Positions 1 to 29,460 of a DNA stretch of 29,460 nt are shown here, piece after piece (position 1 is the stretch's first letter; every line of letters begins with the position of its first letter). The translations under genes and the position numbers were made by a program. This DNA comes from a virus. The stretch spans positions 1 to 29,460 of the IMG/VR virus record IMGVR_UViG_3300036939_000019; one strand, 5' to 3'. A model generated the notes under the pieces. That model was not told the DNA's origin. It was given only the letters and a program-made list of their open reading frames with translations, and made no database searches.

Positions 1-358
1 CGTAGTTCCAGAGTAGGTCCTCCGCACGCCGCACGCGCCAGACGAGCTCGCGGAACGTGCGGAGGGACATGACGGTGTAGGCGGTGGAGACGCCGTGGCG
101 CCGGCGCTTGATGACAGCGGCGCCGTAGGTCTCGCCGGCGTGGCCGGCTTGGAGCTCGGCGTCGTCGAGGAAGCCCGAGAGGTCGAGCTTGGCGACGTCC
201 TTGGCCTGGAGGGCGAAGGGCGAGATGTGGATGTCGCCCTTGTCCTGGAAGCCTTCCTGGCGAGGCTTGCGGACTTGGTGCTCGCCGAAGACGGCGCGGA
301 GGTAGACGAGGATGGCGTGCTCCCAGCGCGAGCCCTTGGCGGCGTTGGGGGAGGTCAT
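1..358 (-). CDS. PD-(D/E)XK nuclease, Holliday-junction-resolvase-like (3' end outside window)
   Basis: This gene starts with ATG at 358 and stays open to the left edge, giving 119 visible residues. Its start overlaps the TGA of the preceding gene by one base (TGATG), and a GGAGG lies four bases upstream. Visible features are an early acidic residue in WEHA (E13), then KGDIHI (D42) followed by LQAKD (K53). That D...(Q)xK spacing fits the PD-(D/E)XK fold used by phage and archaeal Hjc-type resolvases and by some RecB-like nucleases. The second acidic residue is replaced by Gln, as is known in parts of this superfamily. A basic stretch (KRRRHG, about residue 88) could contact DNA. A role in resolving branched replication or packaging intermediates is inferred from the motif and from nearby recombination genes. 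It may instead be another endonuclease of the same fold. Confidence 0.6.
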   Translation of the reverse strand, partial: MTSPNAAKGSRWEHAILVYLRAVFGEHQVRKPRQEGFQDKGDIHISPFALQAKDVAKLDLSGFLDDAELQAGHAGETYGAAVIKRRRHGVSTAYTVMSLRTFRELVWRVRRAEDLLWNY

Positions 359-534
359 CACCCCTCCAGGCAGGCGTACGCGAGCTCGTCCCGGCCGTAG
401 GGGGCGAGGGTGCCGTCCTCGAAGCGGAGGGAGAGGATGGGGCCCTCGACGGTGAAGACGGTGATGCCCTCGACGGTGGCGGTCTGGCCGTAGCGCTGGC
501 CCTTGGTGACGACTGCGGTGTCTCCCGTGGTCAT
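358..534 (-). CDS. small hypothetical protein, 58 aa, SH3/KOW-like beta strands
   Basis: A short gene with an ATG at 534 preceded by TAGGAGAGATC, a good ribosome site. It ends in tandem TGA stops that overlap the next start. The protein begins MTTGDTAVVTKGQRYGQTATV and looks like a small all-beta domain: a GD-x-AVV-x-KG turn followed by alternating hydrophobic strands, reminiscent of KOW/SH3-like barrels. That resemblance is by eye and weak. There are no membrane segments or catalytic motifs. It sits in the run of tiny overlapping early genes and precedes the putative resolvase, so the two are probably translationally coupled. Function is unknown. Confidence 0.75.
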   Translation of the reverse strand: MTTGDTAVVTKGQRYGQTATVEGITVFTVEGPILSLRFEDGTLAPYGRDELAYACLEG

Positions 535-542
535 GATCTCTC

Positions 543-701
543 CTAGGTGCGTGCGTGGAGCTCGGCGGAGCCCGTGAGGAGCATGTAGGCGAGGATCTCG
601 GCCTGCTCCGGGCTCATGTGGATGTTGGTGGTGCCGGCGACGATGAGGACGGCGCCCGTGGACTTGTCGATGAGGACGTTCAGGTGTGGGCGGTCTTCCA
701 T
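543..701 (-). CDS. small hypothetical protein, 52 aa
   Basis: ATG at 701 follows a GGAGGGAGCG ribosome site; the TAG stop is at 543-545. The protein starts MEDRPHLNVLIDKSTGAVLI and ends in a predicted helix (SPEQAEILAYMLLTG). This strand-strand-helix outline is typical of many tiny actinophage proteins of unknown role. The first 22 bases overlap the end of the preceding gene in another frame, consistent with the compressed layout of this block. No known motif is seen. Confidence 0.75.
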   Translation of the reverse strand: MEDRPHLNVLIDKSTGAVLIVAGTTNIHMSPEQAEILAYMLLTGSAELHART

Positions 702-904
702 CGTACGCTCCCTCCGCGCAGGACGAAGAGGCCGATGGCGGAGGACCAGCGGGCGCCCTCGTGCGAGTCGGGGGCGGCGTCGATGAGGAGCGTGGCGTGC
801 TCGCCGAAGGGGCGGAGGTCGGCCGGGCCCGAGACGGGGTGCTCCTCGTGGTCGACGGTGAGGTCGAGGGTGGTGTCGTTGATGACGTCGACGTGGATCT
901 TCAC
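680..904 (-). CDS. hypothetical protein, 74 aa
   Basis: I chose the GTG at 904 because AGGAGG lies about eight bases upstream and the GTG overlaps the preceding gene's TGA as GTGA. An upstream extension to 937 would run through the preceding gene. The protein begins MKIHVDVINDTTLDLTVDHE and has alternating beta-strand character, several His/Asp residues and a C-terminal RGGSVRWKTAHT. No family is recognised. Its tail overlaps the next gene by 22 bases, so coupled translation is likely. Confidence 0.7.
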   Translation of the reverse strand: MKIHVDVINDTTLDLTVDHEEHPVSGPADLRPFGEHATLLIDAAPDSHEGARWSSAIGLFVLRGGSVRWKTAHT

Positions 905-1029
905 TTGGGCGCCTCCTGCCCGTGCTCGCGCTCCCATGCGGCGAGGTAGTCGGGGTGCTTGCCGATCTGCCCGGAGTCGAGGCCAGCCTGGACGAGGCGC
1001 CAGAAGACGTCGGCGACGGACTCAGGCAC
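901..1029 (-). CDS. very small hypothetical protein, 42 aa
   Basis: Reading from GTG at 1029 gives a 42-residue protein starting MPESVADVFWRLVQAGLDSG and ending QEAPK. A GAGGAAGG ribosome site sits at the right distance. It overlaps the previous stop by eight bases and the next start by four (GTGA), the same tight packing as its neighbours, which supports a real gene despite its size. The sequence resembles the short 'W...L..AGLD...I..HPDYLAAWERE' helical peptides seen in phage early regions. No function can be assigned. Confidence 0.6.
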   Translation of the reverse strand: MPESVADVFWRLVQAGLDSGQIGKHPDYLAAWEREHGQEAPK

Positions 1030-1264
1030 GGTTCGCCTTCCTCGAGGCGCGGGCGACCTTGTTGCGGGCACGCCGGCGTGCGCGGATGTTGGCGGCGACG
1101 CGGGGCTTGCCGACGAGGCCCTTGCGGATGAGGCCCATGAGGAGGCCCTGACGGTTCTGGGCGTCGATGAGGCGCTCGCGGTTGGCGCGCTCGACCATGA
1201 GGGCGACCTCGTTGCGCTGCTCCTCGGTGACGTCGGGGAGGTTGACGCGGGGGATGTCGAGCAT
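1022..1264 (-). CDS. hypothetical basic protein, 80 aa
   Basis: The ATG at 1264 shares a base with the previous TGA (TGATG). Upstream open frame continues to 1663 but lies over two other genes and lacks a comparable start. The N-terminal half is acidic and helical (TEEQRNEVALMVERANRE). The C-terminal half is strongly basic (NIRARRRARNKVARASRKANRA is the tail, about residues 59-80). The charge split suggests nucleic-acid or ribosome binding by the tail, but no family is recognised. Confidence 0.7.
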   Translation of the reverse strand: MLDIPRVNLPDVTEEQRNEVALMVERANRERLIDAQNRQGLLMGLIRKGLVGKPRVAANIRARRRARNKVARASRKANRA

Positions 1265-1464
1265 CACCCCTCCTTTCCGGCGATGAGGAGCACGGGGAAT
1301 CCCCAGGGCTCCTGGGTGGGGACGAGGACGGGGCCGCCGTCGATGCGACGGAAGTCGGGCGAGCGCTCCATGTCCCAGGGGCCGATGGCGCGGTCGGGGA
1401 TCTCCCACTCCTCGGTCGTGTAGTACTTGCCGGACGGCTTGAAGAGCTGGACGGTGGCCTTCAC
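1264..1464 (-). CDS. hypothetical protein, 66 aa
   Basis: Two GTG starts are possible. The one at 1473 would sit one base from the GGAGA, too close. The GTG at 1464 is eight bases from GGAGAG and overlaps the previous stop as GTGA, so I place the start there. The protein has a beta-rich pattern (ATVQLFKPSGKYYTTEEWEIP) with conserved-looking aromatic residues and a PVLLI core. It resembles short actinophage proteins with a 'KPSGKYYTEEEW' signature, function unknown. It is coupled at both ends to neighbouring small genes. Confidence 0.7.
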   Translation of the reverse strand: MKATVQLFKPSGKYYTTEEWEIPDRAIGPWDMERSPDFRRIDGGPVLVPTQEPWGFPVLLIAGKEG

Positions 1465-1757
1465 AACTTCCACTCTCCTTCCATCTTCGAGCGGTAGGTG
1501 GCGAGCCTAGAGCGCTCGGCGTCGATCTGGGCGGAGATCTTGTGCATCTCGGCGTCGCACTTGTTCGAGGCGTGCGCGTGGCCGACGGCCGAGGCGAAGG
1601 CCCAGGAGAGGGCGACGGCCACGGCGGCGGCGGTCTGGTGGCCCTGGAAGTCGGCGTCGACAAGGGCCTCGATGAGGGAGGCGAAGACGACGGCGACGAG
1701 ACCGAAGAGACTCCAGATGGCGAGGTTGACGAGGCGTGTGGCGGTCCGGGGCTTCAT
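1461..1757 (-). CDS. small membrane protein, 98 aa, two TM segments and C-terminal helix
   Basis: ATG at 1757 has GAGGAG seven bases upstream and overlaps the previous stop (ATGA). The protein shows two likely membrane spans, about residues 10-31 (LAIWSLFGLVAVVFASLI) and 42-60 (TAAAVAVALSWAFASAVG), followed by a charged, probably coiled helix (CDAEMHKISAQIDAERSRL). It follows another two-TM protein, so the pair may act together at the host membrane. Possibilities include superinfection exclusion or an accessory lysis role; neither is supported by a motif. Confidence 0.7.
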   Translation of the reverse strand: MKPRTATRLVNLAIWSLFGLVAVVFASLIEALVDADFQGHQTAAAVAVALSWAFASAVGHAHASNKCDAEMHKISAQIDAERSRLATYRSKMEGEWKL

Positions 1758-1921
1758 CGTGGCTCCTCGGCGAAGAAGTAGGCGAGCGCCCACGCGGTGG
1801 TGGTGGCGCCGGCGATGGTCCAGGCCTCGACGGTGAAGGGGCGGACGTCGAGGACGGCCCGCACGATGAGGTTGATGGCGACGAGGGTCACGGCGTGGGC
1901 GAGGATGCGGCGGTTGGTCAT
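1754..1921 (-). CDS. very small membrane protein, 55 aa
   Basis: First gene after the hairpin at 1943-1973. ATG at 1921 follows TAGGAGGGAACC. The 55 residues form two hydrophobic stretches (about 7-24 and 33-50) separated by a short polar loop and ending FFAEEPR. The TGA overlaps the next ATG as ATGA. Size, topology and strict coupling to the next two-TM gene indicate a genuine small membrane protein. No family is recognised. Confidence 0.65.
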   Translation of the reverse strand: MTNRRILAHAVTLVAINLIVRAVLDVRPFTVEAWTIAGATTTAWALAYFFAEEPR

Positions 1922-1942
1922 GAGGTTCCCTCCTACGGGAAG

Positions 1943-1973
1943 GGCCCCCGCCCCCGGGTAGGGGACGGGGGCC
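1943..1973 (-). terminator. GC-rich hairpin, probable terminator
   Basis: An inverted repeat with a 7-bp outer stem (GGCCCCC/GGGGGCC), a small internal mismatch and a 4-bp inner GC stem around a CGGGTA loop. It lies six bases beyond the stop of the putative ssDNA-binding protein gene. There is no clear T-run on the transcribed side, as is common in high-GC phages, so termination may be partial with read-through into the small-gene block. Confidence 0.6.
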
Positions 1974-1979
1974 GGCGTG

Positions 1980-2417
1980 TCACTCCCAGGGAGCGGCGGT
2001 GCCCGAGCTGGCCGCCGGCGTGGCCGGGGACGGCTTGGTCACGCGGGACGCGAGGAAGTCGGTGCCGAGCTTGACGTCGGCCTCGGTGACCTCCTCGGAC
2101 AGGAGCCAGGGCTTGTTCTGTCCGGGCTTCTTGGCACCCTGGCCCAGGCGGGCGAGGATCATCTCGCCGAGCTTGTTCCGGGTCTGCGACTTGAGGACCT
2201 TGGGGAAGATCAAGGTCTCGTCGTAGACGCGCCCGGCCTCGTCGCCGTCGAGAACGGTGATCGTGGCGCGGACAACGCCGGTCTGCGGGCCGTTGGAGGT
2301 GTTGATCTCGCCGGGGAGGACCTCCAGGGGCTCCACCAGCAGGAGACGACCGTTCAGGTCCTCCCAGGAGATGCCAGTGACGCTGGCGGGCTTGGAGAAG
2401 GGGTTCGACATGCTCAT
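1980..2417 (-). CDS. putative single-stranded DNA-binding protein, 145 aa
   Basis: This gene starts with ATG at 2417 (GAGAG five bases upstream); an in-frame ATG at 2411 is an alternative. The central part is beta-rich, with GRLLLVEPLEV near residue 23, a VRATITVLDGDEAG strand-turn and YDETLIFPKVL, followed by a helix and an ARLGQG turn. The C-terminus is a Pro/Ala/Ser linker ending SGTAAPWE. That layout (compact beta domain, flexible linker, short acidic/aromatic tip) matches a family common in actinophages that is sometimes annotated as ssDNA-binding. It also mimics the SSB design in which the tip recruits partners. The neighbouring RecB-type exonuclease and resolvase-like gene fit a role in DNA replication or recombination. 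The assignment is inference; no OB-fold could be confirmed. Confidence 0.5.
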   Translation of the reverse strand: MSMSNPFSKPASVTGISWEDLNGRLLLVEPLEVLPGEINTSNGPQTGVVRATITVLDGDEAGRVYDETLIFPKVLKSQTRNKLGEMILARLGQGAKKPGQNKPWLLSEEVTEADVKLGTDFLASRVTKPSPATPAASSGTAAPWE

Positions 2418-2453
2418 GCTCGCTCTCGTTCAGATGGGATAGGGGTGGTGCTA

Positions 2454-2472
2454 CCGGCAGGGGGAGTGCCGG
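2454..2472 (-). repeat. short inverted repeat in intergenic gap
   Basis: CCGGCA and TGCCGG form a perfect 6-bp stem around a 7-base loop, just after one gene's stop (2476) and before the next gene's ribosome site. It could be a weak terminator, an mRNA-stabilising hairpin or an operator. Confidence 0.4.
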
Positions 2473-2475
2473 GCT

Positions 2476-2901
2476 TCAGGGGTGCGCCTCGGGCGCGGGC
2501 TGGATCTTGTAGGTCTGCTCGCCGTCCGCCGGCGGCTCGAGGCCGGGGCCCGGGTCGAGGGTCTCGACGGGGAGGTCGGGGTGGACGCGCGAGCGGAGGA
2601 AGTTGACGGCGTCGGTGAGGGTGACGATGAGGAGCTCGGCGTTCTCGAGGTCGAGCTCGGTCGTGATGTCCTCGCCGTCGAGGAGGTGCTCGACGGTCGC
2701 GCCGAACTGCGTGCGGAAGGGGCCCGTGAGGGTGATGTTGTCGCCGAAGACCTCGACCTCGAGGTAGTCACCCTCGACGTCGGAGACGACGCCGGCAACG
2801 ACGGACTCGGTGTCCTCGCCGCCGCAGGCGCACGGGTCGGTCGCGCGCTCGAAGGCCTCGGCCTGGTCCTCGGTCGTGGGGATGTTGTCGTCGGGGATCA
2901 T
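2476..2901 (-). CDS. acidic hypothetical protein, 141 aa
   Basis: ATG at 2901 follows GGGAGA at the right distance and lies just after the exonuclease stop. An upstream in-frame start at 2949 would overlap the exonuclease gene and lacks a ribosome site. The protein is strongly acidic. It begins MIPDDNIPTTEDQAEAFERA, has a CACGGED segment near residue 22, then a beta-rich core (SDVEGDYLEVEVFGDNITL) and a helix (VTLTDAVNFLRSRV), and ends in a Pro-rich tail. The conserved-looking CxC might bind metal, but only two cysteines are present. Placement between the exonuclease and the putative ssDNA-binding protein suggests a DNA-metabolism accessory role. No family is recognised. Confidence 0.7.
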   Translation of the reverse strand: MIPDDNIPTTEDQAEAFERATDPCACGGEDTESVVAGVVSDVEGDYLEVEVFGDNITLTGPFRTQFGATVEHLLDGEDITTELDLENAELLIVTLTDAVNFLRSRVHPDLPVETLDPGPGLEPPADGEQTYKIQPAPEAHP

Positions 2902-2911
2902 GGGGGTCTCC

Positions 2912-3883
2912 CTAGTTGTGGGCGAGGACGCGGGAACGGGCGCCGGCACGGGCGGTGAGGCCGTCGTGCCAGCGGGTGGTGTTGCGCTCGTAGAGCGCGC
3001 GGAGCTCCTGTTGCGTGGCTGCGGCGTCGATCTGCTCCTCGAGGGAGAGCTCGACGGCGGTGCGGTTGAGGAACCACGCCTTGTGCTTGCGGATGGCGCG
3101 GACTCGGACGGCGACCTCGGCGGCCTCCCAGCCCATGGCGATGTCCAGGGTGAGGAGCTCGGCGTGGCCTGTGCCGGCGGGGAGCCAGATGATGTAGCCG
3201 TGGTCCTGGTCGATGGGCTTGCCGCCGGCGAGGGTGGCGAGCTCGAGGCGCTGGGCCATGCCGATGTCGTAGAGCCTGGAGCGGGAGTAGACGCCGAGCT
3301 GGACGGCCATGCCGAGGGGGTAGTCCACCTTGCCCGTCTTGTTGTCGCCGATGGCGGGGACGCCGATGTGCTCGACGCCGGAGCCGACGGTCATGATCTT
3401 GTCGAAGGTGCCGCCGACGGCGAAGGGGTCGTAGACGACGAAGCGCTCCGAGGCCTGGACCTCGATCTTGTGCTTCTTGACGAGGGCCTCGTAGGCGCGG
3501 AGGTCGGGGATGTAGTTCGGCGGGACGAAGCCGAGCTCCTGGCCGTTGTCGATGCGCTCGATGAAGGAGTGGAGCGCGGTGCCCGTGGACGCGGCGCCGG
3601 AGTCGACGTGCTCCTCGGCCTTGTCGGCGATGCGCATGAGGTCTCGGTAGGCGTCCGGGCCGGCGGCCGACGCGGCGAGCACGAGGTCCGGACGCTGGGA
3701 GAGGCCGTAGACGATGCGGCGGATGTGCCACTTGTTGAGGCCGGAGGCGTCCTCGATGATCTTGGCGAAGGTGGTGACGCGCTGGTAGGGCTCGACGGGG
3801 CCGCCGTTGGGCGGCACGATGAGGGGCCGCTGCCAGCGGTCGCGGTTGATCTGGGCCTCGGGCGACGAGAAGGGGGATGCCAT
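2912..3883 (-). CDS. RecB/Cas4-family PD-(D/E)XK exonuclease
   Basis: The 323-residue protein begins at ATG 3883, with AGGAGCG upstream. Motifs in order are GTALHSFIE (about 101-109, the GTxxH helix), ERFVV (E146), GGTFDKIM (D161), IGDNKTGK (D180, K182) and QLGVYS (Q195, Y199). This H...E...D-x(n)-DxK...QxxxY series is the signature of the RecB-type nuclease clan that includes Cas4 and phage exonucleases; D161, D180 and K182 would form the metal-dependent active site. No four-cysteine iron-sulfur cluster is visible, unlike classical Cas4. Phage members usually resect DNA ends for recombination or degrade host DNA. It lies in the replication/recombination block with the kinase upstream and the putative ssDNA-binding protein downstream. 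Fold confidence is high; its exact role is inferred. Confidence 0.85.
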   Translation of the reverse strand: MASPFSSPEAQINRDRWQRPLIVPPNGGPVEPYQRVTTFAKIIEDASGLNKWHIRRIVYGLSQRPDLVLAASAAGPDAYRDLMRIADKAEEHVDSGAASTGTALHSFIERIDNGQELGFVPPNYIPDLRAYEALVKKHKIEVQASERFVVYDPFAVGGTFDKIMTVGSGVEHIGVPAIGDNKTGKVDYPLGMAVQLGVYSRSRLYDIGMAQRLELATLAGGKPIDQDHGYIIWLPAGTGHAELLTLDIAMGWEAAEVAVRVRAIRKHKAWFLNRTAVELSLEEQIDAAATQQELRALYERNTTRWHDGLTARAGARSRVLAHN

Positions 3884-3898
3884 GTGCGCTCCTGGGGT

Positions 3899-3914
3899 GG
3901 GTATGTCCGTACCC
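3899..3914. promoter_or_regulatory. inverted repeat GGGTA-N6-TACCC, possible operator
   Basis: A 16-base interrupted palindrome in the 62-base leader upstream of the exonuclease gene. Inner bases continue the dyad with one G-T and one G-C pair. Position just upstream of the ribosome site suggests an operator or translational control hairpin. No convincing -35/-10 pair accompanies it. Confidence 0.35.
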
Positions 3915-3945
3915 TGTAGATGGGCAGGAACGGCCGAGGTGTGAC

Positions 3946-4347
3946 CTACTCGCCGCCGTGGAGCATGAGGTGGGTGACGACGTTGAGGGCGGCGGGCGCG
4001 GGCCAGCCGGCCTCGAGCATCGCGTTGAGGATGCGGAGGTAGGAGCGCATGCCATCGACGATCTTGGCGTACTCCTGGTCCTGGGCGCTGGCGAGGAAGG
4101 ACTTGAGGTCCTCGTCGGAGAAGAGCGACTCGGGCGGGGAGGCGTCCCGCTCGGCGGCCTCGGCGTAGTCGGCGTCGAGGTCGGCGCCGTTGCCGTGCTG
4201 GTCCTCGTCGCGGGGGTCGCCCATGGGCTCGGGGTCGACGTCGGGGTAGGCCGTGGCGGGGTCGACGCCGAAGTCGCGGCGCTGGCGCTCCTGCTCGTGG
4301 GGCGGAGGGACGGAGAAGGGGGCGGCGGGCTCGTCGCGGTGGGTCAC
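3946..4347 (-). CDS. hypothetical acidic protein, 133 aa
   Basis: The start is the GTG at 4347, nine bases after AAGGAG. The N-terminal 75 residues are polar, acidic and Pro-rich (probably disordered, e.g. PEPMGDPRDEDQHGNGADLD). The C-terminal 45 residues are an ordered helical region with KIVDGMRSYLRILNAMLEAG and a closing NVVTHLMLHGGE. Actinophages often carry small proteins with a comparable C-terminal 'LLxAGxPxxxALxxxxxxL' helix pair and unknown function. This gene is the first after the AT-rich iteron/inverted-repeat region, so that region would control or lead its transcript. Confidence 0.7.
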   Translation of the reverse strand: MTHRDEPAAPFSVPPPHEQERQRRDFGVDPATAYPDVDPEPMGDPRDEDQHGNGADLDADYAEAAERDASPPESLFSDEDLKSFLASAQDQEYAKIVDGMRSYLRILNAMLEAGWPAPAALNVVTHLMLHGGE

Positions 4348-4371
4348 GGGTGGTCACTCCTTGTGGATGCT

Positions 4372-4508
4372 GGGTGAGGTTTCGTCGATGGATCATGGTT
4401 CTAGGTGAGTTTTGGTGTCTCCTCCCAGTTAGCCCTTATAGAAGGGGGTCTCTCTATAAGAGCTAACCTGGAGAAGAGACCAAAACTCACCTGGCGGGTG
4501 AGGTTTCG
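4372..4508. repeat. AT-rich iteron and inverted-repeat locus; candidate origin or operator
   Basis: This gap between two minus-strand genes (4348-4534) holds a 38-nt imperfect inverted repeat: left arm 4403-4440, right arm 4455-4492, a 14-nt loop, about 33 of 38 positions paired. The outer 14 bp (AGGTGAGTTTTGGT and its complement) are perfect, and inner blocks GTTAGC/GCTAAC and CTTATA/TATAAG also match. A 13-bp direct repeat, GGGTGAGGTTTCG, flanks it at 4372-4384 and 4496-4508. All four elements share the core GGTGAGKTTT, so it reads as four iteron-like boxes, three on plus and one on minus. The AT content is far above its surroundings. No ORF fits. It could be a replication origin, a regulator-binding operator or a structured RNA. 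Confidence 0.7.
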
Positions 4509-4534
4509 CGTCCTGCGCCCCGCGTGCTCTACGG

Positions 4535-5218
4535 TCAGTCACGAAGCCGTGACGATGGGTAGACATCCGAGAGCCTGACGAGGCGCTCGGGGAAGAGGAC
4601 GGCCGGCGCCCCGCGCTCGACGCGCTCGCGGAGGTCGGCGACGGTGCGGCGCTGCTCCTCGGCGAAGGTGGCGATGGCGTCGGCGGCGTCCTGGAGCTCG
4701 AAGATGCCCTTGTCGTTGACGACCTCGACGTCGGCCTCCCAGGTGTCGAGCGCGACCTCGCTGGCGTGCTGGTCGCCGACGTCGGCCTGACCGGGGCGGG
4801 AGATGCGGACGAGCGTGCCGAGCCGTGTTGAAACGGCGTCGTGCTCGTTGGGGAAGCGGACGTCCGTGATGACGACGGGGCCGTCGATGGCGTCGACGCG
4901 GGCCATGCCGGCCCGGACCCAGAAGTCGGGGTCGAGGGAGCGGATGCTCTCGGAGCCGAGGCGCTGGAGGGTGCGCCGGACCTCGGGGATCTCCTTGGCG
5001 CGGTCCCATCCGAGCCGGGAGACGAGCGCACTGAGCCGGACCTCGCCCGTGGACCCCTCCCAGACGTGGCCGACGATGGGGTCGAGGGCCAGGGCGGCCT
5101 CGCGCACGAGGTCGGCGAAGGCGACGCGGGTGTAGTCGTGGTGAGAGACGAGGCGCTCAGCGAAGGTGTCCTTCCCCGCGCGCTTCTTGCCCATGAGGCC
5201 GATGAGGGTGGTTGCCAC
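4535..5218 (-). CDS. deoxynucleoside monophosphate kinase (P-loop)
   Basis: This 227-residue protein starts at GTG 5218 with AAGGAG eight bases upstream. The N-terminus carries a P-loop, GKKRAGKDT (10-18), of the GxxxxGKD(S/T) form typical of phage dNMP kinases. Further family-like features are YTRVAFADLVREAALALDP (nucleotide/LID-side helix), GSESIRSLDPDFWV and VVITDVRFPNEHDAV (about 116-130); the DVRFPNE segment is a hallmark of the phage deoxynucleotide kinase family. The enzyme would phosphorylate dNMPs to supply precursors for phage DNA synthesis. It is the first gene after a terminator and a predicted promoter, so it probably heads the leftward early/replication transcript. One copy of the dispersed 8-mer lies within it at 4827-4834. 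Confidence 0.85.
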   Translation of the reverse strand: MATTLIGLMGKKRAGKDTFAERLVSHHDYTRVAFADLVREAALALDPIVGHVWEGSTGEVRLSALVSRLGWDRAKEIPEVRRTLQRLGSESIRSLDPDFWVRAGMARVDAIDGPVVITDVRFPNEHDAVSTRLGTLVRISRPGQADVGDQHASEVALDTWEADVEVVNDKGIFELQDAADAIATFAEEQRRTVADLRERVERGAPAVLFPERLVRLSDVYPSSRLRD

Positions 5219-5266
5219 GAGGACTCCTTCTAGGGTGGGGGTGGTGATGCTCAGTAGGTGGGCACG

Positions 5267-5275
5267 ATCCTAGCA
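5267..5275 (-). promoter_or_regulatory. predicted extended -10 promoter for the kinase operon
   Basis: On the minus strand the bases read TGC-TAGGAT, an extended -10 (TGnTAnnAT). A weak TTCCAG lies 16 bases upstream as a possible -35. It sits between the hairpin terminator at 5302-5344 and the kinase start at 5218, leaving a leader of about 40 bases. Predicted by eye only. Confidence 0.5.
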
Positions 5276-5301
5276 GGGTGTGACAGCCCTGGAACGACGA
5301 A

Positions 5302-5344
5302 AGGCCCCCGACCTCCCCCTCTGCTTGAGGGAGGCCGGGGGCCT
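5302..5344 (-). terminator. hairpin terminator at the end of the lysis/late operon
   Basis: Stem of AGGCCCCCG plus CCTCCC paired with GGGAGG plus CGGGGGCCT, with a single A/C mismatch and an 11-base loop. It begins three bases after the last late gene's stop. The transcribed strand continues TTTCGTCGTTCC, a modest T-rich tail. It separates the late transcript from the kinase operon. Confidence 0.85.
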
Positions 5345-5346
5345 AG

Positions 5347-5718
5347 TCAGAGCTGCTCATCGTTGGGCTCGGCCGAGAGCTTCGGCCAGTCGGGTACGGG
5401 GATCTGGTGCGCGGTCATGGTGACCTCGAGCTGGGTGACGCGGCCTCGGAGCCGGTTCACGCTCCGCTCGAGCGCCTTGCGCGCGGTTCGCTCGGTCTCG
5501 AGGTCCTTGACGAGGCCGTCGATCTTCTTGTCGGTGAGGCCCTCGATCTTGGCGAGGAGGTCTACCTCATCCGAGGCGCCCTTTCGGCGGTCCTCGCGGA
5601 GCGCGATGATGGCGCCTCGACCTCCCCAGCCCAGGAGCACCAGGATCACGAAGGAGATGGTGCGGGCGATGGGGTCGTCTGGGAGGAGGGACGTCGGGTC
5701 AAGCTCCATGAGGAACAC
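5347..5718 (-). CDS. single-TM coiled-coil membrane protein of the lysis cassette
   Basis: GTG at 5718 is preferred: GGAGGAG lies nine bases upstream, while the in-frame ATG at 5709 would be 18 bases away. The protein has one membrane span near residues 19-41 (ARTISFVILVLLGWGGRGAI), a basic stop-transfer stretch (LREDRRKG) and then a long charged coiled coil (about 48-100) ending in a Pro-rich acidic tail. It begins six bases after the holin-like gene's stop and is the last gene before the terminator. This topology is common for the third gene of actinophage lysis cassettes. A spanin-like, second-holin or antiholin function is possible but not shown. Confidence 0.7.
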   Translation of the reverse strand: MFLMELDPTSLLPDDPIARTISFVILVLLGWGGRGAIIALREDRRKGASDEVDLLAKIEGLTDKKIDGLVKDLETERTARKALERSVNRLRGRVTQLEVTMTAHQIPVPDWPKLSAEPNDEQL

Positions 5719-5724
5719 GGGGGA

Positions 5725-6129
5725 TCACTCCTCCTCGAGGTTGTGCCTCTCGCGCAGCTTCACGCGCTCGGCGAGTCGGATGCGCGCCCCCGAAGCCCAT
5801 CCGAAGAGGAGGAGCATGCACGCGAGGAAGGCGAAGGCGGCCTGGTTGGAGGCCGAGGCGAAGAAGACCACGACGGCCCACACCCCGAAGACGCCGGCGG
5901 CGATGTCGATGGCGACAATCTCGGTCCGAGGTGCGCGGTAGACCCTCGAGAGGATGCCCATGAGGCCCGCGAGGATGAGCGCGGAGTTCCAGGCGCCCGA
6001 GACGAATCCTTGGCCGATGACCTCCTTGATGGAGGTAGCGGGCTCCTCGGCGAAACCGTAGATCCCCGCGCCGATGAGCGCGAGGTACGCCGCCGAGAGC
6101 AGTGCGGACGGGAGCCGCTGGTAGATCAT
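5725..6129 (-). CDS. holin-like membrane protein, four predicted TM segments
   Basis: ATG at 6129 follows GAGAGGACC. The 134-residue protein shows four hydrophobic spans, near residues 8-25, 45-63, 70-92 and 97-112, with a highly charged C-terminus ending RERHNLEEE. It lies 10 bases after the endolysin gene and before a second membrane protein, the usual place for an actinophage holin. Holins form membrane lesions that release the endolysin to the cell wall. No sequence family is recognised, so the call rests on topology and position. Confidence 0.65.
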   Translation of the reverse strand: MIYQRLPSALLSAAYLALIGAGIYGFAEEPATSIKEVIGQGFVSGAWNSALILAGLMGILSRVYRAPRTEIVAIDIAAGVFGVWAVVVFFASASNQAAFAFLACMLLLFGWASGARIRLAERVKLRERHNLEEE

Positions 6130-6139
6130 GATGGTCCTC

Positions 6140-6529
6140 TCAGGGGAGGAGGCGCCTCGTGGCAGTGGGCGCCGGCGGCACGGGAGCCGGGGCAGGAGCA
6201 GGGGCCGGCGCCGGAGCGGGGGCCGGGGTGACCTTGAGGGCCTTGACGGCGTCGAGGATCTCCTTGAGGGAGCCCTCGAGGGCCTCGAGGCGTTTGTCCT
6301 GGGCGGCCAGGGCGTCGCGGTTGCGGAGGTTGGTGCGGTGGACCGAGAAGACGATGTCGGCGACGGTACGCGGCTCGCGCACGCCGTCCTGGTCCTCGTC
6401 GTAGTACTCGGTGTACTTGGCGCCGAGGACGGCCTCCTTGGCGATGCGCTCGAGCTCGGTGTCGGGGAGCTCGGCGCGCACGGCGGCCTTGACGATGTTG
6501 GAGAGCTCGGTGGGCGTGTAGTCGGTCAT
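6140..6529 (-). other. possible internal translation start giving a 129-aa C-terminal endolysin subunit
   Basis: In frame within the endolysin, ATG at 6529 (residue 219, MTDYTPTELSNIV) has GGAG eight bases upstream, better than many true starts in this window. It falls exactly after the poly-Pro linker, at a domain boundary. Some characterised endolysins make a free wall-binding subunit this way. It may also be a relic of a gene fusion. Confidence 0.4.
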
Positions 6530-7183
6530 GGTCTTGGCTCCAGGTCGAACGGCGGGAGGGGGCGGCGGAGGCGGCGGCGTGGGCTTGAGCTTGGCCTTGG
6601 TGAGCGCGACCAGGCGGTTGGAGTCGATGTTGCCGGGGTCGCCGTGGCTGTTCTCCGGCACGTGCTGGTGGCCGGCGAGCCCATGCAGCCGGCCCCACTC
6701 GGCGAAGGTCATGCGGGACGCCGTGTTGCCGTAGCTGCCGGGGTAGGCCCGGAAGAGGTTGTAGTTGACGACGGGGAGGGCCCACTCGCGGTTGAGGAAG
6801 GCCCAGAAGTCGGCAAGGTCGTCCAGAGCCCAGAGCGGCGCCTCGGGCCAGAACATTCCCGGGCCGTTGCGGTCGGACGTGCCGACGAGCTCGACCTGGA
6901 CGACGCCGAAGGTGTTGGTGGAGACGCCGCCGGAGGTGTTGCGCAGCGCGCGCGCCGAGCGGTTGAGCGGGAAGTGCTGCCGCCACTCGAGACGCCGCGT
7001 GGTGGTGTTCGGCTTGGCCGTGAAGGTGGGCGCGTTGGCGCCGCCCTGGTAGCTCGGCCAGGAGCCGCCCTCCGTCGTGTGGAGGACGAGCCAGCGGAGC
7101 GAGGACATGAGGGCGCCGGGGTAGTTGTCCTGGAACCACTGGGCCGTTCGGTTGGCGGGTGGGTAGTAGAGGGCTTTCGCCAC
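6140..7183 (-). CDS. endolysin: N-acetylmuramoyl-L-alanine amidase (Amidase_2 type)
   Basis: GTG at 7183 is preceded by TAGGAGGCCACC. The first 200 residues form an Amidase_2/PGRP-like zinc amidase. WLVLHTTEGG supplies H35, GVVQVELVGT (about 93-102) is a core strand, and GHQHVPENSHGDPG (171-184) carries the later zinc ligands (H172, H180) with D182. It would cut the bond between muramic acid and the peptide stem in host peptidoglycan. After a run of prolines (about 203-210) comes a different C-terminal part (219-347): helices with a coiled coil (RLEALEGSLKEILDAVKAL) and a (Pro-Ala)n tail ending RRLLP. No LysM, SH3 or PG-binding repeat is recognisable there. An internal ATG at 6529 with its own ribosome site could make that part separately. 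The holin-like gene follows. Confidence 0.92.
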   Translation of the reverse strand: MAKALYYPPANRTAQWFQDNYPGALMSSLRWLVLHTTEGGSWPSYQGGANAPTFTAKPNTTTRRLEWRQHFPLNRSARALRNTSGGVSTNTFGVVQVELVGTSDRNGPGMFWPEAPLWALDDLADFWAFLNREWALPVVNYNLFRAYPGSYGNTASRMTFAEWGRLHGLAGHQHVPENSHGDPGNIDSNRLVALTKAKLKPTPPPPPPPPAVRPGAKTMTDYTPTELSNIVKAAVRAELPDTELERIAKEAVLGAKYTEYYDEDQDGVREPRTVADIVFSVHRTNLRNRDALAAQDKRLEALEGSLKEILDAVKALKVTPAPAPAPAPAPAPAPVPPAPTATRRLLP

Positions 7184-7192
7184 GGTGGCCTC

Positions 7193-7753
7193 CTAGAGGC
7201 GGAAGTTGATGGCGTCGAGGTAGACGAAGGAGACGCCGGCCGCCCCGTACAGCGAGGAGATGATGATGTTGCCCGTCGTCGCCACGTTGACGCCGATGGG
7301 GCCGGCGTTGGCGTGGACGGGGAAGACTCGAGAGGCGGCGGGGCGGTAGCCGGCGGGGAGCGTGGCGATGATCTGGTTGGTCGCGGCGGTGGCGGTGGCC
7401 GAGGAGTTGGCGAGGCCCTGGAGCTGCACACTCCCGCCACGCCGGGTGGCGAGGACGTTGGTGGGGGCGGCGGCCGAGCTCCAGGTGCCGACCATGGTGA
7501 GCGAGGTCTGGGCCGTGTCGTCGTCCGAGGCCAGGAGCCACCCGCCGTGGTAGATCATGAGGCCCGTGCCCGTCACGTAGGCCATGTCGCCGTCGACGGG
7601 CGCCGTGATGGCGGTGTCGCGCGCGGTGGCCGTGAGGAACTTGGGGACCGTGACCTTCTCGAGGTGGTTGACGACGGCGACGAGGGCGGCGGGGACGTCG
7701 GGGATGTCGGTGTAGGCCGGCGTGGGCGTCGCCGTGCGGGGGCTCGTGGGCAT
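7193..7753 (-). CDS. minor tail / fibre-tip protein, 186 aa
   Basis: ATG at 7753 follows CTAGGAGGCACC; the open frame upstream to 7846 overlaps the previous gene. The N-terminal part (about 1-70) contains YTDIPDVPAALVAVVNHLEK, an element seen in phage tail proteins that carry an N-terminal helix near an attachment site. The C-terminal part has TLPAGYRPAASRVFPVHANA and beta-strands ending FVYLDAINFRL, typical of the C-terminal beta-sandwich of phage tail or receptor-binding proteins. It is the last structural gene before the endolysin. Host-receptor contact is plausible; family membership was judged by eye. Confidence 0.7.
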   Translation of the reverse strand: MPTSPRTATPTPAYTDIPDVPAALVAVVNHLEKVTVPKFLTATARDTAITAPVDGDMAYVTGTGLMIYHGGWLLASDDDTAQTSLTMVGTWSSAAAPTNVLATRRGGSVQLQGLANSSATATAATNQIIATLPAGYRPAASRVFPVHANAGPIGVNVATTGNIIISSLYGAAGVSFVYLDAINFRL

Positions 7754-7761
7754 GGTGCCTC

Positions 7762-8220
7762 CTAGGCGGGTGTCGTGCCGGTGACGGTGATGATGTTGCG
7801 CTCGGGGAAGGCGCCGGAGCTCGCGGTGGCGTTGCGGCGAATCCACACGCCGATGGCCTGCCCGCCGGCCAGCGAGGCGACGGCAAGTCCCGTGCCGGAG
7901 GTCGTGGGGCTGGAGAAGGTGCCGGGGGCCACGCCACCCGAGAGCCTCGAGGTCGCCGTGACGGCGCCGATGGGGTCGAGGGCGATGCCGACGCCGGCGC
8001 CGCGCGGGTCGACGTAGCGGAACCAGATGCGGGCCGAGGTGAGCGTCTGGGCCGAGACGTTGCGGAGCGCGATGACGCGGTAGTCGACGGCGAGGTCGCG
8101 GTTGCGGGCACCGGAGATCTCGGAGAAGACGTTGTGCAGGGCGCCGGACGTGATGCGCCCGCCGATGAAGCCGGACTCACCGACGTAGAACCACTGGAGG
8201 TCGGAGCTCTTGATCGCCAT
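7762..8220 (-). CDS. minor tail protein, 152 aa
   Basis: ATG at 8220 has GGGAGGAC upstream and overlaps the preceding stop. The sequence opens AIKSSDLQWFYVGESGFIGG, then SGALHNVFSEISG, an internal DYRVIALRNVSAQTL strand and a C-terminal GGQAIGVWIRRNA. This is a recurrent phage/prophage tail-associated pattern in which a beta-sandwich domain carries W/Y-rich N-terminal strands. It lies in the tail-tip gene block between two other tail proteins. No enzymatic motif is present. Confidence 0.65.
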   Translation of the reverse strand: MAIKSSDLQWFYVGESGFIGGRITSGALHNVFSEISGARNRDLAVDYRVIALRNVSAQTLTSARIWFRYVDPRGAGVGIALDPIGAVTATSRLSGGVAPGTFSSPTTSGTGLAVASLAGGQAIGVWIRRNATASSGAFPERNIITVTGTTPA

Positions 8221-8222
8221 GG

Positions 8223-9050
8223 CTAGTCCTCCCGCCAGTCGATGAGGAGCCGGCCGGAGTCGACGTAGGCGCCGCGACCGACGACGGCGAGGTAGTCGGA
8301 GGTGCCGCTATAGCGGATGCCGAGGCCGAGGGCGGTGCCGTTGGCGAGGCGCTGGCCGACCCAGTCGGGGAGGGTGAAGGTGCCCGTGTCGCCGACGGCG
8401 AGGCGGTACTCGCCGACCTTGGAGACGAAGTAGGGGGCCCCGCTCGGCCGGACGGCATTCTTGGTCGTCCAGACGTAGATGGGCTCGGCCGCGTAGACGC
8501 CGCTCCCCGTGGCCCGCCGGATGGTGAGCTGGATGCGGGTGACGGTGCGGCCCTTGAGGTCGGCGAAGGCGCCCGTGCCGTAGAACCACGCGCCGGAGTA
8601 GTAGCCGTAGCGGGTCGAGCTCGAGTAGGCGCCCTGGCGGAGCTCGTCACGGAGCGGGCTCCCCCACCCGTCGGCCGAGCGGTGCGAGCCGCTGGAGACG
8701 GGGCGGATGGTGAGGGTGCCGCTCGAGCCGCCCCCGGAGATGACGGTGGGGACGGCCTGCACGTTCCAGGGCATGGCGAGGTCTGAGGTGACGGTGCCGG
8801 AGCCGCCCGTGGCTGTGGCCTTGAGGGCGCCGAGGACGATGAGGGAGGCTGGCCCCCGCCGCATGATCTGTACCGTGTCGCCGGCGACGGGGGTGTAGGT
8901 CGAGATGATGGGCACGGAGAGGGCGGTCCCGCCGAGGTACTGGAGGTCGACGGTGCCGTCGGCGTTGACGGCGTCGACGACGGCCGAGCGCGGGAGGTCG
9001 CCGCCGTACTGGCCCTGGCCGGCGGCGATGAGGTCGGCGAGCCTAGTCAA
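8223..9050 (-). CDS. minor tail protein, 275 aa, TTG start
   Basis: No ATG or GTG lies near the beginning of this frame. TTG at 9050 has GGAGGG five bases upstream and overlaps the previous gene's stop by eight bases (reads TTGACTAG), so TTG initiation is the best fit. The product begins MTRLADLIAAGQGQYGGDLP. An N-terminal small-barrel region (SAVVDAVNADGTVDLQYLGG, PVAGDTVQIMRRG, about 22-68) resembles the OB-like hub domain common in phage baseplate spikes. The rest is a long beta-rich C-terminal domain with Gly/Ser/Tyr repeats and an ending GRLLIDWRED. It probably belongs to the tail tip together with its upstream neighbour. Confidence 0.7.
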   Translation of the reverse strand: MTRLADLIAAGQGQYGGDLPRSAVVDAVNADGTVDLQYLGGTALSVPIISTYTPVAGDTVQIMRRGPASLIVLGALKATATGGSGTVTSDLAMPWNVQAVPTVISGGGSSGTLTIRPVSSGSHRSADGWGSPLRDELRQGAYSSSTRYGYYSGAWFYGTGAFADLKGRTVTRIQLTIRRATGSGVYAAEPIYVWTTKNAVRPSGAPYFVSKVGEYRLAVGDTGTFTLPDWVGQRLANGTALGLGIRYSGTSDYLAVVGRGAYVDSGRLLIDWRED

Positions 9051-10152
9051 GGGTGCCCTCCAGTGCGATAGAGCCCTGGTCGACGACGCGCGTGGTGATG
9101 GGGAGCGCCTCCGCCGGCCCGAGGGGGACGGTGAGGGCCCGGATGACGTGCTTGTAGACGAGGCCGTCGGGGAGCACGATGTTGATGGTGTCGCCGGCGT
9201 CGAGGGCGGGGTTGACGATGGATGTGGGGTTGACGGTGCGTGCGAAGCCCGTGGAGCGGGCCAGGATGCCGCGCGCCGCGCGCTGGGCCTGGTTGACGGT
9301 GGTGATGTACTGGGAGGTGAAGAAGCGGGGCTTCTTGCCGAAGGGCCCAGCCCAGGTGAGGGGGCCCGTTGAAACGTAGGCATAGCCCACGATGGCCGGC
9401 GCACCCTCGGTGCTCTCGCCGATGGCGGCGACGGCGTTGAAGACGTCGGCGCGGGAGATGCCTGTTGAAACGTCGATCATCACGCCGCGCTCGCCGGCGT
9501 CGACGGTCCAGACGGGCTCGTCGGCCGTGGTGGGGACGTCGCGCAGGACGGCGCGGCCGAGGGGGTCGAAGACGAGCTCGGCGCCGATGGCCGTGGAGAG
9601 ACGGTCGATGGCCTCCCAGCGGTCCCGCTCCCAGGTGCCGGCCGTGGTGGGCGCGTCGTCGTCGATGAGGGAGTAGAACTCGACGTTGGGGAAGACGTCG
9701 CGCACGATGCGCTCGACCTCGGCGGTGACGGTGGAGTTGGCGGGGGTGTTCCAGGGCTTGAGGAAGCGGGCCTCGGCGACGGCGTTGGAGCGGTCGCTCG
9801 CCTGGACGGTCACGCCTTCGTTCCAGCCGGAGCGGCCCGCCTCGTCGACGCGGAAGACGCCGAGCGGGATGAGTTCCTCGTCGCCCTCGCCGAAGGTGAT
9901 GCCGCGCCGGATGAGGAGCTCGGTGCCGAAGGGCGCGAGGAGGTCGATGACGCCGGCGGGGTCGAGGGCGGGGTCGGAGATGGTGAGCTGGGCCGAGCGG
10001 CGGACCTGGGAGCCCTCGTCGATGGTGACGGAGCCGGACTCGACGCGGAGATCGGCCTCGACGAGGATGCCGGCGTAGAAGACGTCCACGCGGGTGGTCG
10101 CCTCGTGGGGGCCGCGTAGCGCCTCGAGGAAGCGCTCGCTCACGGCCCACAC
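9043..10152 (-). CDS. tail-tip / baseplate hub protein, 369 aa (DUF5047-like)
   Basis: GTG at 10152 overlaps the previous TAG (TAGTG) with GGGAG six bases upstream; a second in-frame GTG at 10143 is an alternative but is further from the ribosome site. Near the N-terminus SERFLEALRGPHEATTRVDV and RVESGSVTIDEGSQVRRSA fit the actinophage minor tail protein group annotated as DUF5047. Middle and C-terminal segments (TAEVERIVRDVF, RDRWEAIDRLSTAIGAELVF, NPALDAGDTINIVLPDG) are typical of hub/Tal-like proteins with gp27-type barrels. It follows the Dit-like gene, as expected for a tail-tip protein. Two of the six dispersed 8-mer copies (9368 and 9464) lie in it, 96 bases apart. Confidence 0.75.
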   Translation of the reverse strand: MWAVSERFLEALRGPHEATTRVDVFYAGILVEADLRVESGSVTIDEGSQVRRSAQLTISDPALDPAGVIDLLAPFGTELLIRRGITFGEGDEELIPLGVFRVDEAGRSGWNEGVTVQASDRSNAVAEARFLKPWNTPANSTVTAEVERIVRDVFPNVEFYSLIDDDAPTTAGTWERDRWEAIDRLSTAIGAELVFDPLGRAVLRDVPTTADEPVWTVDAGERGVMIDVSTGISRADVFNAVAAIGESTEGAPAIVGYAYVSTGPLTWAGPFGKKPRFFTSQYITTVNQAQRAARGILARSTGFARTVNPTSIVNPALDAGDTINIVLPDGLVYKHVIRALTVPLGPAEALPITTRVVDQGSIALEGTLD

Positions 10153-10943
10153 TAGAAGCTCCCAGGGGAGGGCGGGGTGACGGGGACGCCGACGCCACGC
10201 ATGACGTCGAGGTAGGAGGTCTTGGTCGTCTTGAGGGCGGTGTACGTGGCCGGCGGCCCGTCCTTGAGCTGCTGGTAGGTCGCCGTGGGGTTGCCGATGA
10301 GGGCGCCCGTGGGGCGGTCCACCTCGATGGCGCCGACAGACCAGCGGAAGGTGTCCTCCTCGAGGAGGAAAGTGAAGGGCTCGGCCTGCACGTCGCCGAC
10401 GGCGAGGTAGAGAGCGCCGACGGGGCCCTTGGGCACCTGGAGGAGGACGACACCCGTGGCCTCGAGGAGGGCGGCCAGGGCCTCGCCGGCGGCCTGGTTG
10501 CCCGTGAGGAGGGCGAGGCTGCCCTCCTTGGAGCCGAGGGTGCCGTAGACGACGACGGGCTTGGAGCGGTTGAGGACGCGGTGTACGCCTTGAGGCCGCG
10601 AGCGGGAGAAGGACGGCTGGGAGGCGAAGGTCACGGGGGTGTTGAGGGAGGGCCAGTGCGGCGCCTTGAGCCACGCCTTGGTGACGGTGAGGGTGACGGT
10701 GGAGGTGGTGGCCGTGCTCGCGCCGTCCGTCACGCGGTAGGTGACGGGGGTGTTGAGCTCGGCCTCGTAGTCGTAGACCTCCATGGTGCCGGAGATGGGG
10801 AAGCCCGGGTCGGCGTTGCGGACCAGGACGGGCACGTTGCCCGCCCCGATCCGCTCCACCGTGACGTCGGGCTCGACGGCGCCCGTGACCGTGAGGCGGA
10901 CTCGAGCGTAGGTCGGGTCAGCGAGTGCAGCGATGGCGACCAT
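10152..10943 (-). CDS. minor tail protein, probable distal-tail (Dit-like) position, 263 aa
   Basis: ATG at 10943 has AGGAGGAAC nine bases upstream. The N-terminal region (about 1-90) looks like an Ig-like/FN3-type beta-sandwich (RVRLTVTGAVEPDVTVERIG, PVTYRVTDGASTATTSTVTL). The following part contains FASQPSFSRSRPQGVHRVLN and VVYGTLGSKEGSLALLTGN, then FTFLLEEDTFRWSVGAIEVD, features of actinophage minor tail proteins found immediately after the tape measure. Placement between tape measure and hub gene is where Dit proteins sit. The sequence alone does not prove Dit homology. Confidence 0.7.
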   Translation of the reverse strand: MVAIAALADPTYARVRLTVTGAVEPDVTVERIGAGNVPVLVRNADPGFPISGTMEVYDYEAELNTPVTYRVTDGASTATTSTVTLTVTKAWLKAPHWPSLNTPVTFASQPSFSRSRPQGVHRVLNRSKPVVVYGTLGSKEGSLALLTGNQAAGEALAALLEATGVVLLQVPKGPVGALYLAVGDVQAEPFTFLLEEDTFRWSVGAIEVDRPTGALIGNPTATYQQLKDGPPATYTALKTTKTSYLDVMRGVGVPVTPPSPGSF

Positions 10944-10946
10944 GCG

Positions 10947-13817
10947 CTAGTTCCTCCTGCCGTAGCGTAGGGCGGTGGCCGTGCGGCCGACGTTGTCGTC
11001 CACCTCGACGCGGATGAGGTCGCGGAGTCGGTGGTCGTCGACGTAGACGTTGACGGTCACGCCGGAGTGCTCGGAGCTGCGCCTCGCGTTCATCACGCGC
11101 TCGCCGCCACGGAAGTCCACGAGCTCGGGCCCGCGCTCGCCGACCCAGGCCATGCCGGGTGCGGCGGCGTGGGTGCCGAGGGCGTAGCCGCCCTTGCGGT
11201 TGTAGGCTCGGGGGAGCGAGCCGTAGCGCGCGAGGGCGTAGCGCATGGAGGCGTAGACGTTGGCGAGGGGGTCCCACACGCCTCGGCCGCGCAGGGCGCC
11301 GGCATAGGCGTTGAAGGTGGGGTCGATGGTCTGCATGAGACCCTTCGACGGGATGCCGCGCTTGGCGTTGATGTCCCAGAGGTTGATGGCGCGCGGGTTG
11401 CCGCCGCTCTCCTGGTTCATCCTGCGGAGCGTGATGCCGAGGTAGCTCTCGGGCTGGCCGAGCATGCGGAGCGCCTGGAGGACGACGCCGGCCCAGCGCT
11501 GAACGCCGGAGCCGAAGGAGCCTCCCCCGCCTCCGCCGACGGGGACGCCGCCGCCGAACTGGCCTTCACCCCAGGTCTTGAGCTTGCCGACGAGCTGGGT
11601 GAGGACGCCAGAGGTGAGCCGGCCGATGACGCCGGCGCCCGAGAAGCGGTCCGAGAAGGAGCGCACGAGCGGGGTGAGCATGCGGTCGACGGCGAAGCCG
11701 AAGCCCTTGGAGAGGAGGTCGTCGACGTTGCCCTTGAAGCTCGATCCGAGGCCCTTGAGCTTGTTCCAGCCGGCGCCGATGATGCCGCCGGCGGCGAAGC
11801 CTCCACTGAGGGCCCGCCGGACGCCGGAGACGCCGCCGTTGCGGGCGGCGCTGTTGAGGGCGTTGACGGCGACGGTGCCGATGGCGCGGGTGAACTCGGG
11901 CCGCATGACGGCCTCGCCGCCGGAGAGGTCGAGGGTGCCGGCCGTGGGGGAGACGAAGCGGTGCACGTCGCGGCCGGGGGTCCAGCCGGGCATGACGCCG
12001 CCGGCTGCCATGGCGCGCGAGGGCTTGGCGCCGCGCGAGTTCCTCGAGGAGGAGGCAGGGGCCATGCTGGGGATGCGCGGGATGGTGAGGCCGAAGCGGG
12101 AGGTGAGCTTGTTGAGGTTGTCGATGACCTTGTCGTTGATCCAGCTCGACAGGGCGCCGATGCCGCTCGCCGCGTAGCCGACGATGATGCCGCCGAGGTT
12201 GGCGAAGGAGCGGCCGATCTTGCCGGGGACGCCGGCGATGAAGGAGAGGACCTCGCCCATCTTGCGCTCGGTCCAGGTGCGGAAGACGCCGAAGCCCTTG
12301 ATGGCGGCATTCTTGAGGAAGCCGCCGAGGGCGCCGAGCTTGCCGACGATCCAGGCGGGGCGGGTGGCGAGCCAGGAGCCGAAGGCGCCGATGCGGGAGA
12401 CGGCGATGTCGTTGAACCACTTCCAGGCCGCCGTGGCGCCCTTCTTGACGCCGCCGACGAGGCCGATGGAGAGGAAGACGCGGAGCGCGCCGAGGATGGC
12501 CTCCCAGGCGCCGGAGAAGATCGACTTGATGCCCTCCCACGCCTTGCTCCAGTCTCCCGTGAGGATGCCCGTGAAGACGTCGAAGATGCCACCGATGACT
12601 CGGAGGATGCCCTTGATGAATTGCATGGCGCCCTTGAGGGCCTCGACGACGGCGGTGCCGATGACCTCGAGGAGGAACTTGGCGACGGGCTTGAAGGCGT
12701 CGAGGAAGGCGACGACCTTGGGGATGACCTCGCGGCCGATCACCTGGCCGATGTCGCGGAGGGCGGGGCCGACGACCTCCATGATCTGCTGGCCGAGCTG
12801 GCGGAGGGTGGGCCAGAGTGCCTTGCCGAAGTCGACGAGGGCGCCGAAGAGCCGGACGGCCGGCGGGCCGACCTCGTCGGCGAAGGCTCGGAAGCCGTCG
12901 ACGAGGGGCTTGAGGGGCCCGCCTCCCTTGCCGAGCTGGCCCATGATGTTGCGAATGAGGGGTGCGACGGTCCCCTCGATGAACTTGATCCCCTTCTCCA
13001 TGCCGCTGGAAATGCCGCCGAGGATGCCGTCGAAGAGCGGGGCGGCCTCCTTGAGGGCCTTCTTGATGTAGGGCACGAGGGGCTGGATGGCCTGGGCGAG
13101 GCGCATCTGGACGGTGTCCTTGAGCGTGGACCAGAGGCCGGAGATGGAGTTGGACTGCGCCTCCATCATGCCCTTGGTGCGCTGGAGCGTCTTGCCCTGG
13201 CGGGTCTCGATGGCCTTGAAGAGATCGTCGACGGAGACCTTGCCCTTGGTGACCATCTCCTGGGCCTGGGCCGTGGTGACACCGAGCTGGGTGGCGAGGG
13301 CCTCCCAGGCGGGGACGCCGGCCTCGGCGAGCTGGAGCATCTCCTCGCCGGTGACCTTGCCCTTGACCCTCATTTGCTGGAGGGCCATGACGGCGCGGTT
13401 GATGCCGTCGGCGCCCGTGCCCATGGCGGCGGTCGAGTCGCCGAGGACGGTCATGAGGGGGATGACGCGGCTGGCCTCGGTGCCGACGGAGATGAGCTTG
13501 GAGGCAGCCGACTGGAGCTCGGGGAACTCGAAGGGGGTCTTGGCGGCGAAGTCGGCGAGGTTGCGGAGGAAGGCGTCGGCCTTGGTGGCCGAGCCGAGCA
13601 TGGTGGTGAAGCCGATCTTGGCTGTCTCGAGCTGGGCGGCGGTCTGGAGGCCGACCATGCCGGCGGCGGCCAGCACGGCGCCCGTACCCACGAGCGCACC
13701 CTTGAGGGCCGTTCCCAGGACGGGCGCCATGCCGGCGAAGCGGCGCTTGGACTCCTGCTCGAAGCCCTCGAAGTCGGGGCGTACCCGGATGCGGGCATCG
13801 CCTAGGAGAGTGGTCAC
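10947..13817 (-). CDS. tape measure protein with lytic transglycosylase domain
   Basis: The longest gene (956 aa) starts at GTG 13817 with GGAGGAGG upstream. Residues about 80-230 form the conserved phage tape-measure N-terminal region (LADFAAKTPFEFPELQSAAS, INRAVMALQQMRVKGKVTGE, LAEAGVPAWEALATQLGVTT). A hydrophobic, helical middle follows. Near residues 780-880 is a soluble lytic transglycosylase (SLT) domain: MNQESGGNPRAINLWDINA with catalytic Glu near 802, then GIPSKGLMQTIDPTFNAYAG. Family knowledge says the protein sets tail length and helps DNA entry; the SLT domain would open peptidoglycan locally. Using the usual scale of about 0.15 nm per residue, the tail would be around 140 nm (inference). 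The frame follows the two chaperone ORFs, as expected. Confidence 0.96.
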   Translation of the reverse strand: MTTLLGDARIRVRPDFEGFEQESKRRFAGMAPVLGTALKGALVGTGAVLAAAGMVGLQTAAQLETAKIGFTTMLGSATKADAFLRNLADFAAKTPFEFPELQSAASKLISVGTEASRVIPLMTVLGDSTAAMGTGADGINRAVMALQQMRVKGKVTGEEMLQLAEAGVPAWEALATQLGVTTAQAQEMVTKGKVSVDDLFKAIETRQGKTLQRTKGMMEAQSNSISGLWSTLKDTVQMRLAQAIQPLVPYIKKALKEAAPLFDGILGGISSGMEKGIKFIEGTVAPLIRNIMGQLGKGGGPLKPLVDGFRAFADEVGPPAVRLFGALVDFGKALWPTLRQLGQQIMEVVGPALRDIGQVIGREVIPKVVAFLDAFKPVAKFLLEVIGTAVVEALKGAMQFIKGILRVIGGIFDVFTGILTGDWSKAWEGIKSIFSGAWEAILGALRVFLSIGLVGGVKKGATAAWKWFNDIAVSRIGAFGSWLATRPAWIVGKLGALGGFLKNAAIKGFGVFRTWTERKMGEVLSFIAGVPGKIGRSFANLGGIIVGYAASGIGALSSWINDKVIDNLNKLTSRFGLTIPRIPSMAPASSSRNSRGAKPSRAMAAGGVMPGWTPGRDVHRFVSPTAGTLDLSGGEAVMRPEFTRAIGTVAVNALNSAARNGGVSGVRRALSGGFAAGGIIGAGWNKLKGLGSSFKGNVDDLLSKGFGFAVDRMLTPLVRSFSDRFSGAGVIGRLTSGVLTQLVGKLKTWGEGQFGGGVPVGGGGGGSFGSGVQRWAGVVLQALRMLGQPESYLGITLRRMNQESGGNPRAINLWDINAKRGIPSKGLMQTIDPTFNAYAGALRGRGVWDPLANVYASMRYALARYGSLPRAYNRKGGYALGTHAAAPGMAWVGERGPELVDFRGGERVMNARRSSEHSGVTVNVYVDDHRLRDLIRVEVDDNVGRTATALRYGRRN

Positions 13818-13829
13818 GCGGGCCTCCTC

Positions 13830-14105
13830 CTACGAGAAGTTGAGGATGAACTCGTTGAGGTTGTCGTGCCACTCCGTGGAGCCGATCTCGGGGCCGGCTG
13901 GGGCGGGACGCGCGGTCTCGTAGAGGTTGTCAAGGTCGGCCGAGACCTCCTCGCCGAAGGAGCGGAGGACGGCCTCCGCGTAGGCGAGGAAGTGGACGGG
14001 CGACAAGTCCAGGAGCGAGGCGGGCCCGCCAGGGCGGGTGGTGATGATGCCGTCGACGAGGGCACGTCCTTGGAGGATGTGCCACTCGAGGCGGGCCCAG
14101 CCCAT
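13830..14105 (-). CDS. tail assembly chaperone, downstream (T) part, probably made by -1 frameshift
   Basis: This 91-residue frame starts at ATG 14105 (MGWARLEWHILQGRALVDG) only 12 bases after the stop of the first chaperone. The GGAG before that ATG is only three bases away, a poor initiation site. The same frame is open upstream across the last 60 or more bases of the first chaperone gene, in the -1 register. The usual siphovirus arrangement is a G protein plus a longer G-T fusion made by frameshifting, which bind the tape measure during tail assembly. A slip at CCCT just before the G stop would give ...GRPYQVVLEIMGW. No canonical heptamer is visible, so independent initiation remains possible. 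Confidence 0.75.
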   Translation of the reverse strand: MGWARLEWHILQGRALVDGIITTRPGGPASLLDLSPVHFLAYAEAVLRSFGEEVSADLDNLYETARPAPAGPEIGSTEWHDNLNEFILNFS

Positions 14106-14116
14106 GATCTCCAGGA

Positions 14117-14464
14117 CTACTTGGTAGGGCGGCCGAGCGCTCCGTTCATGAGGGTCTCGGTAAGATCCATGAAGGCCTCCTCGGGGAGGTCGGCGTCGAA
14201 GAGCATGAGCCGGAACTCGGCGTACTGCTCCTTGCCGAGCACGACCTCGAAGAGGTCGACGAAGGCGCCCATCTGCTCGACCTTGCCGGAGGACATCGCG
14301 CGAGCGAGCTCGGCGAGGAGGAGGGTCGGGGGCTTGCGCTCGATGGTCCAGGTGCGGCCGAGGAGGTCGACGGTCGGCTTGGCCGGCGCGGCCGGCTGGG
14401 CCTCGGGGTCCTCGAGCTCGAGCTGGGCCTGGGCGTCTTCAGTGAAGGCAGGGGACTCGGTCAC
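14117..14464 (-). CDS. tail assembly chaperone, upstream (G) part, 115 aa
   Basis: GTG at 14464 overlaps the major tail protein's TGA (GTGA). The N-terminus is acidic and Pro/Ala-rich. After it comes VDLLGRTWTIERKPPTLLLA, helices around KVEQMGAFVDLFEVVLGKEQ, and DLPEEAFMDLTETLMNGALG ending RPTK. Size, composition and position between major tail protein and tape measure match the G-type tail assembly chaperone of siphophages. The C-terminal end appears to be the shift region leading into the frame at 13830-14105. Confidence 0.85.
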   Translation of the reverse strand: MTESPAFTEDAQAQLELEDPEAQPAAPAKPTVDLLGRTWTIERKPPTLLLAELARAMSSGKVEQMGAFVDLFEVVLGKEQYAEFRLMLFDADLPEEAFMDLTETLMNGALGRPTK

Positions 14465-15054
14465 GTGCCGGCCACCGCCCCGCCACCACGGGTCGCGCCG
14501 GCGCCCCAGGCCTTGAAGGCCGTCTGGCCCGTGGGCTTCTCCATGGAGAACTCGACGGGGATGGTCGACTTCTCGGCGCCGGGGCGGCGGCCGATGGTGA
14601 CGGAGCCCGTCTGGAAGACCTGGCGGAAGAAGAAGGCCATGGTCTCGTCCTGGGAGACCCAGAAGAGGCAACGGCGCTTCTCGGACCCGAGCGCCGGGGG
14701 CTCGTAGGTCCAGCCCTCGGTCGCGCCCGTGCCCGTGGTGGTGACGGTGCCGCCGTTGAAGGCGAGGGTGAGGTTGCGGACGGTCTCCTCGGCCATCTCG
14801 AAGGCGATGGCGCCGGCGCGGCCCGTGGTCTTGTAGGCCACGTCCTCCAGCTCCTCGGCAACGCGGACGGGCTCGGAGGTGATGGAGTAGGTGATCTGGG
14901 AGCCGTTGTCGGTGTAGCCGATGTCCTGGAAGGCGGCGCCGGGGGTGACGACGATCTTGTTGGCGGCGAAGGTGACGGTGGGGTCGGCGGTCCCGGCGTC
15001 GGCGACGTACATCTTGCCGGGGCCGAGAGTGATCGCCTTGGGATCACGGGGCAT
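14461..15054 (-). CDS. major tail (tube) protein, 197 aa
   Basis: ATG at 15054 follows CTAGGAGCACC. The protein is beta-rich. It begins PRDPKAITLGPGKMYVADAG, has DIGYTDNGSQITYSITSEPV near 43-62, VRVAEELEDVAYKTTGRAGA and a C-terminal PVEFSMEKPTGQTAFKAW. The 'lGwT..Gv...' type strand and size near 200 residues are typical for tail tube proteins of actinophage siphoviruses. It is followed directly by the two-frame chaperone and tape measure, the standard context. It would polymerise as hexameric rings forming the tail tube. Confidence 0.88.
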   Translation of the reverse strand: MPRDPKAITLGPGKMYVADAGTADPTVTFAANKIVVTPGAAFQDIGYTDNGSQITYSITSEPVRVAEELEDVAYKTTGRAGAIAFEMAEETVRNLTLAFNGGTVTTTGTGATEGWTYEPPALGSEKRRCLFWVSQDETMAFFFRQVFQTGSVTIGRRPGAEKSTIPVEFSMEKPTGQTAFKAWGAGATRGGGAVAGT

Positions 15055-15065
15055 GAGAGGTGCTC

Positions 15066-15374
15066 CTAGATGACGGGCCGACTAGCGGCCGGACGGAGGT
15101 GAGGTCGTGGTGGGAAGTCGCGGGTGCCGACCTCATGCCACCAATCCGTGAAGTCGGGGTGATGCTTGTCGTAGCCGACGTCGGCGTAGACGCCTTCCAT
15201 GTCCTCGGCGGCCTCGGTGGCGACCAGGGCGCCGCCCTTGAGGCCGGAGGTCTTGGCGTTCGACTCGGCGATGTCGCGGACGCGCTGTGCGACGTCCTCG
15301 ACGAGCTCCTCGACCTCACGCGAGCGCTCGAGGGCCTCGAGGGCTTGTCGGTTCCACGTGAAACCGCCGGCCAT
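15066..15374 (-). CDS. HK97 gp10-like head-tail joining / tail completion protein, 102 aa
   Basis: The ATG at 15374 lies three bases after the previous stop (TGACCATG) without a clear ribosome site, so it is probably translated by coupling. The N-terminal helical part (RQALEALERSREVEELVEDV) and the end WWHEVGTRDFPPRPHLRPAA match the HK97-gp10-like family, where 'E.GT....PPRPFLRPA' is diagnostic. These proteins complete or anchor the tail-to-head joint. Here it lies after the tail terminator-like gene, one place later than usual. A parS-like palindrome overlaps its 5' end. Confidence 0.8.
   Translation of the reverse strand: MAGGFTWNRQALEALERSREVEELVEDVAQRVRDIAESNAKTSGLKGGALVATEAAEDMEGVYADVGYDKHHPDFTDWWHEVGTRDFPPRPHLRPAASRPVI
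15349..15366. promoter_or_regulatory. parS-like palindrome inside a coding region
   Basis: The 18 bases CGGTTCCACGTGAAACCG are a near-perfect palindrome (one mismatched pair). The inner 14 differ by one base from the conserved bacterial ParB site GTTTCACGTGAAAC. Whether a ParB binds here is unknown; no ParB gene is in the window. The bases also encode FTWN of the gp10-like protein. Confidence 0.4.
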
Positions 15375-15376
15375 GG

Positions 15377-15571
15377 TCAGCTAGCCGGGGGCGGCGTGGC
15401 CTCGTCGGCGGCCTTGGTGCCGCGCCGAGCGACGCCGTCGGACCAGCCGTTGTGCTCGACGTTGTCGGCGGGCACGAGGTCTCCGGCGCGGTACTGGACC
15501 GTCGCCGAGCCGGGGAGGTAGAGGTCGGTGGTGGCGACGACGAAGTCGTCCTTGGGGGCTGCGGGGCTCAT
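15377..15571 (-). CDS. small protein between connector and tail genes, 64 aa
   Basis: ATG at 15571 has GGAGCATCGTC upstream and overlaps the tail terminator's TGA (ATGA). The open frame further upstream runs over that gene. The protein begins MSPAAPKDDFVVATTDLYLP, continues SATVQYRAGDLVPADNVEHN and ends in a Pro/Ala tail. Short proteins with 'a...f.......G......l..GD.vp......' are frequent among phage head-tail modules and are usually listed as hypothetical. A minor structural role is possible but unproven. Confidence 0.7.
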   Translation of the reverse strand: MSPAAPKDDFVVATTDLYLPGSATVQYRAGDLVPADNVEHNGWSDGVARRGTKAADEATPPPAS

Positions 15572-15951
15572 GACGATGCTCCATGGATGCGTAGGGCGCC
15601 CATGAAGTAGGCGCGCGGCTTGTTGGTGGTGGGGTCGGGCAGGGGGAGCGGGCCGCCGGAATGCGGCCACGCGCCCGAGACGACAGCGTCTCCGAAGGTG
15701 CCTCGGAAGGACGGCCAGGCGTCGTAGATCTGAACGGCGATGGTGTCGGCGACGGCCTCGTCGTCGGCCCAGACCTCGATCTGGAAGACGGGTGTGCGCT
15801 CGTAGGTGTAGTCGGCGTTGAGGTCGTAGACGAGGGCCACGCGGACGGCGGGGAGGGTCGAGAAGAGGCGCGTTGAAACGCGACCAGCGATGGCGGGGAT
15901 GGGGAGGGTCTTGAGGAAGGCGATGACGGCGGGTGCGGGGCGAGGGCTCAT
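15568..15951 (-). CDS. tail terminator protein, 127 aa
   Basis: ATG at 15951 overlaps the preceding stop (ATGA). The protein begins SPRPAPAVIAFLKTLPIPAI and has RVALVYDLNADYTYERTPVF, then QIEVWADDEAVADTIAVQIY and a C-terminal LPDPTTNKPRAYFMGALRIH. The 'P...i.vwa...aeA..la..v......' helix-strand pattern with size near 130 aa matches tail terminators (gpU/gp17/DUF3168-like), which cap the tail tube and join it to the connector. The order adaptor, stopper, terminator supports this. A copy of the dispersed 8-mer lies at 15872-15879. Confidence 0.75.
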   Translation of the reverse strand: MSPRPAPAVIAFLKTLPIPAIAGRVSTRLFSTLPAVRVALVYDLNADYTYERTPVFQIEVWADDEAVADTIAVQIYDAWPSFRGTFGDAVVSGAWPHSGGPLPLPDPTTNKPRAYFMGALRIHGASS

Positions 15952-16286
15952 CGATCCACCGTCCCGACGTAGGTGAGGAGGACCTCGACGCGGGCGAGGG
16001 AGGGGACGAAGGGGTGGATCATGCGGTTGGGGGAGCCCTCGACGATGAAGCGCCGGCCGCCCTCGAGGATCTCGTCGCCGGCGTCGATGACGAGGTCGAT
16101 GGGGGCCTCGGCACGCCACCTGTCGGTGGTGAAGGCCTCGCCCTCGACGGAGCCGATCTGGTCGAGGCGGAGGGGGACGTCCTCGGTGCGGCCCGTCTCG
16201 GTACGAGCGGGGCGGCCGAGCTCGTCCTCGCCGGCGTTGGAGTAGTTCACGACGGTGCCTCGGGTGTTCATGAGGAGGCCCATCAT
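15948..16286 (-). CDS. head-tail connector / stopper protein, 112 aa
   Basis: The start is the first of two adjacent ATG codons at 16286, overlapping the preceding TGA; ATG at 16271 is a less likely alternative. The protein includes GTVVNYSNAGEDELGRPART, then a beta-barrel-like middle with APIDLVIDAGDEILEGGRRF and a terminal PSLARVEVLLTYVGTVDR. Strand pattern, length and genomic place match the SPP1 gp16/HK97 gp7-type stopper that closes the portal after packaging. Confidence 0.75.
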   Translation of the reverse strand: MMGLLMNTRGTVVNYSNAGEDELGRPARTETGRTEDVPLRLDQIGSVEGEAFTTDRWRAEAPIDLVIDAGDEILEGGRRFIVEGSPNRMIHPFVPSLARVEVLLTYVGTVDR

Positions 16287-16672
16287 GGTGCGATCTCCGT
16301 GGTCTCGTGGGCGAGGAGGAGATCGACCGAGCGGACGCCGCGCCGGCCCGTGCGGAGACGGGCGAGGCGCTGGCGCTCGCTGGCGGTGAGATCTGCGGGG
16401 GCCGAGATCGACTCGTCGGTGCCGCCGAAGGTGGCGTTGGCGTTGCCGAGGCCGCCAGAGCGGACGCCGACGGGGTTGGAGAAGAGGCGGAGGCCGGCGG
16501 AGAGGGCCACGGAACGGACGACGTCAGCCGCCCGTCCCGTGGCGCTCTCGGCCAGCGGGTACTCGGCCCGGACTGCCGTGAGGACAGCGGCGTGGACCGC
16601 GCTGTAGCGCTCCTCGGTGACCGGCATGTCGGTGACGCCGGCGAGGTCGGCCTTGGTGAAGAGAGCGGCCAT
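16283..16672 (-). CDS. head-tail adaptor protein, 129 aa
   Basis: ATG at 16672 follows TAGGAGGACAGC. The protein is mostly helical: FTKADLAGVTDMPVTEERYS, a helix VLTAVRAEYPLAESATGRAA, then VVRSVALSAGLRLFSNPVGV with SGGLGNANATFGG, and an end RLRTGRRGVRSVDLLLAHE. 'A..l..a.r...NP.g..se..g....tf' is typical of phage head-tail adaptors (gp6/gp15-like) that bind beneath the portal. It is the first connector after the capsid genes. Confidence 0.8.
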   Translation of the reverse strand: MAALFTKADLAGVTDMPVTEERYSAVHAAVLTAVRAEYPLAESATGRAADVVRSVALSAGLRLFSNPVGVRSGGLGNANATFGGTDESISAPADLTASERQRLARLRTGRRGVRSVDLLLAHETTEIAP

Positions 16673-16686
16673 GCTGTCCTCCTAGA

Positions 16687-17139
16687 TCACTTGCGCCGGC
16701 GCGGGGCGGGCGAGGTGGCGGTGCCGGAGCCCGAGGGGTCGTCGGCCGAGCCCTCGTTGGAGCCCTGCGGCGTGGACTGCGTGCTCGAGCTGGAGTCGCC
16801 CTTGTCGGACGACGGGGCCGGCTGGGAGCTCGGGTCGTTGGCGGTGTCGGACTCCTGGACGGCCGGGGTGCTGCCGGAGCCGGAGCTCGCGGCCAGGCCG
16901 CCGGCGGGCTCGCCACCGTTCTCGTCCTTGTCGCCGGAGCTCGCCATCCACTCGGAGGGCGGGACGTCGGCGGCGGTCGAGAAGTCCTTCGTCTCCGGGG
17001 CCGGCTCCGTGACGGAGTCGGGGCCCGGGGCCGGGTTGGCGGCGGGGACGGGCTCGCCACGGTCCTGCGGGGCCGCGTACTCGAGCGGCCAGACGAAGTT
17101 CGGGTCGGAGAGCTGCTCGGGGGTGGGGTAGTTGCTCAT
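16687..17139 (-). CDS. Ser/Pro/Asp-rich disordered protein between capsid and connector genes, 150 aa
   Basis: ATG at 17139 has AGGAG ten bases upstream. The GTG at 17166, which would overlap the capsid stop, lacks a ribosome site. A short ordered-looking N-terminus (SNYPTPEQLSDPNFVWPLEY) is followed by about 120 low-complexity residues rich in Ser, Gly, Pro, Asp and Glu, ending APRRRK. Many actinophages have a gene here whose product is variable. It could decorate or line the capsid, or bind the connector through its N-terminus. No family call can be made from sequence composition. Confidence 0.75.
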   Translation of the reverse strand: MSNYPTPEQLSDPNFVWPLEYAAPQDRGEPVPAANPAPGPDSVTEPAPETKDFSTAADVPPSEWMASSGDKDENGGEPAGGLAASSGSGSTPAVQESDTANDPSSQPAPSSDKGDSSSSTQSTPQGSNEGSADDPSGSGTATSPAPRRRK

Positions 17140-17162
17140 GTCGGAGGGCTCCTGTCCTACGG

Positions 17163-18146
17163 TCACTGGACCGTGGTGGTGAGGTTGGTGATCTTGGCGT
17201 GCGAGCGCTCGTTGCCGTAGTTGAGGCCGACCTCGCCGTAGATCTGGAACTTCTCCGCCGAGCCCGTCTTAGCGAGCGGCTCGAGGAAGAGGAAGCCCTT
17301 GTCCGGGATGCGGAGGAACACGGGGGCCAGCTCGTCGAGCGAGACGATGGCGAGGGTGTCCTGCGGCATGTAGCGGTCGAGCATGATGTTGAACCGGCCG
17401 AAGTCGGTCATGATCGTGTCGACAGTCACGCCGCCCACGTTCGCCTGGACGGGGTTGATGTTGTGGTCCTTGAGGAAGAGCTTCGTGAGGTTCCTCTTCT
17501 GGATGGAGTTCGTGAGGATGGTCCGGGTCTCGCCGTACTGGATGCCGCCGTTGTCGTAGGCAGCCTGAGCGAGGTTGTTGACCATGAGCTCCGTGAGCGC
17601 GGCCGGCGCGCCGTTGGTGACCACGTTGGTGGTGATGGCCTGGAGGAGGCCGCGCGTCTTGCGGGGCGTGACGTTGTCGGCGGGGTGCTGGAAGGTGCCG
17701 ACGATGAAGCCCTTCTCGATGTCGCGCGCGATCTGGAGGAGGTGCGCGCGGACCTGGAAGGCGAGCTCGTCGGTCTGGGCCTGCTGGGCCAGGGAGACGG
17801 CGTTGGTGCCGACTGCGGCGCCCGTGCCGGCGTACTGCCCGCGCGCGGCGAGCTTGGTGTACGAGACGGCGAGCGCCTCCTGGTGAACCTCGACGACGTT
17901 GTAGGCAGCGGCGCGCGAGCGGCCCTCAGGGGCCGGAGCGTCCGCACCCTCGAGGCGCTGGCGCGTCTCGTCGGCGTTGCGGAGATCCGTGGTGCTCCAG
18001 GTGAAGAGCACGGCCTCGACGGACTCGCCGCCGGTGAGGCCTCCGATGGAGGACAGGAGCGGGGTGTCGGTGGTGGAGACGTTGAAGAGCTCCCCGACGT
18101 AGTTGGGGCTGTTGAAGGTAGTGACGGTTCCGGCGATGCCGGCCAT
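17163..18146 (-). CDS. major capsid protein, HK97-fold, SU10/DUF5309 type
   Basis: ATG at 18146 follows GAGGAGTCACC. The 327-residue protein begins AGIAGTVTTFNSPNYVGELF and DTPLLSSIGGLTGGESVEAV, the signature N-terminus of the SU10-like (DUF5309) capsid group. Middle segments GQYAGTGAAVGTNAVSLAQQ and ARDIEKGFIVGTFQHPADN, and a C-terminal EKFQIYGEVGLNYGNERSHA, also fit. It self-assembles into the icosahedral shell with the upstream scaffold-like protein. The N-terminus shows no long delta domain, so scaffolding is expected to be supplied by the separate gene upstream, which is present. Confidence 0.93.
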   Translation of the reverse strand: MAGIAGTVTTFNSPNYVGELFNVSTTDTPLLSSIGGLTGGESVEAVLFTWSTTDLRNADETRQRLEGADAPAPEGRSRAAAYNVVEVHQEALAVSYTKLAARGQYAGTGAAVGTNAVSLAQQAQTDELAFQVRAHLLQIARDIEKGFIVGTFQHPADNVTPRKTRGLLQAITTNVVTNGAPAALTELMVNNLAQAAYDNGGIQYGETRTILTNSIQKRNLTKLFLKDHNINPVQANVGGVTVDTIMTDFGRFNIMLDRYMPQDTLAIVSLDELAPVFLRIPDKGFLFLEPLAKTGSAEKFQIYGEVGLNYGNERSHAKITNLTTTVQ

Positions 18147-18163
18147 GGTGACTCCTCAGGAGG

Positions 18164-18721
18164 TCAGGTGATGGAGGCCCGAGCTTGCTCGAAGGCGAGC
18201 TGGGACTTGAGACGGATGGATGCGGCGGTGTCGCCCTTGGCCTCGGCCTCGGCGATCTGGGTCTGGAGGTTCGGGGGCTCCAGGGAGGTCCGGATGCCGT
18301 TCGCGTTGCCGGCGCCGGGCAGGCGCGGGGCGAGGAGGCCGACGAGGACGTCGGCGTCGGCCGCCAGCTCCTCGGGGGTGTTGCCCACGAGACGAGAGAC
18401 GGCGTCGGCCGGGAGGCCCTTCTCGAGGGCGACCTTGTAGCGGTTGAGCTCGGTCTCGAGCGCGGGGACTCGGGCGGCCTCGGCGCGGACGGTCTCGAGC
18501 TCCTCGGTGACCTTGGTGACCTTGGCCTCCTCCTCGCGGAGCCTCGTACGGTAGCCGGCGGCCTCCTGGCGGAGGTCCTTCACGGTCTTCTCGTCGTAGG
18601 TCTTCGGGGGCTTGCCCTCGTCCTGCTTCGGAGTCTCCTCGGTGCCCTTCGGGGGCGTCTCGGGGGTCTCCTCGGTGGCGGGGGCGTCGGCGGCCGGGGT
18701 CTCGGGGGTCTGCTCGCTCAT
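18164..18721 (-). CDS. capsid scaffolding protein, 185 aa
   Basis: ATG at 18721 with AGGAGGG about 11 bases upstream. The N-terminal 45 residues are acidic, Pro/Thr/Glu-rich and disordered. Residues about 40-105 form a long coiled coil (KTVKDLRQEAAGYRTRLREE, KVTKVTEELETVRAEAARVP). The C-terminal part has LPADAVSRLVGNTPEELAAD and a final helix IRLKSQLAFEQARASIT, which in scaffolds commonly contacts the capsid protein. Its position immediately before the capsid gene and this architecture make the scaffold call firm. Confidence 0.88.
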   Translation of the reverse strand: MSEQTPETPAADAPATEETPETPPKGTEETPKQDEGKPPKTYDEKTVKDLRQEAAGYRTRLREEEAKVTKVTEELETVRAEAARVPALETELNRYKVALEKGLPADAVSRLVGNTPEELAADADVLVGLLAPRLPGAGNANGIRTSLEPPNLQTQIAEAEAKGDTAASIRLKSQLAFEQARASIT

Positions 18722-18743
18722 GGTGGTGTGCCCTCCTGGGGCG

Positions 18744-19565
18744 TCAAGCCGCAGTCTGTGCGGCGGGGATGTCTGCCGGGCCCGTGAAGTGCTGGCCCTT
18801 GGGCATGAGTAGGGGGCCCAGCTCGCCGTGCTCGTGGACGGTGTAGCGCTGGGCCGAGAGGGCCTTGGCCGAGGTGCTGTTGGCGTCGGCGGCGGCCTTG
18901 CGGTAGAGGTCGGAGATGTCCTGGCCGTTGATGTCGCGGCCGGGGTCCTTGGAGCCGACGATGGGGACGACGGCGCAGTGGCAGTGCGTGTGCACAGGGA
19001 GAAGCTCGCCCGTCTTGTAGCGCTGGTCGGCGGCGGCGATGCACAGGCCGCACGTGCCGCCCTTGCGCGCGAGCTCGGGACGGATGACGCGGCGGTAGCC
19101 CGTGATGGTCGGCTGGCGGTTGCCGACGACGAGGGCGGCGCGACGGTAGGCGAGGGTGAGGTCGTCCTCGGAGATCTCGAGGAGGCGCGTCTCGGCGGCC
19201 GAGAGGGCGTCGAGGAAGCGCTCGCCGCGTGCGAGGCCGCCCCAGAGCTGGATGAATGGGCGCGAGTAGACGTCGGCGGGGTCGACGCCGCGTAGCGCGG
19301 TGGTCGAGGCGGCGTCGAGGCCGACGGGCTGGATGCGCTCCTCGAGGAGCTCGGAGAGGACCTGGGCGGCGTAGACGTCGACGAGCTGGGCCGTGAGGCG
19401 CTGGCCGGCGGTGACGACGGGGAGGGCGCGCACGAGGAAGCGCTCGAGGTCGGCGCGGTTCCAGGAGCCCAGCTCGCGGAATTGGCGGGCCAGCATGGCG
19501 ATGACTTGCTCCTGGACGCGGGCACGAGAGGCCGTGTGCGCCTCTAGGAGCGCCTCGACGGTCAC
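18744..19565 (-). CDS. MuF-like minor capsid protein, 273 aa
   Basis: GTG at 19565 overlaps the portal's TGA as GTGA. The N-terminal two thirds are helical. The C-terminal third holds a cysteine/histidine motif, CGLC (172-175) and HTHCHC (192-197), the metal-binding-looking signature of the Mu gpF/SPP1 gp7 family found next to portals. These proteins are packaged in small number and influence DNA packaging or ejection. In some actinophages they are annotated as capsid maturation proteins, but I see no protease signature here. The C-terminal 70 residues after the motif carry no toxin domain that I recognise. Confidence 0.87.
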   Translation of the reverse strand: MTVEALLEAHTASRARVQEQVIAMLARQFRELGSWNRADLERFLVRALPVVTAGQRLTAQLVDVYAAQVLSELLEERIQPVGLDAASTTALRGVDPADVYSRPFIQLWGGLARGERFLDALSAAETRLLEISEDDLTLAYRRAALVVGNRQPTITGYRRVIRPELARKGGTCGLCIAAADQRYKTGELLPVHTHCHCAVVPIVGSKDPGRDINGQDISDLYRKAAADANSTSAKALSAQRYTVHEHGELGPLLMPKGQHFTGPADIPAAQTAA

Positions 19566-21052
19566 GCCGGGGGCTCCGTACCGGCGGGCTCATTCTGGGC
19601 CGCTGGCGGGGCTCCTGGGGCCGCTGCGGCGGGGTCCTGGAGTGGCACTGCCAGGGCGGCGAGCATGGCCTCCTGGGCGAGCTCGGCCTCCATGCGGTCG
19701 ATGGCCTGGGGACTGTAGCCGAGCATCTCCATGCGCGCGCGCCAGGGGACGCCGGCGGTCTTGGCCTTGACGGCGGCGTCGTAGAGCTCGGCCATGGTGC
19801 GGGACTCGGGGTCGGCCCAGAGCGTCTCGGCGTCGGAGAAGTCGGTGGTGGTGTCGCCGTCGAGGGCGGCCATCTTGCCGGCCGTGAGCTCCCAGCCGTC
19901 GGAGGCCTGGGGGTGGTGCTCGCGGCGCACCTTGGCGACTAGGCCCGTCTCGGCGGCCTTGAGGGCGTCGCCCGTGACGTTGACCATGCCGGCCAGGAGG
20001 TAGTGCGGGGGTGTGCGCGAGATGGAGGCGAGGTCGCGGACGTCGGAGGCTGCGGCGGCGATGATGTTGGAGGTGTCGGTCTGGGAGAACTCGAAGAGCG
20101 AGACGGGCTTGTCGGCGCCCTCGACGGCCTCGAAGATCCAGGCCGTGCCGGGGTCGTTGCGGAGCTCGGGCGGGATGGGCTGGCCGTCGGGGTCCTCGTC
20201 GTAGACGTAGTTGAGGATGGCCTTCTGGCGGAAGGAGCCGAAGGCTTCGGCCACGAGGCGGTGGAACATCGTGGCGTTGATGCGGTCCTGGATGGGGATG
20301 ACGTCTTCGAACTCGGCGCGAGGGATGCCGAGGGCGTTGGGCCGGTTCTCGAAGACGGTGAGGGGGTTGGCGTCCAGGCCCGTCGCCTCGACGTCGAGGA
20401 GGCGCCACTCCTGGACGAGGGTCGAGAGGAGGTTGACCTCGAGGGTGCCGAGGATGTCGTGGGTGGTCTGGGAGGGCGCCTCGAAGGAGAGGACGACGCC
20501 GCCCGAGCTCACGATCTCGCCGCGCGTGGCGTAGAGGTTGGCGCGCACGTTGCCCGTGATGTCGTCGAGCCAGAGCTTGAGGCCCATGCGGACCTCGCGG
20601 CGGTCCTCGGGGTAGGACTCGGTGATGACCTGGGAGGGGTGCTCGGGGGTGACGATGACGGCGCCCGTGCGGGGGTTGCGGCCGACCATGGTGTAGCCGC
20701 GCCGGAGCGCAAGCATAGAGCGGTGGACGGAGACTTGGTCGGAGTCCAGGCGGGCGGCCTGCCAGCGCTTCCAGGCGGCGTCGTCGGCGGTCTCGGCGTC
20801 GCCGATGCGGAAGCCCGTGACCTGCATGCGCTCGAGGGGCGCCTCGACGACGAGGGAGAGGTAGTTGGTGCGGGCCTGGCGCAGGAATCGGCGGAAGAGG
20901 TCGCGGTACTTCTCGGGGACGCTGGGGAGGTCGTGGTCGCCTCGGTACATCCTCTCGAGGTAGTCGACGTGAGCGCGCTCGGCGTTGAGCTTGCGCGTCA
21001 TGCGCGTCAGCCACCAGCCGGGCGAGTAGGGCGTCTCGGTGTCTAGAGCCAC
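19562..21052 (-). CDS. portal protein, SPP1 gp6-like
   Basis: GTG at 21052 follows GAGGAGGACGAGCCC; the open frame upstream runs across the terminase gene. The 496-residue protein has N-terminal ERMYRGDHDLPSVPEKYRDL and RTNYLSLVVEAPLERMQVTG, a clip-side RGYTMVGRNPRTGAVIVTPE, DRINATMFHRLVAEAFGSFR, then SISRTPPHYLLAGMVNVTGD with ALKAAETGLVAKV, hallmarks of the SPP1 gp6-like portal family. A disordered Ala/Pro-rich tail ends it. It forms the dodecameric ring at one capsid vertex through which DNA is pumped. Strict gene order (terminase, portal, MuF) supports the call. Confidence 0.95.
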   Translation of the reverse strand: MALDTETPYSPGWWLTRMTRKLNAERAHVDYLERMYRGDHDLPSVPEKYRDLFRRFLRQARTNYLSLVVEAPLERMQVTGFRIGDAETADDAAWKRWQAARLDSDQVSVHRSMLALRRGYTMVGRNPRTGAVIVTPEHPSQVITESYPEDRREVRMGLKLWLDDITGNVRANLYATRGEIVSSGGVVLSFEAPSQTTHDILGTLEVNLLSTLVQEWRLLDVEATGLDANPLTVFENRPNALGIPRAEFEDVIPIQDRINATMFHRLVAEAFGSFRQKAILNYVYDEDPDGQPIPPELRNDPGTAWIFEAVEGADKPVSLFEFSQTDTSNIIAAAASDVRDLASISRTPPHYLLAGMVNVTGDALKAAETGLVAKVRREHHPQASDGWELTAGKMAALDGDTTTDFSDAETLWADPESRTMAELYDAAVKAKTAGVPWRARMEMLGYSPQAIDRMEAELAQEAMLAALAVPLQDPAAAAPGAPPAAQNEPAGTEPPA

Positions 21053-21066
21053 GGGCTCGTCCTCCT

Positions 21067-22815
21067 CTAGAGGGACATGACGCGGGAACGGCGGCGGCCT
21101 CGAGGACGCACGCCTTGGGCGATGGCGTCGGCTCGAGCCTCGAAGGCGAGGACGGCGGCGACGATGGCGTCGATCTTGTTGCGAGAGAGCTTGTGCTCCT
21201 TCTCGATCTTCATGTGCCCGCCCGAAGTGGGCCGGCGGCGAGCGTTGAGCGCGTGACGGGTGAGCGTGGGGTGGTTGCCGTGGATGAGCTCGCGGTCGTT
21301 CACGGCGTTCTGGAAGCGCTCGAGCGCGCGCTCGACGAGGACGGAGCGGCCCACGGTCATCCACCACTCGATGGGATTCTTGGTGGAGGACTTGACCTTG
21401 AGCTTGGGCCCGTAGTGGCGCTCCCACATGGCGATGGAGGACTCCCACTTGGAGGGGTCCGCGTAGAAGGCGACGACGTTGAAACGGTCGAAGGTGTCGG
21501 CGACGTAGGCCTCGACCTCCTCGACGGGGACGCGCCAGGAGTCACCCTGGGGGCCGGCAGGCTGCTCCCAGATGTGGATGGGGATGAGGGCGCCGTCCTC
21601 GAGCCGGCAGGCGATGAGGGCGGTGGCGTCGGCCACGCCGCGCGCTCGCTTCTGGGAGCCGTCGAAGCCGAGGGTGATGACGTCGCCGTCGGCGAGGGGC
21701 TCGAGGTCGTCTCGGCCGCAGGCGCCCCAGTCGGGGGCCGTGAGCCAGGCGTCGGAGGAGCCCGTGGGCTGGTTGAGGAAGTAGCGGCGCGAGTCGCTGA
21801 CGGGGTTCTGGGGGTCCCAGATGAATTGGATCATCGACTCGAGGTCCATCCACGCGGCGGCGTCGCCGTAGGCGTCCTTGAGGCCCTGGAGGAGGGAGTC
21901 GTGATCGTCGAGCTTGGTGAGCGGGGAGGCCTGGCGGTGGTCGAAGAGGAGACGGTCGATCTTGGCCTTGCCCTCGCGCATGAGGTTGGCCGAGCGGTGG
22001 ATGATCTCGGCGATGCTCTCCTCGCCGGGGGCGTACATCGTCGACGTGGCGAGCGAGAAGGGGTCGGCCTCGCGTCGCTTCTCCAGGTTGCGGGAGACGG
22101 TGCGGTGCATGCGGTGGAGGTCGGGGGTGATGTAGAGGTGGATCTCGTCGAAGACGGCGCAGGTCTCCTTGCCGCCGTCCTTCGAGGCGCTCGAGGCCGT
22201 CGAGGGGACGATCTCGCCGCCGTCGTCGAGGAGGATGCGGGAAAGGTTGACCTGGGACTTCTTGATCTGGTAGGCCTCGATGAGGCGCTTGGCGCCCTCG
22301 CCGTAGCCGCCGAGGTTGTAGAAGACGTTGTCGTAGGTGTTGCCCGCCTGGCCCTCTTCGGTGGCGAGGACGCGAACGAAGGGGTAGGTGACGGGGCGGC
22401 CCATGGGCTCGCCGGCCTCGTAGATGTAGCGGAAGGTGCCGTGTTGAAACACCTCCCCGCCCTTGGCGAACGCGGGGAGCCCGAAGGCGTCGCGGTCGAT
22501 GCGGGCGGGGCCGAAGGCCTCGAAGAGGGCGATGAAGCCGGCGAGCTCGGACTTGGCGCGGCCCTTGGCGCGGGAGATGAAGGCTTGCTTGTAGAGCCGG
22601 CGCCCGTCGTCACTGTAGGCGTAGAGGTCGACGACGAAGCCGGCGAACTCGTCGTCGAGCGGGAGGGCGTCCGGGAGGTTGGGGTCGAGGGGTCGGCCCT
22701 GAACGTCACCCGGACCGTGAACGAGGAAGTGCTCCATCCATGCGACGGCCAACCAGCCCAGGGAGCGGGCTCGGTCGTGGCGCTCGCTCCGGATGAGGGT
22801 CCGGGTGTCGCTCAT
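21067..22815 (-). CDS. terminase large subunit
   Basis: ATG at 22815 shares a base with the preceding TGA and has AGGA six bases upstream; GTG at 22818 is a possible alternative. The 582-residue protein has an N-terminal ATPase with a degenerate Walker A, SRAKGRAKS (81-89, K88), and Walker B, AVFDEIHLY (220-228), then SLATSTMYAPG as coupling motif. The C-terminal nuclease has TLGFDGSQK (D385), ADATAL (D396), YADPSK (D453) and NKIDAIVAAV (D549). It drives DNA into the prohead and cuts it at packaging ends. The Walker A lacks the usual GxGKS and keeps only the R..G..KS frame, as in several actinophage terminases. Two dispersed 8-mer copies lie in it, at 21478 and 22443. Confidence 0.95.
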   Translation of the reverse strand: MSDTRTLIRSERHDRARSLGWLAVAWMEHFLVHGPGDVQGRPLDPNLPDALPLDDEFAGFVVDLYAYSDDGRRLYKQAFISRAKGRAKSELAGFIALFEAFGPARIDRDAFGLPAFAKGGEVFQHGTFRYIYEAGEPMGRPVTYPFVRVLATEEGQAGNTYDNVFYNLGGYGEGAKRLIEAYQIKKSQVNLSRILLDDGGEIVPSTASSASKDGGKETCAVFDEIHLYITPDLHRMHRTVSRNLEKRREADPFSLATSTMYAPGEESIAEIIHRSANLMREGKAKIDRLLFDHRQASPLTKLDDHDSLLQGLKDAYGDAAAWMDLESMIQFIWDPQNPVSDSRRYFLNQPTGSSDAWLTAPDWGACGRDDLEPLADGDVITLGFDGSQKRARGVADATALIACRLEDGALIPIHIWEQPAGPQGDSWRVPVEEVEAYVADTFDRFNVVAFYADPSKWESSIAMWERHYGPKLKVKSSTKNPIEWWMTVGRSVLVERALERFQNAVNDRELIHGNHPTLTRHALNARRRPTSGGHMKIEKEHKLSRNKIDAIVAAVLAFEARADAIAQGVRPRGRRRSRVMSL

Positions 22816-23309
22816 CACGTATCCTGCATGCGCCGGCGGCGGTCGGAGATGGAGATGACGCCGACGGGGGTGTGGCTCGAGGCCGTCATGAGCTCGACGG
22901 TCTCATCGGCGGGTGGGACGTAGCGGATGCGGAGCTTCCTGCGGGCCTCGAGGGAGAGGCCGAGGAGGTCCTCGCGGCGTCGCATCTCGACCATCTCGGC
23001 GGCGCTCGCGGTGCCCGTGTAGAAGGACTCCTTGAGGTAGGCCGTGTCGGTGGCGAAGTTCCAGTCGGCGTCCGTCCAGAGCGAGGCGTGCGGCATGGTG
23101 CGGACGATGTCCCACCAGGCGCGCGTCTGGGCGGTCCAGCCGGCCTCGACGAGGCGCTTGGCCTTGTCCTCGATCTCCTCGAAGATGACGCGCTCGGGGA
23201 GGTCGTGCTCGCGGCCGGAGAGGAAGGGGAGGTTGGGGACCTCGGTCCACTCGGCGGTCGGAGAGTGGCCGACCTTGTTGGGCTTGGGCGCCGGGCCCGG
23301 GAGCGCCAT
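22815..23309 (-). CDS. terminase small subunit, 164 aa
   Basis: ATG at 23309 follows TAGGAGGCCCCG. The protein starts ALPGPAPKPNKVGHSPTAEW with a basic/Pro-rich arm, then helical segments (IEDKAKRLVEAGWTAQTRAW, DWNFATDTAYLKESFYTG, EMRRREDLLGLSLEARRKLR). This layout is common for actinophage small terminases that recognise the packaging site. Its one-base overlap with the large subunit gene supports pairing. A helix-turn-helix is not obvious by eye. Confidence 0.8.
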   Translation of the reverse strand: MALPGPAPKPNKVGHSPTAEWTEVPNLPFLSGREHDLPERVIFEEIEDKAKRLVEAGWTAQTRAWWDIVRTMPHASLWTDADWNFATDTAYLKESFYTGTASAAEMVEMRRREDLLGLSLEARRKLRIRYVPPADETVELMTASSHTPVGVISISDRRRRMQDT

Positions 23310-23318
23310 CGGGGCCTC

Positions 23319-24383
23319 CTAGAGGGTTGCGGAGTTCTGCTGGTTGATGACGACCTTGAAGGCGGCGAGGCGGGCGGCGTCGAGCTGCCACGTCCAGGTC
23401 GGCCTAGTCGCGTCGTTGAGGTCGAAGTAGGAGAACGCCACGCCACCGTGGGCGACCATGCGGTCGAAGGACTGCTGGAGCCACTTGGGGTTGGCGGTGT
23501 GCGCTTCGGCGGTGTAGCCCGTCTCGGAGACGGCCCAGGCCACGTTGTGGGCCTTGGCGAAGGCCTGCATCTTGATCCAATACGCGGCCTCCATGTCCTC
23601 CATCGGCTTGCCGGCGGCGGTGCCGTACCAGTTGTAGGGGTCGATGCCGATGCCGGCGATGCCGACGTCGTCGCCCGGCCAGAGGTTGGCGAGGTGGTAG
23701 GCGGTGTTGGTGCCGAAGAACTGGCTCCAGCCCGTGAGCACGATCCAGAAGGCGATGTTGGGGCGGGCCATGAGCGGCGAGAGCCGGCGTTGGACGGCTA
23801 CCCACTTGGACATCGCTGCGGCGGTGGTGCCCTCGTCGCCCTCGGGCTCGTGGTGGATGGTAAGCCAGACGGGGCCGGGGAGGGCGGCCAGACGGTCGGC
23901 GAGGTCGGTGGCCCAGGCGTCGGCGGCGCCGGCGGCGGCGTCCGTCCAGTTGGTGGAGAGCTTGAAGGAGATCCAGGGGAGGCGCTTCTTGGCGAGGTCG
24001 GCGCCGGCGCGGGTGACGGCGGAGGCGACTTGGTCGTGGCGCCAGTAGGTGCGCGAGGTGCCCAACGGGCGCCCGTAGGAGGTCTCGCGGGCGGCGGGGT
24101 CGGTGTTGCCACCGTAGGCGCAGCCGACGTAGGCCATGCCGGGGCCGGGGTCGCCGGCGAAGCGGAAGACGCGCTTGGGGATGGCATTGCAGGCGGTGAG
24201 CTCGGCCTGGGACGCGGAGAGGGCGGCCTCGGCGGCCTCGAGCTCCGTGAGGAGTCCGGCGGAGTCGTCCTGGCAGGTGTCCAGGGCGGCGCGGGCGGAG
24301 TCGCGCTCCTGGGTCAGGAGGGAGAGGTCGGCGTCGAGCGCGTTGGCGTCGGCGATGATCTGGGTGACGCGAGGATCGACCAC
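23319..24383 (-). CDS. tail-associated protein with coiled coil and glycoside-hydrolase-like domain, 354 aa
   Basis: GTG at 24383 follows the junction TAGGAGGCCCTC. Residues 1-68 form a coiled coil (LSLLTQERDSARAALDTCQD), a trimeric-stalk-like element. Residues about 70-350 look like a TIM barrel of the GH26 or a related clan: WLTIHHEPEGD (E179 as candidate acid), GIAGIGIDPYNWYG (240-253) and VAWAVSETGYT (E287 as candidate nucleophile), with a closing VAFSYFDLND. Such domains in phage tails cut host surface polysaccharide or bind it. It ends the fibre cassette and precedes the small terminase. Fold call is moderately firm; substrate is unknown. Confidence 0.75.
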   Translation of the reverse strand: MVDPRVTQIIADANALDADLSLLTQERDSARAALDTCQDDSAGLLTELEAAEAALSASQAELTACNAIPKRVFRFAGDPGPGMAYVGCAYGGNTDPAARETSYGRPLGTSRTYWRHDQVASAVTRAGADLAKKRLPWISFKLSTNWTDAAAGAADAWATDLADRLAALPGPVWLTIHHEPEGDEGTTAAAMSKWVAVQRRLSPLMARPNIAFWIVLTGWSQFFGTNTAYHLANLWPGDDVGIAGIGIDPYNWYGTAAGKPMEDMEAAYWIKMQAFAKAHNVAWAVSETGYTAEAHTANPKWLQQSFDRMVAHGGVAFSYFDLNDATRPTWTWQLDAARLAAFKVVINQQNSATL

Positions 24384-24392
24384 GAGGGCCTC

Positions 24393-25097
24393 CTAGAGGG
24401 GGATGAAGCCGAGATGGGAGACCATGGCGGCGGCGGCGGTGGGGGCCTCGCGGATGGCGAGGGTGTAGGTGCCGACGCCGGCCGAGGAGAAGCCGTTGGC
24501 GGACGTCCAGACGCCGGGGGTGTAGGTGCCGACGGCGCGCGCGGTGAAGTCGGCGCCGACCCCCGTGATGGTGCCGCCGGAGCCGCCGGCGAGGGCGAGG
24601 GTGTCGCCGAGCTCGGTGAAGCCCGTGGGGACAGTCCAGTTGTTGGTGCCCGTCGAGGAGCGCTCCATGGCGGCGACGAGGAGAATCGAGTTGGCGGTGA
24701 CGGTGGTGATGGCGGGGGAGGCGTGGGTGGTGCCGGCCACGGTCTCGGCACGCCAGGTGGGGGCGACGTCCTCGGGGGTGGTGGAGTGCGCACCGCGCAG
24801 GACGATGAGGACGGCGGATTGGCGGTTGGCGACAGCGCCCGTGTTGGAGAGGGTGAGCGTGCCGGACTCGGTGCCCGTGAGGTCCTTGCGGTAGATGCGC
24901 GTGCGCATGGAGCCGGAGGAGGTGTCGTTGCCGGCGATCTGGGTGAAGCCCGTGGGGGTGTTCGGGGTGGTGGTGTTGAGCATGGCCCAGAAGAGGTACG
25001 CCTTGTCTCCGGCGGCGGTGCCGGCGGGCCAGGCGGGGGCGATGGTGGCGGTGTTGGCGCCGGCGGTGCCGGCCGTGCCGACGGAGGAGATGGGCAC
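24393..25097 (-). CDS. tail fibre / surface-binding beta protein, 234 aa
   Basis: GTG at 25097 follows TAGGGGGAGCC. The Thr/Ala/Gly-rich protein has N-terminal ATIAPAWPAGTAAGDKAYLF and PTGFTQIAGNDTSSGSMRTR, a SAVLIVLRGAHSTTPEDVAP segment, then TNNWTVPTGFTELGDTLALA. This 'W.aGD......P.GF..i' pattern marks a recurrent beta-sandwich module in phage and prophage tail proteins. The two PTGFT elements suggest a duplicated strand pair within one domain. It sits in a six-gene fibre cassette. Confidence 0.7.
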   Translation of the reverse strand: MPISSVGTAGTAGANTATIAPAWPAGTAAGDKAYLFWAMLNTTTPNTPTGFTQIAGNDTSSGSMRTRIYRKDLTGTESGTLTLSNTGAVANRQSAVLIVLRGAHSTTPEDVAPTWRAETVAGTTHASPAITTVTANSILLVAAMERSSTGTNNWTVPTGFTELGDTLALAGGSGGTITGVGADFTARAVGTYTPGVWTSANGFSSAGVGTYTLAIREAPTAAAAMVSHLGFIPL

Positions 25098-25105
25098 GGC
25101 TCCCC

Positions 25106-25564
25106 CTAGCTGGCGATGGTGAGGACGACGGTTGCGTCGGCGCCGGCCACGGTGGAGCCGATCTGGGTGACGTCGACGGTGATGTAGTTGCCGACCTCGA
25201 TGACCGTGCCGGGGGTGGCGGTGATGGTGTTGCCGGCGGCGGCGACGGTGAGGGTGAAGGCGCTCACGCCGTTCTCACGGACGGTGAAGATGGCCGAGGC
25301 GCCCGTGGGGGCCGTGTTGATGAAGGCGCGGGCGGCGGTGATGCGCCAGGAGGTGCCGGAGTCGTTGTAGACGCGCATGACGCCTGTGCGGACGGCGAGC
25401 GTGCCGGAGAAGGCGAAGGGGATGGTCCACTCGTTGTCGTAGCCCCAGGCGACGCCGTTGTGGTGGCGGATGAGCGCCTCGCCGGTGTGGAAGTAGGTCT
25501 CTCCTGCCGAGCCCGTGGGGTCGCTCGCGCGCGAGGGGATGTGGAGGCGGTCCAGGAAGCGCAC
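25106..25564 (-). CDS. tail fibre-associated protein, 152 aa
   Basis: GTG at 25564 follows TAGGAGGCCCTC; just upstream the preceding gene ends with tandem stops (TGA TAG). The first 50 residues (LHIPSRASDPTGSAGETYFH, TGEALIRHHNGVAWGYDNEW) contain the 'P..P..G.....t....l..h.G..W' pattern that in phage fibres forms a short attachment segment. The remainder is a Thr/Val-rich beta domain (SAIFTVRENGVSAFTLTVAA, EVGNYITVDVTQIGSTVAG), probably the surface-exposed head. Confidence 0.7.
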   Translation of the reverse strand: MRFLDRLHIPSRASDPTGSAGETYFHTGEALIRHHNGVAWGYDNEWTIPFAFSGTLAVRTGVMRVYNDSGTSWRITAARAFINTAPTGASAIFTVRENGVSAFTLTVAAAGNTITATPGTVIEVGNYITVDVTQIGSTVAGADATVVLTIAS

Positions 25565-25576
25565 GAGGGCCTCCTA

Positions 25577-26371
25577 TCAGGCGTGGACGACGACGCGGAG
25601 GGCGTTGGAGGCCGGCGCGGAGGCGAAGGTGAGGGTGAGGGTGTTGGCGTCGGTGGCGACAGCGTCGGTGAGGACGAAGGCCTGGTCCGAGGTCTGGCGC
25701 ACGCTCCAGGTGATGTCCTGGGTGCCGAGGTTGTGGGTGACGGCGATGGTGGTGAGGGAGCCGTTGCCGATGCTGGCGGCGTACTTGCGGACGGCGACGG
25801 CGGTGTCGAGCTTGACGCCGGAGGCGGTGACGGTGATGCCGGCGCCGGCGGCCGGGTCGGCGACGACGGTGATGGCGTTGGAGCCGAGCGAGATGCCGTT
25901 GCCGGCGGTGTAGGTGACGCCGCCGGAGGGGCCGACAACCCAGGTCTGGTTGGTGGTGCCGACGGTGGCGATCTCGGCAGTCTGGGTGAAGACCTTGTCG
26001 GCGTTGACGGTGCCCTCGGCGACGGTGACGGTGGCCGAGCGGAGGTCGGTGGTGGAGTCGGCGTCGAAGGAGCGTGTGAGGGCGGCGGCCGAGCCCGTCC
26101 AGACGTAGATGCCGTTCTGGGCGGCGTTGGTCTGGTCCTTGAGGAGGATGCGGTCGTTGGTGGCGAGGGTGACGCCGTCGAGGGAGGCGCCGGGGGAAGC
26201 GGTGTTGATGTTGCCCGTGGACGCGGCACGCACCTCGTCCTTCCAGGCGAGGCCGGCGATGAAGTTCTGGAGGTACTGGAGGTTGACGCCGTCGGTGGCG
26301 GCGGTGGGGTCGGCGACGTCGGTGACGCGCTGGTTGTTGGCGGAGATGCCGTTGAAGATCTTGAGTGCCAT
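25577..26371 (-). CDS. tail fibre protein, 264 aa
   Basis: ATG at 26371 follows TAGGAGGCCCTC. The N-terminal region NGISANNQRVTDVADPTAAT, DGVNLQYLQNFIAGLAWKDE and RILLKDQTNAAQNGIYVWTG matches a very widespread phage tail fibre signature. Then come Gly-rich repeats (YTAGNGISLGSNAITVVADP) typical of fibre shafts and a C-terminal knob-like beta part (VTHNLGTQDITWSVRQTSDQ). It is probably a main receptor-binding fibre. The protein would trimerise, with the N-terminus toward the tail. Confidence 0.85.
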   Translation of the reverse strand: MALKIFNGISANNQRVTDVADPTAATDGVNLQYLQNFIAGLAWKDEVRAASTGNINTASPGASLDGVTLATNDRILLKDQTNAAQNGIYVWTGSAAALTRSFDADSTTDLRSATVTVAEGTVNADKVFTQTAEIATVGTTNQTWVVGPSGGVTYTAGNGISLGSNAITVVADPAAGAGITVTASGVKLDTAVAVRKYAASIGNGSLTTIAVTHNLGTQDITWSVRQTSDQAFVLTDAVATDANTLTLTFASAPASNALRVVVHA

Positions 26372-26380
26372 GAGGGCCTC

Positions 26381-26689
26381 CTAGGCCAGGACGACGTATC
26401 CGGCGATGGGGGCCGGGAAGGTGAGGTAGACGTCCGTAGCCGTGGCGACGACGTCGGTGAGGATGAGCTCGCCGTCCTCGAGGTAGACGGAGACGACGGG
26501 CCGGCGGCCGAGCTCGGGCGGGACAGGCACGTGCCACGAGGCGGCCGGGGAACTCTGGTGGTGGACGTGGCCCCAGCCAGCGAGCGCGGGGCCGCTGTTG
26601 AGGCTCACGGTGGCCGTGGGGGCGTCGGAGAGGGCGACGGGGACGGCGACGGGGGAGGAGGTCGGCACGGCGACCACGGTGACGCTCAC
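26381..26689 (-). CDS. small tail-associated protein, 102 aa
   Basis: GTG at 26689 overlaps the previous TGA (GTGA). Key elements are GHVHHQSSPAASWHVPVPPE, LGRRPVVSVYLEDGELILTD and VYLTFPAPIAGYVVLA. The 'P...W.i.H.LGr.P.V.v...dG..i......d...v...F..p..G.a.l' series is a known small phage module seen near fibres and neck proteins. Here it is the second gene of the fibre cassette; a fibre-attachment or tip role is likely. Confidence 0.75.
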   Translation of the reverse strand: MSVTVVAVPTSSPVAVPVALSDAPTATVSLNSGPALAGWGHVHHQSSPAASWHVPVPPELGRRPVVSVYLEDGELILTDVVATATDVYLTFPAPIAGYVVLA

Positions 26690-27000
26690 TGGAGCTCGGC
26701 CGTGATCGAGTAGGCGACGATGGCGCCGTCGGCGTCGGCGATGACGAGCCGGCCGGAGTAGGTGCGCTGGGGGAGAGCGGTCTGGGCGGCCGAAAGGCTC
26801 CAGGTGGTCACCGAGGCGTTGTTGGTCGCCGTCCAGGTGACGGGAGGTGTGCTGTCGAGCGTGATCGTGGCCGTCTTGCCGGCGAGGGAGAGCGGGGCGC
26901 CCTGGGCGTCGTTCCAGGAAAGGGCGAAGGACTGGACGGAGCCCCTCACGAGGAGGAGGCGGATGCGCTCGAGCCGGCGGCCGGCGATGATGTCCGCCAT
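26686..27000 (-). CDS. small tail-associated beta protein, 104 aa
   Basis: ATG at 27000 has GGAGGCCACCC upstream; the open frame continues to 27033 but lacks a better start. The protein begins ADIIAGRRLERIRLLLVRGS, followed by FALSWNDAQGAPLSLAGKTA and YSGRLVIADADGAIVAYSIT. It resembles small Ig-like 'BppU N-terminal'-type domains that attach receptor-binding proteins to baseplates (pattern 'W.d..G.p..L.G.t....i....'). It is the first gene of the leftward fibre cassette, but I found no convincing host-type promoter in the short gap upstream. Confidence 0.7.
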   Translation of the reverse strand: MADIIAGRRLERIRLLLVRGSVQSFALSWNDAQGAPLSLAGKTATITLDSTPPVTWTATNNASVTTWSLSAAQTALPQRTYSGRLVIADADGAIVAYSITAELQ

Positions 27001-27020
27001 GGGTGGCCTCCAGGTGGGGG

Positions 27021-27049
27021 TTGCGCGGGTCAACGAGGGGTGCTACGGT
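27021..27049 (+). promoter_or_regulatory. predicted rightward promoter of the two-gene plus-strand cassette
   Basis: TTGCGC and TACGGT are 17 bases apart, matching the relaxed actinobacterial pattern TTGnnn-N17-TAnnnT. The start codon of the first gene is 30 bases downstream. An imperfect 12-base palindrome, GGTGGTACTACC (27048-27059), overlaps the expected transcription start and could bind a regulator. Confidence 0.5.
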
Positions 27050-27078
27050 GGTACTACCAACGAGCGAGGGAGACCGAG

Positions 27079-27264
27079 ATGAGCAAGGTGCAGGCGCTGT
27101 TCCTGGGAGTGTTCGGCTGGTTCATGATCTTCATGGCCCTGGTCCACGACAAGCCCATCTGGTTCGGGTCTGCGACCATCATCTTCTTCATCGCGCTCGT
27201 GGGCCGGGCCAAGACCGAGGCTCGGGAGAAGTCCGACAAGGCCAACGGGAGGAACGCATCGTGA
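27079..27264 (+). CDS. small two-TM membrane protein, 61 aa, moron-like
   Basis: ATG at 27079 follows GAGGGAGACCGAG; an earlier in-frame ATG-like start at 27040 overlaps the predicted promoter. Two hydrophobic spans are visible, near residues 5-22 (QALFLGVFGWFMIFMALV) and 27-42 (IWFGSATIIFFIALVG), followed by a charged tail (RAKTEAREKSDKANGRN). It is one of only two plus-strand genes here, and has its own promoter and terminator. That organisation is typical of morons, which often act on the host membrane or exclude other phages. Function is not identified. Confidence 0.75.
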   Translation: MSKVQALFLGVFGWFMIFMALVHDKPIWFGSATIIFFIALVGRAKTEAREKSDKANGRNAS

Positions 27265-27419
27265 GCTGGAGCTACGGAGAGCGGGCAGCGCAGCAGCAGG
27301 CCGCCGACACGCACTACCGAGGGATCATGAGCGCGCATCGGATCGACGACGAGGCGAGGGCGCACGCGGCCAGGGAGGCGGCGAGGAAGGCGCAGCAGGA
27401 GGCCCAGAAGAAGAAGTAG
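27261..27419 (+). CDS. small charged helical protein, 52 aa
   Basis: GTG at 27261 overlaps the previous stop as GTGA, and GGAGG is eight bases upstream. The peptide begins MSWSYGERAAQQQAADTHYR and is almost entirely helix-forming, Ala/Arg/Gln/Lys-rich, ending AQQEAQKKK. It could be a coiled-coil partner of the membrane protein before it, or bind nucleic acid through its basic end. No family is recognised. The terminator starts 11 bases after its TAG. Confidence 0.7.
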   Translation: MSWSYGERAAQQQAADTHYRGIMSAHRIDDEARAHAAREAARKAQQEAQKKK

Positions 27420-27429
27420 CCCGGACATG

Positions 27430-27467
27430 CCGAAGGCCCCGACCTCGAGGTGAGGCGGGGCCTTCGG
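27430..27467. terminator. bidirectional hairpin terminator between converging genes
   Basis: A perfect 12-bp GC-rich stem (CCGAAGGCCCCG/CGGGGCCTTCGG) encloses a loop with a nested palindrome, ACCTCGAGGT. It lies between the plus-strand two-gene cassette and the minus-strand translocase gene, close to both stops, so it should end transcription from both sides. Confidence 0.9.
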
Positions 27468-27472
27468 TGTGC

Positions 27473-29302
27473 CTAGCGGTGGTAGCGCTCGCCGCCACCG
27501 AAGCCACGAGGGGCCTCGATGCGCGTGAGGTGGCCGGCGTCGGCCCAGGAGCGGAGAGACTCGCGGGCGAGACGGTCGTGCATGCCGCCGGCGCGGGCGG
27601 CGAGGTCCGAGACGGTACGCGGCGTGGCGTCGAGGGCGTCCCAGAGAGCCGCGCGGTTGGCGGGGACTCGGGTGCCGTCGGGGAAGCGCGGCGCGTCGTC
27701 GTACTCGGAGGCGGAGATCTCGAAGACGAGCTCGGGGTCGTCCTCGAGGGTGACCTCGGCGTTGCGGACTGCGGGGAGGTCGGCGGACTCGACGAGGGCG
27801 TTGAGCTCGTCGTCGGTGATAAAGTAGGTGCGGATGAGGCGGGGCTGGCCGGAGGCGCCGATGTAGGCTGCGCCGCGCATCTCCTCGTCGATCTTCGAGG
27901 CGTCGGGGTCCCGGCGGCCGAGGATCATCTCGGAGCCGTCGGTGTCGCCGACGCGGAAGGCGATGCGGTAGGTGAAGCCCCGACGGGTGTCGGTCTCCAT
28001 GAGGTTGGAGCTGGGGAACTGCGTGGCGGCGATGACGATGAGGCCGGCGGAGCGGCCACGGTTGAGGAGGTCCTGGAGGGCCTTCTCGAAGTCCTTGCCG
28101 TACTCCTTGTCGCGGATGTAGACGGCGAGCTCGTCGATGAGGAGGACGACGGGGCCGATGCGGCCGGCGGTCTCGGTGAACTTGCGCTTCTTGAGCTCGC
28201 GCATGATGTCCTGGCGGACGGTAAGCTCGTGCTGGAGGGTCTTGAGGACCTCGAGGCCCTCGCGGGCGGAGTCGCCGACGTAGGCGCGCGCGTGGCGGCG
28301 CCAGGCCCAGAACTCGGTGCGCTTGCCGTCGAGGAAGTAGACCTCGGCGGTGGGGTCCTTCACGGCGACGGCGGCGAACATGGCCTGGAGGTTGCTCTTC
28401 CCGGAGCCGGGCTCGCCGGCGATGAGGAGGTGGCGCTCGAGGAGCTTGACGGAGATCTCCTGGGCGTCCCTTCGGATGCCGACGGGGATGGGGGCGAGGA
28501 TGCTCGGGCGGTTCGCACGGAGGAGGGGCCAGCCTCGGACCTCTTCGAGGACGTTCGTGGTGTGGGTGAGGACGTCGACGAGGTTGCCGGACTTGGGGAC
28601 CTCGACGAGCTCGATGGCTTCGGGGTCGGTTCGGAGGAGGTTCGCCATGCCGGCGGTCCGCTTCGAGACGAACTCGTAGAGGCTCGCGCCGTCGGGGATG
28701 GCGAGCCGGCGGAGGGAGCCCGTCTTCGTGGCGATGGCCTCGCCGTACCACTGGGCGCCCTTGAGCCAGGCGATGCCGGCGAAGGGGTCGGTGACGGCGG
28801 GGGTGTGCTCGGCCGGCGGGGCGCCCTCCCAGCGGACGACGCGCTTGGCGTCGTGGGCGAGCCAGATCTTCGACTTCCAGAAGGGGATGCCGAGGATGGT
28901 GGTGAGGAGGAGGCCCGTGATGGTGACCTGGAGGTTGGCGCCGTAGACGGTGGCGGCGAGCATCCACCCGGCCGTCGCGGCGATGCCGGAGGCGGCGGCC
29001 AGGACGACGGGCTTGGTGGACTTGACGAGGGAGAGGTACGCGGCGGCCAGGCCGAATCCGATGAACCAGCCGTAGACGGAGGACGCCTCGAGCCAGCGGC
29101 GGGAGGGCGGATCGATGGTCACGCGGTGCCACTGGGTGAGCGCGTAGAGGATGCCGAACGTGATGTACGGCAGGGAGTCGGCTCGACCGTTGTTGAGCAG
29201 GGAGCCGAAGGGGGAGACGAGCTTGCGGAAGAGGTAGTTGAGCTTGGAGAACGCCATCCGAGAGCGGCCCGGGGAGGTGGTGCTCGGCACGACGTTGGAC
29301 AC
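27473..29302 (-). CDS. FtsK/SpoIIIE-type (TraB-like) membrane-anchored DNA translocase
   Basis: GTG at 29302 is eight bases from GGGAG; the in-frame ATG at 29308 and GTG at 29311 are closer alternatives, too near the ribosome site. The 609-residue protein has hydrophobic N-terminal spans near residues 77-94, 98-120 and 123-142. An FtsK-type ATPase follows: Walker A HLLIAGEPGSGKSN (about 291-304), FLDGKRTEFWAW, Walker B VVLLIDELAVY (about 385-395), then GRSAGLIVIAATQFPSSNLM and a FRVGDTDGSEMILG segment characteristic of FtsK/Tra pumps. Residues 540-609 look like a winged-helix DNA-reading domain (RAALWDALDATPRTVSDLAA). The same layout is seen in Streptomyces plasmid TraB proteins, which move double-stranded DNA. 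In a phage it could act in genome segregation, DNA entry or plasmid-like transfer (inference). Confidence 0.87.
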   Translation of the reverse strand: MSNVVPSTTSPGRSRMAFSKLNYLFRKLVSPFGSLLNNGRADSLPYITFGILYALTQWHRVTIDPPSRRWLEASSVYGWFIGFGLAAAYLSLVKSTKPVVLAAASGIAATAGWMLAATVYGANLQVTITGLLLTTILGIPFWKSKIWLAHDAKRVVRWEGAPPAEHTPAVTDPFAGIAWLKGAQWYGEAIATKTGSLRRLAIPDGASLYEFVSKRTAGMANLLRTDPEAIELVEVPKSGNLVDVLTHTTNVLEEVRGWPLLRANRPSILAPIPVGIRRDAQEISVKLLERHLLIAGEPGSGKSNLQAMFAAVAVKDPTAEVYFLDGKRTEFWAWRRHARAYVGDSAREGLEVLKTLQHELTVRQDIMRELKKRKFTETAGRIGPVVLLIDELAVYIRDKEYGKDFEKALQDLLNRGRSAGLIVIAATQFPSSNLMETDTRRGFTYRIAFRVGDTDGSEMILGRRDPDASKIDEEMRGAAYIGASGQPRLIRTYFITDDELNALVESADLPAVRNAEVTLEDDPELVFEISASEYDDAPRFPDGTRVPANRAALWDALDATPRTVSDLAARAGGMHDRLARESLRSWADAGHLTRIEAPRGFGGGERYHR

Positions 29303-29323
29303 GATCATCACTCCCTTTCTGGC

Positions 29324-29356
29324 CCTCCGGGGGCCGTTGCAACGGGCTCTCGGAGG
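29324..29356. promoter_or_regulatory. nested palindrome upstream of the translocase gene
   Basis: CCTCCG and CGGAGG (29324-29329 and 29351-29356) flank a perfect 12-base palindrome, CCGTTGCAACGG (29334-29345). The structure lies between an upstream stop (29385) and the translocase start. It could be an operator or an RNA hairpin (weak terminator or leader). Confidence 0.5.
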
Positions 29357-29384
29357 CGGAGTGTGATCTCGCGTCGAGCGTGAT

Positions 29385-29460
29385 CTACCAGATGCCGAGC
29401 GCCACTGCCAGCACCAGGCCGGCGACGAGAAGTGCGAGGAGGCGCCAGGGCAGGAGCGCC
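29385..29460 (-). CDS. C-terminal end of a small membrane protein (5' end outside window)
   Basis: Reading from the right edge, a frame encodes ALLPWRLLALLVAGLVLAVA followed by LGIW and a TAG stop at 29385-29387. This is a hydrophobic, probably membrane-spanning C-terminus. Only 25 codons are visible. Because it lies upstream of the translocase gene on the same strand, it could belong to the same transcript. Confidence 0.4.
   Translation of the reverse strand, partial: ALLPWRLLALLVAGLVLAVALGIW

Follow-up and report, generated by a model that had tools for sequence, protein, structure and literature searches.

Paired long inverted repeats at operon heads in actinobacterial siphophages: a putative operator with genome-specific boxes

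Phage lambda carries two operators, oL and oR, at the heads of two operons, each with several half-sites whose specificity is common within a genome and differs between related phages. The locus described here, together with its counterparts in relatives, shares these properties, but has a palindromic architecture of about 100 bp, and its relation to a promoter and its repressor are putative. To our knowledge, no known operator family has these sequences. The put sites of phage HK022 and RNase III leader hairpins are also stem-loops heading two early operons, acting as RNA; the inverted repeats (IRs) considered here differ in having no strand-specific wobble bias. Iteron-type origins resemble them in having repeated boxes beside an AT-rich core, but here there is no skew signal, and two copies stand at operon heads.

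Repeated sites in intergenic DNA are also described in actinophages. The stoperators of cluster A mycobacteriophages and cluster CA phages are 13-14 bp long and asymmetric, and a genome has about 25 of them in one orientation (PMC13313380). Like these, the IRs would be phage-specific repeated binding sites (binding being predicted here), but they form two palindromic clusters. Microbacterium cluster EG and cluster O phages have short intergenic inverted repeats, similarly upstream of starts, but of 17-18 bp and in 8-10 copies (PMC7302621, PMC9224216); the other repeats in the Microbacterium survey belong to other clusters (PMC7302621). No published description of the paired IRs was found in the open-access cluster AZ, Microbacterium, Rhodococcus, and prophage literature, and the cluster AZ paper does not mention repeats, promoters, or operators. 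By analogy, the element would work like a paired operator, placed in no named family.

The element and its neighbors

The window analyzed is a linear IMG/VR virus record of 29,460 bp, siphophage-like, with nearly all genes on the - strand; it is probably a genome fragment. The element sits in a gap of about 190 bp between a deoxynucleoside monophosphate (dNMP) kinase gene and a 133-aa ORF followed by an exonuclease gene:

4535..5218 (-): dNMP kinase, upstream of the element (PF21448, 57.6 bits; phrog_139)
4496..4508 (+): outer direct-repeat box GGGTGAGGTTTCG, copy 2
4486..4502 (-, sense): weak terminator-like stem, in which the outer box pairs with the first arm box, then TTTT
4453..4492 (-): IR arm, the 5′ arm on the sense (-) strand, with box CCAAAACTCACCT at its end on the + strand
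4443..4452: loop separating the arms, 10 nt
4403..4442 (-): IR arm, the 3′ arm on the sense (-) strand, beginning with box AGGTGAGTTTTGG on the + strand
4372..4384 (+): outer direct-repeat box GGGTGAGGTTTCG, copy 1
3946..4347 (-): 133-aa ORF directly downstream of the element, RBS AAGGAG
2912..3883 (-): phage exonuclease, start inferred at ATG 3883 (phrog_466)

An earlier reading of the sequence alone (the sequence-only reading) had described four GGTGAGKTTT elements, the outer two as 13-bp direct repeats, around a 38-nt inverted repeat (4403-4440/4455-4492) in an AT-rich gap. The four elements are exact and the two 13-bp repeats identical. The IR does pair perfectly over its outer 14 bp, but its arms are 40 nt each and 88% complementary; no other inverted repeat of the whole window is as long or as good, and it is the top hairpin of the record. 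All four exact matches to GGTGAGKTTT in the window lie inside the element, and the search of the remaining sequence that had been proposed finds none elsewhere; with one mismatch allowed there are 6 matches against 1.66 expected, a number reached by 2 of 100 shuffles. The locus is indeed AT-rich, with a GC content of 0.575-0.585 (200-bp windows) against 0.65-0.755 around it. On the sense strand the element region folds at -75 kcal/mol, compared to -39 ± 3.8 for shuffles (z -9.4; 0 of 200). The terminator-like stem is near chance (1 found, 0.4 expected).

The element had been placed at the start of a block of DNA-metabolism genes; it is not ahead of the first of them, the kinase gene lying upstream. 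The 133-aa ORF has no family match and no relatives in IMG/VR; the exonuclease has relatives 46-50% identical in a Frankiales MAG, Kribbella, and Kibdelosporangium. Downstream of it, at 1980-2417 (-), is a phrog_870 protein (92.8 bits; function not assigned in phrog) that looks like a small DNA-metabolism protein, and an FtsK/SpoIIIE-like translocase (PF01580, 39 bits; phrog_1358) is encoded at 27473-29311 (-), upstream of the terminase region.

Inverted repeats in related phages

Relatives were found by way of the kinase: cluster AZ (Azeevirinae) Arthrobacter phages, Microbacterium cluster EH, a Curtobacterium phage, the Streptomyces phages Attoomi and RemusLoopin, and phage 4A. Most of the pre-exonuclease gaps in these kinase-carrying relatives contain a long IR; its intergenic position is shared by Azeevirinae-type phages of Arthrobacter, Microbacterium, and Curtobacterium and by phage 4A, as well as by numerous GTDB prophages and IMG/VR contigs. 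When IMG/VR and GTDB genomes were searched with a profile, comparable IRs, with boxes different from those of the phages just named, came up close to the kinase in Arthrobacter, Pseudarthrobacter, Streptomyces, Micromonospora, Kribbella, Actinoplanes, Microbacterium, and others. Soil-actinobacterial phages and prophages with such an IR number in the dozens. Comparable IRs are 70-135 bp, AT-rich, and usually placed as in the window; at several close dNMP-kinase loci (L127, L131, L147, L151, and L156) no IR was found by these scans. In the phages first reached through the kinase, the arms typically contain RTGACG boxes repeated at about 8-bp spacing, often in the order > > < ... > < <, flanking an AT-rich, pyrimidine-rich core. 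A number of Streptomyces loci (L069, L072, L081, L096, L141, and similar ones) have a common core near TCTCTCTAACGCGCGTTAGAGAGA and CAAACTAACCCC-type arms, and form a separate subtype.

Conservation in relatives, by which the sequence-only reading was to be judged, extends to position and architecture but not to the arms and boxes of the window: its IR has no alignable similarity to other members (best local score 13, equal to background), an exact search for its arms in IMG/VR gave no match, and neither did searching phage records with the element's DNA. Its assignment to the paired-IR group therefore rests on position and architecture, and in architecture there is a difference, the outer boxes being direct in the window and inverted in the others. 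By eye, the nearest boxes to the window's GGTGAGGTTT are GGTGAGGT, in an IMG/VR contig (L047), and GTGGGGTTT, in Kibdelosporangium (L134). The chance of the strongest hairpin in 29 kb landing in a gap of about 190 bp is roughly 0.6%, a length estimate that ignores the intergenic bias of hairpins.

As a rule, a second IR built from the same boxes precedes a right-hand operon in complete genomes, in many cases directly after the serine integrase gene. In 14 of 16 genomes the best match to copy 1 is the genome's own copy 2; copy pairs score 67.9 on average and comparisons with other genomes 19.3, a result that 0 of 10,000 permutations reached (16 genomes). The likeness holds where the sequence itself changes: VroomVroom has ATGTCG boxes in both copies, and Attoomi has an unrelated arm sequence, again the same in both. 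In Joemato, the inner dyad RTGACG-N6-8-CGTCAY is found only in the two IRs. Zeta1847 has a copy-2-type IR with GGCGGACG boxes and no clear copy 1. Recombination between copies could contribute to the likeness of pairs. The window record, at 29.5 kb, ends short of the region that holds the second IR in relatives, and the second copy of its genome presumably lay outside the contig.

A Kribbella phage contig, probably a circular phage genome, also has the second copy, inverted. The Kribbella sandramycini contig (L198-L200, 44,315 bp; 597x coverage according to its title) is seemingly a whole phage genome, bounded by an integrase-like gene on one side and by IR copy 2 on the opposite side.

An att site, or another integrase-linked function, was rejected: both copies persist in Emotion and VroomVroom, where the stretch ahead of copy 2 has no annotated integrase and where the Joemato serine integrase has no match.

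A putative operator pair

Of the three functions proposed by the sequence-only reading (origin, operator, and structured RNA), an operator bound by a dimeric phage regulator fits the comparative evidence best, because there are two copies per genome before two operons, with genome-specific boxes and both inverted and direct half-sites. The element would be a DNA-level operator for a putative phage regulator of fast-evolving specificity, controlling two early operons; we give this roughly even odds (about 0.5). Under this proposal, an AT-rich double-stranded control site of about 100 bp would head the exonuclease/replication operon of dNMP-kinase actinobacterial siphophages. The direct and inverted half-sites of both arms would be bound by a DNA-binding protein that the phage encodes, probably as a dimer or higher oligomer; in complete genomes this protein would also bind the matching second copy before another operon, and the two early transcription units would be switched together, as by lambda oL and oR.

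Both the binding of a protein and its being a regulator are predicted here, and repression seems more likely than activation. Specificity common to the sites of one genome, as in lambda-type operators, is what the relatives display (the 14 of 16 above), and rapid change of the boxes, in both copies together, would be expected of an operator/regulator pair under selection for immunity. Repression in lysogeny is a prediction, and it counts against this reading that integrases but not repressors are reported for the relatives in Microbacterium cluster EH and for Zeta1847 (PMC7302621). As a universal binder, the product of the gene before the IR (Joemato gp25 type) was rejected: in phage 4A and in the window, kinase and IR are not separated by any gene.

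In the Azeevirinae-type genomes of Joemato, Maureen, SpecialK, and DrManhattan, several gene blocks are preceded at a short distance by a recurring motif, TGAGCA-N11-14-GGC; in these four, only two of the sites have an IR as well, lying about 14-50 bp upstream of the motif. Unlike these genomes, the window has no TGAGCA motif. The motif is probably a promoter or part of a leader, perhaps phage-specific, and the IR would be a control site added for two of the operons. The motif before gene blocks is a feature of cluster AZ and Curtobacterium phages, and is often followed by TGTC (L025 19972, 21468, 23171, 25956, 36939, and 41043, with similar sites in L026, L027, and L029).

If the operator reading holds, a conserved pair of sites with a genome-specific code would provide a handle on the missing regulator, which the predicted binder should be, and box type would predict which phages have common immunity. 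The IR pair is also an easy annotation mark for operon heads in many sequenced actinophages.

Alternative functions

One alternative, unlikely though not implausible, is the replication origin of the sequence-only reading, with the boxes as initiator iterons, the AT-rich core as an unwinding element, and the second copy as a secondary origin. AT-richness and position speak for it: the element heads a replication/recombination operon, and polymerase I and a primase/helicase are encoded nearby in relatives. Its boxes are iterated, both inverted and direct, and their divergence between genomes would also suit an initiator-iteron pair. Against this, GC skew, weakly informative in one-directional genomes, is unchanged at either copy in four complete genomes (Joemato, Maureen, SpecialK, and DrManhattan) and in the window, and two copies, each ahead of an operon, would be unusual for an origin.

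As a second possibility, the boxes might be read by a sigma-like protein of the Joemato gp45 family, with RTGACG as the -35 element, TATYCC 17 nt inwards as the -10, and the arms facing each other. A sigma-70-like protein is present in nearly all relatives examined (Joemato gp45, SpecialK gp41, the Attoomi sigma factor); SpecialK gp41 scores above cut-offs for Sigma70_r4 (34.4 bits) and Sigma70_r2 (25.2 bits). The protein diverges faster than its neighbors, with an identity to the Joemato version of 28-56%, compared with 62-95% for the polymerase, and a spacing of 17-18 nt can be seen by eye in many arms. However, SpecialK, Maureen, 4A, and the window have neither the spacing nor TATYCC, and the window site has no sigma-70 consensus promoter; two promoters facing each other 50 bp apart would be odd; and region 4 is well conserved although the boxes vary. 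We consider this promoter very doubtful. A simple match of region 4, or of its recognition helix, to box type was tried and is not convincing, with no clear tracking.

The fast-evolving sigma-like protein is the only widespread candidate binder found. A broader conjecture is that the paired long palindromes make up a widespread and hitherto undescribed two-site system of immunity or control in actinobacterial phages, in which box code and an unusual sigma-like reader change rapidly together, replacing a classical repressor, none having been found in these phages; in this full form we think it decidedly unlikely. Amyev and BaileyBlu have a further IR with GCGTAAG-type boxes, and Joemato a hairpin at a comparable place, upstream of or near the sigma-like gp45 gene (L025 32358-32409; L033 8736-8811, record 33020-33095; L038 11260-11355, record 31707-31802), which may be gp45's own control site.

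A structured RNA, also raised by the sequence-only reading as an RNase III-type hairpin, is disfavored by the comparison and highly unlikely. A transcribed 40-bp hairpin would here serve the leader of the exonuclease operon as a stability element, a put-like antitermination signal, or a site of RNase III processing, in keeping with its very stable fold and its place at an operon head. If such a hairpin were under selection, sense-strand G.T mismatches should exceed A.C. The window IR, taken alone, fits this expectation (three G.T, zero A.C), but 62 IRs, several of them related or duplicated so that the counts are not independent, have 2008 Watson-Crick pairs, 107 G.T, 93 A.C, and 250 others: there is no clear G.T excess, and so no sign of RNA-strand selection. 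IR cores are self-complementary at z above 2 in 41 of the 62, but a minority, including those of BaileyBlu, DrManhattan, L046, L133, and L172, pair no better than shuffles, so that the boxes, rather than a core hairpin, seem to be essential. Between the IR and the gene start, IttyBittyPiggy, DrManhattan, and KeAlii have a terminator-like hairpin; one copy is inverted in Kribbella; and Rfam returned only weak microRNA look-alikes below gathering scores. Given the mismatch counts, the non-pairing cores, and the hairpins separating IR from gene, the element most likely works as double-stranded DNA, as the operator reading supposes.

Finally, a mobile or recombination element (a MITE-like insertion or recombinase site) or a chance palindrome, suggested by a long IR between 13-bp direct repeats, is extremely unlikely and largely refuted by the conserved position: the IRs are not scattered in genomes, are present in phages without an annotated integrase, and recur at the same two positions, with different sequences, across deeply diverged phages.
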